Assembly: GCF_030064125.1 (NCBI RefSeq)
Contig: NZ_CP125957.1
Span: 5,636,501 to 5,700,500 of the forward strand
Length of the DNA: 64,000 bases
DNA from: Pseudomonas sp. G2-4
GTDB taxonomy: Bacteria; Pseudomonadota; Gammaproteobacteria; Pseudomonadales; Pseudomonadaceae
Reading direction: 5' to 3'
Under the pieces are notes generated by a model. That model did not search any database. It saw nothing but the letters and a program-made list of their open reading frames with translations, and had not been told where the DNA came from. Each line of letters opens with the position of its first letter. The stretch's first letter is position 1. Positions 1-64,000 of the stretch are shown one piece after another. The position numbers were made by a program, and so were the translations under genes.

Positions 1-278
1 GGGCCGACCTTGCTCTCGAGGCGAATCCGGTAGCCGACCGTTTCACCGACCTTTTCCCCCAGCTCGCTGGCCAGGCGCTCGGCCGCCGCCCGTGCCGCCA
101 GGCGTCGGGGTTCGAGCATCAGGATGGTCTGCCCGGCCAGCCAGGGCTCGTTCAACAGGGCCAAGGGAACGCGGGTGGTTTTACCGGCACCGGGCGGTGC
201 TTCGAGCACCGCTTCGTGGCGCGACGCCAGGGCTTGACGCAGGGCGGGTAAAACTTCATCAATCGGCAAAGAAATCAT
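1..278 (-). CDS. hrpB: ATP-dependent helicase HrpB, N-terminal part (runs off the left edge)
   Basis: The reverse strand reads from an ATG at 276-278 to the window edge, giving the first 92 residues of a DEAH-box helicase of the HrpB family. Walker A (GAGKT, K33) lies in the APPGAGKTT context typical of DEAH helicases, followed by motif Ia [15 protein letters not shown]. HrpB proteins are large (about 840 aa) RNA-helicase-like ATPases of poorly defined bacterial role, so most of the gene lies outside. It diverges from the lipoprotein gene at 374, so 279-373 must carry both promoters. Family is clear; the function is only inferred from family. Confidence 0.9.
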
Positions 279-373
279 GCTGGCTCCAAAACAGAGGGCC
301 GAGTATAACGGCGAACTGTTTAGCGTGGTCTGGACTCCAACCAGCAACGCCTTTATCTGCTCAGGAGATTGCT

Positions 374-793
374 ATGCGTATTCCCTTTCGCGTAATCGGC
401 GGCGTCCTGGTCGCCACCCTGCTGACCCAGGTCAGCGCCTGCGGCTCGATCTTCTACCCGGACCGGCGTGGCCAGATCGACGGCAAGATCGACCCGGCGA
501 TTGCCGCGCTCGATGCCGTCGGCCTGCTGTTCTACATCATCCCCGGCCTGATCGCCTTCGCGGTGGACTTCGCCACTGGCGCCATTTATTTCGAGCCGGG
601 CCGAAGCGTCCAGATCGAGCCAGAAAAACTCAAGCCGGCCATCAACCCCGACGGCACCGTCAATAACCACAAGCTGCAAGCGATCCTGGAAAGCGAACTG
701 GGCCGCAGTTTCCCGTTGGACGATCCACGGCTGATCCAGCACAAGGGCAACGCCCAGCAACTGGCCGCCCTCGGTCTCAAACCGGCGGCATGA
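374..793 (+). CDS. Small putative lipoprotein of unknown function
   Basis: 139 residues starting at ATG 374 behind an AGGAG at 363-367; longer in-frame extensions lack a ribosome site. Residues 1-22 form a lipoprotein signal peptide ending in VSAC with the lipidated Cys at 23. A hydrophobic stretch follows (about residues 50-75, LLFYIIPGLIAFAVDF), then a soluble tail with a SFPLDDPRLIQHKGN segment. The layout recalls YceK/YidQ-type small envelope lipoproteins, but I cannot assign a function. It sits 28 bp upstream of fieF on the same strand and may be co-transcribed with it. Confidence 0.85.
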   Translation: MRIPFRVIGGVLVATLLTQVSACGSIFYPDRRGQIDGKIDPAIAALDAVGLLFYIIPGLIAFAVDFATGAIYFEPGRSVQIEPEKLKPAINPDGTVNNHKLQAILESELGRSFPLDDPRLIQHKGNAQQLAALGLKPAA

Positions 794-821
794 CAGGCGC
801 CACTGAAGGAACGAGCGCGCC

Positions 822-1715
822 ATGACCACCAGCACCGAACACGCTCGCCTGCTGCGCCTGGCCACCCGGGCTTCTGTGGCCGTGGCGCTCATCCTGGTGA
901 TTGCCAAGGCGCTGGCCTGGTGGCTGAGCGGTTCGGTGAGCATGCTCGCCGGCCTGACCGACTCGGCCCTGGACGGCGTCACGTCGCTGCTTAATCTGCT
1001 GGCGGTGCATTACGCATTGCGCCCCGCCGACGATGATCATCGCTACGGACACGGCAAGGCCGAATCCCTGGCCGGCATGGCCCAGGCGCTGTTTATCGGC
1101 GGCAGTGCCGTGTTGATTGCCTTGCAGGCGTTCGAGCGGTTGAAAAACCCGCTGCCGGTGGACGCCCCTTGGCTCAGCGTCGGGGTGATCGTGTTTTCCC
1201 TCGGACTGACCCTGGCGTTGTTGGCGTTGCAACATCGGGTCATCCGTGCCACCGGCTCCAATGCCGTGCGCGCCGACTCCCTGCACTATCGCTCCGACCT
1301 GTTGCTCAACGGCAGCATCCTGGTCGCCCTGGTGCTGGCCGGGTTCGGCTGGTATCAACTCGACGCCTGGTTCGGCCTGGGCATTGCGGCGTACATCCTG
1401 TGGAGCGCGATCCAGATAGCCCGGGAAAGCTTCGCCGTGCTGATGGATGAGGAACTGCCGCCCGACGTCAGCCAGCACATGCTGGAACTGGCTTGTGCCG
1501 TGCCGGGAGTCGTTGGCGCCCACGACCTGCGCACGCGGATTTCCGGCAACCACTGGTTCGTGCAGCTGCACCTGGAGTTGCCGGGGGAACTGACCCTGTC
1601 AGTGGCCCACGGCATCAGCGACCAGGCGGCCGACGCGATCCATCGCGCTTACCCGAAGGCCGAAGTGCTGGTTCATGCTGATCCGCTGGAAGTGGTGAGC
1701 GGGTCCAAAGCTTGA
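822..1715 (+). CDS. fieF: Cation diffusion facilitator, ferrous iron/zinc efflux (FieF-like)
   Basis: 297 residues, the usual length of FieF/YiiP-type transporters. The N-terminal two thirds is six membrane helices; metal-site residues are visible as TDSALD (D47, D51) in helix 2 and HYRSD (H155, D159) in helix 5, equivalent to the DD-HD site of E. coli FieF (D45, D49, H153, D157). A cytoplasmic domain follows from about residue 210 (VVGAHDLRTRISGNHWFVQ) with the ferredoxin-like fold of the family. The protein exports divalent metal by proton antiport across the inner membrane. Substrate preference (Zn, Fe, Cd) cannot be read from sequence. Confidence 0.93.
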   Translation: MTTSTEHARLLRLATRASVAVALILVIAKALAWWLSGSVSMLAGLTDSALDGVTSLLNLLAVHYALRPADDDHRYGHGKAESLAGMAQALFIGGSAVLIALQAFERLKNPLPVDAPWLSVGVIVFSLGLTLALLALQHRVIRATGSNAVRADSLHYRSDLLLNGSILVALVLAGFGWYQLDAWFGLGIAAYILWSAIQIARESFAVLMDEELPPDVSQHMLELACAVPGVVGAHDLRTRISGNHWFVQLHLELPGELTLSVAHGISDQAADAIHRAYPKAEVLVHADPLEVVSGSKA

Positions 1716-1734
1716 TGGCCTGAACTGCGCTGAA

Positions 1735-2745
1735 TCAGTAAGTCACCTGATACCCACGACTGCTCAAGCAACTACCCTGGGCCTGGCGATAGGTCTGCAC
1801 CACCTCCGGTGCCGGCGGGTAGGTGTAGCTGCGCGGATCGAAACCACTCTGCTGCACCGCCCAGCGATAGCAATCGTACCCATCCTGGTTGACCTGCTCG
1901 GGCGACTGGCCGTTGGCTGGATAAGCCACCACGTCGTAGCTGTTGCCTTGGGGCTGAGGTTGCGGGTTGGCCACCGGCGGCTCGACCACGACGTAATCCT
2001 GGGTATTGGCTTCGTAGATGTAATAAGCGCCGGCGGCGAGAAAGAACAACGAGCTGCCGATCCACACTTCCCTGGCGTAATCGGGCAGATAGCGGGTGCG
2101 AATGCCCCGTGGCGGCGCGACCACCACATAACGCGGCCCTTGAGGACGATACCAATAGCCGCCGGAATAGAAATAGTCATGACCACGATAAGGCACGCGG
2201 TAGTTGCGGTCCGGAAAACGGTCGATCACGTACCCCGGGCGGTATTGCGGCCCCGGGCCCCAGCCATTGCCATGACCGTCCGGCCGACCGGGCCAATGCT
2301 GTTCGGGACGGTTGTCACGCCCCGGGCGGGGCCCAGCGTTGGGATAGCCGTCGCTGCGGCGCGGAATATCGCGGTAATACCCTGGTTGCGGTTCCCGGGT
2401 CTGGGTCACGCTGTCGGGCCGGCCCTGGATCGGCAGATTGTTGCCAGGTTGCTGCGGCCCACGACCATGGCCGTTGGGGTCTTGAGGCCCACGGTCGGGG
2501 CGCTGGCCGCCCTGGTATTGAGGCTGCGGCTTGACCTCGAACTGGCGGCTGTTGTCACCACGAATGATTTCATTGCTCTGCGGCCGGGGCTGGCCGGAAT
2601 ACCCCTGGCCGTTACCGCCTCGCCCGTCCTGGCCGCGACCGCCGTCCGGGCCACCGCGGTTTTGCTGATCGTCGGCCATTCCCTGCGCACTGACACTTGC
2701 CCACAACAGACCAACACCTGCCAAACGCCAGATGCGCGACTTCAT
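1735..2745 (-). CDS. Exported Pro/Gly/Gln-rich protein with DUF6515-like C-terminal half
   Basis: 336 residues from the ATG at 2743-2745, chosen because GAGG lies seven bases upstream; a GTG at 2757 is also open. Signal peptide is about residues 1-25 (ASVSAQGMADD). Residues about 30-170 are low-complexity Gly, Pro, Gln, Arg and Asp, probably disordered. The second half holds tyrosine-rich segments (YFYSGGYWYRPQGPRYVVV), a hydrophobic stretch (SSLFFLAAGAYYIYEA) and a terminal DCYRWAVQQSGFDP block seen in DUF6515-type proteins. Convergent with fieF, 19 bp apart. No function is known to me; it is likely periplasmic or membrane-attached. Confidence 0.8.
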   Translation of the reverse strand: MKSRIWRLAGVGLLWASVSAQGMADDQQNRGGPDGGRGQDGRGGNGQGYSGQPRPQSNEIIRGDNSRQFEVKPQPQYQGGQRPDRGPQDPNGHGRGPQQPGNNLPIQGRPDSVTQTREPQPGYYRDIPRRSDGYPNAGPRPGRDNRPEQHWPGRPDGHGNGWGPGPQYRPGYVIDRFPDRNYRVPYRGHDYFYSGGYWYRPQGPRYVVVAPPRGIRTRYLPDYAREVWIGSSLFFLAAGAYYIYEANTQDYVVVEPPVANPQPQPQGNSYDVVAYPANGQSPEQVNQDGYDCYRWAVQQSGFDPRSYTYPPAPEVVQTYRQAQGSCLSSRGYQVTY

Positions 2746-3085
2746 GTTATTCCTCACAACGGTTCAAGGCCTGACGATAAGACTCGGAAAAGCCCAGGCC
2801 GGTTCTGCGACAGGTTATCAGTCACGGGGGTTATTTCGCAGTGCATTTTCCTGGGTCTTGCCGCCACGTTCCCCTAAAGTTCGCGTCAATACTCGCAACC
2901 AAGGGCCATAAGCCACCACCCAAAAATTACTGGCAATTACCGTTCGTCGTTTTTTCGAGCCATTTTCTAATACAAGGAGTTTTACCATTTAATATGCCCA
3001 CCGATTCATCGGGCGACATGGATTCCGGTCCGCCTGAAATGACCGTTGGCATTTGCCGCAGTTGGCCGTTCAAGGGAATGAAGGC
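2746..3085. promoter_or_regulatory. Divergent intergenic region, start of the two-partner secretion locus
   Basis: 340 bp between the DUF6515 gene and tpsB, the most AT-rich non-repetitive stretch nearby (about 2880-2995). It must carry promoters in both directions, though I see no clean -35/-10 pair. A strong ribosome site AAGGAG at 2974-2979 is followed not by a long gene but by a short open frame at 2994. There is no REP here. The extra AT content agrees with the neighbouring locus being acquired. Confidence 0.5.
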
Positions 3086-3089
3086 ATGA
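2994..3089 (+). other. Possible 31-codon leader ORF coupled to tpsB
   Basis: ATG at 2994 opens a 31-codon frame (MPTDSSGDMDSGPPE...) whose TGA at 3087-3089 overlaps the tpsB ATG at 3086 as ATGA. The nearest strong ribosome site, AAGGAG at 2974-2979, is 14 bases from this ATG, which is longer than optimal. Translational coupling into tpsB is an inference. It may be only chance, since tpsB has its own AAGGGA at 3072-3077. Confidence 0.25.
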
Positions 3090-4777
3090 CCCGCTTTGGT
3101 ACTACGCACATTTTGGCTTCTTGTGCGCTTTTTACATCCCTGGCTCATGCCGCTCCCCTCCAGACTCCCGGCGACCGCGATCTGATTCGTGATCGCCAGC
3201 AGCAATTGCTGCAAGAGCAACAAAAACGCCTCGACGAACTCCAGCAACTGCCCGGCAAGACATTGCCCGCGCCTGAGCCGGCCAAACCCGACGACAGTCG
3301 CTGCTTCGACATCAAGACCATCGAACTCGAGGGCGCGCCCCACCTCGACGCTGGCACGCGAGAGCAATTGCTCAGGCCCTACCAGAACCAATGCCTGTCG
3401 GTCGTGCAGATCAACACGCTGCTCAAGGCCGTGACCCATCATTACCTTGAACGCGGCTTCGTCACCACGCGCGCTTATCTGCCACAGCAGGATCTGTCGG
3501 GCGGAGTGCTGAAAATCGTGGTAGTCGAAGGGCGTCTTGAAGGCTTCGACAGCTCCGCCCTGGCCAGCCCCCGCGAGTTGACGATGACGTTTCCCGGCGA
3601 GACTGGCGAGCTGCTGAACCTGCGGGAACTGGAGCAACTGGTGGACCAACTCAGTCGCTTGCCGTCCCGCCAGGCCCAGCTTGAACTGACGCCAGGCGAG
3701 CAGGTCGGCGGCAGCCGCATCGGCTTCAAGGGCGAGCGGGAAAAACCCTGGCGCGTCTCGGCGATGCGCAGCAATGACGGCGACCGCAGCACGGGCCAAC
3801 AACAGATGGGCCTGGGGTTGGACTGGGACAGCCCGCTGGGCCTCGCCGACCAATTGAGCCTGCGCACCAACCAGGACGCCGTCAGCGACCACTGGCGCCA
3901 CTCCGACAACCAAAGCCTGTACTACAGCGTGCCCTACGGCTGGTGGACGTTCAACTATGCCTACAGCCAGAGTTTCTACCGCGCCCGCAACGACGCCCAA
4001 GGCTTTACATTCGGCTATGACGGCACCAGCAAGAACCATGCGCTTCGCGCCGAGCGCGTGCTGCATCGCGACAACATCAGCAAGACCGGCATCAGTTTCG
4101 GCCTCAGCCAGCTGCGCACGCGCAACTACATTGATGAAAATTTCATCGACACCTCCAGCGTGACCATCACCGAGACCCAACTGAACGTCAACCATGGCCG
4201 GCGCATCGGTTCGGCGTTCATCAACCTGGATGCCGGTTGGCAACAGGGGATTGGGGCGCTGGATGCCCAGCGGGACAGCCCTCATAGCGGACCGCAGTCG
4301 CGCTACAACAAATACAGCCTGACCCTGAGCTACTTGCAGCCGTTCCGGCTGTGGGGTGAAAGCTTCAGCTTCGACAGCCTTGCCACAGGGCAGCGCAGCG
4401 AAGATGAACTCTACAGTCCGCAACGAATCAGCCTGGGCGGTGTCAGTTCGGTACGAGGCCTGCAAGACCAGACGTTGACCGGGGACAGCGGCGGTTACTG
4501 GCGTAACCAGTTGCGCTGGCGTCGGGCAGTGACCTGGGAACCCCTGCTGCCCCTCTTGCAAGAGTACGGCGTGGCGTTCGCCTACGACGTCGGGGTCATC
4601 GAGGGCAGGTCCTCGAACCCTGATGAGCGCGGCCGCGTCAGCGGCAATGCCCTGGAGTTCAATGCCAGGGGCAAGAACCTCGCTACTTCCGTGAGCTTTG
4701 CCCGCTCACTGGAACGCCCGGGGATTATCGAAAAACGTGAACGCCCGGTGTATTTCCGCGTCGATCTGTTTTTCTGA
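3086..4777 (+). CDS. Two-partner secretion outer-membrane transporter, TpsB/ShlB/CdiB family
   Basis: 563 residues from ATG 3086 (AAGGGA seven bases upstream). Signal peptide about residues 1-22 (SLAHAA). A charged Gln-rich helix (about 28-55) corresponds to the plug helix of FhaC, then two POTRA domains (about 70-225; the first begins CFDIKTIELEGAPHL and contains GFVTTRAYLPQQDLSGG). The rest is a 16-strand beta-barrel with the Omp85-superfamily motif SVRGL (R457) in the L6 loop region and a C-terminal aromatic strand ending FRVDLFF. Length is normal for FhaC/ShlB. It should thread the adjacent TpsA protein across the outer membrane. It is first in the operon, 34 bp before tpsA, the same order as cdiB-cdiA. 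Confidence 0.95.
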   Translation: MTRFGTTHILASCALFTSLAHAAPLQTPGDRDLIRDRQQQLLQEQQKRLDELQQLPGKTLPAPEPAKPDDSRCFDIKTIELEGAPHLDAGTREQLLRPYQNQCLSVVQINTLLKAVTHHYLERGFVTTRAYLPQQDLSGGVLKIVVVEGRLEGFDSSALASPRELTMTFPGETGELLNLRELEQLVDQLSRLPSRQAQLELTPGEQVGGSRIGFKGEREKPWRVSAMRSNDGDRSTGQQQMGLGLDWDSPLGLADQLSLRTNQDAVSDHWRHSDNQSLYYSVPYGWWTFNYAYSQSFYRARNDAQGFTFGYDGTSKNHALRAERVLHRDNISKTGISFGLSQLRTRNYIDENFIDTSSVTITETQLNVNHGRRIGSAFINLDAGWQQGIGALDAQRDSPHSGPQSRYNKYSLTLSYLQPFRLWGESFSFDSLATGQRSEDELYSPQRISLGGVSSVRGLQDQTLTGDSGGYWRNQLRWRRAVTWEPLLPLLQEYGVAFAYDVGVIEGRSSNPDERGRVSGNALEFNARGKNLATSVSFARSLERPGIIEKRERPVYFRVDLFF

Positions 4778-4811
4778 CACCGAATCGCTTTTGTACTTGG
4801 AAGACTCGCAC

Positions 4812-7800
4812 ATGGACGTCCGTACCCCGCTGTCTCAATGCATTGCCCTGTCGTTGGCCTCTATTGTGCTCCTCAATCCCATTGTCGCCGCGGCGGCGGG
4901 CCTTGCAGTGGACGCGGCGGCAGGTGGCAAAACGACCATTGGCGCGGCGGGCAATGGCGTACCGGTGATCAACATCAACGGCACCAATGGCAGCGGGCTG
5001 TCCCACAACAAGTTCGTCGACTACAACGTCGGCAAAAATGGCGTGATTCTCAACAACGCGACCGGCAAGACGCAGAACACCCAACTGGGCGGAATCATCG
5101 TCGGCAACAGCAACCTCAAGGGCCAGGCCGCGCAAGTCATCCTCAACGAAATCACCAGCGGCAATCGCAGCCAAATGGCCGGCTACACCGAAGTAGCCGG
5201 GCAAGCGGCGCGCGTCATCGTCGCCAACCCCAACGGCATTACCTGCAGCGGTTGCGGTTTTATCAATACGCCCCGCGCCACCCTGACCACCGGTAAACCG
5301 GTCATGGAAGGCCAGCGTCTGGACCGCTTCCAGGTCGACGGTGGCGACATCAGCATCGAAGGCGCAGGCCTGGACGCCAGCGATGTCGACCAGTTCGACC
5401 TGATTACCCGCAGCGCCAAGCTCAACGCCAACATCTATGCAAAAAACCTCAACGTGGTGACCGGCCGCAACGACGTCAACGCCAACACGCTGAGCGCCAC
5501 CGCCCGCACCGACGACGGTAGCGAAAAACCGGAGCTGGCCATTGATAGCTCGGCCTTGGGCGGCATGTACGCTGGGGCGATTCGGCTGGTAGGCACCGAA
5601 CAGGGCGTGGGTGTACGCCTGGCTGGCGACATGGCCGCCACCGTAGGAGACATCCAGATCGATGCCGGTGGCAAGGTCAGCATGGCCAACGCCAGCGCCA
5701 ACCAAGCCATCGCGGTCAGCGGGCAAAGCCTCGACCTCCAGGGCAAGGTCTATGCCGGCACCCAGGTCAAGGTGAACGCCCGGGGTGATGTGACGGTGGG
5801 CAAGAGCGTTGCCGCTCGCGACAAAGTCAGCATCACCAGCGCCGGCAAAGTCACCAACAGTGGCATCGTCGAAGCCGGGGTGAACCCGAATAACACTCGC
5901 AACCAGAGCGGCGACGTCGTCGTCACCGCCCAGAAACTGAGCAACACCGGCAACGTCATCGCCAGCCGCACCCTTGAAGTGGGTGCCCGTGAGTTGATCG
6001 ACAATCAGAACGGCATTATCCAGGGCACCAACGTCAGCCTGACCAGCGCTCGCCTGGTCAACCAGGGCACCACGGCACGAGTGCTGGGTACAAGTGCGCT
6101 GTCGCTGGTGACTCCGGCCATCGTCAACCTCGGCGGTCTGATCCGTTTCGGCGACGGCCAGTCCACCACCCTGAACCTGGACAGCCTGGACAACACCGAC
6201 GGCCATCTTGAACTGGCCGGCGGCAGCCTCGAACTCAACGCCAAGCAACTGACCAACCTGCGCGGCTCGGTGATCGCCGATCAATTGCAAGTGACTGCCC
6301 AACGCCTGGACAACCAGCGCGGTCTGATCGCTTCCAGCGTCGGCCAATCCATCATCCAGATCAGCGACCAACTCGACAACACCGACGGCGTACTGCAAGC
6401 ACAGAGCCTGTTGGATATCAGCGCTGACCAGGTGTTGAACCAGGGCGGCAAACTCGTCGCCGATCACCTGAAACTGACCGCCGAGCGTCTGAATAACAGC
6501 GCCAATGGCCTGATCAGCGCCGAGTTGGGCAACAACGAATTGACCGTCACCCAAGACCTGAACAACCAGGGTGGTCGGATCCAGGCAACCTCCGCGTTGA
6601 CGCTCAAGACCGGGAGCACGGACAACACGGGCGGCGTCCTGGTGGCCCAGCAACTGAGCCTTGTCAGCCAAGGGGCCTTGAACAACCAGCAAGGCAAAAT
6701 CAGCGCCGACCACCTGACCGTTTCCGCCCAGGACGTGGACAACACCGAAGGCCTGCTGCAAGGCACCGGTGTCGCCACCCTGACCGCGCGCGACCTGAAC
6801 AACCTCAAGGGCAACGTCAACGGCGGCCAGCTCACCGCTGACTTGGGCAGCCTCAGCCAGAACGCTCAAGGTGTCCTCAGCGCCGAAACCGGCAAGCTGA
6901 CGATGGTCGTGGCCCGGCAACTGAACAACAGTGCCGGCCACCTGCAATCCAAGGCCGGCAACCTCGACATCACCGCGGCCGACTTGAACAATCAACAAGG
7001 CGTGGTCGTCGGCAAGCAACTGCTGTTGACTCAAAGCGGCTTGCTGGATAACCGCGGCGGCCGCGTGGTGGGCGATCAGTTGACCCTCGTCGCCGGGCGC
7101 ATCGATAACAGCACCAACGGTTTGCTGCTGGCCGGTACCGGCGGTGCGCTGCTGACCCTGAAGGATCAAGGCTTGACGCCTGGGCAGTTGCTCAACACTC
7201 AGGGGCGCGTGCAGAGCGACGGCCATTTGCAGGTCGACGGTAGCGAGATCGAGAACCACGGCGGCGTGCTGCTGGGCAGCAGCGTCGGGGTCAACACCAC
7301 CCGTCTGGATAACAGCGCCCAGGGCTCGATGATAGCCACCGGCGGGGCCATCGGGCTGGCGGTTTCGGGCGTATTGAACAATGCCTTGGGCCTGATCGAT
7401 GGCGGTGATGCGTCGGTGCTTGTGACCCAGGCGACCCGGATCGATAACCAGGGCGGCACGCTCACCGGCAAGCGCCTGGACATCCAAGGCACGGTTGTGG
7501 ACAACCGCAAGGGCCAATTGTTGTCTGGCGTCGATGGTTTGAAAATAACCGCGACCAGCGTGGACAACAGCGCCGGCCTGATACTGGCGCAGGCGGGTCA
7601 CGCTGACTTGCAACTCAATCAGGGCGCGCTGGACAACCAGGGCGGAGCCTTGCAAGGCAGCAGCGTCGAAGTCGTCGCCGCCTCTGCGAACAACAACGCA
7701 CTGGAAGGCAAGGCCGGACTCATCAACGCCCAGGCCGGCGACCTGAAACTGCTGATCGATAACCTGACCAACCAGGCGGGTCGTCTCTATGCCCAAGGCC

Positions 7801-10800
7801 TGCTGAGCAGCCAGGGCCAGACCCTGGACAACCGCGCTGGCGGTGAGATCAGTGCCAGGACCTTGAGCCTCAACGCGCTCAATACCTATAACCAGACCGG
7901 CCTGATCGAATCCGGCGGCAACCTGCTGCTGACTGGCGGGAATCTTCATAACAGTGCTGGCCGCATCCGTGCCCTGGGTGGCGATCTCAGCCAGATCCTG
8001 CTCACAGGTGCCCTGGACAACCAGAGCGGCTCCATCGGCATCACCAGCCAAGCCGTCACCCTCAAGGCCGGGGCGCTGAACAACCTCGCCGGCAGCCTCG
8101 AACACGCCGGGACAGGCCTGCTCGATATTGACCTCACCAGCCTGACCGGCAACCAAGGCAGCATCACGAGTCTGGGCAGCGGGGATGTGGACATTGGCTC
8201 GATCGACGGCACCGGGCGCCTGCAACTCAACGGCGCACTGGATCTGACCGTAGGCGGCGACGTCAACCTGCTGGCCGGTGACCGCATTGCCAGCGCCGGC
8301 GGCCTGAGCCTGAGCGCAGCCACCCTGAACAACAGCGGTGAAGTGCTCAGTGACGGCGATCTGGGCCTGGTGCTCAGTGGTGACCTGAACAACAACGGCC
8401 TGCTGTCGGCAGCCAAGGCCGTCAGCATCTCGGCGGGCAACCTGACTCAAAATAACGGACGCATCGCCAGCGGCGGCAATACCACGCTCGCCCTGCGCGG
8501 CAACCTGGACAATCTGGGGCGACTGATCGCCAATCAGAACCTCAATATCCACGCCACCCAAGTCACCAACCGCGGCACCCTCGGTGCCATGGGCCAGCTG
8601 GATATCTTCGCGGGCAACGGCATCAGCACCTCGGCCAATACCCTGGTCTACAGCGGGGGCGACATGAATCTGCGCGGCGCCACCCTGAGCAACCACTACG
8701 GTGACATCTACAGCAAGGGCAACCTGAGCTTTGCCGGCCTTAACGACACTCAGGCACAAAGCCTGAGCAACCGCTCGGCGAACATCGAAAGCGAGGGCGA
8801 CATGAACCTCAATGTCGCCAGCCTGGAAAACACCAAGGATGAGTTCGAAATCGGCGAATCCCTGGTCAGCCGCCGCATCGACATCAACTGCACCGACTGC
8901 TCCGGCAAGCACCACACCGCGACCTTTATCGTCAACAGCACCTACCTGGGTAAAATCATCAAGGATTCTCCGGGTGCACGCCTGATTGCCGGGCGTGACC
9001 TGCTGATCAATGCCGGCACCGTGGAAAACAAGCAAAGCCTGATCGCCGCCAACCGCGATGCGTTCGTCAACGCCACTAACTTCTACAACCGCGGCGCGAC
9101 CCTCGACCAACGCGTTGAAAGCACCACTTACTTCCTGCACGGTGTGAAGCAGGGCGACTTCCGTTGGGCAGAATCCAATGCCAATGCCTGGAACGCGGCC
9201 AACGCCGGCAGCGCTCCGGATCAGCAGCAACCGATTCCGACAGCAATCACCCAATATCCGCTCATCGGCCAGAGCAGCGTTGTACAGAACGGCACCCAAA
9301 CCGGTTCCGCCTCAACCTTGCAGTCGGGTCGTCAGTTGAACCTCATCGTCACCGGTAATCTTGAAAACGGCACGTTGACTCAACAGGCCCAAGCTCAGTT
9401 GACCGGCCAGAGCCTGACCAATACCGTTGGCCTGGTCGGTGGCCAGACCATCACCGTCAATGCCTTGGGCAGCGGTGGCAGCACCCAGGTGGCGGCGGAT
9501 GTACGTCGCGTCGAACGTGTCACGGCCGATGGCAGCACCCAAGTGAGCTTTGCACCCGTGGACTTTGCCGGCGTGCCTTTTGTCGCCGTCGATCCCACCG
9601 CACTCGGCACTTATCGCCTGCCGGAAGGTGACTACGGCCTGTTCGTGCGCAGCCAGAACCCCGACAGCCGCTACCTGATCGAGACCAACCCGAACCTGAC
9701 CAACCTCTCGCGATTCCTGAGTTCCGACTACATGTTGGGCCAGTTGGGCTACAACGACGACCGGAGCTGGCGTCGCCTGGGTGACGGCCTGTACGAAACC
9801 CGCCTGATTCGCGAAGCGGTGCTGGCCCAGACCGGCCAGCGCTTCCTTGCCGCCAGCCTGACCAGTGACTACGACCAATATCAGTACCTGATGGACAATG
9901 CCATCACCTCCAAAGACTCGTTGCAACTGAGCGTCGGCGTGGCGCTGACCTCACAGCAAGTGGCTGCGTTGACCCATGACATCGTCTGGATGGAAACCCG
10001 CCGGGTACAGGACCAGGACGTTCTGGTGCCGGTGCTCTATCTGGCCCAGGCCGAGTCGCGCAACCTGCGCGGCGGCAGCCTGGTGCAAGCCCGGGATATC
10101 AACCTGATGGCCGGCAACGACCTGACCAACGTCGGCACCCTGCGAGCCAGCAACAACCTGACGGCCGAAGCGGGGAACAGTCTCTACCAGGGTGGCCTGG
10201 CGCAAGCCAGCGAGCGGGTAAGCCTGATGGCCCAGAACAGCATCCGCAACGCACTGGGTGGCGAAGTACGCGGCCATCAGGTCGACCTTAACGCTGTCAA
10301 AGGCGATATCGTCAACGAGCGCGCCGCCATGGAAGTACTTTATGGCTCCGGCTCGCGGACCAACCTGGACCAGGGCAGCCTGATCAGTGCCCGTCAGCAA
10401 TTGAATGTCAGTGCCGGACGCGACCTGACCAACAAAGGCCAGATCCACAGCGACGGCAATGCCAGTCTCAGCGCCGGTCGCGACGTGGACATGCTCGCGG
10501 TACAAGATCACACCTTTACCCAACACGCGATCCGTCGTGGCCTGGTGACCAATGACACAGTGAAGACCCTGGGCTCGAGCGTCACCACGGGCGGCGACCT
10601 GAAAGTGAACGCCGGTCGCGACATGGCTATCGTGGCGAGTCAGGTCAAGGCCGGTCATGACCTGGCCCTCAACGCCGGCAATGACATGGCCATTGTCTCA
10701 GGCCAGGATGAGCAGTCCTCGACCTTCATCCAGAAGAAAAAAGGCTCCTGGGGCAAAAGCAAAACCACCCAGAGCGCGGACTCGGCGACCACCAACGTGG

Positions 10801-13800
10801 CTTCGCAGATCGAAGCCGGGCATGACCTGACCGTCAACATCACCCAGGACAAGGACGGCCGCATCGGCCTCAATGGCGGCCGCGACGTGACCGTCGTCGG
10901 CAGCCAGCTCAAGGCCGGTAACGACTTGCTGGTCGGCGGTGCCGGCGACGTGAACCTGATGTCGGCGCAAGAGCAGACCGACAGCAGCTACAGCGTGAAG
11001 AAAAAGGGCAGTTTCGGCCTGAGTAAAAGCGGTAGCAGTAGCAGCTCCAGCAGCATCACCCAGGTGGGCAGCGAGCTGAGCGCCGGTAACGATGCAGTGG
11101 TGGTCGCGGGCGGTAACGTCAACGTGTCCGCCAGCCGTATCGACGCCAAGCGCGATGCCGAGTTGCGCGCCGGGATGATCGACAAGAACGGCGACGTCAA
11201 CCTGATGGACGCGGCCAACGAGTCCACCAGCCACAGCGAGAAATACAAAAGCAAAGTCGGCTTCAGTACCTCCGGCAACTTCATCTCCATCGCCTCGGCG
11301 AAAAAGTCCGGGCAGGAAAACCTCCAGACCCAAAGCGTCGGCAGCCAGGTCACTGGCGGGCGCGATGTCACCGTGCAAAGTATCCGCGATGTGAACATGA
11401 TCGGCAGCAGCGCCGAGGCCGGACGTAATCTGCAAGTGGGCGCCGGACGCGACGTCAACGTGTTGGCCGGTGCCAACAGCCAGGACCAGAGCAACTGGAA
11501 ATCCCAGAAGCAGAGCGGCCTGTCCCTGGAAAGCGACCGCAACGGTTTCACCGCGTTTGCCGGGCGCGAAGCGACCAAGACAAAGTCCCGCGACGCACAG
11601 CAGACTACCGCCGGCAGCCAATTGGTGGCCGGGCAGGACGTCACTGTCAAGGCTGGACGCGACCTGACCCTCGAAGGTGCGGGGCTGGACGCCGGACGCG
11701 ATATCAGCCTGCAAGCCTCCCGCGACATCAATGTCGATGCCGTCGATGAAACCTTCATCCAGGAGCGCAGCAAGACCCGCGACCGCAACGGCCTGACCGT
11801 CAACATCAGCCACAACTATGGCAACACCATGGATGCCATCAACGGCACCGGCAAGGGTGAAGACAACGTCAGCAAGGCCTCCAGCGTGCTCAGCACCGTG
11901 GACGCCATCAACTCCTTCACCTCCGGGCCAACCAGCGCCACCCACTTTGGCTCGGCCAGCCAGGGCACCAGCTCACGTTCGCAGATCCGTGAGAACGTTC
12001 CATCCACCCTGAGCGCGGGGCGTGACATCAACGCAGTGGCGGGTAACGACCTCAATGTTCGTGGCAGTCAGTTCGAGGCTGGACGCGACATCACCCTGGT
12101 GGGCAAGAACGTCAACCTGGACGTGGCCCGTGGCACGATCGATCAGGAAAGCCAGACGACCCGCAGCCAGGGCGGCATCAATGGCCAGAGCGGCGGCGGC
12201 AGTGCCCGCGCAGGGATCGGCGGCAGCAATGGCGTGGCCAGCGAAGAATTGACCCAGGGCACCAACACGCCAAGCGTGCTGCTCTCCGGGCGTGACACCA
12301 ACATCGAGGCCTCCGAGAACCTGACCATGATCGGGACCCAAGTGATTGCCGGCAAGGACATCGATTTGCGTGCCGGCAAGGACCTGACCATCCGCGCCGC
12401 ACAGAACGACTCCGACAGCGAATCCACTCGACGCAGCGGTGGTGGAGAAGTCGGCATCGCCCTGGGCGGCAAGGATTTCATCGCTGTCTATGCCAGCGTC
12501 GACATGGGCAAGGGCAAGCTGGAGCGGGAAACCGAGAAACAGCAGACCGCCTACCTGTACGCGGGCAACCAGCTGCGCTTCAACAGCGGCAACGACACCA
12601 CCATCGCCGGCGCCAACCTGCGCGCCGACGAAGTGGTTGGCCGCGTGGGCGGCGACCTGCTGGTATCGTCGGTGCCAGACACCGGCAAAGTCAGCGGCAA
12701 ACAGCTGGATGCCAGTGTCACCGTGAGCATCGGCCTGGCCGGCGGCGGAGGCGTCAGCGGTTCGCTGGGTGTGGGCAAGACCACCGGCAAGACCAACTGG
12801 GTCGAGCAACAAACCAGCATCACCGGTAAAAACGGCGTGGATATCCGCACCGAGAAACACACCCAGATCGACGGCGCGCTGATCGCCGCCGACAACGGCA
12901 AGCTCAAGCTCGACACCAACACCCTGGGCTTCCGTGACATCAATGGCGTGGACAAGGAGCACAGCTACTACGTCAACGTGGGTGGCGCCTTTGGTTGGGG
13001 TGCGGATGCTGGCAACGGCGCCCAGGCCACCGGCGGCAAGGACGTGGCCTTCACCAGTGACAAGAGCCTGAGCGGCGCGCCCAAGGAAGGTTTCAACGGC
13101 TGGAGTGTGAGCGGCTACGACTACCGCAAGGAGCGCGAACAGGATGTGCGCGCCACAGTCGGCGCCGGCAACATCATCGTGCGCAACGATGCGGTCACCG
13201 GACAAGACTCCACCGGCGGGCTCAACCGAGATCCATCCAAGGCTTACGACATCACCAGAGACAAGGAAAAGCGCACCGACCTGTACATCAGCGAGTCGTC
13301 GCTCAACTCGGTGGGCAGCCCGATGCAGACCTTGGACAGATGGAAAAAAGGTCTTCAGGACTATGGCAAGAACAGTTCCGATATATTCAAAAAATACGGT
13401 GAATTGACCGGGGCTACTGAGAAAGCGCTCGAAGAAAACCCTGGTCTCGCACCCCTGGCCTGGATTCCTGGCGTGATGCAAGCCGCCATGGACAAAACAT
13501 CCTATGGCACTCTGGGGCTGATGCCGGGCGTGATCAGTCACGGTGGCGTGGCGACGCAGTTGCCGGTGCTGCTCAGCGGTGACATGAGCTTCTACCGCAC
13601 TACAGTGGTTTACCAGAAAGATACCAGCGGCAAGGTGATCATGGACCCGGAAACCGGAAAACCGCTGCTGGATCTGAAAGCCACCCAATTCGACATGATC
13701 GTGCGTCCCGATGCGCCAGGGGTCGTTGCCATCAATGGCATCCAGAACTCATTACAGGCGGCTGCGGTAAATGGCAGCATGCAAGGTGGCCAGGACAGCT

Positions 13801-14456
13801 TCATGCAAGGCTATAACCCGGAACACGGTTTTCTGGGTGACCTAGTAGAGTCCTTATGGGACGTGGCCTTGGGTAGCGTCAAGCGATCCGGCAACGCGCA
13901 GCAGGTGAGTGAGTTCTACCAGGCGGGAGTTGACCAGGGGTTCAAGCTGGACCTGGTGGGGCATAGTCAGGGCGCGTTGATAACCTATCGAGGACTTGAT
14001 GGGGTGTCATTTGGCAACAGTGCAGGTGGCATTCAACTGTCTGGCGCCCCGGTGTACGCGCAACACTTCTTCGACGCCGCCCAAGAGGCAGGCTTCAATA
14101 CCGACAGCAACAACGCGGTTTTCCAGGTCAACCGCCCGGACAGCCAAGTGTTCTTTGGCATGTTGCCCATGACCGACACGGTGTCCGATTTGTTGGGGCA
14201 CAATGCCCTTAACTCCAGCGACCCGATCAGCCGGTACCTGGGCGCCCTGTTCACAGGCCCTGGCCTCATGGGTAAAGACAGCCCGCACTCCAATTACTTG
14301 TGCCAGGTGAAATCCATGTGCCAGACAGGCACCAACCAAGTGCAACAGGACTTCAAGAACGGCACGACGACCAACAAGGACGGGACAACGAAAAAGACTT
14401 ACATCGTGCCAACCTTTATCGACAAGAGCGGTAACGCCTTCGGCGCCTCGCTTTGA
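4812..14456 (+). CDS. Giant TpsA/CdiA-like filamentous haemagglutinin with serine-hydrolase-like C-terminal tip
   Basis: 3214 residues from ATG 4812 (GGAAG eight bases upstream). Order of parts: signal peptide (about 1-36); TPS secretion domain with NSNLKG (99-104) and NPNGI (139-143) followed by a Cys pair CSGC (145-148); long FHA-1 region of about 20-residue repeats rich in LDN and GxLxA; second Cys pair C1360/C1363; an aromatic Y/P-type segment (about 1430-1750: YRLPEGDYGLF, YLIETNP, FLSSDYMLGQLGY) resembling the receptor-binding region of CdiA; FHA-2 repeats with AGRDVNV units and a serine run; and a tip from about 2805. The tip contains GHSQG (S3052), TDTVSDLLGHN (D3122) and SPHSNY (H3159), fitting an alpha/beta-hydrolase triad. 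No VENN pretoxin motif was found. Base composition falls toward AT in the tip. It is probably a contact-delivered antibacterial effector, but it could be an adhesin with an enzymatic tip. Confidence 0.9.
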   Translation: MDVRTPLSQCIALSLASIVLLNPIVAAAAGLAVDAAAGGKTTIGAAGNGVPVININGTNGSGLSHNKFVDYNVGKNGVILNNATGKTQNTQLGGIIVGNSNLKGQAAQVILNEITSGNRSQMAGYTEVAGQAARVIVANPNGITCSGCGFINTPRATLTTGKPVMEGQRLDRFQVDGGDISIEGAGLDASDVDQFDLITRSAKLNANIYAKNLNVVTGRNDVNANTLSATARTDDGSEKPELAIDSSALGGMYAGAIRLVGTEQGVGVRLAGDMAATVGDIQIDAGGKVSMANASANQAIAVSGQSLDLQGKVYAGTQVKVNARGDVTVGKSVAARDKVSITSAGKVTNSGIVEAGVNPNNTRNQSGDVVVTAQKLSNTGNVIASRTLEVGARELIDNQNGIIQGTNVSLTSARLVNQGTTARVLGTSALSLVTPAIVNLGGLIRFGDGQSTTLNLDSLDNTDGHLELAGGSLELNAKQLTNLRGSVIADQLQVTAQRLDNQRGLIASSVGQSIIQISDQLDNTDGVLQAQSLLDISADQVLNQGGKLVADHLKLTAERLNNSANGLISAELGNNELTVTQDLNNQGGRIQATSALTLKTGSTDNTGGVLVAQQLSLVSQGALNNQQGKISADHLTVSAQDVDNTEGLLQGTGVATLTARDLNNLKGNVNGGQLTADLGSLSQNAQGVLSAETGKLTMVVARQLNNSAGHLQSKAGNLDITAADLNNQQGVVVGKQLLLTQSGLLDNRGGRVVGDQLTLVAGRIDNSTNGLLLAGTGGALLTLKDQGLTPGQLLNTQGRVQSDGHLQVDGSEIENHGGVLLGSSVGVNTTRLDNSAQGSMIATGGAIGLAVSGVLNNALGLIDGGDASVLVTQATRIDNQGGTLTGKRLDIQGTVVDNRKGQLLSGVDGLKITATSVDNSAGLILAQAGHADLQLNQGALDNQGGALQGSSVEVVAASANNNALEGKAGLINAQAGDLKLLIDNLTNQAGRLYAQGLLSSQGQTLDNRAGGEISARTLSLNALNTYNQTGLIESGGNLLLTGGNLHNSAGRIRALGGDLSQILLTGALDNQSGSIGITSQAVTLKAGALNNLAGSLEHAGTGLLDIDLTSLTGNQGSITSLGSGDVDIGSIDGTGRLQLNGALDLTVGGDVNLLAGDRIASAGGLSLSAATLNNSGEVLSDGDLGLVLSGDLNNNGLLSAAKAVSISAGNLTQNNGRIASGGNTTLALRGNLDNLGRLIANQNLNIHATQVTNRGTLGAMGQLDIFAGNGISTSANTLVYSGGDMNLRGATLSNHYGDIYSKGNLSFAGLNDTQAQSLSNRSANIESEGDMNLNVASLENTKDEFEIGESLVSRRIDINCTDCSGKHHTATFIVNSTYLGKIIKDSPGARLIAGRDLLINAGTVENKQSLIAANRDAFVNATNFYNRGATLDQRVESTTYFLHGVKQGDFRWAESNANAWNAANAGSAPDQQQPIPTAITQYPLIGQSSVVQNGTQTGSASTLQSGRQLNLIVTGNLENGTLTQQAQAQLTGQSLTNTVGLVGGQTITVNALGSGGSTQVAADVRRVERVTADGSTQVSFAPVDFAGVPFVAVDPTALGTYRLPEGDYGLFVRSQNPDSRYLIETNPNLTNLSRFLSSDYMLGQLGYNDDRSWRRLGDGLYETRLIREAVLAQTGQRFLAASLTSDYDQYQYLMDNAITSKDSLQLSVGVALTSQQVAALTHDIVWMETRRVQDQDVLVPVLYLAQAESRNLRGGSLVQARDINLMAGNDLTNVGTLRASNNLTAEAGNSLYQGGLAQASERVSLMAQNSIRNALGGEVRGHQVDLNAVKGDIVNERAAMEVLYGSGSRTNLDQGSLISARQQLNVSAGRDLTNKGQIHSDGNASLSAGRDVDMLAVQDHTFTQHAIRRGLVTNDTVKTLGSSVTTGGDLKVNAGRDMAIVASQVKAGHDLALNAGNDMAIVSGQDEQSSTFIQKKKGSWGKSKTTQSADSATTNVASQIEAGHDLTVNITQDKDGRIGLNGGRDVTVVGSQLKAGNDLLVGGAGDVNLMSAQEQTDSSYSVKKKGSFGLSKSGSSSSSSSITQVGSELSAGNDAVVVAGGNVNVSASRIDAKRDAELRAGMIDKNGDVNLMDAANESTSHSEKYKSKVGFSTSGNFISIASAKKSGQENLQTQSVGSQVTGGRDVTVQSIRDVNMIGSSAEAGRNLQVGAGRDVNVLAGANSQDQSNWKSQKQSGLSLESDRNGFTAFAGREATKTKSRDAQQTTAGSQLVAGQDVTVKAGRDLTLEGAGLDAGRDISLQASRDINVDAVDETFIQERSKTRDRNGLTVNISHNYGNTMDAINGTGKGEDNVSKASSVLSTVDAINSFTSGPTSATHFGSASQGTSSRSQIRENVPSTLSAGRDINAVAGNDLNVRGSQFEAGRDITLVGKNVNLDVARGTIDQESQTTRSQGGINGQSGGGSARAGIGGSNGVASEELTQGTNTPSVLLSGRDTNIEASENLTMIGTQVIAGKDIDLRAGKDLTIRAAQNDSDSESTRRSGGGEVGIALGGKDFIAVYASVDMGKGKLERETEKQQTAYLYAGNQLRFNSGNDTTIAGANLRADEVVGRVGGDLLVSSVPDTGKVSGKQLDASVTVSIGLAGGGGVSGSLGVGKTTGKTNWVEQQTSITGKNGVDIRTEKHTQIDGALIAADNGKLKLDTNTLGFRDINGVDKEHSYYVNVGGAFGWGADAGNGAQATGGKDVAFTSDKSLSGAPKEGFNGWSVSGYDYRKEREQDVRATVGAGNIIVRNDAVTGQDSTGGLNRDPSKAYDITRDKEKRTDLYISESSLNSVGSPMQTLDRWKKGLQDYGKNSSDIFKKYGELTGATEKALEENPGLAPLAWIPGVMQAAMDKTSYGTLGLMPGVISHGGVATQLPVLLSGDMSFYRTTVVYQKDTSGKVIMDPETGKPLLDLKATQFDMIVRPDAPGVVAINGIQNSLQAAAVNGSMQGGQDSFMQGYNPEHGFLGDLVESLWDVALGSVKRSGNAQQVSEFYQAGVDQGFKLDLVGHSQGALITYRGLDGVSFGNSAGGIQLSGAPVYAQHFFDAAQEAGFNTDSNNAVFQVNRPDSQVFFGMLPMTDTVSDLLGHNALNSSDPISRYLGALFTGPGLMGKDSPHSNYLCQVKSMCQTGTNQVQQDFKNGTTTNKDGTTKKTYIVPTFIDKSGNAFGASL

Positions 14457-15259
14457 GGCCAGGGCTACTTGTCCTGATGCTATTGCCCGTGGCCCTGTGG
14501 GGCTGCGGGCGCGCACCTCTGGTACATGAAGATGGTGAGCGGCTGAGCCGGATGCTGTGCGAAGTGGGGGAACAACGGGTGACCCTGAGCCCACGCTTCT
14601 CCTACGACTTGCCAGGGCCATTGCGGCGCACGCCGTGCGGCACGATCAAAAGCGGCTTCAACTATGACAAGGTGCGCGACATTCAGTCGGCGAGTGCTGC
14701 CGGCGGCTTTCGCTCCGATGACCTCGTCGTACTGGCCTCATCGCGCTGGATAACCGTCGAAAGTCTGCTTGATGGCAAGGACGAAGGGACGCTCTATTCT
14801 CCCGAGCAGTTCCTGCAAAACAAACTCGCCCTGATGGACCTCACCCCGAGCAAGGCGCGCCCCGAAAGAATCGATTGGGTCACCCGACAAGGCCTGCAAT
14901 GCCTGCGTTTCTACGACATATGGCACAGCCCGACGGATGCTTGGGAAGAGGACGTCACCTACTGGTGCTGGGAAAGTCAGAGCGGCTTGAAACAACCGTT
15001 CTCGGTCAGCGCCGGTCAACGCTTACCCGAAGGCACCAAAGGCTACGACCTGGAGCAGGCCTTCATACTGCCCTTCTTCCGGAGCCTGAAAATCAATCGT
15101 CTGTCCGACGCCGCCCTGGCCGAGGCCGACGCAAAGATCAAAGCCGCCTGCGCCCACGTCAAATCCCGCTATGACCAGCACCTGAACTGGGGGGCCGACT
15201 ACCCGGACAAACGCCTGACCCGCCAACGCTTGCGCTCCTGCGGTTACGCCGCGCCCTAG
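14453..15259 (+). CDS. Putative lipoprotein, candidate immunity protein for the CdiA-like tip
   Basis: 268 residues starting at TTG 14453, which overlaps the tpsA stop as TTGA, so translation is probably coupled; no separate ribosome site is visible. Residues 1-17 form a signal peptide with lipobox LWGC and lipidated Cys18. Six further cysteines (C36 and those in TPCGT, LQCLR, YWCWE, AACAH and RSCGY) suit a disulphide-bonded periplasmic domain. I recognise no named family. Position directly after the exoprotein gene matches a cdiI slot, and an envelope location is where an immunity protein against a lipid- or wall-targeting hydrolase would act. Those last points are inference; it could instead modify or anchor the exoprotein. 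An alternative ATG exists at 14477 but lacks the positive n-region. Confidence 0.8.
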   Translation: MRPGLLVLMLLPVALWGCGRAPLVHEDGERLSRMLCEVGEQRVTLSPRFSYDLPGPLRRTPCGTIKSGFNYDKVRDIQSASAAGGFRSDDLVVLASSRWITVESLLDGKDEGTLYSPEQFLQNKLALMDLTPSKARPERIDWVTRQGLQCLRFYDIWHSPTDAWEEDVTYWCWESQSGLKQPFSVSAGQRLPEGTKGYDLEQAFILPFFRSLKINRLSDAALAEADAKIKAACAHVKSRYDQHLNWGADYPDKRLTRQRLRSCGYAAP

Positions 15260-15597
15260 TCAAAAGCAGAATCTGCGCCCAATAAAAAAGGGAGACCCGT
15301 CGGCCTCCCCTTGAGAATTTCGTCCGTGCTCGACGCTTTTGACGTCGGCTCACCTCACGCCGTCTTCTGGACAGTGTGCAGCTCGGGGGTCTGCCAGCAC
15401 CGGTGGGTGCCGCGACCGCAGCCGTCCTGATTGGGCGGGCTGCACTGGACTGTTTGTCCGAGCAGTGATCTTGGTGATAAGGATAAGGGCGGGGCGCCGA
15501 CGGATGATTGCGAAGATTGCGGAAATAAACATCACTTGCGCAATTTTTAACCTCGGATAGATAATCTGCCGCAATTATCAAGATAAAGGCCCGACTG
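15260..15597. other. 338-bp gap between the two-partner locus and the Lrp gene
   Basis: Holds a terminator oriented for leftward transcription (15281-15309) although no leftward gene is obvious. It also contains GC-rich sequence with a weak leftward 60-codon frame (15350-15532, no ribosome site) and, at about 15530-15585, an AT-rich stretch that is the likely lrp-type gene promoter. No REP is present. Confidence 0.5.
15281..15309 (-). terminator. Rho-independent terminator reading leftward
   Basis: GGGAGACC (15290-15297) pairs with GGCCTCCC (15302-15309) with one A-C mismatch and a CGTC loop. On the minus strand the stem is followed by a run of six T (complement of 15284-15289) and then ATT. 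On the plus strand no T-run follows, so it does not look like the terminator of the two-partner operon. Confidence 0.65.
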
Positions 15598-16077
15598 ATG
15601 AGCAAACTCGACCGTTATGACCTGAGCATTCTGGCGGAATTGCAGCGCGATGCACGCATCTCCAACCAGGAGCTGGCCGAACGCATCGGGCTGTCGCCCT
15701 CCCCTTGCTCACGACGGGTCAAGCAATTGGAGGACGACGGCTACATCACTCGTCAGGTTGCCCTGCTCGACCGCAAGATGCTGGGCCTGAGCCTGACCGC
15801 CTACGTGCTGATCGGCATGGACCGTCACACCCCCGAGCGTTTCGAGAACTTCGAAGCGGCCATCCGCAACCTGCCGCAGGTGCTGGAGTGCAGCCTGGTG
15901 ACCGGCATGGACGCGGACTACCAACTCAAGGTCGTGGTGCCGGACATGGACCATTACCAGAAACTGTTGCTCGGTCACCTGACGCGTATTGATGGCGTGA
16001 CCAGCGTGCGTTCGAGCTTTGTGCTGAACCAGGTGCTTAACAGCACCGAGTTGCCGTTGACTCATCTGCGCAGCTGA
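15598..16077 (+). CDS. Lrp/AsnC family transcriptional regulator
   Basis: 159 residues, standard for the family. Residues about 4-65 are the winged helix-turn-helix (LDRYDLSILAELQRDARIS, then IGLSPSPCSRRVKQLE as recognition helix), and about 66-155 the RAM ligand-binding and oligomerisation domain (VLECSLVTGMDADYQLKVVV). Start ATG 15598 has AAAGG nine bases upstream. Members sense amino acids or related metabolites and bind DNA as octamers. The target here is unknown. I recall a PAO1 counterpart at this place (PA3965), so it is probably core rather than part of the secretion locus, but control of the neighbouring operon cannot be excluded. Confidence 0.92.
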   Translation: MSKLDRYDLSILAELQRDARISNQELAERIGLSPSPCSRRVKQLEDDGYITRQVALLDRKMLGLSLTAYVLIGMDRHTPERFENFEAAIRNLPQVLECSLVTGMDADYQLKVVVPDMDHYQKLLLGHLTRIDGVTSVRSSFVLNQVLNSTELPLTHLRS

Positions 16078-16084
16078 GCGCTTC

Positions 16085-16202
16085 TGTGGCGAGGGAGCTT
16101 GCTCCCGCTCGACTGCGCAGCAGTCGCAAACCGGTCCACTGGCAATCCGGTCGAAGTCTAGGGTCGCTGCGCAACCCAGCGGGAGCAAGCTCCCTCGCCA
16201 CA
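16085..16202. repeat. REP pair, family A (inverted)
   Basis: Two inverted copies of GTGGCGAGGGAGCTTGCTCC face each other across about 70 bp, followed inside by a second palindromic segment around GACTGCGCAGCAGTC. It lies in the gap after the Lrp gene. Confidence 0.9.
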
Positions 16203-16275
16203 AAAGCGCCAGCCCAGGCGATGAATAGCTGCGACACACCGCCGCAGGCCAATCCTCTGCCCTGCCCCCATGCCG

Positions 16276-16281
16276 TATACT
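16276..16281 (+). promoter_or_regulatory. Possible -10 box of the DUF2788 gene
   Basis: TATACT at 16276-16281, 41 bp before the ATG at 16322, is close to the sigma-70 consensus. No convincing -35 hexamer is seen at 16-18 bp upstream. Confidence 0.35.
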
Positions 16282-16321
16282 CGCCGCGCCTTTTCAATCC
16301 CGCCCACGCCGGAGTGCCCCG

Positions 16322-16531
16322 ATGGATCCTGCTGTTTTCGAAGAGTGGATGATGACCGGCCTGGTCAGCATCCTGATTATTTTCATGGGTTTCATCGTCT
16401 GGGATCTGGCGAAGAAGTCCAAGGCCGGGCGTTTCGGCTCGTTCATCCTGTTTTTTGTGCTGGGGTTGGGCGTCGCGGCGTTCATCATCAAGAGCGTGGT
16501 GATCGGCCTGATCGAGTCCGGGACGTTATAA
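16322..16531 (+). CDS. DUF2788 small inner-membrane protein
   Basis: 69 residues with two predicted membrane helices (about 10-30 [19 protein letters not shown] and 40-64 [19 protein letters not shown]) separated by a basic KKSKAGRFG loop, which by the positive-inside rule faces the cytoplasm. It matches the DUF2788 family, found widely in pseudomonads, with no known function. The stop codon overlaps the end of the convergent pseudouridine synthase gene by six bases (16526-16531), so neither gene can have a conventional downstream terminator in between. Confidence 0.85.
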
Positions 16532-17170
16532 GCGCGCAGGCACTTCTTTCCACTGGCCCTGATCGAGCCCTTCGATTGTCCAGTCGCCGATCCTGACTCG
16601 CACCAGGCGCAATGTCGGCAAGCCCACCGCAGCGGTCATGCGCCGTACCTGGCGGTTGCGCCCTTCGCGAATCACCAGTTCCAGCCAACTCGTGGGCACG
16701 CTTTTACGAAACCGCACCGGCGGGTTGCGCGGCCATAATTGCGGCTCGTCCAACGGTCGCGCCTCGGCTGGCAAGGTCATGCCGTCATTCAACTCCACCC
16801 CATCGCGCAAACGCTGCAACTGCTCGGCACTCGGCTCGCCTTCCACCTGCACCCAGTAAGTCTTGGCCAGCTTGTGCCTGGGGTCGGCAATGCGCGCTTG
16901 CAGTTGTCCGTCGTTGGTCAGCAGCAGCAACCCTTCGCTGTCGCGATCCAACCGCCCGGCCGGGTAAATGCCCGGTACATCGATAAAATCCTTGAGCGTC
17001 GCCCGCCCTTCTCCGTCGCTGAATTGCGTCAGCACATCGAAGGGTTTGTTGAACAGGATCAGCTTTGGCTCGGCCGGCGGGGCCTTGGCCACACGGCGCG
17101 GGGTGGAGGCTGAAGGCGTCGCGCCAGGGCGGCGGGAAACGGGGCGTGGTGGGCGTGGCATGGCGAACAC
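16526..17170 (-). CDS. rluE: 23S rRNA pseudouridine synthase, RluE-like
   Basis: 214 residues from GTG 17168-17170 (an ATG at 17159-17161 would remove three residues; neither has a clear ribosome site). After a basic, Pro/Ala-rich N-terminus comes a RsuA/RluB/E/F-type catalytic domain: [11 protein letters not shown], then [14 protein letters not shown] with the catalytic Asp at 75, and [15 protein letters not shown] near the end. There is no S4 domain, which with the short length favours RluE (U2457 of 23S rRNA) over RsuA or RluB. Exact target is inferred. It converges on the DUF2788 gene with a six-base overlap. Confidence 0.88.
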
Positions 17171-17231
17171 AACATCTAGCAGTCTGGGCCGACCATGCTA
17201 GTGGCCCGACCGCTAAATAACCACCATCCGA

Positions 17232-18695
17232 TCAGCGGAACGGCGGCTCGTCGAAACTGCGCAACTTGCGCGAATGCAACGAGTTGAGTTCGGTGCGCAA
17301 CAGGTCCAGCGCCGCGATGCCGATCTTCAGATGCTGGTTGACCGCCCGCTCATAGAAGGCGTTGGCCGAGCCCGGCAGCTTGATCTCGCTGTGCAACGGT
17401 TTGTCCGAAACGCACAGCAACGTGCCATACGGCACCCGCAGGCGATAACCCTGGGCGGCGATGGTGCCGCTTTCCATGTCCACCGCCACGGCCCGGGACA
17501 GGTTGATCAACGGACGCTCCTGGGCCCAGCGCAATTCCCAGTTGCGGTCGTCGTAGGTCAGCACGGTACCGGTGCGCAGGCGTTTCTTCAGCTCGTCGCC
17601 CTTTTCCCCGGTGACGGTGGCCGCGGCTTGCTGCAAGGCCATCTGCACTTCGGCCAGGGCCGGAATCGGAATGTTCGGCGGCACCACCCGGTCGAGAATC
17701 CCGTCGCGGCGCATGTAGGCGTGGGCCAGTACATAGTCGCCAATGGTCTGGGACTGCCGCAGCCCGCCGCAGTGGCCGATCATCAACCAGCAGTGTGGCC
17801 TCAGCACGGCTAGGTGGTCGGTGATGTTCTTGGCGTTGGACGGGCCGACACCGATGTTCACCAGGGTCACACCATGGCCATCGTTGGCCTGCAGGTGATA
17901 GGCCGGCATCTGGTAGCGGTGCCAGACCACGCCGGCAGCGATGGCCGACGCTTCGCCATGGTCCATGTCTTTGTCGATGATCACGTTGCCCGGCAGGACC
18001 ATGCGCACAAAGCGCGGGTCGCTGCGCAACTGCTCCAGGCCATGGACGATGAACTGGTCGACATAGCGGTGATAGTTGGTCAGCAGGATCCACGGCTGCA
18101 CATGGCGCCAGTCGCTGCCGGTGTAATGCACCAAGCGGCGCAGGGAGAAATCCACGCGGGCGGCGTCGAACAGCGCCAGGGGCAGCGGGTCGGTGTTTTC
18201 CCAGTCATAGAGGCCGTCGGCGATGCCATCGGTGGCGGCCGACAGGTCGGTGCTGGGGAATACCCGCGCCAGCACCGCTGCGGTCACGCCGGAGCCGGCC
18301 AGTTCATCGCCCTGCTCCACCACGTACGGGTACGGAATGTTCTGCTCGCTGACACCCACTTCCACGGTGACGGTAAAGTCATGCATCAGTGGGACCAGCT
18401 GTTCCAGCAGGTACTTACGAAACGCGGCGGGATGGGTGACAGTGACGCTGTAGGTGCCGGGCAGCTGGACCTTGGCGTAAGCGCGGGTGGTTTGTGGGAC
18501 TTCGCCGTGGCACTGGTAGGTCAGGCGCAAGGCGGGATAGCGAAACAACGCCCGTTGCTCGGCATCTGGCTCGACGCGGTCCTTGATGTAACGCATGAGC
18601 GCCTGGTTCAACGAGGTGGTCGCACGCTCGTGCAGGGCAGCCAGCCGATCCACGGCTTGCTCGGCGGTTTGAACGACAATAAACGCTTCGGTCAC
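17232..18695 (-). CDS. amn: AMP nucleosidase
   Basis: 487 residues if started at GTG 18693-18695, which has AGGAAG seven bases upstream and gives the usual MTEAFIVVQTAEQAVDRL start; an upstream ATG at 18731 has no such site. The N-terminal domain (about 1-190) and the C-terminal nucleoside-phosphorylase fold (NIGVGPSNAKNITDHLAVL, MIGHCGGLR, VDMESGTIAAQGYR) are both present. It hydrolyses AMP to adenine and ribose 5-phosphate, helping to set adenylate levels. Activation by ATP and inhibition by phosphate are known for the E. coli enzyme. Length is normal. Confidence 0.93.
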   Translation of the reverse strand: MTEAFIVVQTAEQAVDRLAALHERATTSLNQALMRYIKDRVEPDAEQRALFRYPALRLTYQCHGEVPQTTRAYAKVQLPGTYSVTVTHPAAFRKYLLEQLVPLMHDFTVTVEVGVSEQNIPYPYVVEQGDELAGSGVTAAVLARVFPSTDLSAATDGIADGLYDWENTDPLPLALFDAARVDFSLRRLVHYTGSDWRHVQPWILLTNYHRYVDQFIVHGLEQLRSDPRFVRMVLPGNVIIDKDMDHGEASAIAAGVVWHRYQMPAYHLQANDGHGVTLVNIGVGPSNAKNITDHLAVLRPHCWLMIGHCGGLRQSQTIGDYVLAHAYMRRDGILDRVVPPNIPIPALAEVQMALQQAAATVTGEKGDELKKRLRTGTVLTYDDRNWELRWAQERPLINLSRAVAVDMESGTIAAQGYRLRVPYGTLLCVSDKPLHSEIKLPGSANAFYERAVNQHLKIGIAALDLLRTELNSLHSRKLRSFDEPPFR

Positions 18696-18787
18696 GATCA
18701 GCTTCCTGTGTTCTGACTTGCAGGCCTTCATCTTGCCTGCATCGCCGCCCGACGGGAACAGTGGCGTAGTCGACTCGATCGATTCCC

Positions 18788-19057
18788 TGTGGGAGCGAGC
18801 CTGCTCGCGTTAGCGAGGTATCAGTCACCACAGATGCTGGATGGGCCGACGCCATCGCGAGCAAGCTCGCTCCCACAAGGGTTCGATGGCGTACTCAGAT
18901 GTGGCGTACAGCTCAGATCCACTGTGGGAGCGAGCTTGCTCGCGATAGCGGGGTGTCAGTCACCACAGATGCTGGATGGGCCGACGCCTTCGCGAGCAAG
19001 CTCGCTCCCACAAGAGTTCGATGGCGTACTCAGATGTGGCGTACAGCTCGCTCCCAC
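18788..19057. repeat. Two tandem REP pairs, family B, on a 135-bp unit
   Basis: TGTGGGAGCGAGC(C/T)TGCTCGCG at 18788 and again at 18923 each face an inverted partner (ending about 18876 and 19011). The 135-bp unit, including the unique spacer between REPs, is repeated nearly exactly, and a third partial REP end lies at about 19045-19057. It fills the gap upstream of amn. Confidence 0.9.
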
Positions 19058-19074
19058 AGGGGTATGTGTTGTTT

Positions 19075-20724
19075 CTAAAAGCCGTGTGGGGTGGAGCGCG
19101 TCACGATCGCTTCCACATTCAGGCCCCGGGGCAAGGCGCCGTACACCCGGCCTGTCGAGCCGAGGCGGCTGGCGATGAAGGCATCGCTGACGTCGCTGTT
19201 GCCTGCTTCCAGCAACAGCTTGGCTTGCAGGCCAACGGCAATGTCTTCGGTCAATTGCCGAGCGCGGTACTGGATATCGTCGGTGTCCTTGAACGCCGCT
19301 TGCAAGCGCTCGATATGGCCGGCCAGGCGCTTGTCGCCGTGGCCGTCGCCCAGTTCGCTAAACAGCACTTCCAAGACCCCAGGCTCCTTGGACAGGGCCC
19401 GCAACACATCCAGGCACTGCACGTTGCCGGAGCCCTCCCACGTCGAATTGACCGGCGCCTCCCGGTACAAGCGCGGCAGGATGCTGTCTTCGACGTAGCC
19501 GGCGCCGCCCATGCATTCGGCGGCTTCGTTGATCATCGCCGGGGCGCGCTTGCAGATCCAGTATTTGCCCACCGCCGTCACCAGCCGGGCGAACTTGGCC
19601 TCGTGCTCATCGCTCAAGTGATCCAGTGCCCGGCCCATGCGCAGGCTCAGGGCCAGGGCGGACTCGCTTTCCAGCGCCAGGTCAGCCAGGACGTTTTGCA
19701 TCAGTGGTTGCTCGCTCAACAGCCTGCCACCGACCTTGCGGTGCGCGCAGTGATGACTGGCCTGGGTCAACGCCTGGCGCATCAGCGCGCTGGAACCGAC
19801 CATGCAATCGAACCGCGTCATGGCGACCATCTCGATGATCGTCGGCACCCCGCGCCCTTCTTCGCCGACCATCCAGGCCAAGGCCCCGCGGAACTCAACC
19901 TCGCTGGAGGCGTTGGAACAGTTGCCCAGCTTGTTTTTCAACCGCTGGATATAGAACTGATTGCGGGTGTCGTCCGGGCGATGGCGCGGCAGCAGGAAAC
20001 AGGTCAGGCCCTTGTCGGTGTGGGCCAGCGTGAGGAAGGCATCGCACATCGGCGCCGAACAGAACCACTTATGCCCCACCAGTTCATAGGCCTGGCCTGG
20101 CCCGCTGGCGCCCACCGGGTAGGCCTTGGTGGTGTTGGCCCGGACATCGGTGCCGCCCTGCTTTTCGGTCATGGCCATGCCCAGGGTGACCCCGGCCTTG
20201 TGGGCGATGGCGACGTTGCGCGGGTCGTACTCGGTGGCGAGCACTTTCGGCAACCAGTGCTCGGCCAGGTCCGGCTGCAAGCGCAACGCCGGTACGCTGG
20301 CAAAGGTCATGGTCAAGGGACAGCCGGTGCCGGCTTCGGCCTGGCTGTGCAGATAAGTCATCGACGCACGGGCGACATGGGCACCGGGTTGCGGATGGGC
20401 CCACGGCAGACTGGGCAGGCCATGCTCGACGGCGGTGCGCATCAACTGGTGATAAGCGGGATGGAACTCCACCAGATCGATGCGGTGGCCGTAACGATCA
20501 TGGCTGGAGAACACCGGCTTATTCTGGTTGGCCAGGAACCCGGCTTCCATCAGCGGCCCGCCGGCCAGCGCACCATATTCATCAATCCGCGCCTGCGCCC
20601 AACCAGCGCCGAAACGCTGCGACCACTGCTGCAGCGGCAGGTCGATGCGATACAGATTGGCGCCGTCCAGGGACGGCGGCTGATTGGTGACATCGTGGGT
20701 TTCGGCGAACTGGTGCAGGTTCAT
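19075..20724 (-). CDS. aidB: AidB-like acyl-CoA dehydrogenase family protein
   Basis: 549 residues, start ATG 20724 with AGGAG eight bases upstream. It has the acyl-CoA dehydrogenase fold with an extended N-terminus (LDGANLYRIDLPLQQW) and the AidB signatures TEKQGGTDVRANTT and APVNSTWEGSGNVQCLDVLR. E. coli AidB is an FAD-binding tetramer induced in the adaptive response to alkylation and binds DNA through a C-terminal domain; isovaleryl-CoA dehydrogenase activity is weak. Whether this homologue protects DNA is unknown. The 3-methyladenine glycosylase at 54713 is far away, so no operon links them. A pure catabolic dehydrogenase role is the alternative. Confidence 0.85.
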   Translation of the reverse strand: MNLHQFAETHDVTNQPPSLDGANLYRIDLPLQQWSQRFGAGWAQARIDEYGALAGGPLMEAGFLANQNKPVFSSHDRYGHRIDLVEFHPAYHQLMRTAVEHGLPSLPWAHPQPGAHVARASMTYLHSQAEAGTGCPLTMTFASVPALRLQPDLAEHWLPKVLATEYDPRNVAIAHKAGVTLGMAMTEKQGGTDVRANTTKAYPVGASGPGQAYELVGHKWFCSAPMCDAFLTLAHTDKGLTCFLLPRHRPDDTRNQFYIQRLKNKLGNCSNASSEVEFRGALAWMVGEEGRGVPTIIEMVAMTRFDCMVGSSALMRQALTQASHHCAHRKVGGRLLSEQPLMQNVLADLALESESALALSLRMGRALDHLSDEHEAKFARLVTAVGKYWICKRAPAMINEAAECMGGAGYVEDSILPRLYREAPVNSTWEGSGNVQCLDVLRALSKEPGVLEVLFSELGDGHGDKRLAGHIERLQAAFKDTDDIQYRARQLTEDIAVGLQAKLLLEAGNSDVSDAFIASRLGSTGRVYGALPRGLNVEAIVTRSTPHGF

Positions 20725-20797
20725 GACGGGGCTCCTCGATCGACCAGCAGGGTTCAGTTAAGCACCGCCCACACGTCGAACAAAGTGTCATACCCGC

Positions 20798-23182
20798 CTA
20801 AATGTCGGCGCTTTCACCCTGTTTCGGACAAAGCACCCGTCGTTGCAGAATTGCCTGCAATGCCTCGAATTTTACCGGTTTGCTTAGATAGTCAATCAAG
20901 GCACCCGGCGGGCAACGCTCTAGGTCCAGGTGCGGGCTGACCACCAGCACCGGCAAATCCTCACCGCCAGATAGCGCACGGATCTGGCAGCAGACCGACA
21001 CCCCGTCCAGCGGCGGCGACTGGCAATCGAGCACCACCGCGTCAAAGCTCTCGCCCTGCAACAAATCCAATGCCGCACGACCGCTGTCGGCGGTGCGCAC
21101 CCGGTAACCGAGCTTGAGCAACATGCCGCGCATCACCCATTGATCGACATTGTGGTCATCCGCCAACAGCACCGTGCAGTCCTGGGGCAGGCGCGAGCCT
21201 TGACGACCGCCGAACGAAAACGTCGCCGGGACACCGGCGGGCAGTGCCATTTCAAACTCGACGTCCAACTGAAAACGGCTGCCGCGACCGGGCTCGGAGG
21301 TGTGGGTCAGGCGCCCACCGAGCAGATCCACCAATTGCCGGCAGATCGCCAGCCCCACACCGAGGCCGCCATACTCGCGGGTCATTGAACCGTCGAGCTG
21401 GAAAAAGCGCTGGTACAGGGTCGCCTCCCCCAGGTCCGTGAAGCCGATACCGGTGTCGATCACGGCGAAAGACAACACCACGCGATCAAGCTCCGTCGGC
21501 TTGCCACTGACCCGCAACGCCAGGCCGCCCACTCGGGTGAACTTGATGGCGTTGTCCAGCAGACACTCCAGGCTTTGGGCCAGTTTGTCGCTGTCGCCGA
21601 GCAGTCGGTCCGTCAGTCCTGGGGTCACTTCAACCTTGAAATCCAGGCCTTTGGCCGCGGCATTGGCCGCGAACTGCACCTGCAAGGCTTCGATCACACT
21701 GCGCAGGCTGAACGGTGCCGGGTAGACCTTGAGCCTGCCGGCCTGCAACTCGGTGAGGGTGAGGATGCCGTTGACCATACGCATCATGTCCCGCGCCGAA
21801 CCGGCGGCGGTTTGTTGGTATTGCGTCAGCTCCTCGTCCATTTCGACGGTTTCCATCAACTCCAGAGAACCGATGATCCCATTCATCGGCGTACGCAGTT
21901 CATGGGTCAACGTGGCAAGGAACTCGTCCTTGAGCTTGTTGCTATGGGCCAGCTGCTGGTTGAGTACTTCGAGTTTCTGTCCGGCGTCGAACAGGGTCTG
22001 GGCCTGCTGCTCGCGCAGGGCATTGATGCGGTCGGCCAGGGCCAGGGACAACAGCGCCACTTCAATGGCCGAGCCGATCTGGCTCGCGTACATGGTCAGG
22101 AAGATGTTTGGCAGATAGCCAAGCACCATCATCGTGTTGACGATCCCGCCCAGCAGAAAGGCCGACCAGGCGATGATGAAATAGCGTGCCACTCGCAGGC
22201 CGCGCCACCAGGCAAACAATCCAGCGCCAAAGATCACCACCGTGAACACCAGCGCCAGCACAGTCGCCAGGCGCAGTGCCAAGGCATAGCTGGTCATCAG
22301 CGACAAGCCGACCACCACTGCGCTGTAGGCGATCAGCGCCAGCAGCAGGCGGTCAAGCCAACGACTGTGTTGCGCCGTTTGCAGGAAGCTGCGGGCGAAC
22401 TGGCTGCCAAACAGGCCCGCGCAGCCGATGAAGAAAGGCGTCGCGGCATTGGCCCACCAGGGGTTGTCCGGCCAGAAATACTCCACCGCCGCGCCGTTGA
22501 CCGACAACTGATACAGGCCGAACGAGGCGATATAGACGATGTAATAGAGGTAGCTGGTATCCCGCACGCTCAGGTAAATGAACAGGTTGTAGACCAGCAT
22601 TCCCAGCAACACGCCATAGATGGTTCCCAACACATACAGCCGCAACGGCTGTTGTTCGAGATAAGCGGTGCTCGACCACAGCGTCAGCGGTGCCTGGATC
22701 GAACCCTGGCTTTGCAGGCGCAGGTACAGCGTCTGCCGCTGATCGGGTTTGAAATCCAGGCTGAACAGGTAATTGTTCTGGCGAATTTCCCGACTGGCGA
22801 ACGGCAAGGCATCACCGGTCTGGCGAACCAGGCGATACGCCCCGGCGGCGTCTGGCAGATACAAATCGAGGTGGTCCAGCGGCGGATACGCTAGCTCCAG
22901 CAGCCACGTGCGTTGGGCGTCCGGATTACCGGGACGGTAATGCAAATCGATTTTCAGCCAGAACGCCGAGCGCGAATAGCCGGCGTTCAGCGCGGCGTTG
23001 TCGTGAGGCTTGAAGCCACCTGCGGCAGCCTGGGCGACGACATCGTCGATGGAAGCCGTGCCGTTCGCGTCTTCGAACACTTGCAGGGCATGGCCCAAGG
23101 GCAGGCTTTGGGTGAGTTCATCGAATTCAAGGGCACTTGCCAAAGGGGACAAGCACAGCAGCAATATCAGCAAATAGCGCAT
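20798..23182 (-). CDS. ladS: Hybrid sensor histidine kinase LadS
   Basis: 794 residues, almost the length I recall for P. aeruginosa LadS (795), and in the same neighbourhood (amn, acyl-CoA dehydrogenase, ladS, thiD, thiE, hemL). Signal peptide 1-17; periplasmic 7TMR-DISMED2 domain (about 25-175); seven membrane helices (about 180-385); HisKA with phospho-acceptor H427 in THELRTPMNG; HATPase with DTGIGF and GGLGVGLAI; receiver with LLADDH and acceptor D719 in VVLDCQSPP. No Hpt domain is visible. LadS activates the GacS/GacA-RsmYZ pathway toward sessile, secretion and biofilm behaviour, and in P. aeruginosa responds to calcium. Signal in this species is unknown. Adjacent divergent thiD is unrelated in function. 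Confidence 0.9.
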   Translation of the reverse strand: MRYLLILLLCLSPLASALEFDELTQSLPLGHALQVFEDANGTASIDDVVAQAAAGGFKPHDNAALNAGYSRSAFWLKIDLHYRPGNPDAQRTWLLELAYPPLDHLDLYLPDAAGAYRLVRQTGDALPFASREIRQNNYLFSLDFKPDQRQTLYLRLQSQGSIQAPLTLWSSTAYLEQQPLRLYVLGTIYGVLLGMLVYNLFIYLSVRDTSYLYYIVYIASFGLYQLSVNGAAVEYFWPDNPWWANAATPFFIGCAGLFGSQFARSFLQTAQHSRWLDRLLLALIAYSAVVVGLSLMTSYALALRLATVLALVFTVVIFGAGLFAWWRGLRVARYFIIAWSAFLLGGIVNTMMVLGYLPNIFLTMYASQIGSAIEVALLSLALADRINALREQQAQTLFDAGQKLEVLNQQLAHSNKLKDEFLATLTHELRTPMNGIIGSLELMETVEMDEELTQYQQTAAGSARDMMRMVNGILTLTELQAGRLKVYPAPFSLRSVIEALQVQFAANAAAKGLDFKVEVTPGLTDRLLGDSDKLAQSLECLLDNAIKFTRVGGLALRVSGKPTELDRVVLSFAVIDTGIGFTDLGEATLYQRFFQLDGSMTREYGGLGVGLAICRQLVDLLGGRLTHTSEPGRGSRFQLDVEFEMALPAGVPATFSFGGRQGSRLPQDCTVLLADDHNVDQWVMRGMLLKLGYRVRTADSGRAALDLLQGESFDAVVLDCQSPPLDGVSVCCQIRALSGGEDLPVLVVSPHLDLERCPPGALIDYLSKPVKFEALQAILQRRVLCPKQGESADI

Positions 23183-23643
23183 TTAAGCCCCAGCGTGGCC
23201 TGTCCGGTTGAGTCAGGAAGCCCCCCATTCCCTGAGTAGACGTAAAACCGGCATTACCTTTTATGAGTTGGATCCATCTGTAGCATAGCCGTTGATGGCC
23301 AATTTGCACCATTGAAATTTTTCCCACAGAAGGCTCTAGGACGGGCGCTCCAGCGCCAAGCGTTGAGATAGAGCTGTTGCCTTGGTCAGCTGCGATACCG
23401 CCTTGGAGCCAAGCTCAATTGTTTGACCAGGCACAGGGGTCCTGTGGCGAGGGGATTTATCCCCGCTGGGTTGCGAAGCAGCCCCGATAACTGTCGCCTC
23501 GGTATGTCAGATAGCTTGAATTGGGGGCGCTTCGCACCCCAGCGGGGATAAATCCCCTCACCACAAATAAATCCTGCCTGCAGATAGCCCCGTCACTACA
23601 GGCGCGCGCCGATCGAAAGGGTTTGGTGGTAAGCTCGCGCACC
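23183..23643. other. 461-bp divergent gap between ladS and thiD
   Basis: Contains the ladS promoter side (23183-23340, moderately AT-rich), a family C REP pair (23443-23565) and 78 bp before thiD. No ORF with a credible ribosome site was found. This is one of the few REP insertions in a divergent promoter region in this window. Confidence 0.5.
23443..23565. repeat. REP pair, family C
   Basis: TGTGGCGAGGGGATTTATCC (23443) faces an inverted copy ending CCACA at 23565. The core GGGGATTTATCCCC differs from families A and B, and this is the only copy of this family in the window. Confidence 0.88.
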
Positions 23644-24441
23644 ATGAATATCTACAGCTCTCGCCCCGTTGTCCTCTGTCTCTCCGGCCACGACCCCAGT
23701 GGCGGCGCCGGTCTGCAGGCAGATATCGAAGCCCTGCTTGCCCAGGGTTGTCATGCCGCCCCGGCCGTTACCGCCTTGACCGTGCAAGACACAGTCAATG
23801 TCAGCGATTTCCGCGTACTCGATCGGGAGTGGGTGCTGGCGCAAGCCAATGCCGTGCTCAACGATTCACAGGTCGCGGCGGTCAAGCTGGGGATGCTCGG
23901 TTCGTTGGAAATGGTCGACACGGTGGTCGAACTGCTCCAGGCGCACCCACACTTGCCGATGGTCTGCGACCCGGTGCTGCGCGCCGGCGGTGGCGGACGA
24001 CTGGGCAAGGATGAAGTCGGCTACGCCATGCGCGAACGCCTGTTGCCCCTGGCAATCATCGCCACCCCCAACCTGCCAGAAGCGCGCATCCTCGCCGAAC
24101 TGCCCGAGGGCAGCGCCGATGAGTGCGCCGAAAAACTGCTGCCCTTCGTCAAACACCTGTTGATCACCGGTGGCCATGGCGACGAACATGAAGTCCATAA
24201 TCGCCTGTACAGCCGTGACGGTCGCCGCGAAACCTTCACCTGCCAGCGTTTACCCGGCAGCTACCACGGCTCCGGCTGCACCCTGGCCAGTGCCCTCGCC
24301 GGTCGACTGGCCCAGGGCGAACAGCTCGCCAGCGCGGTCAAGACCGCCCTGGATTACACCTGGCGCACCCTGCGCGATGCCGAACAACTGGGCAAAGGCC
24401 AGTTCGTACCGCGTCGCCTGCCGCTGGATTTCTGCTCGTAG
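23644..24441 (+). CDS. thiD: Hydroxymethylpyrimidine/phosphomethylpyrimidine kinase
   Basis: 265 residues from ATG 23644. It is a ribokinase-fold enzyme: [16 protein letters not shown] near the N-terminus binds [15 protein letters not shown] is mid-protein, and [18 protein letters not shown] near the end carries the anion hole and catalytic Cys. It phosphorylates HMP and then HMP-P to HMP-PP for thiamine synthesis. Seventeen bases separate it from thiE, so the two form an operon that probably includes hemL (27 bp further). Length is normal. Confidence 0.95.
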
Positions 24442-24458
24442 CACCGGAGGCCTGTGGA

Positions 24459-25085
24459 ATGAAATTACGTGGCCTGTATGCCATCACCGATAGCCAGTTG
24501 CTGGCCGGTAAATTCCTCGCTTATGTCGAAGCGGCACTGGAAGGTGGCGTCACCCTGTTGCAATACCGTGATAAAAGCAGCGACGAGGCCCGGCGCCTGC
24601 GCGAGGCCGAAGCGCTGCGTAACCTGTGCGAGCGCTACAAGACCCGACTGATCATCAACGACGACGCCGAACTGGCTGCGCGCCTGGGCGTCGGCGTACA
24701 CCTGGGCCAGACCGACGGTCCGTTGGCACCGGTGCGGGCACTGCTGGGGCGCCAGGCAATCATCGGTTCCACCTGCCACGCCAGCCTGGAGCTGGCCGAG
24801 CAGGCCGCCGCCGAAGGAGCCAGCTACGTCGCGTTCGGGCGATTCTTCAACTCCAACACCAAGCCCGGCGCCCCCAGCGCAAATCTTGAACTGCTCGCCC
24901 AGGCCCGCCTCAAACTGCATGTTCCGATTTGCGCCATCGGTGGCATCACCCTGGAGAACGCCCCCCCACTGGTGGCCCACGGGGTCGACCTGCTGGCCGT
25001 GGTCCACGGCCTGTTCGGCGCCGACAGCACCGGGGAAGTGACACGCCGCGCCCGCGCGTTCAACGACCTGCTGCAGATCAAATAG
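24459..25085 (+). CDS. thiE: Thiamine-phosphate synthase
   Basis: 208 residues, a TIM barrel. Visible motifs are LLQYRDKS (HMP-PP binding), [37 protein letters not shown] and the phosphate loop [17 protein letters not shown]. It joins HMP-PP to thiazole phosphate, giving thiamine phosphate. GGAGG at 24446-24450 lies eight bases before ATG 24459, showing independent initiation within the thiD-thiE operon. Confidence 0.96.
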
Positions 25086-25112
25086 CCCATTTCCGTTTTC
25101 GAGAGCCCAACC

Positions 25113-26396
25113 ATGTCCCGTTCCGAAACCCTGTTTGCCAACGCCCAGAAACACATCCCCGGCGGCGTGAACTCCCCCGTTCGTGCGTTCAAGAGCGTTG
25201 GCGGCACCCCGCTGTTCTTCAAGCACGCCGAAGGCGCGTACGTGACGGACGAAGACGACAAGCGCTATGTGGATTACGTCGGCTCGTGGGGCCCGATGAT
25301 CCTCGGCCACAGCCATCCGGACGTGCTGGATGCGGTGCGCAAGCAGCTGGTACACGGCCTGTCCTACGGCGCCCCAACCGCGATGGAAACCGAGATGGCC
25401 GACCTGGTCTGCTCGATCGTGCCGTCGATGGAAATGGTGCGCATGGTCAGCTCCGGCACCGAGGCGACCATGAGCGCGATCCGCCTGGCGCGTGGTTTCA
25501 CCGGACGCGACAGCATCATCAAGTTCGAAGGCTGCTACCACGGTCATTCCGACAGCCTGCTGGTCAAGGCCGGTTCCGGCGCGCTGACCCAGGGCGTGCC
25601 GAGCTCGGCCGGCGTGCCGGCGGCGTTCGCCAAACACACCCTGACCTTGCCGTTCAACGACCTTGAAGAAGTCGAGAAGATGCTCGGCGAAGTCGGCCAG
25701 GAAGTGGCTTGCATCATCGTCGAGCCAGTGGCCGGCAACATGAACTGCGTACCGCCGGCACCGGGTTTCCTCGAAGGCCTGCGCAGCCTGTGCGACCAGC
25801 ACGGCGTGGTGTTGATTTTTGACGAAGTGATGACCGGTTTCCGCGTGGCCCTCGGCGGCGCCCAGGCCCACTACGGCGTGACGCCGGACCTGAGCACCTT
25901 CGGCAAGATCATCGGCGGCGGCATGCCGGTCGGTTGCTTCGGCGGCAAGCGCGCCATCATGGAATGCATCGCCCCGTTGGGCCCGGTCTACCAGGCCGGC
26001 ACCTTGTCGGGCAATCCGCTGGCCATGGCCGCCGGCCTGACCACGCTGCGCCTGATCAGCCGCCCGGATTTCCACGCCGAGCTGACCGACTACACCACCC
26101 GCCTGCTCGACGGTTTGCAGATCCGTGCCGACGCGGCCGGCATTCCGTTCGTGACCACCCAGGCCGGCGGCATGTTCGGCCTGTATTTCAGTGGCGCCGA
26201 TGACATCGTCACCTTCGAAGACGTGATGGCCAGCGACGCCGACCGGTTCAAGCGCTTCTTCCACCTAATGCTCGACGGCGGCGTGTACCTGGCGCCGAGC
26301 GCGTTCGAAGCCGGCTTCACCTCCATCGCCCATGGCGAAGCCGAGCTGAAGATCACCCTCGACGCTGCCGAGCGGGCTTTCGCTGCGCTGAAATAA
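25113..26396 (+). CDS. hemL: Glutamate-1-semialdehyde 2,1-aminomutase
   Basis: 427 residues, class III aminotransferase fold with PLP lysine K265 in [14 protein letters not shown], and the family start [20 protein letters not shown]. It converts glutamate-1-semialdehyde to 5-aminolevulinate in the C5 haem pathway. It follows thiE by 27 bp; the thiDE-hemL arrangement is standard in Pseudomonas. A clean hairpin follows at 26408. Confidence 0.97.
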
Positions 26397-26407
26397 GCCT
26401 GTGGATA

Positions 26408-26435
26408 ACTGACGCTGGCTGACACCAGCGTCAGT
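26408..26435 (+). terminator. Hairpin after hemL
   Basis: ACTGACGCTGG (26408-26418) pairs perfectly with CCAGCGTCAGT (26425-26435), giving an 11-bp stem and 6-base loop 11 bp after the hemL stop. A T-run appears only about 20 bp further (26456-26461), so termination may be weak or factor-assisted. Confidence 0.55.
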
Positions 26436-26549
26436 GATAACCGACAACCTCCTGCTTTTTTCCTACGTATTTACCCTCGAAGCGGCCGCTGGCGTTCCCT
26501 CGCAGCAGAAAAACGAGTAAAGACTTTGTAAGGATGGCCCTGCTTATTT

Positions 26550-26555
26550 CATAAT
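26550..26555 (+). promoter_or_regulatory. Possible -10 box of the Sel1-repeat gene
   Basis: CATAAT at 26550-26555, 58 bp before ATG 26614; a weak TTTGTA (26525-26530) is 19 bp upstream as a -35 candidate. Confidence 0.35.
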
Positions 26556-26613
26556 GCGCGCTTATTGGATCCCCCGGAGGGTCCGCGCGCCCCTCAGAGG
26601 TAAGTCGATTCCC

Positions 26614-27168
26614 ATGAACCGCACCGGCCGCACCCTTGCCTTGGGCTGCCTGTTGCTCCTACAACCCCTGCTCGCGAATGCACAGGCAGGCGGTAACTCG
26701 TTGTTGATCCCGGCGCTGGGCCGTTGCACGCTCAATACCCAGCCACAAGATCTCGCATTGGCACTCGACGCCTGTCAGAAAGCGGCGGACGCGGGCGATG
26801 CGCAAGCGCAATACGAGCTGGGTGAGTTCTACTACGAAGGCAAGGCGGCGCCGCGCGACCTCAAGCTCGCCCTCGACTATTTCGAAAAAGCTTCGCTGCA
26901 AGGTCATGCCCAGGCGCAATTCAAGCTTGGCGGCATGTTCTTTCATGGCGAAGGCGTGCCTGCCAATAATGTCCAGGCCTACATCGTCTTGAAGATGGCG
27001 GCGGTCAACGGCGCCGAAGAGGCCCTGGACACCGCCGACGAAGTCGCCGAGCAAATGCCCCGCGATGAGCTGGAAGTGGCGACCCAGGTGCTGGGGCAGA
27101 TCTTTCGCAAATACCTGATGGAATTGCAGAACGCCGACGGGCGCACGCCTTTTTCGCCGTTGCCCTGA
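26614..27168 (+). CDS. Exported Sel1-like (TPR) repeat protein
   Basis: 184 residues from ATG 26614, with AGAGG about 12 bases upstream; the longer frame to 26554 has no support. Signal peptide about 1-24 (QPLLANAQA). Two to three Sel1-like repeats follow: GDAQAQYELGEFYYEGKAAP, then GHAQAQFKLGGMFFHGEGVP and VQAYIVLKMAAVNGAEEA. Sel1 repeats form helical scaffolds for protein contacts. The partner is unknown. I recall a PAO1 counterpart between hemL and miaB (PA3978). Confidence 0.88.
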   Translation: MNRTGRTLALGCLLLLQPLLANAQAGGNSLLIPALGRCTLNTQPQDLALALDACQKAADAGDAQAQYELGEFYYEGKAAPRDLKLALDYFEKASLQGHAQAQFKLGGMFFHGEGVPANNVQAYIVLKMAAVNGAEEALDTADEVAEQMPRDELEVATQVLGQIFRKYLMELQNADGRTPFSPLP

Positions 27169-27185
27169 GTCCGCAGCAGGGCCCA

Positions 27186-27280
27186 TGTGGCGAGGGAGCT
27201 TGCTCCCGCTGGAGTGCGAAGCGCTCCCAAAAATCTTGGGGCCGCTACGCAGCCCAGCGGGAGCAAGCTCCCTCGCCACA
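27186..27280. repeat. REP pair, family A
   Basis: TGTGGCGAGGGAGCTTGCTC at 27186 and its inverted partner ending CGCCACA at 27280. It lies between two converging genes (the Sel1-repeat gene and the DUF1820 gene). Confidence 0.9.
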
Positions 27281-27297
27281 GAGGACTGCGCTCAGGT

Positions 27298-27627
27298 TTA
27301 CTTCTCAGGCATCGGCATCGGAAACGGCATCACATTGCCGACCGCGCCACGGGCTTCGCTGATTTTCGGGGTGCCCAGGCGTTCGACTTCGTCGATGCGC
27401 ACGATCGAGTGCATCGGCACGAAACTGCGCACCACGCCTTCGAACTGCGCCTTGAGCTTTTCTTCGCTCGGATCGACGACCACTTGCGTGCGCTCGCCAA
27501 AGACGAATTCCTCCACTTCCAGGAAGCCCCACAGATCACTTTGATAGATCTGCTTGGCGTACATTTCGTACACCTGGCCCTGGTTAAGGAAAATCACCTT
27601 GTAGATTGGAGCTTCACGTTTGGTCAT
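27298..27627 (-). CDS. DUF1820 family protein
   Basis: 109 residues from ATG 27625-27627. Compact cytoplasmic protein beginning REAPIYKVIFLNQGQVYEMY, with LWGFLEVEEFVFGERTQVVV and a Pro/Met-rich tail (VMPFPMPMPEK). It matches DUF1820, a gammaproteobacterial family of unknown function next to miaB in pseudomonads. It shares the 133-bp divergent region with miaB. Confidence 0.88.
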   Translation of the reverse strand: MTKREAPIYKVIFLNQGQVYEMYAKQIYQSDLWGFLEVEEFVFGERTQVVVDPSEEKLKAQFEGVVRSFVPMHSIVRIDEVERLGTPKISEARGAVGNVMPFPMPMPEK

Positions 27628-27720
27628 GGCTGGCGAAACACATCGGCGGGTAAAAATGAGGGCGCAAACTATAGCATAGCCACTGCTCGCGCAGCGGTAG
27701 GAACCCGGGGACTTGTTCCC

Positions 27721-27726
27721 TATAAT
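27721..27726 (+). promoter_or_regulatory. -10 box of miaB
   Basis: TATAAT at 27721-27726 is a perfect sigma-70 -10 hexamer 34 bp before ATG 27761. The -35 region is poor. Confidence 0.55.
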
Positions 27727-27760
27727 GCGCGGTTCTTTGAATCACGTGATGATCCCGTCC

Positions 27761-29089
27761 ATGGCCAAGAAGCTTTACATCGAAACCCACGGTTGCCAGA
27801 TGAACGAGTACGACAGCTCGCGCATGGTCGATCTGCTGGGTGAACACCAGGCCCTGGAAGTCACCGCCCGCGCTGAAGACGCGGACGTGATCCTGCTCAA
27901 TACCTGCTCGATCCGCGAGCGTGCCCAGGACCGGGTGTATTCCCAACTGGGCCGCTGGCGCGAGCTGAAGCTGGCCAACCCGGACATGGTCATCGCCGTG
28001 GGCGGTTGCGTGGCCAGCCAGGAAGGCGCGGCCATTCGTGATCGCGCGCCATACGTGGACGTGGTCTTCGGCCCGCAGACCTTGCACCGCCTGCCCGAAA
28101 TGATCGACGCAGCGCGCAGCACCAAGCTGCCGCAAGTGGACGTCTCGTTCCCGGAAATCGAAAAATTCGACCACCTGCCCGAGCCGCGCATCGACGGCCC
28201 GAGTGCCTATGTGTCGGTGATGGAAGGCTGCAGCAAGTACTGCACGTTCTGCGTGGTGCCCTATACCCGGGGCGAAGAAGTCAGCCGGCCGTTCGACGAC
28301 GTACTCGCCGAGATCATCCACCTGGCGGAACACGGCGTGCGCGAAGTGACCCTGCTGGGACAGAACGTCAACGGCTATCGTGGCCTGACCCACGACGGGC
28401 GCCTGGCGGACCTGGCCGAGCTGATCCGTGTGGTGGCCGCGGTAGATGGCATCGACCGCATCCGCTACACCACTTCGCACCCGCTGGAGTTCTCCGACAG
28501 CCTGATCCAGGCCCACGCCGAGGTCCCCGAGCTGGTCAAGCACCTGCATTTACCGGTGCAATCGGGTTCCGACCGGATCCTCGCGGCCATGAAACGCAAC
28601 CACACGGCCCTGGAGTACAAATCCAAACTGCGCAAGCTGCGGGCGGCGGTGCCGGGGATCTGCATCAGCTCGGACTTTATCGTGGGTTTCCCCGGCGAAA
28701 CCGAGAAAGACTTCCAGCAAACCATGAAGCTGATCGAAGACGTGGGCTTCGACTTTTCCTATTCCTTCGTCTACAGCCAGCGCCCCGGCACCCCGGCGGC
28801 GGACCTCGCAGACGAAACATCCGAAGAAGTGAAAAAAGAACGGCTCAACGCCTTGCAACACCGCCTCAACCAGCAAGGTTTCGAGATCAGCCGACAAATG
28901 GTCGGTTCCGTCCAGCGGATTCTGGTGACCGATTACTCGAAAAAAGACCCGGGCGAGTTGCAAGGGCGGACCGAAAACAACCGCATCGTCAACTTCCGCT
29001 GCGACACCCCGGCCCTGATCGGCCAGTTCGCCGACGTGCACATCGACGCCGCGCAACCGCACTCCCTGCGCGGTTCGCTGATCCAGTAA
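27761..29089 (+). CDS. miaB: tRNA-2-methylthio-N6-dimethylallyladenosine synthase
   Basis: 442 residues from ATG 27761 ([20 protein letters not shown]). The N-terminal UPF0004 domain holds the auxiliary cluster cysteines C12, C49 and C83; the radical SAM core has CSKYCTFC (C157, C161, C164), and a TRAM domain ends the protein (about 380-442). It adds the methylthio group to i6A37 of tRNAs reading UNN codons. All six cluster cysteines are present, so it should be active. It is followed after a REP by ybeZ. Confidence 0.97.
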
Positions 29090-29101
29090 CCCCGCACGTC
29101 C

Positions 29102-29191
29102 TGTGGGAGCGAGCTTGCTCGCGATAGCGGCATGACAGTCAATACTGATGTTGAATGTGAGGCCCCCATCGCGAGCAAGCTCGCTCCCACA
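29102..29191. repeat. REP pair, family B
   Basis: TGTGGGAGCGAGCTTGCTCG (29102) and an inverted partner ending CTCCCACA (29191), between miaB and ybeZ, which is a site where it could reduce read-through within an otherwise co-directional run. Confidence 0.9.
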
Positions 29192-29304
29192 AAGACCGCG
29201 TCGGTCGCTGGAATCAGATTCGCCCGTTTAAGAGCTTTCGCACCCAGCCTACTGGCGCTATCCTTGGATTCATCTTAATTGCCCCCGGGCGGCTAAAAAC
29301 GACC

Positions 29305-30315
29305 TTGAACGCACCCATCGAACCACATCGCTTTATTCTCGAGCCCTTTGAGGCTCGCCGCTTCGCCAATCTGTGCGGGCAATTCGACGAGCACTTGCGC
29401 TTGATCGAACAGCGCCTGGCCATCGAGATCCGCAACCGCGGAAACCAGTTCGAACTGATCGGCGAACCCAAGCACACCACCTCCGCGGAAAACCTGCTGC
29501 GTCGTCTCTACCGGGAAACCAAGGGAAGCGAGCTGTCGCCGGACACCGTCCACCTGTTCCTGCAGGAATCGGCCGTCGAAGAACTCGACAACCACGCGCC
29601 GTCGGAACCCGCCGTGGCCCTGCGCACGAAAAAAGGCATGATTCGCCCTCGCGGCTTGAATCAGCAGCGCTACGTGAAGGAAATCCTGGGCAACGACATC
29701 AATTTCGGCATCGGCCCGGCCGGTACCGGCAAGACCTACCTGGCCGTGGCCTGCGCCGTCGATGCGCTGGAGCGCGAACAAGTGCGGCGCATCCTGCTGG
29801 TGCGTCCGGCGGTCGAAGCGGGTGAAAAACTCGGCTTCCTGCCCGGCGACCTGGCCCAGAAGATCGACCCGTACCTGCGCCCGCTCTATGACGCGCTGTA
29901 CGAAATGCTCGGCTTCGAATACGTCGCCAAGCTGATCGAGCGCCAGGTCATCGAGGTCGCGCCACTGGCCTACATGCGCGGTCGCACCCTGAACAACAGC
30001 TTCATCATCCTCGACGAAAGCCAGAACACCACGGTCGAGCAGATGAAAATGTTCCTGACCCGGATCGGCTTCGGCTCCACCGCCGTCATCACCGGGGACA
30101 TCACCCAGGTCGACCTGCCAAAGGGCACCAAGTCCGGGCTGAACCATGTGATCCAGGTGCTCAAGGATGTCCCGGGCATCAGCTTCACGCATTTCATGCC
30201 CAAGGACGTCGTGCGTCATCCGTTGGTACAACGCATTGTCGAAGCCTACGAGCGCTTCGAGAATCGCGAGGCCGACGACGCGCCCGAAGGCAAAGGCACT
30301 CGCCACAATGCTTGA
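29305..30315 (+). CDS. ybeZ: PhoH-like ATPase YbeZ
   Basis: 336 residues starting at TTG 29305 ([14 protein letters not shown]). P-loop [13 protein letters not shown] about residue 138, Walker [10 protein letters not shown] with [11 protein letters not shown] further on. PhoH-like proteins are RNA-helicase-related ATPases. YbeZ works with the endoribonuclease YbeY, whose gene overlaps this one by eight bases (30308-30315), indicating tight translational coupling. No good ribosome site precedes the TTG, which fits low-level expression. Confidence 0.93.
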
Positions 30316-30766
30316 ACTCGACCTGCAACTGGCCAGCGATCACGCCGCCCCCAGCGAAGCCCAGTTCCGCCAATGGTGCGAACTGGCCCTGCGCCAGCGC
30401 AGCGCCGACTCGGAACTGACGATCCGCCTGGTGGACGAGCCCGAAGGCCGCGAGCTGAACCACACCTGGCGGCAGAAAGACTACGCCACCAACGTGCTGT
30501 CGTTCCCCGCCGACGTGCCCGACGAATTCCTCGACATCCCGCTGCTGGGCGACCTGGTGATCTGCGTCCCGGTGGTGGAGCGTGAAGCGGCTGAACAAGA
30601 CAAGACCCCTGAGGCCCACTGGGCTCATCTGGTGATCCACGGCTGCTTGCATCTGCTCGGTTACGACCATATAGAAGATGACGAAGCCGAAGAAATGGAA
30701 GCACTGGAACGAACGTTGCTTGCAGAGCTGGGTCATCCCGACCCCTATGCCGGCGACGAACACTGA
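30308..30766 (+). CDS. ybeY: Endoribonuclease/rRNA maturation factor YbeY
   Basis: 152 residues from ATG 30308. The zinc motif [11 protein letters not shown] (HxxxHxxxxxH) near residue 120 and SFPADVP identify UPF0054/YbeY, a single-strand RNase needed for 16S rRNA 3' maturation and ribosome quality control. Overlaps ybeZ by eight bases, and corC follows after 40 bp. The ybeZ-ybeY-corC-lnt order is conserved across gammaproteobacteria. Confidence 0.96.
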
Positions 30767-30806
30767 TACATCAACCTGTAACGACAAAGGATTCAGAGTA
30801 ATCGCT

Positions 30807-31646
30807 ATGAGCGAAGATCGATCGAGCAACGGGCAGAAGTCATGGCTGGGCAAGCTCACCCAGGCTTTTGCCCACGAGCCGAAAAACCGCCAGGAGCTGC
30901 TGGAGCTGCTGCGCGATGCACACCAGAACAAGTTGCTGGACAGCGAAGCGCTGGCCATCGTCGAAGGCGCCATCCAGGTCGCTGACCTGCAAGTACGGGA
31001 CATCATGGTCCCGCGCTCGCAGATGGTCAGCATCAAGGCGACCCAGACCCCCCGTGAGTTCCTGCCCGCCGTGGTCGACTCCGCTCACTCGCGTTACCCG
31101 GTGGTCGGCGAGAGCCATGACGATGTCATGGGCGTGTTGCTGGCCAAGGACCTGCTGCCGCTGATCCTTCAGGAAAACGGCGACAGCTTCAACATCAGGG
31201 ATCTGCTGCGTCCGGCCACCTTCGTGCCCGAGTCCAAGCGCCTGAACGTGCTGCTGCGTGAATTTCGCGCCAACCACAACCACATGGCCATCGTCATCGA
31301 CGAGTACGGCGGCGTGGCCGGGCTGGTCACCATCGAAGACGTACTCGAGCAGATCGTCGGCGACATCGAAGACGAGCACGATGTCGAGGAAGACAGCTAC
31401 ATCAAGCCACTGCCCAGCGGCGACTTCCTGATCAAGGCCCTGACGCCGATCGAGAACTTCAACGAGTTCTTCGACAGCCAATTCTCCGACGATGAGTTCG
31501 ACACCGTTGGCGGCCTGGTGATGAGTGCTTTCGGGCACCTGCCCAAGCGCAACGAAACCACGGAAATCGGCTCCTGGCGCTTCCGCATCCTGAATGCCGA
31601 CAGCCGCCGGATCCATCTGCTGCGCCTGTCTCCCATTGCCCGATAA
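30807..31646 (+). CDS. corC: CorC/HlyC-type CBS-domain protein
   Basis: 279 residues from ATG 30807. Two CBS domains (about 65-185; VRDIMVPRSQMVSIKATQT, then HMAIVIDEYGGVAGLVTIED) and a C-terminal CorC/HlyC domain (about 195-275). There is no DUF21 membrane domain, so it is soluble or peripheral. Associated with magnesium and cobalt resistance in enterics. Its constant neighbour is lnt, 27 bp downstream. Confidence 0.93.
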   Translation: MSEDRSSNGQKSWLGKLTQAFAHEPKNRQELLELLRDAHQNKLLDSEALAIVEGAIQVADLQVRDIMVPRSQMVSIKATQTPREFLPAVVDSAHSRYPVVGESHDDVMGVLLAKDLLPLILQENGDSFNIRDLLRPATFVPESKRLNVLLREFRANHNHMAIVIDEYGGVAGLVTIEDVLEQIVGDIEDEHDVEEDSYIKPLPSGDFLIKALTPIENFNEFFDSQFSDDEFDTVGGLVMSAFGHLPKRNETTEIGSWRFRILNADSRRIHLLRLSPIAR

Positions 31647-31673
31647 ACCCTGCGAGACCCGCTAAGGACAACA

Positions 31674-33197
31674 ATGCGCTGGATAACCCGCCCCGGCTGG
31701 CCCGGTAACCTGCTGGCCGTGGTGGCCGGTGCGATCACCACCCTGGCCCTGGCGCCGTTCGACATCTGGCCGCTGGCGTTGCTGGCGGTCGGGCTGTTCT
31801 ATGCCGGCTTGCGCGAGCTTTCGCCACGCCAGGCCCTGGGCCGTGGCTGGTGCTTCGGTTTTGGCCTGTTTGGCGCCGGCACTAGCTGGATCTACGTCAG
31901 CATCCATAACTTCGGCGGCGCCTCGGTACTGCTCGCCGGGCTGTTGATGCTGCTGTTCGTCGCCGCCATCGCCTGGTTCTTCGCTCTGCCCGCCTGGCTG
32001 TGGGCACGCTGGTTGCGGCGTAACGAGGCACCGCTGGCCGATGCCCTGGCCTTCGCCGCGCTGTGGCTGGGCCAGGAAGCCTTTCGCGGCTGGTTCCTCA
32101 CTGGGTTCCCGTGGCTGTATTCCGGTTACAGCCAGCTCGACGGCCCGCTGGCCGGCCTCGCGCCGCTGGGCGGAATGTGGCTGATTTCCTTCACCCTGGC
32201 GCTGACCGCCGCGCTGCTTTACAACGCGCCCCGGTTGATCCGCACCGGGCGCAAGGGCTTTATCGCGGCTGGCGTAGTGTTGCTGATCGGCCCGTGGGTG
32301 GCCGGCATGGCGTTCAAGGGGCATGCCTGGACCAGCCCTTCGGGCGAACCGCTGAGCGTCGCGGCGATCCAGGGCAACATCGAACAGAGCATGAAATGGG
32401 ACCCGGACCAGCTCAACGCACAGTTGGCGCTGTACCGCGACATGAGCTTCGCGTCCAAGCGTGTCGACCTGCTGATCTGGCCGGAAACCGCGGTACCGGT
32501 GCTCAAGGAGTCCGCCCAGGGCTACCTGGACATGATGGGCAGCTTCGCCGCCGAGCGGCATTCGGCGTTGATCACCGGCGTGCCGATTCGCCAACTGGTA
32601 CGCCATGAGAAGCGTTACTTCAACGGCATCACCGTGACCGGCGAAGGCGACGGCACTTACCTGAAGCAGAAACTCGTGCCCTTCGGCGAGTACGTGCCAC
32701 TGCAAGACATCCTGCGTGGCCTGATCGCCTTCTTCGACCTGCCCATGTCGGACTTCGCCCGAGGCCCGGCCGACCAGCCATTGCTGCAAGCCAAGGGTTA
32801 CCAGATCGCGCCGTTCATCTGTTACGAAGTGGTCTACCCGGAATTCGCCGCCAGCCTCTCGGCCCGTAGCGATCTGCTGCTGACCATCAGCAACGACACC
32901 TGGTTCGGCACCTCGATCGGCCCGCTGCAACACCTGCAAATGGCCCAGATGCGCGCCCTGGAAGCCGGACGCTGGATGATCCGCGCGACCAACAATGGCG
33001 TCACCGGCCTGATCAACCCTTTCGGCCAGATCACCGTACAGATCCCGCAATTCGAGCGGGGCATCCTCTACGGCGAAGTAGTGCCAATGCACAACCTGAC
33101 GCCGTACCTGCAATGGCGCTCGTGGCCGCTGCTCATTCTGTGCGTGGTGCTGCTGGGCTGGGCGTTGGTGGCGAGTCGGATGGCCAAGACGGTCTAA
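31674..33197 (+). CDS. lnt: Apolipoprotein N-acyltransferase
   Basis: 507 residues, AAGGA seven bases before ATG 31674. About six N-terminal membrane helices (to residue 210), then a periplasmic nitrilase-like domain with the catalytic triad E271 (WPETAVP), K331 (YLKQKLVPFGEYVP) and C383 (FICYEVVYPE), followed by a last helix near 485-503. It adds the third acyl chain to lipoproteins before Lol sorting; the many lipoproteins in this window (LptE, RlpA, the immunity candidate and others) are substrates by inference. Confidence 0.97.
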   Translation: MRWITRPGWPGNLLAVVAGAITTLALAPFDIWPLALLAVGLFYAGLRELSPRQALGRGWCFGFGLFGAGTSWIYVSIHNFGGASVLLAGLLMLLFVAAIAWFFALPAWLWARWLRRNEAPLADALAFAALWLGQEAFRGWFLTGFPWLYSGYSQLDGPLAGLAPLGGMWLISFTLALTAALLYNAPRLIRTGRKGFIAAGVVLLIGPWVAGMAFKGHAWTSPSGEPLSVAAIQGNIEQSMKWDPDQLNAQLALYRDMSFASKRVDLLIWPETAVPVLKESAQGYLDMMGSFAAERHSALITGVPIRQLVRHEKRYFNGITVTGEGDGTYLKQKLVPFGEYVPLQDILRGLIAFFDLPMSDFARGPADQPLLQAKGYQIAPFICYEVVYPEFAASLSARSDLLLTISNDTWFGTSIGPLQHLQMAQMRALEAGRWMIRATNNGVTGLINPFGQITVQIPQFERGILYGEVVPMHNLTPYLQWRSWPLLILCVVLLGWALVASRMAKTV

Positions 33198-33214
33198 AGC
33201 CTTTGGGAAACCCC

Positions 33215-33310
33215 TGTGGCGAGGGAGCTTGCTCCCGCTGGACTGCGAAGCAGGCCCTGTTTTTAGGGGGACCGCTTCGCGGCCCAGCGGGAGCAAGCTC
33301 CCTCGCCACA
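33215..33310. repeat. REP pair, family A
   Basis: TGTGGCGAGGGAGCTTGCTC at 33215 and inverted partner ending GCCACA at 33310, 17 bp after the lnt stop and between convergent genes. Confidence 0.9.
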
Positions 33311-33339
33311 ACTATGTTCAACCCACACATTACGTATGC

Positions 33340-34101
33340 TCAGCGATAGAACACCGAATACCCCACCAACCCCACCGCCTCATTCATCAACTGCCCGGAC
33401 TGCCAGATCGACTTGAATTCCGGCATCCAGCCGCCCAACGGTCGGCCGTGGTCCGGTCCCAGGAAACCCACCGGCGCCGGCACGACTTCAAATCCCGATC
33501 GTTCGAAGCTCATGACCGCCCGCGGCATGTGCCATGCCTGGGTCACCACCACGACACGCTTGATGCCGGCCGGCAGGAGGATCTCGGCGCTCATCCGGGC
33601 GTTTTCCCAGGTCGTGCGGCTGCGCTCTTCCTGCCAGCGTACGGTGACGCCGAAATCGTCCAGCATCGAATCGGCCATCAGCTTCGCTTCGCTGGGTGGG
33701 CTGCCGTAGTGCAAGCCGCCGGTCGTCAGCACGGGCAATCCCGACGCCTTGGCCAGCCGCGCCGCATAACGCTGGCGCTCCAACCCGATGCCGGTGGGCT
33801 GGTCGGTGCCCCAGGCCGGGTCACCGCGCTCGCGACCAGAGCCCAGCACCACAATGGCGTCGGCACGCTGGGCCAGGCTCGCCCACTCGCTGCGCGAAAG
33901 CGGCGGTTCGCGCTCCAGTGCCTTGGCGCTCCATTGCACCACCACGGGCAGGCTCATCAGCCAGAAGCCACCCAGTCCAAGGAAAAAACACAGGCGGGCC
34001 AGGCGCGGCCGGGAGTTGCGCCACCACCAGGCAAGCGCCAGCAGCAGCAAAAGAAGGCCAGGCGGCAATAACAGTTGTTTGATGAAATAGCGAAACGGCA
34101 T
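33340..34101 (-). CDS. YdcF/ElyC-type DUF218 membrane protein
   Basis: 253 residues from ATG 34101. Two N-terminal membrane helices (about 8-27 and 36-55), then a DUF218 domain: ADAIVVLGSGRERG, QRYAARLAKASGLPVLTTGG, RTTWENARMSAEIL and VVVTQAWHMPRAVMSFERSG. Related ElyC acts in envelope biogenesis and peptidoglycan or lipid-carrier stability at low temperature. The position next to lnt and leuS is conserved. Its exact role is unknown. Confidence 0.9.
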   Translation of the reverse strand: MPFRYFIKQLLLPPGLLLLLLALAWWWRNSRPRLARLCFFLGLGGFWLMSLPVVVQWSAKALEREPPLSRSEWASLAQRADAIVVLGSGRERGDPAWGTDQPTGIGLERQRYAARLAKASGLPVLTTGGLHYGSPPSEAKLMADSMLDDFGVTVRWQEERSRTTWENARMSAEILLPAGIKRVVVVTQAWHMPRAVMSFERSGFEVVPAPVGFLGPDHGRPLGGWMPEFKSIWQSGQLMNEAVGLVGYSVFYR

Positions 34102-34204
34102 CGGGCATCTCCATAGATGCCCGAAGCCTAGGTGGGTTGACGCAAAGCGACAACAGATTCGAAAAAACCTTGAATCAAAAAAAGCGACACGCGTGAATCC
34201 GGTT

Positions 34205-34525
34205 CTACTTGAACTGCCGCGACCGGATCTTTACAGCATCCTTGTCAGGTGTCCGGTCCTTGAGCCACACAACCTTGGCCGAACGGGGCACATCGAGACG
34301 CTTGAGTACCTGAGCCCCACTGATGGGGGCTTGGTGTCCGACCTGTTCGAGGTAAGCCTCGACCAGTTCGAACTCTGCGGGGCTCAAGCCGCGCAGCTCC
34401 AGCTCTGCCGGGCGTTCATCACGCAAATGACCGGCGGTTCTTGCAGCGTCAAGGGCAACCCCGAGACGATCGATCAGTTTTTCGTACAGCTCAGGCGTCG
34501 TTACTTTTCGTTGTGATTCAACCAT
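34205..34525 (-). CDS. Small soluble protein of unknown function
   Basis: 106 residues, with GAGGTGAGGG directly upstream of ATG 34525, a good ribosome site. Helical, charged protein (ELYEKLIDRLGVALDAARTA, LSPAEFELVEAYLEQVGHQ), with no membrane segment. I recall a small hypothetical gene at the same place in P. aeruginosa, so it is probably a real core gene. No family function can be given. Confidence 0.75.
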   Translation of the reverse strand: MVESQRKVTTPELYEKLIDRLGVALDAARTAGHLRDERPAELELRGLSPAEFELVEAYLEQVGHQAPISGAQVLKRLDVPRSAKVVWLKDRTPDKDAVKIRSRQFK

Positions 34526-37435
<2,910 letters not shown>

Positions 37436-37443
37436 TTGGATCG

Positions 37444-37467
37444 GGCGCGAGGCTTGAGCCTGGCGCC
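37444..37467 (+). terminator. Hairpin after leuS
   Basis: GGCGC-G-AGGC (37444-37453), loop TTGA, GCCT-G-GCGCC (37458-37467): nine pairs with one G-G mismatch, seven bases after the leuS stop. No T-run follows, so it may be an attenuator or a 3'-end stabiliser before lptE rather than a full stop. Confidence 0.4.
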
Positions 37468-37523
37468 GAATATAACCTGCGAGGCCGCACCGTCGGCCCA
37501 TAGGGTTCAAGGGGAGCAACAAG

Positions 37524-38129
37524 ATGATCAAACGTAATCTGCTGGTAATGGGCCTGGCGGTCCTGTTGAGCGCCTGCGGCTTCCAACTGCGCGGCACCGG
37601 CACCACCGAGCTGGCCATCACGGAGCTGGACCTCAGCGCACGGGACGCTTTTGGCGACACCGTTAAAATGCTCCGCGAAACCCTGGAGAACAGCGGGGTC
37701 AAGGTTTACAACGGCGCGCCCTACAAGCTGATATTGACCCGTGAGCAGCAAAGCCAGCGCAGCCTGAGCTATGCCGGCGCCGGTCGTTCGGCCGAGTACG
37801 AACTGACCAATGTGCTGAGCTATGAGATCCGTGGCAGCAATAACCTGTCGCTGCTGGACGACAAGCTGCAAGTGCAGAAGGTCTACCTGCACGATGGCAA
37901 CAACATCACCGGGTCCGACCAGGAGTCGAGTGAAGTGCGCGACGAAATGCGTCGTAACCTCGTACAGCGCATGATGCTGCGCCTGCAACAACTGAGCCCG
38001 GCCCAGTTGGAACAGTTGCAACAGACCGCCGACGCCCGCGCCAAGGCCGAAGCCGACGCGCTGGAAGCGGCACGCAAGGCTGAGGCGGAAACGCCGCAAC
38101 AGTCGCCGATGCAAATCCCGGCTGAATAA
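37524..38129 (+). CDS. lptE: LPS-assembly lipoprotein LptE
   Basis: 201 residues; lipoprotein signal with lipobox LSAC and lipidated Cys at 18 (VLLSACGFQLRGTG). LptE plugs the LptD barrel in the outer membrane for LPS insertion. The C-terminal tail (about 165-201) is Ala/Glu-rich and probably disordered (ADARAKAEADALEAARKAEA). The leuS-lptE-holA order is the standard one. GGGGAG at 37510-37515 precedes ATG 37524 by eight bases. Confidence 0.95.
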   Translation: MIKRNLLVMGLAVLLSACGFQLRGTGTTELAITELDLSARDAFGDTVKMLRETLENSGVKVYNGAPYKLILTREQQSQRSLSYAGAGRSAEYELTNVLSYEIRGSNNLSLLDDKLQVQKVYLHDGNNITGSDQESSEVRDEMRRNLVQRMMLRLQQLSPAQLEQLQQTADARAKAEADALEAARKAEAETPQQSPMQIPAE

Positions 38130-38134
38130 GCCTT

Positions 38135-38156
38135 GCGGGGCGCTCCGGCGCCCCGC
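38135..38156 (+). terminator. Perfect GC hairpin between lptE and holA
   Basis: GCGGGGCGC (38135-38143), loop TCCG, GCGCCCCGC (38148-38156): nine G-C/C-G pairs ending 12 bases before the holA ATG. There is no T-run. It occupies the place where the holA ribosome site would be expected. Confidence 0.45.
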
Positions 38157-38168
38157 TCGCCTTCTCTT

Positions 38169-39206
38169 ATGAAGCTCGCCCCCGCCCAACTCGGCAAACA
38201 CCTGCAAGGCGCCCTCGCGCCGGTCTACATCATCAGCGGCGATGACCCGCTGCTGTGCCAGGAAGCCGCCGACGCCATCCGCTCCGCCGCCCGCCAGCAA
38301 GGCTTTGACGAACGCCAGGTGTTCGCCGCCGACGCCAGTTTCGACTGGGGCACGCTGCTGCAGGCTGGGGCGAGCATGTCGCTGTTTGCCGAGAAACGCC
38401 TGCTGGAGCTGCGCCTGCCGTCTGGCAAGCCTGGCGACAAGGGCGCTGCGGCGCTGATCGAGTACTGCTCGCGGCCGGCCGAAGACACGGTGCTGCTCAT
38501 CAGCTTGCCAAAACTTGACGGCAGTGCGCAGAAGACCAAATGGGGCAAAGCCCTGGTCGAAGGCCAGCAAACCCAGTTCGTGCAGATCTGGCCGGTGGAC
38601 GTCAGCCAGTTACCCAGCTGGATCCGCCAACGCCTGTCCCAGGCCGGCCTCTCGGCCAGCCAGGACGCGGTGGAGCTGATCGCTGCCCGGGTCGAGGGCA
38701 ACCTGCTGGCCGCGGCCCAGGAGATCGAAAAGCTCAAGCTGATGGCCGAGGGCGGGCAGATCACCGTGGAAACGGTACAGGCCGCCGTGGCCGACAGCGC
38801 GCGCTTCGATGTCTTCGGGCTGACCGATGCGATCCTCAACGGTGAAGCCGCCCACGCCCTGCGCATGCTCGAAGGCCTGCGCGGGGAAGGCGTCGAGCCG
38901 CCGGTGATCCTCTGGGCCCTGGCCCGGGAACTGCGCCTGCTGGCCAACCTGTCATTGCAATACAGCCAGGGCGTACCGCTGGACAAAGCCTTCAGCCAGG
39001 CCCGCCCGCCGGTGTGGGACAAACGCAAACCGCTGATGAGCAAGGCCCTGCAACGCTACTCGGCGTCGCGCTGGGCGCAATTGCTGCTCGAAGCCCAGCG
39101 CATCGATGCGCAGATCAAGGGCCAGGCCGCCGGCTCGCCGTGGATGAGCCTGAGCCGGTTGTCTCTGTTGATGGCCGGCCAGCGGCTGACTCTGCCAGCA
39201 GAATAA
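38169..39206 (+). CDS. holA: DNA polymerase III delta subunit
   Basis: 345 residues from ATG 38169. N-terminal ATPase-like fold (IISGDDPLLCQEAADAIRSA), middle lid, and C-terminal collar domain (LMSKALQRYSASRWAQLLLE). HolA opens the beta clamp as part of the clamp loader. No Shine-Dalgarno is visible (the bases before the ATG are pyrimidine-rich), and a strong hairpin lies just upstream, which suggests low or coupled translation from lptE. Confidence 0.95.
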   Translation: MKLAPAQLGKHLQGALAPVYIISGDDPLLCQEAADAIRSAARQQGFDERQVFAADASFDWGTLLQAGASMSLFAEKRLLELRLPSGKPGDKGAAALIEYCSRPAEDTVLLISLPKLDGSAQKTKWGKALVEGQQTQFVQIWPVDVSQLPSWIRQRLSQAGLSASQDAVELIAARVEGNLLAAAQEIEKLKLMAEGGQITVETVQAAVADSARFDVFGLTDAILNGEAAHALRMLEGLRGEGVEPPVILWALARELRLLANLSLQYSQGVPLDKAFSQARPPVWDKRKPLMSKALQRYSASRWAQLLLEAQRIDAQIKGQAAGSPWMSLSRLSLLMAGQRLTLPAE

Positions 39207-39506
39207 ACTCTCTCTTCAGGCCAAAGGGCTTTATTTTGACCGGGGCATGGTTGGCTTCTGTGGCGAGGGAGCTTGCTCCCGCTGGGCTGCGAAGCAGACC
39301 CCTTGGATCTGCCAGACATACTGAGTTGCCAGAATGTTATTGGGGCTGCTGCGCAGCCCAGCGGGAGCAAGCTCCCTCGCCACAGAAGCTCTCTACCCCA
39401 ACTCCGTCACCTGATACGAAATTTCCTACTGCATCCAGGGACTGGACAGCCCCCCAACTCTGCCCCATGATTTGCACCGCAAAACCCACCCATGCGAGAA
39501 CTCATC
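39207..39506. other. 300-bp gap between holA and arfA
   Basis: Holds a family A REP pair (39259-39384) and about 120 bp before the arfA ATG that must include its promoter. No larger coding frame is credible. Confidence 0.5.
39259..39384. repeat. REP pair, family A
   Basis: TGTGGCGAGGGAGCTTGCTC at 39259 and inverted partner ending GCCACA at 39384, with a longer spacer (about 80 bp) than its relatives. Confidence 0.9.
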
Positions 39507-39671
39507 ATGAGCAAAAAGCCATCCAAGCATGGCCCCAACAAGGCCAAATCCATCATCGCCCAGCCCCTGTTCCGCAGTCGTCAGGAACGACCCAACAAGG
39601 GCAAAGGCAGCTACCGCCGCGAAGCCTTCCAGTCTGACAACTGGGAGGCTTCTTGCTTTGTGGCAGCTTGA
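39507..39671 (+). CDS. arfA: Alternative ribosome-rescue factor ArfA
   Basis: 54 residues, ATG 39507 to TGA 39669-39671. The sequence MSKKPSKHGPNKAKSIIAQP then LFRSR, NKGKGSYRR and DNWEAS matches ArfA: PLF(R)xR mid-helix, the KGKGSY block and the WEAS C-terminal block. ArfA enters the empty A site of ribosomes stalled on non-stop mRNA and recruits RF2; the basic tail binds the mRNA channel. It is a backup to tmRNA. Importantly, a 13-bp stem-loop lies inside the coding sequence (39621-39652), as in E. coli, where this makes arfA mRNA itself non-stop. No strong ribosome site is seen. Confidence 0.88.
   Translation: MSKKPSKHGPNKAKSIIAQPLFRSRQERPNKGKGSYRREAFQSDNWEASCFVAA
39621..39652 (+). promoter_or_regulatory. 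Hairpin inside arfA, probable RNase III site/internal terminator
   Basis: GAAGCCTTCCAGT (39621-39633) pairs with ACTGGGAGGCTTC (39640-39652), one T-G wobble, loop CTGACA. It ends 17 bases before the arfA stop codon and is followed by TTGCTTTG. In E. coli a similar structure causes cleavage or termination so that full ArfA is only made when tmRNA is overloaded. Confidence 0.75.
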
Positions 39672-39743
39672 AACACCCGGACAAGCCCTACACCCCTTTC
39701 GCATGATAAGGTCAGCACCTGATTTGTATTTCTGGATCCGTGC

Positions 39744-41066
39744 ATGCCCTTTTGTCTTTCCCGTCGTTGGCCACTGCGCCAGCTGATCATTGCCGCAAGC
39801 GTCGCCCTGCTTGTCGCCTGCGCCGAAAAACCTACCGCCGCCGACGCCCAACCGCTCCAGACCGCCCCTGCCGTCACTGCTCCAGCCGTCGTGCCGCCCG
39901 TGGTACCGACCGGTGATGACCTGGTCATTGCGCCCACCCAGACCTTCGCCGAATGGCAGGCCGGGTTTCGCAAGGAAGCACTGGCCGCCGGGATCCGTGC
40001 CGACCTGTTCGACCGCGCCTTCATCGGCGTCAGCCCGGACATGAGCGTGATCAAGGCCGACCGCAGCCAGCCGGAATTCGCCCGCCCCGTGTGGGAATAC
40101 CTCGATGGCGCGTTGTCGCCGCTGCGAGTACGCAAGGGCCAGGCCCTGCTCGACCAACATGCGCAGATCCTGCAAAGCATCGAACAGCGCTATGGCGTTG
40201 ATCGCCAGGCCCTGGTGGCGGTGTGGGGCATGGAAAGCAACTTCGGTCAGTTCCAGGGCACCAAGTCGGTGATCAATTCCCTGGCGACCCTGGCCTATGA
40301 GGGACGGCGCCCAGGCTTTGCCCATGCGCAACTGATTGCCGCCCTGCAAATCCTGCAACAGGGCGATATCACACCGGAAAAAATGCTCGGCTCGTGGGCC
40401 GGCGCCATGGGCCAGACCCAGTTCATTCCCACCACCTACAACACCCATGCCGTGGATTTCGATGGCGACGGTCGCCGCGACATCTGGGGCAGCTCCACCG
40501 ATGCCCTGGCCTCGACCGCGCACTACCTGCAAAGCTCGGGCTGGCAACGCGGCCAGCCGTGGGGGTTCGAAGTGCGGCTCAAAGAGGGGTTCAATTACCC
40601 CCTCGCCGATGGCGCGATCCGCAAGCCTGTCTCCGAATGGCTGCAATTGGGCGTCAGCCTGCCCAACGGCGGCCAGGTCCCGGCCGGTTCCGAACAGTTG
40701 TCGGCATCCCTGCTGCTGCCGGCCGGCTATCGTGGCCCGGCATTCCTGGTGCTCGACAACTTCCGCGCCATCCTCAAGTACAACAACTCTTCGTCCTATG
40801 CTTTGGCAGTCAGCCTGTTGTCCGAGCGCTTCGCCGGCGCGGGGCTGATCGACGGCCAATGGCCCAAGGACGACCTGCCCCTGAGCCGCAGCGAACGCAT
40901 CGAACTGCAGACTCTGCTCAGCAAGCATAACTACGACGCCGGCAACCCCGACGGCATCATCGGCGCCAACACCCGCAAGGCGATCCGCAGCGCCCAACAG
41001 TCGTTCGGCTGGCCGGCGGACGGGTATCCGACGCACCAGTTGCTGGAAGGGTTGCGTAACCGCTGA
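39744..41066 (+). CDS. Lytic murein transglycosylase, MltB family, lipoprotein
   Basis: 440 residues. Lipoprotein signal with Cys26 (LLVACAEK), a Pro/Ala linker (about 30-60), an SLT_2/MltB catalytic domain with the catalytic Glu at 164 in GMESNFGQF and GSWAGAMGQTQFIP, DFDGDGRRDIW (Ca/EF-hand-like loop), and a C-terminal peptidoglycan-binding domain (about 375-437, LLSKHNYDAGNPDGIIGANT). It cleaves the MurNAc-GlcNAc bond to give 1,6-anhydro ends. Paralogue of the gene at 47458-48468, which lacks the binding domain. Start at ATG 39744 gives a good signal peptide. Confidence 0.93.
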   Translation: MPFCLSRRWPLRQLIIAASVALLVACAEKPTAADAQPLQTAPAVTAPAVVPPVVPTGDDLVIAPTQTFAEWQAGFRKEALAAGIRADLFDRAFIGVSPDMSVIKADRSQPEFARPVWEYLDGALSPLRVRKGQALLDQHAQILQSIEQRYGVDRQALVAVWGMESNFGQFQGTKSVINSLATLAYEGRRPGFAHAQLIAALQILQQGDITPEKMLGSWAGAMGQTQFIPTTYNTHAVDFDGDGRRDIWGSSTDALASTAHYLQSSGWQRGQPWGFEVRLKEGFNYPLADGAIRKPVSEWLQLGVSLPNGGQVPAGSEQLSASLLLPAGYRGPAFLVLDNFRAILKYNNSSSYALAVSLLSERFAGAGLIDGQWPKDDLPLSRSERIELQTLLSKHNYDAGNPDGIIGANTRKAIRSAQQSFGWPADGYPTHQLLEGLRNR

Positions 41067-41090
41067 TTCGTCTTAGGGCGACTGCCGCTA

Positions 41091-41170
41091 TCGCGAGCAA
41101 GCTCGCTCCCACAGGTGACCGCGTTCCTTCATGGAAACCCGATCAAATGTGGGAGCGAGCTTGCTCGCGA
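41091..41170. repeat. REP pair, family B
   Basis: ATCGCGAGCAAGCTCGCTCC at 41091 and inverted partner ending GCTCGCG at 41170. It lies between the convergent transglycosylase and LD-carboxypeptidase genes. Confidence 0.9.
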
Positions 41171-41195
41171 AGACTGCCTTGCAGACGCTAGATGA

Positions 41196-42146
41196 CTAGC
41201 GGCTGACGACCACATCCTGCGCCAACACCAACAGCTTCTCCCCCGCATCGAGCTTCACCAGCGCCCCCATGGGCAAGGTCAGGTTCGGATCGCAGTGTCC
41301 GCTGCGCCAACCGGACAAGACCGGAATCCGCAACGGTTCGAAGGTCTGCTTGAGCAAGCGGTTCAACGCCTCGACATCCACCCCGGCCACATCCCCCACC
41401 AACACGCCGCGCAGCTGTGCCAACGTGCCGGCCAGGCGCAGTTGGGTCAGCAGTCGGTCGATGCGATACAGGGGCTCGTTGATGTCTTCGATGAACAGGA
41501 TCACGCCTGCGGCGTCGATCTGATAAGGCGTGCCAATGGTCGCGGCAATGATCGACAGGTTGCCCCCCAGCAAGCGCCCGTGGGCGATGCCGGGCTCGAC
41601 GGTGGTCAAGGGGTATTCGGCGGGATGGTTCAGTGTGCTGCCGGCCTTCAATTGTCCACGCAGCAGGCTGAAAAATGAGGTGACGGTGGGGGGTTGCTTG
41701 TCGCCCAGGAGATCGGCGTTGAGTAGCGGGCCGTGGAAGGTGACGAAGCCTGCGTAACGGCTGATGGCCAGGTGTAGGGCGGTGATGTCGCTGTAGCCTA
41801 CGAAGGGTTTGGGGTTGCGTTTTAGGAGTTCGTAGTCGATGCGGTCTAGCAGGCGTGGTGTGCCGTAGCCGCCGCGTAGGCAGATGATTGCTTTTATTTC
41901 CGGGTCGGCGAAGGCGGTGTGCAGGTCGTTGAGGCGGACTTCGTCGCTGCCGGCGAGGTAGCCGTTCTTTTCGTAGACGCCTGGGAGTATTCGCAGTTCA
42001 TGACCTTGGGCTTGCATCCATTGGATGGCTTTTTCCGTGTCCAGGGGGGCGGGGCCGGCGGGGGCGATCACCGCGATCAGGCCTTCGGATGGGAGGGCTG
42101 GGACGGGGTGATGTGGAGATAGGGTGTGGGTGGGGCGGACGGTCAT
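41196..42146 (-). CDS. ldcA: Muramoyltetrapeptide (LD-) carboxypeptidase, S66 family
   Basis: 316 residues from ATG 42146. Peptidase S66: nucleophile S119 in FVGYSDITAL, then GGNLSII, FIEDINEPLYRIDR (Glu) and GWRSGHCDPNLTLPMG (His). It removes the terminal D-Ala from tetrapeptides during cytoplasmic murein recycling. Convergent with the transglycosylase gene; both touch wall turnover but they are not an operon. The 3' half of the plus strand here has a biased G/T-rich look, which reflects the minus-strand coding. Confidence 0.92.
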   Translation of the reverse strand: MTVRPTHTLSPHHPVPALPSEGLIAVIAPAGPAPLDTEKAIQWMQAQGHELRILPGVYEKNGYLAGSDEVRLNDLHTAFADPEIKAIICLRGGYGTPRLLDRIDYELLKRNPKPFVGYSDITALHLAISRYAGFVTFHGPLLNADLLGDKQPPTVTSFFSLLRGQLKAGSTLNHPAEYPLTTVEPGIAHGRLLGGNLSIIAATIGTPYQIDAAGVILFIEDINEPLYRIDRLLTQLRLAGTLAQLRGVLVGDVAGVDVEALNRLLKQTFEPLRIPVLSGWRSGHCDPNLTLPMGALVKLDAGEKLLVLAQDVVVSR

Positions 42147-42183
42147 CCATGCATCTCCCGGTTTGAGTCGTGCTTATGTGTGA

Positions 42184-42448
42184 ATATCCGTTGCTGCGGT
42201 AACGGCAACTTATGGTTCCGCTCTTACAGCGGCTCACTTTTGAAAAGCGCAAAAGTAAGCAAAACGCTCTTGCCCCACCACTCGGTGCCTCGCCTAGGCT
42301 CGGCATGCCCGAACGAAGGCATTGCTCCGTGGGCCGCCGCGAAGGGCCATCCATGGCCCAGCGCGGCTATCCCGGCATCCATGCCGGGATGCCCACTGCA
42401 CAATGCCTGCGTTCGGCCAGCGTGGTTTAATGGGGCGCCTAGATCAAG
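42184..42448 (+). repeat. Left arm of long inverted repeat
   Basis: Starts ATATCCGTTGCTGCGGTAAC and reaches the AGATCAAG at 42441. It pairs with 42790-43054 at high but imperfect identity. A nested palindrome ATCCCGGCAT/ATGCCGGGAT lies at about 42369-42390. Confidence 0.85.
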
Positions 42449-42510
42449 ATCAAGATCAAGATCAAGATCAAGATCAAGATCAAGATCAAGATCAAGATCA
42501 AGATCAAGAT
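42441..42510. repeat. Hexanucleotide microsatellite (AGATCA), about 11.7 copies
   Basis: 70 bp of exact AGATCA repeats beginning at the inner tip of the inverted-repeat left arm. All units are perfect. Confidence 0.95.
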
Positions 42511-42511
42511 C

Positions 42512-42534
42512 TAAAGCAAAGCAAAGCAAAGCAA
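42512..42534. repeat. Pentanucleotide microsatellite (AAAGC), about 4 copies
   Basis: TAAAGC then three more AAGCA-type units directly after the hexamer tract; exact repeats of five bases. Confidence 0.85.
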
Positions 42535-42575
42535 CAGCGCGGCATATCCAGCATCTATGTAACTGAACCACCGCC

Positions 42576-42734
42576 ATCGCGAGCAAGCTCGCTCCCACAT
42601 GGGTTTGCGGGTGTTCACGACATCTGCACACAACACAAAAAAACTGTGGGAGCGAGCTTGCTCGCGATGACGTCAGCACAGCCAACATCACCGCAAACTG
42701 ATCCTCCGCTTTCGCGAGCAGGCTCGCTCCCACA
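42576..42734. repeat. Three family B REPs
   Basis: Copies at 42576-42599 (leftward type), 42655-42678 (rightward type) and 42711-42734 (leftward type, with one change, GAGCAGGCTCG). Confidence 0.88.
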
Positions 42735-42789
42735 GGAGGAACGCGTTCACTCTAAGCCAGGCCGGCTATAAGGCCGCCTCGCGTCGGTT

Positions 42790-43054
42790 CTTGATCTGGG
42801 GCGCCCCGTTAACCACGATGGCCGAACGCAGGCATTGCGTAGTGGGCATCCCGGCATGGATGCCGGGATAGCCGCGCTGGGCCATGGATGGCCCTTCGCG
42901 GCGGGCCCACGGAGCAATGCCGGAGTGAGGGCACACCGAGCCTAAGCGAGGTGCCGAGTGGTGGGCAAAGCGTTTTTGGTTACTTTTGCGCTCTTCAAAA
43001 GTGACCCGCTGTAAGAGCGGAACCCTAAGCGGCCGTTACCGCAGCAACGGATAT
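42790..43054 (-). repeat. Right arm of long inverted repeat
   Basis: Reverse complement of 42184-42448 with scattered differences; ends CGGATAT at 43054, 23 bp from the lipA stop. Both arms are 265 bp long. Confidence 0.85.
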
Positions 43055-43077
43055 ACACACCACCCCAAAACGCTAAA

Positions 43078-44100
43078 TCAAGAACCCAGCAGCTCAGCCT
43101 TGACCAACTTAGCCTGCTCATCCGCATGATACGAAGACCGCACCAACGGCCCCGAAGCCACATTCTTAAAGCCCATCTTGTACCCTTCCTCAGCAAACCA
43201 CGCAAAGGTATCCGGGTGAACAAAACGCTGCACCGGCAAGTGACTACGCGAAGGCTGCAGATACTGCCCCAAGGTCAACATATCAATGTCATGCTCACGC
43301 ATACGCTGCATGACCTCGATCACTTCCTCATCGGTCTCACCCAGGCCCAGCATCAAACCAGACTTGGTAGGAATATGCGGCATCATCTGCTTGAAGCGCT
43401 GCAACAGCGTCAGCGACCACTGATAATCCGACCCCGGACGCGCAGCCTTGTACAGGCGCGGCACGGTTTCCAGGTTGTGGTTGAACACATCCGGCGGCTC
43501 GGCAGCAGTGATTTCCAAGGCAACATCCATGCGCCCACGGTAATCGGGCACCAGGGTTTCCAGCTGCACGTTCGGCGACAGCTTGCGGATTTCCCGGATG
43601 CAATCGGCGAAGTGCTGGGCGCCGCCGTCACGCAGGTCGTCGCGGTCCACCGAGGTGATGACCACGTACTTGAGCTTCAGGTCGGCGATGGCGATGGCCA
43701 GGCTTTCTGGCTCGTTCACGTCCAATGGCTTCGGCCGGCCGTGGCCGACGTCACAGAACGGGCAACGGCGGGTGCAGATGTCGCCCATGATCATGAACGT
43801 AGCGGTGCCGCCGGAGAAGCATTCGCCCAGGTTCGGGCAGGAGGCTTCTTCGCAGACGCTGTGCAGCTTGTGTTTGCGCAGCAGGGCCTTGATCCGGTCG
43901 ACTTCCGGAGACACCGGAATGCGTACGCGAATCCAGTCGGGTTTCTTCGGCAACTCGGTGGTCGGAATGATCTTCACCGGGATGCGTGCAACCTTTTCGG
44001 CGCCGCGCAGCTTGACGCCGGCCTCTACCTTGGCACGCGGGGCCGGACGCTCGGTAACATCCAGCGTCGGGATCATGGTTTGCACTGCATCAGTAGTCAT
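43078..44100 (-). CDS. lipA: Lipoyl synthase
   Basis: 340 residues from ATG 44098-44100 ([15 protein letters not shown]); an upstream extension overlaps lipB and is unlikely. Auxiliary cluster motif [12 protein letters not shown] and radical SAM motif [10 protein letters not shown] are both complete, as is the final RSSYHA(D) block. It inserts two sulphurs into octanoyl groups to make lipoyl. It follows lipB with one base between (44101), so they form an operon ybeD-lipB-lipA. Confidence 0.97.
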
Positions 44101-44101
44101 A

Positions 44102-44752
44102 TCAGTCGATTCCGCCCGTAAGGGTCGTCTGCTCAGCATAGTCGAGGTGTTTGACGAGCTGCGCGCGCAGCCGGGCACTTACCTCGGCAAATTCAATCGA
44201 TCCTGTGTGATCGCGCAGCTGGGTCATTGCCAGCCCCGCGTAACCACAGGGATTAATCCGTCGAAACGGCGAAAGGTCCATGTCCACGTTCAACGCCAGG
44301 CCGTGAAACGAACAACCGTGGCGGATCCGCAGGCCCAGGGAGGCGATTTTCGCCCCGTCGACGTAGACACCCGGCGCATCCGGCTTGGCCGCCGCGGTCA
44401 CGCCGTAACTGGCCAGCAGCTCGATCAGGCAGGTTTCCATGCGCGTGACCAGCTCACGTACGCCAAAGCCCAACTTGCGCACGTCCAGCAACAGGTAGAC
44501 GACCAGCTGGCCAGGGCCATGGTAGGTCACCTGCCCGCCCCGGTCGACCTTCACCACCGGAATATCCCCCGGCAGCAACAGGTGCTCGGCCTTGCCGGCC
44601 TGGCCCTGGGTGAACACTGGTGGGTGTTCCACCAGCCAGACCTCATCGTCGGCGGTGTTGCCGCGCTCGTTAGTGAAGCGTTGCATGGCATGCCAGACCG
44701 GCTCGTAAGCCATCCGACCCAGCTCGCGAAAGCCCAGCGTGCCCGGCATCAC
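44102..44752 (-). CDS. lipB: Octanoyltransferase
   Basis: 216 residues from GTG 44750-44752, which overlaps the ybeD stop as GTGA; the ATG one codon later (44749) gives a TGATG junction and is equally possible. Motifs are [20 protein letters not shown], the lysine in [19 protein letters not shown] and the conserved Cys of NPCGY. It transfers octanoyl from ACP to lipoyl domains of dehydrogenases. Confidence 0.96.
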
Positions 44753-45024
44753 AACACCATGTGCACGAAACCGGTCGCGCGCAGCTCGCTGTTGATGTCG
44801 TACAGCTGTTCCTGCCCGGTGGCAATAATGTGCAGCTGGATCGTCGTGTACTTGCCGTTGGTACTCTGGCGTTCGGCCAGGGTCTTGTGGTCAACGGTGG
44901 CATGTTTCTCCAGGATCTCGATGATCCGGTCCTTGAAACCCACACCGGTGTCGCCGATTACCTTGATCGGATAATCCGCGCAAGGGAATTCGATTTTTGG
45001 CGCCTGTACTTCGGAGTCTGTCAT
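44749..45024 (-). CDS. ybeD: YbeD/DUF493 family protein
   Basis: 91 residues from ATG 45022-45024. Ferredoxin-like ACT-type fold of DUF493: [48 protein letters not shown]. Always upstream of lipB in gammaproteobacteria. A regulatory role has been proposed for lipoate metabolism but is not proven. Its stop overlaps the lipB start by four bases. Confidence 0.94.
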
Positions 45025-45056
45025 GGCGTAACGGCCTCGTAAGCCGTGGTAACGAA

Positions 45057-45089
45057 CATGGCCCCGCGCCGGATCGGAACGGGGCCATG
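45057..45089 (-). terminator. Hairpin after dacC
   Basis: CATGGCCCCG (45057-45066) pairs perfectly with CGGGGCCATG (45080-45089), 13-base loop. Reading leftward it comes 16 bp after the dacC stop and is followed by TTCGTTACC, a weak T-tract, before ybeD. Confidence 0.55.
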
Positions 45090-45105
45090 GAGGTCAACAC
45101 TAAAA

Positions 45106-46263
45106 TCAGTTGAACAAGCCGTAGAAGAATAGACGGATGCTATCCCACATGCGGCGGAAGATACCACCTTCCTCGACCGCGTCCAGAGCGATCAGGTCAG
45201 CGCTGTGCACCACTTTTTCGTCCAGTTTGACTTCGACTTTACCGATCACATCGCCCTTGGCGATGGGTGCGGTCAGTTGCGGGTTCATGGTCATGCTGGC
45301 AGCGAGCTTCTTGAGCTGGCCTTTGGGCAGGGTCATGGTCAGGTCCTGGGCCAGGCCGGCCTTCACCTGATTGGTGGAGCCTTTCCAGACTTGGGCCTGG
45401 GCCAGTTCGGTACCCTTCTGGTAGAAGGTCTGGGTTTCGAAGAAGCGGAAACCGTAGGTCAGCAGCTTCTGGGTCTCGGCGGCACGGGCCACTTCGCTGT
45501 TGGTGCCGAACACGACGGCGATCAGGCGCATGCCGTCACGGACAGCCGACGACACCATGCAATAGCCAGCCTCTTCGGTGTGACCGGTCTTCAGGCCATC
45601 GACGGTCTTGTCGCGCCACAGCAGCAGGTTGCGGTTAGGCTGCTTGATGTTGTTCCAGAAAAACTCTTTCTGGGAATAGATGGCGTAGTGGGCCGGGTCT
45701 TCGTGGATGATCGCCCGCGCCAGGACCGCCATGTCGTGAGCCGACGAGTAATGCTCGGGGTTCGGCAGGCCGGTAGGGTTCATGAAGTGGCTGTTGGTCA
45801 TGCCCAGGTCAGCGACGGTCTTGTTCATCATGTCGGCGAACGCATCTTCGCTGCCGGCGATGTGCTCGGCCAGGGCGACGCTGGCATCGTTGCCGGACTG
45901 GATGATGATGCCATGCAGCAGGTCGCTGACGGTCACTTGCGAACCGACCTTGATGAACATCCGCGAACCGCCGGTGCGCCAGGCGTTTTCGCTGACGGTC
46001 ACCGGATCGTTTTCACCGATCTGGCCACGACGGATTTCCAGGGTCGCGATGTAGGCGGTCATCAGCTTGGTCAGGCTGGCCGGTGGCAGGCGCTGGTCAC
46101 CGTTGTTCTCCACCAGCACCTCGCCGCTGCTGGCATCCATGAGTACAAAGGATTTAGCGGCCAGTTGAGGGGGGGCCGGCATCATCTCGACCGCGAACGC
46201 GGCAGGTGAGAGAAGCAACGGGACTAGCAGGCAAAGGCGCTTGGCAAAGGTGGTGATGTTCAT
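45106..46263 (-). CDS. dacC: D-alanyl-D-alanine carboxypeptidase, PBP5/6 type
   Basis: 385 residues from ATG 46261-46263. Signal peptide about 1-24 (SPAAFA); SLTK with active Ser63 and Lys66; SGN in IIIQSGNDASVAL; KTG in DGLKTGHTEEAGYC; PBP5_C beta domain from about 285; and a C-terminal amphipathic anchor (MWDSIRLFFYGLFN). It trims the terminal D-Ala from pentapeptides in the periplasm. The full enzyme set is present. The gap 46264-46432 should hold its promoter. Confidence 0.95.
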   Translation of the reverse strand: MNITTFAKRLCLLVPLLLSPAAFAVEMMPAPPQLAAKSFVLMDASSGEVLVENNGDQRLPPASLTKLMTAYIATLEIRRGQIGENDPVTVSENAWRTGGSRMFIKVGSQVTVSDLLHGIIIQSGNDASVALAEHIAGSEDAFADMMNKTVADLGMTNSHFMNPTGLPNPEHYSSAHDMAVLARAIIHEDPAHYAIYSQKEFFWNNIKQPNRNLLLWRDKTVDGLKTGHTEEAGYCMVSSAVRDGMRLIAVVFGTNSEVARAAETQKLLTYGFRFFETQTFYQKGTELAQAQVWKGSTNQVKAGLAQDLTMTLPKGQLKKLAASMTMNPQLTAPIAKGDVIGKVEVKLDEKVVHSADLIALDAVEEGGIFRRMWDSIRLFFYGLFN

Positions 46264-46399
46264 CCGTCTCTCGAAATCGCTTATGGGACTGCCCGGAGGC
46301 AAAACTAAACAGGCAACCCTCTAACGGGCCGCCACGTATTTAAGTTGCTCACTCACATCCCTTGCCGGGCTTTTGTTATGCGTGGAGCCAACAACCTGA

Positions 46400-46420
46400 C
46401 CCGCTCGAACCACAAGCGGG
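46400..46420 (-). terminator. Short hairpin after rlpA
   Basis: CCCGCT (46400-46405) and AGCGGG (46415-46420) form a six-pair stem, nine-base loop, 12 bp after the rlpA stop on the minus strand. No T-run, so weak evidence. Confidence 0.25.
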
Positions 46421-46432
46421 CCCTCAATCACA

Positions 46433-47458
46433 TCATTCTGCGGTGACCAGGCTCGGCGAACCGAGATTGGCCAGGCGAACACTGTTCTGTACCTGCTGGA
46501 CTTCACCCGGAGAACCGATGGGCCCCAGGCGCACCCGATGCAGTGTCTGCTGATTGCGCACGATCGAACTGATGAACACCGGGGCGCTCACCATCGAGCT
46601 GAGCTTCGACCTCAGCAGCTCGGCAGCGTCCGGGTTGGCGAACGCGCCCACTTGCAGATACTGGCCAGACGCTGTTGCAGAAGCGTTTTTTTTTGCGTCG
46701 AGCTGCATAGGCACGACGGCCGCGGCATGCTGCTGCGGCGGTGGTGTCCACTGCTCGACCGTACCGGTGGAAGCCGTCACGGTCGGCGCGGCATTTTGCG
46801 CCACTTTCGGCTCGTTGAGCATCAAAGGCGCCGGACGGCCGCGTTGGGCCCACCATTCCTGCGGGTCGATGCCCTCGACCTTGACCCGCGCAGTGCCGGT
46901 TTCAGCGTAACCGAGTTTTTTCGCCGCCGCATACGACAAGTCGATGATGCGATCGGAGTAGAACGGCCCACGGTCGTTGACCCGCAGGATCACGCTCTTG
47001 TTGTTGTCCAGGTTGGTCACCCGAACGTAGCTTGGCAGTGGCAAGGTCTTGTGGGCCGCGCTCATGCCATACAGGTCATAGACCTCGCCGTTGGCGGTGT
47101 TCTGGCCGTGGAACTTGGTGCCATACCAGGACGCCGTGCCCGAAGCGACGTAGCGCTTGGACTCGGACAGCGGGAAGTAGGTCTTGCCCAACACCGTGTA
47201 CGGGTTGGCCTTGTAGGGACCGGTGTGCAGGGTCGGCGTCGCATCGGGAATGCGCGAGACGTCCACGTCCCACCACGGTGCGCCGTCCTTGTGGGCCCGG
47301 TTGATGTCCAGGCCCGGCGTAGCGCGCACGGCGGTGGAGCTTTTCTGGGCCGGCGCGCGGCTGGTCGAACAACTGACGACCAACAGCGACAGCGCGGCCA
47401 ACGCCACCAACTTGAGGGGCTTGGCTTTCAGGGGTTGATAGGTAGGCAATGCCCGCAT
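46433..47458 (-). CDS. rlpA: Septal ring lytic transglycosylase RlpA
   Basis: 341 residues from ATG 47456-47458, whose first bases overlap the mltB stop as TAATG. Lipobox VVSC with Cys30; double-psi beta-barrel domain (about 105-200: GTASWYGTKFHGQNTANGE, then LRVNDRGPFYSDRIIDLSYA); C-terminal SPOR domain (about 262-341) that binds denuded glycan at the septum. In P. aeruginosa RlpA cleaves glycan strands lacking stem peptides and helps daughter-cell separation. The conserved active-site Asp (VNDRGPF) is present. Confidence 0.95.
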   Translation of the reverse strand: MRALPTYQPLKAKPLKLVALAALSLLVVSCSTSRAPAQKSSTAVRATPGLDINRAHKDGAPWWDVDVSRIPDATPTLHTGPYKANPYTVLGKTYFPLSESKRYVASGTASWYGTKFHGQNTANGEVYDLYGMSAAHKTLPLPSYVRVTNLDNNKSVILRVNDRGPFYSDRIIDLSYAAAKKLGYAETGTARVKVEGIDPQEWWAQRGRPAPLMLNEPKVAQNAAPTVTASTGTVEQWTPPPQQHAAAVVPMQLDAKKNASATASGQYLQVGAFANPDAAELLRSKLSSMVSAPVFISSIVRNQQTLHRVRLGPIGSPGEVQQVQNSVRLANLGSPSLVTAE

Positions 47459-48468
47459 TATTTGACGCCCCGTGCTTTGACCAGCTCTTCAGACAGTTGA
47501 TGTACGGCCATGGCGTACATCACGCTGCGGTTATAACGCGTAATCGCGTAGAAATTCTTCAGGCCCATCCAGTATTCAGGGCCCTGCTCGCCTTCCAGGC
47601 GTATCGCGGTGACCGGCATGTCGTCACGCAGCGCATCATGACTCGACCAGCCCAACGCCCGCAACTCCCCGACGGTTTTCGTCGGCTCGATCCCCTCGGT
47701 CAGCCCCTCCTCCACGCGGTCGCCACGTACGTCGGCGCGGCTGACCACTGGCTGGCCAGCCTCCCAGCCGTGACGCTTGAAATAGCTGGCAACACTGCCA
47801 ATGGCATCGGTCGGGTTGGTCCAGATATTAATGTGGCCGTCGCCGTCGAAGTCCACCGCGTAGGCGCGGAAACTGCTGGGCATGAATTGCGGCAGGCCCA
47901 TGGCTCCGGCATAGGAACCCTTGAGCGTCAGCGGATCGACCTGTTCTTCGCGGGCCAGCAGCAGGAACTCACGCAGTTCCTTGCGGAAGAACTCGGCGCG
48001 TGGCGGGAAATCGAAGCCCAGGGTCGACAGCGCGTCGATCACCCGGAAATTCCCGGTATTGCGGCCAAAAAAGGTCTCGACGCCAATGATGGACACAATG
48101 ACCTGGGCCGGCACGCCGTATTCCTGCTCGGCGCGGGCCAACACGGCCTCGTGCTGGCGCCAGAAGTCCACGCCCCGGGCAACACGGGCCTCGGTGATGA
48201 ACATCGGCCGGTACTCGCTCCACTGCTTGACGCGCTCGGCGGGCCGGGAGATCGCGTCGAGGATCGACTGCTTGCGTTCGGCCTCGCGGAACACCCCCAT
48301 CAGCTGTTCACCGGCAAAACCGTAGTCGCGGGTCATTTCACCGACGAATTCGGCCACTTGGGGCGAGCCCTCGTAGTCGCCGGCCAAGGCGTGCGGCGCA
48401 CCGCCCAGGAAGCCGACCAGGCCGATCCACGGCGCATGCCGCGTCGACCAGCCACGCATTGCTTGCAT
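47458..48468 (-). CDS. mltB: Lytic murein transglycosylase B, SltB1/MltB type
   Basis: 336 residues if started at ATG 48466-48468 with AAGGTGAAGAG upstream; a GTG at 48480 and one at 48504 (overlapping rodA) are alternatives. A hydrophobic signal segment ends near PHALA. Catalytic Glu131 in GVETFFGRN, GSYAGAMGLPQFMPSSFR, and DFDGDGHINIW calcium loop. It cuts glycan strands in the periplasm. Without an evident lipobox it is likely soluble, unlike the paralogue at 39744. Cell-wall elongation operon context (mrdA-rodA-mltB-rlpA-dacC) supports a role coupled to synthesis. Confidence 0.94.
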   Translation of the reverse strand: MQAMRGWSTRHAPWIGLVGFLGGAPHALAGDYEGSPQVAEFVGEMTRDYGFAGEQLMGVFREAERKQSILDAISRPAERVKQWSEYRPMFITEARVARGVDFWRQHEAVLARAEQEYGVPAQVIVSIIGVETFFGRNTGNFRVIDALSTLGFDFPPRAEFFRKELREFLLLAREEQVDPLTLKGSYAGAMGLPQFMPSSFRAYAVDFDGDGHINIWTNPTDAIGSVASYFKRHGWEAGQPVVSRADVRGDRVEEGLTEGIEPTKTVGELRALGWSSHDALRDDMPVTAIRLEGEQGPEYWMGLKNFYAITRYNRSVMYAMAVHQLSEELVKARGVK

Positions 48469-48485
48469 TAAACTCTTCACCTTAT

Positions 48486-49631
48486 TCAAACCTGCGCGAT
48501 CCACTTGCGATGGGTATGGATCGACATCAAAACCCCAAACGCTGACAGTAGTGTCACCAGCGAAGTTCCTCCGTAGCTAATGAATGGCAACGGCACCCCC
48601 ACAACCGGCAACAGGCCACTGACCATACCGATGTTGACGAAAACATAAACAAAAAACGTCATGGTCAAGCTGCCCGCGAGCAACTTGCCGAATAATGTCT
48701 GGGCCTGGGCGGTGATTACCAGCCCTCGGCCGATCAGCAGCAGATAGATCAACAACAGCACGCAGATGCCCACCAGGCCGAACTCCTCGCCCATCACGGC
48801 AATGATGAAGTCGGTGTGGCTTTCCGGCAGGAAGTCCAGGTGGGACTGGGTGCCCATCAGCCAACCCTTGCCGAATACCCCGCCAGAACCGATGGCTGCC
48901 TTGGACTGGATGATGTTCCAGCCGGTGCCCAGCGGATCGCTCTCCGGGTCGAGAAAGGTCAGGACCCGCTGCTTCTGGTAGTCGTGCATCACGAAATACC
49001 ACATGGCCACCGACACCGGCACCGCGGCGGCGATCACACTGAGGATCCAGCGCCAGCGCAACCCGCCCATGAACAACACGAAGGCGCCGCCGGCCAGGAT
49101 CAGCAGCGAAGTACCGAGGTCCGGCTGCCGCACGATCAGGATGAACGGGATACCGATCAGCAACAGGCTGATGCACACGTGCTTGAGTTGCGGCGGCAAG
49201 GAGCGCTTGGACAGGTACCAGGCGATGGTCGCCGGCATGATGATCTTCAGGAATTCCGAAGGCTGGAAGCGGATGACCCCGGGGATGTTGATCCAGCGCG
49301 TGGCGCCCATGGCGTTGTGGCCCATCACGTCCACCACCACCAGCAGGCTCACCCCAATGACATAGGCCAGCGGCACCCAGCGCGCCATGAAACGCGGCTC
49401 GAGCTGGGCGATAACGACCATCGACACCAGGCCGATGCCGAACGAAGTCGCTTGCTTGGCCAGCAAATCCCAGCTCTTGCCGCTGGCCGAATACAGCACG
49501 AACAGGCTGCCCGCGGCCAACGTCAGCAGCAGGATCAGCAATGGGCCGTCGATGTGCAAGCGCTGCAACAACGTGGCACGACGGCGCATCACGTCTTCGC
49601 TGGAGAGGATCCGGTCGAAATTATTCTTCAC
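48486..49631 (-). CDS. rodA: Peptidoglycan glycosyltransferase RodA
   Basis: 381 residues from GTG 49629-49631, chosen for GGAGG nine bases upstream inside mrdA; an ATG 14 codons later gives the 367-residue form. SEDS family, ten membrane helices, with the conserved GATRWINI loop, QPSEFLKI, DLGTSLLI and PLPFISYGGTSL. RodA polymerises lateral-wall glycan with PBP2, whose gene overlaps its start by 11 bases (49621-49631). Confidence 0.96.
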   Translation of the reverse strand: MKNNFDRILSSEDVMRRRATLLQRLHIDGPLLILLLTLAAGSLFVLYSASGKSWDLLAKQATSFGIGLVSMVVIAQLEPRFMARWVPLAYVIGVSLLVVVDVMGHNAMGATRWINIPGVIRFQPSEFLKIIMPATIAWYLSKRSLPPQLKHVCISLLLIGIPFILIVRQPDLGTSLLILAGGAFVLFMGGLRWRWILSVIAAAVPVSVAMWYFVMHDYQKQRVLTFLDPESDPLGTGWNIIQSKAAIGSGGVFGKGWLMGTQSHLDFLPESHTDFIIAVMGEEFGLVGICVLLLIYLLLIGRGLVITAQAQTLFGKLLAGSLTMTFFVYVFVNIGMVSGLLPVVGVPLPFISYGGTSLVTLLSAFGVLMSIHTHRKWIAQV

Positions 49632-51516
49632 GGGCCGTAGCCTCCGCAGTGGTGGGGCTTGCATATTCAGGCTTGAGCTGGCCGTGCTCATCCAGCAGCC
49701 AGGCGTCCATGATCTGGCGCACCACAGGCGCGGCGACGCCGGAGCCCGACTCACCGTTCTCGACCATCACCGACACGACGATCTTCGGGTTGTCGGCCGG
49801 CGCGAAACCGACGAACAAGGCGTGGTCGCGATGGCGTTCCTGGACCTTGGAGCGGTCGTACTTCTCGCCCTGCTTGATCGCGACGACCTGGGCCGTACCG
49901 CTCTTGCCGGCAATGCGATACTGCGCGCCGATAGCGGCCTTGCGCGCGGTCCCCCGGGCGCCGTGCATCACCTGCTGCATACCGATATTGACCTTTTGCC
50001 AGTCCGACGGATTGCGCAGGATGATGTCCGGCATCGGGTTCGGGTCCACCGGCTTCTGGCCTTCGATGGTCTTGGCCAGGTGCGGGCGATACCACTTGCC
50101 CTTGCTCGCCACCAGCGCCGTGGCCTGGGCCAGTTGCAGGGGCGTGGCCTGCATGTAGCCCTGGCCGATCCCCAGGATCAGGGTCTCGCCGGGGAACCAC
50201 GGCTGGCGGCGGGTCGCGCGCTTCCATTCCCGGGACGGCATCAGGCCGGGGGACTCTTCGAACATGTCCAGGGAGACCTTCTGACCGATGCCGAACTTGC
50301 CCATATAGGACGACAGCCGATCGATTCCCAGCTTATGGGCCAGGTCATAGAAGTAGGTGTCGTTGGACCGCATGATCGCCGTTTCCAGGTCCACATAACC
50401 GTCGCCGGTGCGGTTCCAGTTGCGGTATTTGTGATCGTAGTTCGGCAGCTGGTAATAACCGGGGTCGTAAACCCGGCTCGAGGCGCTCACCACGCCGGAG
50501 TCCAGCCCGGCAATCGCCACGGCGGGCTTGATGGTCGAGCCCGGCGGATAAAGACCCCGCAGCACGCGGTTGAACAGCGGCCGGTCGATGGAGTCGCGCA
50601 ACTCGGAATAGGCCTTGAAACTGATCCCGGTGACGAACAGGTTCGGGTCGAAACTCGGCTGGCTGACCATCGCCAGGACCTCGCCGGTGTTCGGATCCAG
50701 CGCCACCACAGCGCCACGGCGCCCGCCCAGCGCCGCTTCGGCGGCTTCCTGCAGCTTGATGTCCAGGCTCAGGACGATGTCCTTGCCGGGAATCGGATCG
50801 GTGCGCTTGAGCACCCGCAACACACGACCGCGGGCGTTGGTCTCGACCTCTTCGTAACCCACCTGGCCATGCAGCTCAGGCTCGTAGAAGCGCTCGATGC
50901 CGGTCTTGCCGATGTGGTGGGTGCCACTGTAATTGACCGGATCGAGGGTCTTGAGCTCTTTCTCGTTGATCCGCCCCATGTAGCCGACCGAGTGGGCAAA
51001 GTGCGCCCCCTGGGGATAATGCCGCACCAACTGCGCCACCACCTCGACGCCGGGCAGGCGGAACTGGTTCACGGCGATCAGGGCGATCTGCTCTTCGGTC
51101 AGTTCGAACAGGATCGGCACCGGCTCGAACGGACGCCGCCCCTGGCGCATGCGTTTCTCGAAGATCGCCCGGTCCTCGGGCGTCAGCTGCAGCACTTCGA
51201 CGATCACGTCGAGCACATGCTGCCAATCGCCGGAACGCTCGCGGGTCATGCTCAGGCTGAAGCTGGGCCGGTTATCCGCCACCACCACGCCATTGCGGTC
51301 GAAAATCAACCCGCGGGTCGGCGGAATCGGCTGCACATGCACACGGTTGTTTTCCGACAGGGTCGAGTGGTACTCGTACTGGATCACCTGGAGGAAATAC
51401 AGCCGCGCGATCAGCACGCAGATCAACGTCACGACCGTAATGGCACCGAACACGACGCGGCCCCGCACCAGGCGGGCGTCTTTTTCGTGGTCCTTGATGC
51501 GGATCGGCTGAGGCAT
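49621..51516 (-). CDS. mrdA: Penicillin-binding protein 2
   Basis: 631 residues from ATG 51514-51516 (MPQPIRIKDHEKDARL). One N-terminal membrane helix (about 20-42), PBP dimerisation/pedestal region (TRGLIFDRNGVVVADNRPSF), and a transpeptidase domain with S327-x-x-K330 (PPGSTIKP), SND (RSNDTYFYD) and KSG (IAGKSGTAQ). A class B transpeptidase for elongation; called pbpA in P. aeruginosa. No clear ribosome site; it may be coupled to rlmH, 10 bp upstream. Confidence 0.97.
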   Translation of the reverse strand: MPQPIRIKDHEKDARLVRGRVVFGAITVVTLICVLIARLYFLQVIQYEYHSTLSENNRVHVQPIPPTRGLIFDRNGVVVADNRPSFSLSMTRERSGDWQHVLDVIVEVLQLTPEDRAIFEKRMRQGRRPFEPVPILFELTEEQIALIAVNQFRLPGVEVVAQLVRHYPQGAHFAHSVGYMGRINEKELKTLDPVNYSGTHHIGKTGIERFYEPELHGQVGYEEVETNARGRVLRVLKRTDPIPGKDIVLSLDIKLQEAAEAALGGRRGAVVALDPNTGEVLAMVSQPSFDPNLFVTGISFKAYSELRDSIDRPLFNRVLRGLYPPGSTIKPAVAIAGLDSGVVSASSRVYDPGYYQLPNYDHKYRNWNRTGDGYVDLETAIMRSNDTYFYDLAHKLGIDRLSSYMGKFGIGQKVSLDMFEESPGLMPSREWKRATRRQPWFPGETLILGIGQGYMQATPLQLAQATALVASKGKWYRPHLAKTIEGQKPVDPNPMPDIILRNPSDWQKVNIGMQQVMHGARGTARKAAIGAQYRIAGKSGTAQVVAIKQGEKYDRSKVQERHRDHALFVGFAPADNPKIVVSVMVENGESGSGVAAPVVRQIMDAWLLDEHGQLKPEYASPTTAEATAREE

Positions 51517-51526
51517 GAGGGCAGGG

Positions 51527-51994
51527 TTACTTGTGGTAAGGGTGCCCGGACAGGACTGTCCAGGCACGATACAACTGTTCGCCGATCAGAATCCGCACCA
51601 GTGGATGCGGTAACGTCAACGGCGACAACGACCAACGCTGATCGGCCCGGGCACAGACTTCCGGCGCCAACCCTTCCGGGCCGCCGACCATGAAATTGAC
51701 CGTGCGCGAATCCAGCCGCCAGCGATCGAGCTCCACCGCCAGTTGCTCGGTACTCCAGGGCTTGCCGTGGACTTCGAGGGTGACGATCCGCTCGTTCGGC
51801 CCGACCTTGGCCAACATGGCTTCGCCTTCCTGACGAATAAAGCGCGCCACGTCGGCGTTCTTGCCGCGGGTATTGAGCGGAATTTCCACCAGTTCCAGGG
51901 CCAGCTCGGACGGAAGACGCTTGGCATATTCATGCCAGCCTTCTTCCACCCACTTGGGCATGCGAGAACCGACGGCGATCAGGCGCAGTCGCAC
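51527..51994 (-). CDS. rlmH: 23S rRNA (pseudouridine1915-N3)-methyltransferase RlmH
   Basis: 155 residues, start GTG 51992-51994 ([20 protein letters not shown]). SPOUT fold with the trefoil-knot SAM loop [13 protein letters not shown] and the C-terminal [20 protein letters not shown]. It methylates m3-pseudouridine 1915 of 23S rRNA in the 70S ribosome. Directly downstream of rsfS (nine bases) as in most proteobacteria. Confidence 0.97.
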
Positions 51995-52003
51995 AGCGGT
52001 CCC

Positions 52004-52498
52004 TTATTGCTGGTCTTTGTTGAGCTTGGTGAAGTGCTCATGGCTGTTTTCCGGGCTGTGGTGCGCGGCGCTCGCCGAACGGCTCTGCTCGGCACCGGCC
52101 CACAGGCGCTCCAGGTCATAGAACTGGCGCGCCGAGGCGGTCATCATGTGCACGATGACGTCGTCCATGTCCAACAGCACCCAGTCGCTGTCGCCCTTGC
52201 CTTCTTCACCCAGCGGCTTGACGCCCTGGGCCTTGACCGCTTCGCGGACCTTGTCCAGCATCGCGCCGATCTGGCGGTTGGAGGTACCGGTGGCGATGAT
52301 CATGTAGTCCGTGATGCTCTGCTTTTCACGAACGTCGATCACCTGGATGTCCTGGGCCTTGACGTCTTCCAGGGCCGCCACGGCCACCTTGACCAGCTCT
52401 TCGCCAGCCAGAACCACGCCGGTATGCGCCTCTACGGGCAGCGGGGCGCTTTTGAACGTGCCTTTGCGCTTAACTTTGCTTACGTCTTTGTCAGTCAT
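52004..52498 (-). CDS. rsfS: Ribosomal silencing factor RsfS
   Basis: 164 residues from ATG 52496-52498. The RsfS core (VKAQDIQVIDVREKQSITDY, ATGTSNRQIGAMLDKV, DWVLLDMDDVIVHMM) binds uL14 and blocks 30S-50S joining under starvation. An additional basic N-terminus (about 30 residues) and a His/Asn-rich tail (about 140-164) extend the usual 105-residue form. It is followed by rlmH. Confidence 0.95.
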   Translation of the reverse strand: MTDKDVSKVKRKGTFKSAPLPVEAHTGVVLAGEELVKVAVAALEDVKAQDIQVIDVREKQSITDYMIIATGTSNRQIGAMLDKVREAVKAQGVKPLGEEGKGDSDWVLLDMDDVIVHMMTASARQFYDLERLWAGAEQSRSASAAHHSPENSHEHFTKLNKDQQ

Positions 52499-52569
52499 AT
52501 AAAACTCGTTTTGCTCGTATGTTCGGGCGCTTCGCTACACGCATTCACGTGCCTTGAAGCGCGCCTTTT

Positions 52570-53253
52570 TCAGTTCGACGCACGGTAAAGCCCGTGCGCA
52601 TCGATGTAGGCCAGGACCGCGTCGGGCACCAGGAAACGTACCGACTTACCGCTGGCCAGCAGTTGACGGATCTGGGTGGCGGATACCGCGAGCGGCGTCT
52701 GCCAGACGAATGCAATCTGTCCGCTCGGCCCTTTCAGGGCCAGCGGGTCGCTCACCGAGCGGGCCGCCAGCAGGTTGCGCAAGGCATCCGGCGGCTCGCT
52801 GTCGGCATCCGGGCGTTGCAGCACCAGGATGTGGCAATGCTGGAGCAACTCTTCCCAGCGATGCCAAGTGGGCAGGCCGCAAAATGCGTCCCAGCCCAGA
52901 AGCAGAAAAACCTGGGCATCAGCGGCCAGTTCGGCGCGCATCAGCTCCAGGGTATCCATGGTGTAGGACGGTTTGTCCCGCTGCAATTCGCGGGCATCCA
53001 CCACCAACGGTGCCACACCGGCCACCGCGCACTCGACCATCGCCAGACGGTCCTGCGCCGATACCTGCGGCGTATCCCGGTGCGGCGGCCTGGCGCTGGG
53101 CGTCAGGCGTAGCTCATCGAGGGCCAGGGCATCGGCGACTTCCAGCGCACCGCGCAAATGGCCGATGTGCACCGGGTCGAACGTGCCGCCCAGGATACCG
53201 ATGCGCCGGGGCGGGGCTGTCGTCACAGCGGCTGACGGGTCGAGGTCGCCCAA
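52570..53253 (-). CDS. nadD: Nicotinate-nucleotide adenylyltransferase
   Basis: 227 residues when started at TTG 53251-53253, which has AGGAG ten bases upstream; a longer frame to 53289 overlaps proA and a GTG at 53226 is also open, so the start is uncertain. The nucleotidyltransferase motif [15 protein letters not shown] and C-terminal [20 protein letters not shown] are clear. It forms deamido-NAD from NaMN and ATP. It touches proA with one base between. Confidence 0.93.
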
Positions 53254-53254
53254 G

Positions 53255-54526
53255 TCAGACCGGCTCCTGTCCGCGTAACTGGCCGTCACCGACCACGATG
53301 TACTTCTCGCAGGTCAGGCCTTCGAGGCCAACCGGGCCGCGGGCGTGCAGCTTATCAGTAGAAATGCCGATCTCGGCACCCAATCCGTATTCGAAGCCGT
53401 CGGCGAAGCAGGTCGGGGTATTGATCATCACCGACGCCGAGTCCACTTCGGCGACGAACCGCCGGGTTTCCCCCAGGTTTTCACTGACGATGGAATCGGT
53501 GTGGTGCGAGCCGTGGCGATTGATATGGTCGATGGCCTGGTCCAGCCCGTCGATCACACGGATCGACAGGATCGGCGCCAGGTACTCGGTGTCCCAGTCT
53601 TCTTCGGTGGCCACCGTCGCCTCGATGATCGCCCGGGTGCGCTCGCAACCACGCAGCTCGACGCCTTTTTCGCGGAACTGGGCGGCCATCGACGGCAGGA
53701 AGGCCTCGGCAACGGCCTGATCCACCAGCAGGGTTTCCATCGCGCCACAGATGCCATAACGGTAGGTCTTGGCGTTGAAGGCGATGCGCTGGGCCTTTGG
53801 CAGCTCGGCGTGGGCGCTGACGTAGACGTGGCAGATGCCGTCCAAGTGTTTGATCACCGGCACGCGGGCGTCACGACTGACCCGCTCGATCAGGCCCTTG
53901 CCACCACGTGGGACGATGACGTCGACGAATTCGGGCATGGTGATCAGCGCACCCACTGCGGCGCGGTCGGTGGTTTCCACCACTTGCACCACGGCGGCCG
54001 GCAGATCGGCTTCGGCCAGGCCGCGCTGGATGCAGGCGGCAATGGCGCGGTTGGAATGGATCGCCTCGGAACCGCCGCGCAGGATGGTCGCGTTACCCGA
54101 CTTCAGGCACAGGCTCGCGGCGTCGATGGTCACGTTTGGCCGCGACTCGTAGATGATCCCGACCACGCCCAGCGGCACGCGCATCTTGCCGACCTGGATG
54201 CCCGACGGCCGATAACTCATGTCGCGGATCGCCCCGACCGGGTCCGGCAGCGCCGCGACCTGACGCAGACCGACGATCATGCCGTCGATGCGTGCCGGGG
54301 TCAGCGCCAGGCGCTCGAGCATGGCCGGTTCAAGGCCATTGGCCCGACCAGCGGCCAGGTCCAGCTCATTGGCGGCGGACAGCTCGGCGCGCGCAGCGTC
54401 CAGCGCATTGGCGGCGGCCTGCAGGGCGCGGTTTTTCTGCGCGGTGCTGGCACGGCCGATGATGCGCGACGCTTCGCGAGCGGCGCGACCCAGGCGGGTC
54501 ATGTAGTCAAGAACGGACTCAGTCAT
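53255..54526 (-). CDS. proA: Gamma-glutamyl phosphate reductase
   Basis: 423 residues from ATG 54524-54526. Aldehyde-dehydrogenase fold: [62 protein letters not shown] with the catalytic Cys, and [20 protein letters not shown]. It makes glutamate-5-semialdehyde for proline. First gene of the leftward series proA-nadD-rsfS-rlmH-mrdA-rodA, with very short gaps through much of it. Confidence 0.97.
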
Positions 54527-54673
54527 GGTCTGTGTGGTCTTGGCAAAGAGGAAAGCGGCAGATTATAGCTGTCGTAACCCTCGACTAACAGCGTGGACTC
54601 GCAGTGGTGACCGGCGGAAGCGCAAATCCTGCAGAAATTGTCGGTGTTCAGCGGTGATTAAGCTTTCCATTGC

Positions 54674-54679
54674 TATCAT
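54674..54679 (+). promoter_or_regulatory. Possible -10 box of the glycosylase gene
   Basis: TATCAT at 54674-54679, 34 bp before ATG 54713 in the 186-bp divergent gap with proA. No good -35 seen. Confidence 0.35.
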
Positions 54680-54712
54680 CGCGCTTCCTTTGGCCTCACT
54701 TCGTTTATCGCC

Positions 54713-55393
54713 ATGACCGATTCGCCACGTCCGCCAAACGCCCTGCCCCACGCTTTTTTTGACCGTGATGCCCAAGTGCTGGCCCAGGACTTACTGGGCA
54801 AGGTCATTCGTCACAAGGTCGGTGACCTGTGGCTCAGCGCGCGGATCATCGAGACCGAAGCCTATTACTTCGCCGAAAAAGGCAGCCACGCTTCGTTGGG
54901 CTACACGGAAAAACGTAAGGCATTGTTTCTGGATGGCGGCCACATCTATATGTACTACGCCCGGGGCGGCGATTCGCTGAACTTCAGCGCCCAGGGCCCC
55001 GGCAATGCGGTGCTGATCAAATCGGCGTACCCCTGGGTCGACGCGGTTTCCGGCCCGGCGAGCCTGGCGCAGATGCTGCTGAACAACCCCGATGCCCAGG
55101 GCCGCCCGCGCGCCTCACAAAAACTCTGTGCCGGCCAGACCTTGCTGTGCAAGGCTTTGGGGCTGAAAGTGCCGGACTGGGACGCCAAACGCTTCGACCC
55201 CGAGCGATTGCTGGTGGAAGACGTGGGCGTGCCGACGGTCAATGTGATCCAGACCACACGCCTGGGCATTCCCCTGGGCCGGGACGAACACTTGCTCTAT
55301 CGCTTCGTCGACGCGGCCTACGCACCGTGGTGCACCCGGAACCCGTTGCGTCGCGGACAGGTCGAAGGGCGCGATTATTTTTTGCTTACATGA
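54713..55393 (+). CDS. DNA-3-methyladenine glycosylase, Aag/MPG family
   Basis: 226 residues. MPG-type fold: LLGKVIRHKVGDLWLSARIIETEAY (catalytic Glu in the ETEAY loop), SHASLGYTEKRKALFLDGGH, and the base-pocket region GGDSLNFSAQGPGNAVLI. It excises alkylated bases such as 3-methyladenine and hypoxanthine. Ends DYFLLT. Stands alone, followed by a REP cluster. Confidence 0.92.
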   Translation: MTDSPRPPNALPHAFFDRDAQVLAQDLLGKVIRHKVGDLWLSARIIETEAYYFAEKGSHASLGYTEKRKALFLDGGHIYMYYARGGDSLNFSAQGPGNAVLIKSAYPWVDAVSGPASLAQMLLNNPDAQGRPRASQKLCAGQTLLCKALGLKVPDWDAKRFDPERLLVEDVGVPTVNVIQTTRLGIPLGRDEHLLYRFVDAAYAPWCTRNPLRRGQVEGRDYFLLT

Positions 55394-55401
55394 ACACACC
55401 G

Positions 55402-55589
55402 CTCCCACAGGGATCTTCAGTGGTCACAGGTTTTGTGCTCACAACAGAACCCCATGTGGGAGCGAGCTTGCTCGCGATAGCGTCGGGTCAGCAGAATGGG
55501 GGTTGACTGACACACCGTCATCGCGAGCAAGCTCGCTCCCACAGGGGGATCTCCCACAGGGATCTTCAGTGGTCACAGGTTTTGTGCTC
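55402..55589. repeat. 39-bp direct repeat flanking a family B REP pair
   Basis: A 39-bp segment (CTCCCACAGGGATCTTCAGT... to GTGCTC) occurs at 55402-55440 and identically at 55551-55589. Between them is a REP pair: TGTGGGAGCGAGCTTGCTCG at 55455 and inverted partner ending CCCACA at 55543. Confidence 0.9.
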
Positions 55590-55636
55590 CCACAGTAAAA
55601 ATTGCATGCTGCTTAATTTTCAATGGAGTTGTTTTT

Positions 55637-56953
55637 ATGGGCCCATGGCTCGATAGCATCACCGGCTGGCTGACTGCCAACCCGCAATGGCTGGCAGTGG
55701 CGGTGTTTATCGTCGCCTGTGTGGAATGCCTGGCCATCGCCGGGCTGATCGTGCCAGGCACCGTACTGTTATTTGCCATCGCGGTGCTGGCCGGCAGTGG
55801 GGCGTTGTCCCTCGGTGAAACGCTGTTGCTGGGTCTACTGGGTGGGTTGCTCGGTGACTTGGTGTCGTATTTCCTGGGCCGCCATTTTCACCAGAACATC
55901 CGCCGCCTGCCGGGGCTGCGGCATCATCCGGAATGGATGAGCGCGGCGGAAAGCTATTTCCAGCGCTACGGCATCGCCAGTCTGCTGGTGGGCCGTTTTA
56001 TCGGCCCGCTCAGGCCAATGCTGCCGATGGTAGCGGGCATGTGCGACATGCCGTTCCCGCGCTTCGCCGCTGTGAGCCTGTTGGCCGCCGCGGGCTGGAC
56101 CGTTGCCTACCTGTTGCCGGGCTGGGCCACCGGCGCGGCATTTCGCCTGCCGTTACCTGAAGGTTTCTGGCCACAAGCCGGCGTCGTCATCGGCAGTATC
56201 GCGGTGATGATCGGCCTGAGCGTCAACAGCAGCCTGCGCCGCCATCGCCACGCCTCGGCGCTGATCGCAGGCATAGGCCTGGTGATCCTGATCGGGTTGT
56301 TCATCGGCTTTCGTTACCTGACGGCGTTCGATCAGGGCCTGGTGGCCCTGGTCCAGGAACATCGCAGCGCGACAATGGACGAAATCGCCGTGACCTTCAC
56401 GCTGATGGGCGAATTCCGCTACATGCTGATCTTCAGCAGCCTGTTGACGGCCTCGCTACTGCTGGCCCGCCAATGGCGGCAGGCAATCTTTGCCGGCGGC
56501 ACGATGCTCCTCACCTCACTGGCCAATACCGGCAGCAAGCACTTCTTCGCCCGCGTGCGCCCGGAAATCCTCACCGACCCACTGACCAGCTACAGCATGC
56601 CCAGCGGCCATGCCTCCGGCGCATTCGCGCTGTTCCTGAGCCTCGCCATCCTGGCCGGTCGCGGACAACCGCCGCGCATGCGCCTGACCTGGCTGCTGCT
56701 GGCCTGCTTGCCAGCGTTGGCCATTGCCCTGTCGCGGGTGTACCTGGGGGTTCATTGGCCGAGCGACGTGATCGCCGGCGCCATGCTCGCCGCCTGCGTC
56801 TGCGCCGCCGTCCTGTGGTTGAGCCAGCGCCAGGCGCCGCTGCCGGCCATGCCAGCGAAAATCTGGTGGTTGATTTTGCCGGCGCTGGTGGCGGCGTTCA
56901 GCTTCTTTGCGTTGCGGCACCTGCCGCATGCGATGTTGCGGTATGCCTATTAG
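55637..56953 (+). CDS. DedA-PAP2 fusion membrane protein
   Basis: 438 residues. N-terminal half (about 1-195) is a DedA/SNARE-associated family domain (ECLAIAGLIVPGTVLLFAIA, then RFIGPLRPMLPMVAGMCDMP). The C-terminal half (about 205-415) is a PAP2 phosphatase with KHFFARVRP, PSGH and SRVYLGVHWPSD motifs complete. DedA proteins move polyprenyl or phospholipid carriers across the membrane and PAP2 enzymes remove phosphate, e.g. from undecaprenyl diphosphate, so carrier recycling is a reasonable inference. Ten or so membrane helices. Confidence 0.9.
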   Translation: MGPWLDSITGWLTANPQWLAVAVFIVACVECLAIAGLIVPGTVLLFAIAVLAGSGALSLGETLLLGLLGGLLGDLVSYFLGRHFHQNIRRLPGLRHHPEWMSAAESYFQRYGIASLLVGRFIGPLRPMLPMVAGMCDMPFPRFAAVSLLAAAGWTVAYLLPGWATGAAFRLPLPEGFWPQAGVVIGSIAVMIGLSVNSSLRRHRHASALIAGIGLVILIGLFIGFRYLTAFDQGLVALVQEHRSATMDEIAVTFTLMGEFRYMLIFSSLLTASLLLARQWRQAIFAGGTMLLTSLANTGSKHFFARVRPEILTDPLTSYSMPSGHASGAFALFLSLAILAGRGQPPRMRLTWLLLACLPALAIALSRVYLGVHWPSDVIAGAMLAACVCAAVLWLSQRQAPLPAMPAKIWWLILPALVAAFSFFALRHLPHAMLRYAY

Positions 56954-56956
56954 GCA

Positions 56957-57115
56957 ATCGCGAGCAAGCTTGCTCCCACAGGGGATTTATGGCGCACGCT
57001 AATCCCGCAGCCAGCCCGAAACCACTGTGGGAGCGAGCTTGCTCGCGATGACGGCTGCACAGTCAATATTGATGCAAGCTGACCCACCGCCATCGCGAGC
57101 AAGCTCGCTCCCACA
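56957..57115. repeat. Three family B REPs
   Basis: Copies at 56957-56980 (one base change, AAGCTTGCTCC), 57026-57049 and 57092-57115, in alternating orientation, between convergent genes. Confidence 0.88.
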
Positions 57116-57144
57116 GGGGGTGGTGGCGTACAGGGGATTGTGTG

Positions 57145-57735
57145 TCAGGCAAACAATTCACCCTGCAACTCATCGAGCAAAGCCTGGATCGCATCCAGGC
57201 GCTGCTGGGGATCATCGAGCTGCAGCAGGTCGATCTTGTCCAGTTCATTGAACGGCAGCAGATAGGCCAGTTGATTGGCCAGGGACTGCTGGCCGGTCGC
57301 TTCGGTGCCCATGTTCAGCGCCTCGACCATCGGGTGCTCGGCCAGGGCCTTGAGCAGGGCCACCAGGTCGGCATCCTCGTCCTGTAGCGGCTGCTCCGGC
57401 TCTTCTTCCAGCCACTCGACTTCAGCCACCGTCAATTGATCCGGCTGGACGCTGCTGCCGTGCACGATAAAGCGCCGCCCGCCTTGCACGCGAATGCCCA
57501 GCAGGCCGTTGTCCTGCTGGGAGAAATCGGTGATGCGTGCTTCACAACCGACCCGCGCATAACCGTCAGGCGCGATGCCGACTTCCTCGCCATCGAGGAT
57601 GCACACCACCCCGAACCCTTCGCCCTTTTTCATGCAGCGACCGATCATGTCGAGGTAACGCGCCTCGAAAATCTGCAAATCGAGGATGCAGCCGGGGAAC
57701 AGCACGGTGTTCAACGGGAAAAGCGGCAAGTTCAT
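57145..57735 (-). CDS. Lon N-terminal-domain (substrate-binding) protein
   Basis: 196 residues, MNLPLFPLNTVLFPGCILDL at the start is the hallmark of the LON substrate-binding domain; no ATPase or protease part. It continues with LQIFEARYLDMIGRCMKKGE and GRRFIVHGSSVQPDQL. Stand-alone proteins of this type are common in proteobacteria, possibly adaptors, with unproven role. Ten bases downstream of the lrgB-like gene and probably co-transcribed with it. Confidence 0.9.
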   Translation of the reverse strand: MNLPLFPLNTVLFPGCILDLQIFEARYLDMIGRCMKKGEGFGVVCILDGEEVGIAPDGYARVGCEARITDFSQQDNGLLGIRVQGGRRFIVHGSSVQPDQLTVAEVEWLEEEPEQPLQDEDADLVALLKALAEHPMVEALNMGTEATGQQSLANQLAYLLPFNELDKIDLLQLDDPQQRLDAIQALLDELQGELFA

Positions 57736-57745
57736 AACCAGTTCC

Positions 57746-58462
57746 TTAGACCGTCATCGACACCACCAACGGCAGCAACACCGCCGTGGCCACGCCCATC
57801 AGACTCATCGCCAGCGCCGCAAAGGCACCGGACTCTTCGCTTTCCTGCAACGCCACCGACGTGCCCACCGCATGGGCCGTCAGCCCCAGGGCCATCCCCC
57901 GGGCCTCCGGGCTATGGACACCCAGCCGGTTCAAAATGCTCGGGCCGAGGATCGCTCCGAGCACGCCGGTAATCAATACAAACACCGCCGCCATCGCCGC
58001 GACACCGCCGATCTGCTCGGCCACCAGCATGGCGATCGGCGACGTCACCGACTTGGGCGCCATGGTCATCAGGATCATGTGCTCGGCGCCGAACGCCCAG
58101 CCCAACATCACCGCAGAGCCGGTGGCAAACACCCCGCCTATCACCAGCGTAGTAAAAATCGGCCAGAACAATTGCCGAATCCGCCGCAGGTTCAAATACA
58201 ACGGCACCGCCAGGGCGACCGTGGCCGGGCCCAGCAGAATACTTAGGATCTCAGTGCTCTCGCGGTATTCGGCGTAGCTGATGCCACAACCGACCAGCAC
58301 GCCGATCAACAGCACCATCGACATCAGCACCGGTTGCAGGAACACCCAGCGGGTCTTTTCGAACGCCGCCAGCACTAATTGATAGGCGCCCAGGGTAATG
58401 CCGATGCCGAACAACGGATGATGGATCACCGAGTTCCAGGCGCCCGGCCAGTCGAGCATCAT
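57746..58462 (-). CDS. LrgB/CidB-like membrane protein
   Basis: 238 residues from ATG 58460-58462, overlapping the lrgA-like stop as ATGA. About seven membrane helices; family motifs PKSVTSPIAMLVAEQIGG, LGPSILNRLGVHSPEARGMA, and GTSVALQESEESGAFAAL are present. The LrgAB/CidAB pair resembles holin/antiholin in Staphylococcus and functions in pyruvate or glycolate-type transport in other species. Substrate unknown here. Confidence 0.92.
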   Translation of the reverse strand: MMLDWPGAWNSVIHHPLFGIGITLGAYQLVLAAFEKTRWVFLQPVLMSMVLLIGVLVGCGISYAEYRESTEILSILLGPATVALAVPLYLNLRRIRQLFWPIFTTLVIGGVFATGSAVMLGWAFGAEHMILMTMAPKSVTSPIAMLVAEQIGGVAAMAAVFVLITGVLGAILGPSILNRLGVHSPEARGMALGLTAHAVGTSVALQESEESGAFAALAMSLMGVATAVLLPLVVSMTV

Positions 58463-58824
58463 TGGCCGTCCTCCGCAGCGGGAGCGTGACGCCGGGCCAG
58501 GCGCTGCATCAATACGCCGGTAAACGCCATGGACAGCACCAGTGACAACACCAGCGCACCGACGATGGCCCAGAAATCGGCAGCAATGGCCCGGGCATAC
58601 ACCATCACCCCCACTGCTGGCGGCACCAGCAACAACGGCAGGTAACGCAGCAGGCTGCCGGCGGCCAGGTTCAAGGGCTCGCCGACTTCGCCGCGCATGA
58701 TCAGATAGCCCAGCAACAGCAGCAGGCCAATGATCGGCCCCGGCAGCACCGGCAAGAACAAATGATTGATCGCTGTGCCCAGCAATTGGAACAGCACCAG
58801 CCAGGTCAGGCCCCGTAGCAACAT
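58459..58824 (-). CDS. LrgA/CidA-like membrane protein
   Basis: 121 residues from ATG 58822-58824, with GGAGAGAG upstream; the longer open frame reads through a REP and is excluded. Four membrane helices (LTWLVLFQLLGTAINHLFLP, then VLPGPIIGLLLLLGYLI with the family PGPIIGL motif). Forms a pair with the downstream lrgB-like gene (4-base overlap), presumably as a two-component membrane complex. Confidence 0.92.
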   Translation of the reverse strand: MLLRGLTWLVLFQLLGTAINHLFLPVLPGPIIGLLLLLGYLIMRGEVGEPLNLAAGSLLRYLPLLLVPPAVGVMVYARAIAADFWAIVGALVLSLVLSMAFTGVLMQRLARRHAPAAEDGQ

Positions 58825-59182
58825 CCGCTCTCTCCCCCTGCAACAGCCCCAATGAACGCGCCAATTCGGTTCACTCAAGCGAGCGGCGTGATGGTGTGGC
58901 GAGGGAGCTTGCTCCCGCTGGGCTGCGCAGCGGCCCCATTTTATGAGCGCTTCGCACTCAAGCGGGAGCAAGCTCCCTCGCCACGGAATCAAACGCACAC
59001 GTTAAGTGAACGGAACTGCAAAGAATGCGCCCGCATTATAAGCACGCCGGCGCTATGGGTCGGCATTCGTAAAAAGCATGGTCGATGACCTTCCCTGCGC
59101 GTCATGTTGATCTACAGTGGTTCTCCGGGGACGCCGATCCCCGTCAATAAAGACAAAACAGATGAACCCAAGGAGAGTCTCA
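58825..59182. promoter_or_regulatory. Divergent gap between lrgA-like and maoC-like genes
   Basis: 358 bp containing a family A REP pair (58895-58984) and a 6-bp hairpin CGGGGA/TCCCCG at 59126-59143 in the probable 5' leader of the MaoC gene. No additional coding frame is credible. Confidence 0.5.
58895..58984. repeat. REP pair, family A
   Basis: TGTGGCGAGGGAGCTTGCTC at 58895 and inverted partner ending CCTCGCCAC at 58984. It lies upstream of both divergent genes. Confidence 0.88.
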
Positions 59183-59638
59183 ATGCCCTACGTTCCCGTT
59201 GCAGCGCTCAAAGATTATGTCGGCAAGGAACTTGGACGTTCCGAATGGCTGACCATCGATCAGGAGCGCATCAACCTGTTCGCCGAAGCCACTGGCGACT
59301 TTCAGTTCATCCACGTCGACCCGGTCAAGGCCGCCCAGACCCCGTTCGGCAGCACCATTGCCCACGGGTTCCTGTCGCTGTCGCTGATGCCCAAGCTGAT
59401 GGAAGACATCCTGATCTTGCCCGAAGGCGTGAAGATGGTCGTCAACTACGGGCTCGACAGCGTGCGCTTCATCCAGCCGGTCAAGGTAGATTCCAAGGTC
59501 CGGCTCAAGGTCGACCTGGTGGACGTCACCGAGAAAAAACCCGGCCAATGGCTGCTCAAGGCCACCGCCACGCTGGAAATCGAAGGCTCGGACAAACCGG
59601 CCTACATTGCCGAACCCCTGTCGCTCTGCTTCGTGTGA
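59183..59638 (+). CDS. MaoC-like (R)-enoyl-CoA hydratase-type protein
   Basis: 151 residues from ATG 59183 with AAGGAGAG nine bases upstream. Hot-dog fold with the MaoC hydratase motif FAEATGDFQFIHVDP, then AAQTPFGSTIAHGFLSLSL (catalytic Asp/His positions D39-H44-like). It probably hydrates or dehydrates an enoyl-CoA/3-hydroxyacyl-CoA. It stands alone; the pathway is unknown. Confidence 0.92.
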   Translation: MPYVPVAALKDYVGKELGRSEWLTIDQERINLFAEATGDFQFIHVDPVKAAQTPFGSTIAHGFLSLSLMPKLMEDILILPEGVKMVVNYGLDSVRFIQPVKVDSKVRLKVDLVDVTEKKPGQWLLKATATLEIEGSDKPAYIAEPLSLCFV

Positions 59639-59646
59639 ACCTGCGC

Positions 59647-59678
59647 CGATGCGAAGCCGTTCGGGCAGTTTCGCATCG
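59647..59678 (+). terminator. Hairpin after the MaoC gene
   Basis: CGATGCGAA (59647-59655) pairs with TTCGCATCG (59670-59678), nine pairs, with an inner GCC/GGC. Followed by CTTCTCTGT, a weak T-rich tail. Confidence 0.5.
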
Positions 59679-59740
59679 CTTCTCTGTATCCAGGGGGGCT
59701 AGCTGCGGCATACTCGTCGCCTGACGACCTGGATCCCGTT

Positions 59741-61459
59741 ATGCGCTTACTTGTCCCCCTGGCTCTGACCCTATTGCTTACCGCTTGCGGTGACGGCGAA
59801 TCGCTGTTGCCCCCGGACGCACGCCTGCCCGACGGCGGACGCTATCGCGGCGACCTGGTAGACGGCCTGCTGCAAGGCCAGGGGCGCATCGACTACCCCA
59901 ACGGCAGTTGGTACGCCGGGCAGTTCGACAAGGGCCAGTGGCACGGTACCGGTGAATGGCATGGCAGCAATGGCGAGGTCTATCGTGGCCAGTTCGAAAC
60001 CGGCCTGTTTCAAGGCCAGGGTAGCCTGACCACGCCGAGCAGCAGCTACACCGGCGGCTTCAAGCAAGGTCGCCGGGACGGTGAAGGGACCTTGAAAGAA
60101 AACGGCATGAGCTACCGCGGCGAATTCAAGGCCGACCGGTATTCCGGCCTCGGGCGCCTGGAGCTCGACGACGGCAGCCAGTATCAAGGCCCATTCGTCA
60201 ACGGCAAGCCCAACGGCGAAGGCCAGCGCTTCGACGCCAGCGGCAACCAGTTCACCGGGCACTTCGTCGATGGCCAGCTCGAGGGCAAGGGCACGTTCAA
60301 CAGCGCCGATGGCGATGTCTATATCGGCGGCTTCAAGAACAACCAGCTCAACGGCCGCGGTCGCTACGAAAATGCCGACGGCGATGTCTGGATCGGCCAG
60401 TTCAAGGACGGCGCACTGACCGGCAAAGGCGAACTGATCGGTGCCGACGGCAGCCATTACCTCGGTCAATTCAGCGACTGGCGCTTTACCGGCCAGGGCC
60501 GCTTGAACCTGCCCGACGGCAGTTTCTACATCGGCCAGTTCGAAAGCGACAGCTATCACGGACGCGGCACCCTGGTGTTGACCGACGGCACCGTGCAAAG
60601 CGGCACCTGGGCCAAGGGCCAGCGGGTGCGCGACGCGGACGGCAGGCTGCTGCCGGATGTGCTCGAACTCGGCCTGTTGGCCCAAGGTCGCCTGCTGGAG
60701 GATGCCTTGGCCAACATCCCGGCTTCCACGCCGGCGGTGGAGCTGTACAGCCTGACCCTCGGCGGCGACGGCAAGCAAAGCGTGTTCCTGCGCGAATCCG
60801 ACTACGTCGCCAACATGCTCGCCAGCCGTTTCGGCGCGTTCGGGCAGATCCGCCTGGTGAACCACCGCGACCACCTCGGCGACCGGCCCATGGCCAGCCG
60901 CGAAAGCCTGCGCCGCGCCGCCGCCACCCTGGCCGAGCGCAGCGGCCCGGAAGACCTGATCTTCATCTACCTGACCAGCCACGGCACCAGCGAGCATGAA
61001 CTGGTGCTCGACCAACCGCGCATGGAGCTGGCGGACCTGCCTGCCGACGAGCTCGCCGTGGTGCTGGCGCCGCTGAAGAACCGCGACAAGATCGTGGTGA
61101 TCTCGGCCTGCTACTCCGGCGGTTTCATCCCGGCACTCAAGGATGAACGCACGCTGATCATGACCGCGTCCCGGGCCGACCGGGTGTCCTTCGGTTGCTC
61201 CGAAGAGGCCAATTTCACCTATTTCGGCGATGCCCTGTTCGCCCAGGCGCTGAACCAGACCGACGATCTGGAGCAGGCCTTCAAACGCGCCAAGGCGACC
61301 GTGGCCGAACGGGAGCAAGCCGACAATTTCGAAGCCTCCGAACCGCAGATGTGGGCGCCCAGGACCGTCCTGTCCCACTGGAAGCTGCTGCGCAAACAAC
61401 AAGCGCGAAAAGCATTGCAAAGTGCTGCATTGAACGACGAGGCCATAAAGAGCAACTAA
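59741..61459 (+). CDS. Lipoprotein with MORN repeats and a C13 (legumain/caspase-like) protease domain
   Basis: 572 residues. Lipobox LLTAC, Cys16. About ten MORN repeats (residues about 30-300; units such as YRGDLVDGLLQGQGRIDYPN and YIGGFKNNQLNGRGRYENAD). The C-terminal half (about 340-540) is a peptidase C13-type domain with a complete His-Cys dyad: H414 in YLTSHGT and C457 in VISACYSGGF. MORN repeats bind lipids or proteins in eukaryotes. A periplasmic or outer-membrane surface protease is the inference; substrate unknown. Present in PAO1 as I recall (PA4016), so core rather than acquired. Confidence 0.9.
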   Translation: MRLLVPLALTLLLTACGDGESLLPPDARLPDGGRYRGDLVDGLLQGQGRIDYPNGSWYAGQFDKGQWHGTGEWHGSNGEVYRGQFETGLFQGQGSLTTPSSSYTGGFKQGRRDGEGTLKENGMSYRGEFKADRYSGLGRLELDDGSQYQGPFVNGKPNGEGQRFDASGNQFTGHFVDGQLEGKGTFNSADGDVYIGGFKNNQLNGRGRYENADGDVWIGQFKDGALTGKGELIGADGSHYLGQFSDWRFTGQGRLNLPDGSFYIGQFESDSYHGRGTLVLTDGTVQSGTWAKGQRVRDADGRLLPDVLELGLLAQGRLLEDALANIPASTPAVELYSLTLGGDGKQSVFLRESDYVANMLASRFGAFGQIRLVNHRDHLGDRPMASRESLRRAAATLAERSGPEDLIFIYLTSHGTSEHELVLDQPRMELADLPADELAVVLAPLKNRDKIVVISACYSGGFIPALKDERTLIMTASRADRVSFGCSEEANFTYFGDALFAQALNQTDDLEQAFKRAKATVAEREQADNFEASEPQMWAPRTVLSHWKLLRKQQARKALQSAALNDEAIKSN

Positions 61460-61486
61460 GCTGAACCGTATCAAGGGGGAAACACC

Positions 61487-62128
61487 ATGTACTTGACGCC
61501 TCAGCATGTTTTGCTCGCCGGAGCCACCGGGTTGACTGGTGAACACTTGCTGGATCGGCTGCTCAACGAGCCGACCATCACCCGGGTCCTGGCACCCTCC
61601 CGCCGGCCGCTGGCCGAACATCCACACTTGGAAAACCCGGTCGGAGAGCCGGCCGAGGTATTGCCCCGACTCAGTGGCCAGGTGGACATCGCCTTTTGCT
61701 GCCTGGGCACGACCATCAAGAAAGCCGGTTCTGAACCAGCCTTTCGCGCGGTGGACCTGGACCTGGTCGTGGCGTTTGCCAAGCGCGCCCGGGAATTGGG
61801 CGCCCGGCACCTGATCGTGATCAGTGCCCTGGGGGCCGATGCGAAGTCATCGATCTTCTACAACCGGGTCAAAGGCGAAATGGAAGCCGCACTCAAGGCC
61901 CAGGACTGGCCGCAACTGACGATCTGCCGCCCTTCGCTACTGCTGGGCGACCGTGTCGAACCGCGCCTGGCCGAGCAACTGGCCGGGCCGCTGTCGAGGC
62001 TGATCCCGGGCAAATACCACGGCATCGAAGCCTGCCAACTGGCCCGCGCCATGTGGCGATTGGCGCTGGAAGAGCAGGACGGGGTGCGGGTGGTGGAGTC
62101 GGATGAGTTGCGCAAGCTGGGCAAATGA
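61487..62128 (+). CDS. NAD(P)-binding Rossmann oxidoreductase, HTATIP2-like
   Basis: 213 residues. Rossmann start [19 protein letters not shown] (GxTGxxG), [20 protein letters not shown], then [26 protein letters not shown] with Tyr-x-x-x-Lys-like spacing (YNRVK) and [11 protein letters not shown]. Atypical short-chain dehydrogenase/NAD(P)H-binding family. Substrate unknown. Follows the protease gene by 27 bp and may be co-transcribed. Confidence 0.88.
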
Positions 62129-62152
62129 TTCTGCAGCGCCTGACTGGGCCTC

Positions 62153-62382
62153 ATCGCGAGCAAGCTCGCTCCCACAGTTGACCGAGTTTCGTCAGGAAGA
62201 ATGAGGTCGAATGTGGGAGCGAGCTTGCTCGCGATAGAGAGCACCACCAATCCAAAGCCAGGCCCCATTGTGGCGAGGGAGCTTGCTCCCGCTCGACTGC
62301 GCAGCAGTCGCCTTCGGATTTGAACCAGACCAAAAAGCTTGGGGCCGCTTCGCAGCCCAGCGGGAGCAAGCTCCCTCGCCAC
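62153..62382. repeat. Family B REP pair next to family A REP pair
   Basis: Family B inverted pair at 62153-62236, then 32 bp, then family A pair at 62269-62382, between convergent genes. The only place in the window where the two families sit side by side. Confidence 0.9.
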
Positions 62383-62400
62383 GGGGTTCCGTGGTGTTTG

Positions 62401-62685
62401 TTACAACCCGCCCGTCGCCTGAAACCCCACCCCTATCGCCGTGAACAACGACAACGGCAGCAACAGGGTATCGAGCAGCGCACTGCCCGGCAGGTCGATG
62501 CCCGGGTAGCTCGGGGCTTCGGCGCCGAAGCGGTCCTTGGCGCAGCAGCCGCCATTGAGGGCGTAGAGATCCAGGCGCGTCCCGGCATACACCACCGGCG
62601 CGCCGGGCTTGGCGGCGTCGAGGGTGCGGGCGGTGGCGCAGCCGGTCAGTTGCAGCGCCAGCAGCACGATCAGCAGCTTATTCAT
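62401..62685 (-). CDS. YceK/YidQ-family lipoprotein
   Basis: 94 residues from ATG 62683-62685. Lipobox LTGC with Cys16. [17 protein letters not shown] and [16 protein letters not shown] are typical of YceK/YidQ small lipoproteins of unknown function. It overlaps the ubiX stop by eight bases, so translation may be coupled to ubiX. Confidence 0.9.
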
Positions 62686-63310
62686 CGCTGCTCAAATGAT
62701 GCTCGCCCCAGCGCGGCAACATGTCTTGAGGGATGTTCAGCAGGTTGAGAATCCGCGCGACCACAAAATCGATCAGGTCGTCGATGGTCTGTGGCTGGTG
62801 ATAAAAGCCCGGCGAAGCCGGCAGGATGGTCACGCCCATGTTCGACAACTTGAGCATGTGCTCCAGATGAATGCTCGAATACGGCGCCTCCCGCGGCACC
62901 AGGATCAACTGGCGGCGCTCCTTGAGCGTGACGTCCGCAGCCCGCTCGATCAGGTTGTTGCAGGCCCCGGTGGCAATCGCCGACAGCGTCCCGGTGGAAC
63001 ACGGCACCACCACCATGGCCGCCGGCGCGCCGGAGCCCGAGGCCACCGGCGACATCCAGTCTTCCTTGCCATACACCCGAATCTGCCCCGCCGCCGCACC
63101 CGTGTACTCGGTGAGGAAGGCCTGCATCATCTGGGTCTTGGCCGGCAGGGTCACGTCGGTTTCGGTGGCCATCACCAACTGCGCCGCCTTGGAGATGAGG
63201 AAATGCACCTCGCGGTCTTCCCGCACCAGGCAATCGAGCAGGCGCAAGCCGTATTGGGCGCCGGAAGCACCGGTCATCGCCAGCGTGATGCGTTCCGGAC
63301 TGTTGTTCAT
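62678..63310 (-). CDS. ubiX: Flavin prenyltransferase UbiX
   Basis: 210 residues from ATG 63308-63310, overlapping the mpl stop as ATGA. Motifs [16 protein letters not shown] (FMN), [16 protein letters not shown] and [20 protein letters not shown] are complete. It makes prenylated FMN for UbiD decarboxylase in ubiquinone synthesis. Confidence 0.97.
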
Positions 63311-64000
63311 CGCAGCGCCTCGGCCAGTTTGCCGTGCAGGCCGCCGAAGCCGCCATTGCTCATGATCACCACGTGAGTGCCGGGCTGGGCCTGGCTCTTC
63401 ACGCGTTCGATGATGCCTTCCAGGGAATCGCTGACAATCGACGGCACGGTGCACAGCGCGGCCGTGGCGCCCAGGTCCCAGCCGAGGTTGGCCGGTGCGT
63501 ACCAGATCACCTGGTCGGCATCCACCACGCTTTCCGGCAAGCCGTCACGGTGGGCGCCGAGCTTCATGGAGTTGGAGCGCGGCTCGATGATCGCGATCAG
63601 CGGCGCATCGCCGATACGCTTGCGCAAACCGTCGAGGGTGGTGGCGATGGCGGTCGGGTGGTGGGCGAAGTCGTCATAGATGGTGATGCCGCGCACCTCG
63701 GCGACTTTCTCCATCCGCCGCTTCACGCTCTTGAACGCGCTCAACGCGGCAATGCCCATGGACGGCACCACGCCGACATGCCGGGCCGCTGCCAATGTGG
63801 CCAGGGCGTTGGCGACGTTATGCTGGCCGGTCATGTCCCACTCGACCACGCCCTGGGACACGCCTTCGAACATCACTTCGAACTGCGAACCGTCGTCCTT
63901 GAGCAACTTCACTTGCCACTGCCCCCCCGCGCCGGTGGTTTGCACCGGGGTCCAGCAGCCCATCTCGATCACCCGCTGCAACGCCGGCTCGGTGGTCGGG
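63307..64000 (-). CDS. mpl: Murein tripeptide ligase Mpl, C-terminal part (runs off right edge)
   Basis: The reverse frame from the window edge ends at TGA 63307-63309; about 231 residues are visible. Mur-ligase middle/C-terminal domains: [19 protein letters not shown], then [20 protein letters not shown] and [16 protein letters not shown]. The HHP (DFAHHP) block and absence of a lysine- or DAP-specific DNPR motif fit Mpl, which attaches recycled L-Ala-gamma-D-Glu-mDAP to UDP-MurNAc. N-terminal ATP-binding domain lies outside. Confidence 0.94.

Follow-up and report, generated by a model that had tools for sequence, protein, structure and literature searches.

The 64,000-nucleotide stretch of the soil bacterium Pseudomonas sp. 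G2-4 analyzed here (the window) encodes what is probably a contact-dependent growth inhibition (CDI) system. Its architecture is a known one, its tip is unusual and probably cuts lipids, and the lipoprotein predicted to give immunity has a modeled fold that recurs among immunity proteins of T6SS. It is considered likely that this system delivers a lipase or esterase acting in the periplasm, with the envelope lipoprotein as its immunity protein. A broader proposal, considered slightly more likely than not, is a branch of CDI in which the tip would never need to enter the cytosol, a cutinase-like lipid hydrolase would be released in the target periplasm and immunity would be provided by a lipoprotein of the envelope. 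If this is true, lipids would be among the targets that CDI reaches without entering the cytosol, as is the case for T6SS and T7SS, and a family of uncharacterized Pseudomonas lipoproteins would gain a likely role.

Organization of the operon

The genes follow one another on the plus strand in the order tpsB, tpsA and lipoprotein gene, with an AsnC-type regulator at 15598. The CdiB-type outer-membrane transporter TpsB (3086..4777, +) matches ShlB (PF03865, E 2.4e-88), POTRA_2 (PF08479, E 7.2e-27) and POTRA_3 (PF17287, E 1.4e-15). It adjoins the CdiA-type exoprotein TpsA (4812..14456, +; 3214 aa, start ATG at 4812), which combines a TPS secretion domain (residues 32-290, 4905..5681, +; PF05860, E 4.3e-51) with FHA repeats, seven stretches of Fil_haemagg_2 (PF13332) of which the best covers residues 2471-2632 (12222..12707, +; E 2.1e-66). 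The TPS domain resembles the TPS-domain structures of hemolysin and FHA (E 1e-33 to 5.9e-42). TpsA ends in TTTGA, and the TTG start codon of the lipoprotein gene (14453..15259, +; 268 aa, predicted CdiI-type immunity protein) sits inside this end, giving a four-base overlap, TTGA. An earlier reading, made from the letters alone (the sequence-only reading), had described the order of TpsB, a 3214-residue TpsA and a TTGA-overlapping lipoprotein, and the ORFs and their translations place all three genes where it had put them. Its description of the operon as CdiBAI-like agrees with the domains and with a shared pre-toxin segment, which indicate a CDI-type architecture with an exchangeable tip.

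Apart from the lipoprotein gene, the interval from TpsA to the AsnC-type gene contains a single plus-strand ORF that reaches 70 aa. It encodes 73 aa (15339-15560) and lies opposite P24, a Pseudomonas sRNA found at 15289-15543 on the minus strand, between the lipoprotein gene and the regulator (Rfam, 234 bits). No promoter or terminator consensus was found upstream of tpsB. The genome (6.65 Mb, one contig) contains five open frames with a TPS domain. Other features of the window are short dispersed REP-like repeats (18782-19013), which match several places on both strands of a related locus (L059, described below), and two TwoAYGGAY RNA matches, 42303-42422 (-) and 42844-42908 (+), about 420 bases apart.

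Pre-toxin segment and exchange of the tip

The pre-toxin segment of TpsA (residues 2741-2865, 13032..13406, +) contains the LYVT-type motif LYIS at 2824-2827, which reads LYVS or LYVT in relatives; VENN is absent from TpsA, as the sequence-only reading had noted. A search with residues 2780-3214, in which 7980 candidates were scored, retrieved 41 proteins at E <= 0.001. Thirty-four of them align through residue 3164 or further and are 33.9-96% identical to the window (BLAST), including proteins of Desulforhopalus and Geothermobacter; in the other seven the similarity is confined to stalk and pre-toxin and stops at residue 2861-2888. The start proposed earlier for the tip, about residue 2805, is near the boundary but lies slightly upstream, within the shared segment, because the identity shared with differently tipped TpsAs extends as far as 2861-2888. 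Across the 34 homologues the divergence of the tip roughly parallels that of the stalk. The nearest named homologue belongs to P. brassicacearum (95% identical), and P. thivervalensis carries the system with 89% tip identity. GC content falls only mildly at the tip (0.58 vs. about 0.62), and the sharp fall considered as a mark of recent transfer was therefore rejected.

Among 398 Pseudomonas genomes the segment 2741-2865 was matched in 74, and the hydrolase tip strongly (E < 1e-100) in 13. The tip is counted as exchangeable because other TpsAs carry the pre-toxin segment with different tips, and to judge from these comparisons it behaves as an exchangeable CDI toxin. A Pfam scan covered, in whole or in part, four of seven such TpsAs: one has an Ntox21 tip (E 9.2e-25; 87.3 bits, cut-off 25), another has a GIY-YIG-like piece at 21.2 bits, below the cut-off of 22.6, and the remaining two matched no toxin family in Pfam. 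The Ntox21 accession also appears in the database annotation of one further TpsA among the seven. The same genome encodes a sister TpsA (L075, G000:C1:789000-794000, 2-2287) with LYVT, a different tip and 50% identity over the segment; a 171-aa ORF (2291-2806) lies just behind it, and beyond this there is a 357-aa ORF in which a lipobox-like start occurs internally. Elsewhere (L076, G061:C1:1732000-1746000), three copies of the segment occur within 14 kb among many small open frames, an arrangement that resembles arrays of orphan toxin-immunity cassettes in CDI. The distance separating the shared segment from the toxin core is about 250 residues in the Ntox21 and GIY-YIG-like proteins vs. about 60-95 in the window's TpsA, and we infer that the window's tip lacks a cytoplasm-entry domain.

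The tip as a predicted serine hydrolase

The AlphaFold2 model of the tip (pLDDT 83) is a cutinase-like alpha/beta hydrolase, spanning residues 2926-3173 (model residues 126-373; 13587..14330, +). In this model the predicted nucleophile Ser3052 (13965..13967, +) occupies the nucleophile elbow, between the strand 246-251 and the helix 253-261, and the predicted acid Asp3122 (14175..14177, +) and His3159 (14286..14288, +) follow in order. The motifs GHSQG (3050), TDTVSDLLGHN (3121) and SPHSNY (3157), from which the sequence-only reading had proposed this triad, are exactly placed. In the alignment of the window with its 34 homologues (35 sequences), H3051, S3052, Q3053, G3054, D3122 and H3159 are invariant (35/35), together with N2975-G2976, Y3001-N3002-P3003, H3005-G3006, D3010 and E3013. 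The alpha/beta-hydrolase core claimed earlier is borne out by structure prediction and fold search, which support the description of the tip as a GHSQG serine hydrolase with a cutinase-like fold.

The closest fold to the model, among the matches listed, is that of cutinase, a lipolytic esterase. No T6SS lipase appears among the best 50 matches listed, which excludes nothing. Compared with solved structures, the single tip sequence gave only a chance-level match, and with the tip profile an unrelated chain (E 0.3) ranked ahead of cutinase 1xzi (E 1.3). No known family was recognized at or above cut-off for the tip or the lipoprotein in Pfam, NCBIfam or PADLOC. A profile search among proteins 0.55-1.75 times the length of the tip returned 31 short proteins or pieces. 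Stand-alone relatives of the hydrolase, with no TpsA fusion, were seen in L064 (1084-2807) and L065 (378-2436); they are 341 and 394 aa long, and comparison of profiles shows them to be homologous to the tip (97.9% probability, E 3.5e-13). Each of them is followed by a gene, of 241 or 278 aa, whose product has no sequence similarity to the window's lipoprotein. In L064 a type I restriction-like gene set is nearby, as judged by eye from ORF sequences.

The substrate might be other than a lipid: action on a periplasmic ester or thioester, an acylated protein or the acetyl groups of peptidoglycan, or on TpsA itself, is possible although unlikely, and this reading departs from the best explanation in the substrate only. 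The predicted folds argue against it, since cutinase is the closest to the tip among the matches listed and a lipase immunity protein is among those that the lipoprotein model matches. Many activities are associated with the alpha/beta-hydrolase fold, however, and the consulted part of Zhang et al. (2012; PMC3482391) gives no specific relation to lipases for Tox-ABhydrolase-2, the toxin family with which the tip is compared below.

The partner lipoprotein

The lipoprotein carries the lipobox LWGC, with Cys18 at 14504-14506, and six further cysteines are invariant columns in an alignment of 39 sequences, as expected from its earlier description as cysteine-rich. It has no match in Pfam or NCBIfam, and its sequence matched nothing among solved structures at E 5. 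The model has a Mog1p/PsbP-like fold, and its best fold matches include Tsi3 as well as TplEi/Tli4, which gives immunity to a T6SS lipase. The placement of a lipoprotein in the immunity slot, proposed from the letters, is strengthened by this likeness, by its retention without tpsBA at two sites and by its duplication elsewhere.

Relatives of the tip were found at 19 loci in species genomes, those of two Vibrio and Sulfurimonas being distant (27-31% identical). One locus (L017) was left out of the partner count because its contig ends inside the tip. Counting ORFs of at least 120 aa, the next one on the same strand starts with a hydrophobic stretch and fits a lax lipobox pattern in 18/18 loci; in L013 the pattern also matches a Cys closer to the start, in L014 the gene continues up to the end of the contig, and in L020 it is 1.1 kb away. 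The partner gene and the TpsA stop overlap, by four bases, at 14 of the 18 loci as well as in the window. The partner protein aligns with the window's lipoprotein in 15 (L013 by profile, 97.6%), and no homology was seen in the two Vibrio and Sulfurimonas loci. It is as if lipid anchoring, and not sequence, were the conserved need in this slot. Sequence comparison gave no support for deriving the Vibrio, Sulfurimonas and stand-alone-hydrolase partners from the same ancestor as the lipoprotein, and this idea was set aside.

The 398 Pseudomonas genomes were searched for tip and lipoprotein with at most five candidates scored per genome, and for G388, G353 and G113 the search was repeated without this limit, every candidate being scored. 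The tip was matched in 15 genomes (13 strong, a fragment in G014 and a weak match in G127) and the lipoprotein also in 15, both being present in 13 (Fisher p 1e-22, a value that ignores kinship and comes from genomes overlapping with the species of the loci). All 13 genomes with a strong tip have the lipoprotein gene, which in G113 (L061, about 5060-5860) is broken in frame behind an open hydrolase tip; either the sequence is in error there, or the toxin is harmless, or the lipoprotein may be dispensable. Gene order, co-occurrence and predicted fold thus fit an immunity gene, and G113 counts against it. A second search, of 95 relatives, gave tip matches in seven and lipoprotein matches in two; the additional tip matches, in G014 and in four genomes of the same order, are weak or distant. 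The tip fragment of G014 (L062, 9267-9566) is the only match to a window protein in the 13 kb around it, with no lipoprotein there.

The lipoprotein occurs alone in two of the 398 genomes, G353 and G388, where no tip was found with all candidates scored. The G388 locus (L059) has flanks that are 85.8-92.3% identical to the window in DNA, and its order is cation-efflux gene, DUF6515 gene, about 190 bases, lipoprotein (77% identical) and AsnC-type regulator; these 190 bases replace about 11.6 kb with the tpsBA of the window. In G353 (L060) the flanks match those of another locus (L072) at 92-94%, tpsBA is absent and the lipoprotein is present, adjoining a second, smaller lipobox-bearing gene; elsewhere this genome encodes another TpsA that contains the pre-toxin segment. 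Compared pairwise with partnered copies, the two orphan lipoproteins show dN/dS of 0.12-0.22, a range that includes the time before loss and in which one comparison is saturated and another has dS >1. Extra copies of the lipoprotein were found in L005 and L009. The smaller lipobox-bearing gene beside extra or orphan copies (153-175 aa) lies at 12814-13275 in L005, 11797-12309 in L009 and 8905-9432 in L060.

Because immunity-only sites exist, attack by neighboring bacteria is indicated, and this argues against the improbable reading of TpsA as mainly a host-directed exoenzyme or cytotoxin, acting on insects, fungi, plants or protozoa, with a lipoprotein that only prevents self-harm. A further argument against it is that the pre-toxin segment is common to other, partly nuclease-like tips and occurs in the cassette array. 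In its favor, a cutinase-like fold, as predicted, could suit plant polyesters, and a relative (L072) lies at a place fitting tpsA2 of P. protegens CHA0, a guess from coordinates only. In the accessible part of the CHA0 study, TPS proteins contribute to insect killing and deletion of tpsA2 cut insecticidal activity in one of three feeding experiments (PMC7784888). In addition, a Parachlamydia Tox-ABhydrolase-2 without immunity partner might act on hosts, according to the part of Zhang et al. consulted (PMC3482391).

Still less probable is that the lipoprotein is an accessory factor, such as a chaperone, foldase, tether or secretion aid, comparable with Burkholderia BcpO or Eag chaperones, and does not confer immunity. 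It is intact at two sites without tpsBA and duplicated beside some loci, the distant tip relatives of Vibrio and Sulfurimonas are also followed by lipoproteins, with no detectable homology to it, its predicted fold has TplEi/Tli4 and Tsi3 among the best matches, and the 73-aa ORF is the only other plus-strand ORF of 70 aa or more before the AsnC-type gene, all of which speak against this role. A plain adhesin without toxin was dropped because the tip is exchangeable.

Proposed mechanism

For a CDI system with a periplasm-acting hydrolase, TpsB/CdiB would export TpsA/CdiA and, upon contact, the C-terminal region of TpsA would cross the target outer membrane, by analogy with other CDI systems. 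The tip would then probably hydrolyze ester bonds of membrane lipids from the periplasmic side, as a phospholipase A or lipase. The lipoprotein, Mog1p/PsbP-like as Tli4/TplEi, is probably located in the outer membrane facing the periplasm, and would probably bind the incoming or self-made hydrolase and block its activity. This model raises the questions of whether a CdiA cargo can fold and act in the periplasm without a step of inner-membrane entry, and how the producer's periplasm is protected against a tip held there before contact. The CDI tips described are mostly cytosolic nucleases or membrane-depolarizing toxins.

Comparison with known systems

Mercy et al. sorted Pseudomonas CdiA by pre-toxin motif, class III being LYVT, in the consulted part of their survey (PMC4725963). 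The window's system is assigned to this LYVT-like class III by motif only. As in PSF113_0793, for instance, a cdiB-cdiA-cdiI order, a TPS domain, FHA repeats and a LYVT-type motif are present, a likeness based on the motif (PMC4725963). In contrast, Table 1 of the survey, in the part available, assigns a lipase or alpha/beta-hydrolase tip to 0/24 loci, many of them without an annotated CT domain, and gives CdiI lengths of 68-160 aa vs. 268 aa with a lipobox here (PMC4725963). The words lipase and hydrolase are absent from the main text of a CDI review (PMC9086364), nucleases, deaminases and metallopeptidases are the CDI passengers named in the consulted part of another article (PMC6555100), and lipases are mentioned once, in a general toxin list, in a third (PMC7690452). 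No CDI lipase was found in titles or abstract openings, a search that is thin on subscription journals. The earlier view of this tip type as less described fits the literature searched, but has to be qualified in that a prediction of the toxin-domain family probably goes back to 2012 (PMC3482391).

Burkholderia bcpAIOB is also a CDI operon containing a lipoprotein (BcpO), but has a separate immunity gene, BcpI, whereas here the lipoprotein fills the immunity slot; instead of A-I-O-B, the order is B-A-lipoprotein, then the AsnC-type regulator. The T6SS pairs Tle4/TplE-Tli4/TplEi and Tle3-Tli3 likewise combine a serine hydrolase with an envelope lipoprotein for immunity, and the lipoprotein model resembles TplEi/Tli4. 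T6SS lipase effectors act in the periplasm, and their immunity proteins are periplasmic or outer-membrane lipoproteins. Unlike in these pairs, delivery would rely on a two-partner secreted CdiA-type stalk and not on T6SS, the hydrolase being the C-terminus of a TPS-domain protein adjoining TpsB, and the predicted tip fold is nearest to cutinase. The fold of Tli3, as described in the consulted part of its report, differs from that predicted for the window's lipoprotein (PMC9860674). In TslA-TilA, an antibacterial phospholipase A is neutralized by an immunity lipoprotein of which extra copies occur, although that system, in the part of the source available, belongs to Staphylococcus and T7SS, with an upstream immunity gene of the DUF576 family (PMC10730906).

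The closest precedent for the tip is Tox-ABhydrolase-2, for which Zhang et al. (2012), in the part consulted, list the motifs NG, [DE], [KR], HSxG, D and H, a T5SS and filamentous-toxin context, SUKH immunity and a target called unclear (PMC3482391). Imm65 is the only lipoprotein immunity in their set, as far as that part extends (PMC3482391). The partner in the window, a lipoprotein with no Pfam match and a Mog1p/PsbP-like model, differs from the listed SUKH, an association that does not strictly define the family, and no K or R is found among the tip positions conserved in at least 33/35, a comparison with the family's listed motifs only. The invariant NG (2975-2976), D3010, E3013, HSQG, D3122 and H3159 would correspond to motifs of the family. 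The alpha/beta-hydrolase nature, the NG/HSxG/D/H motifs, the T5SS and filamentous-haemagglutinin context and the proteobacterial distribution are shared with it as there described (PMC3482391). Set against these described motifs, the tip probably belongs to Tox-ABhydrolase-2, a family predicted in 2012.
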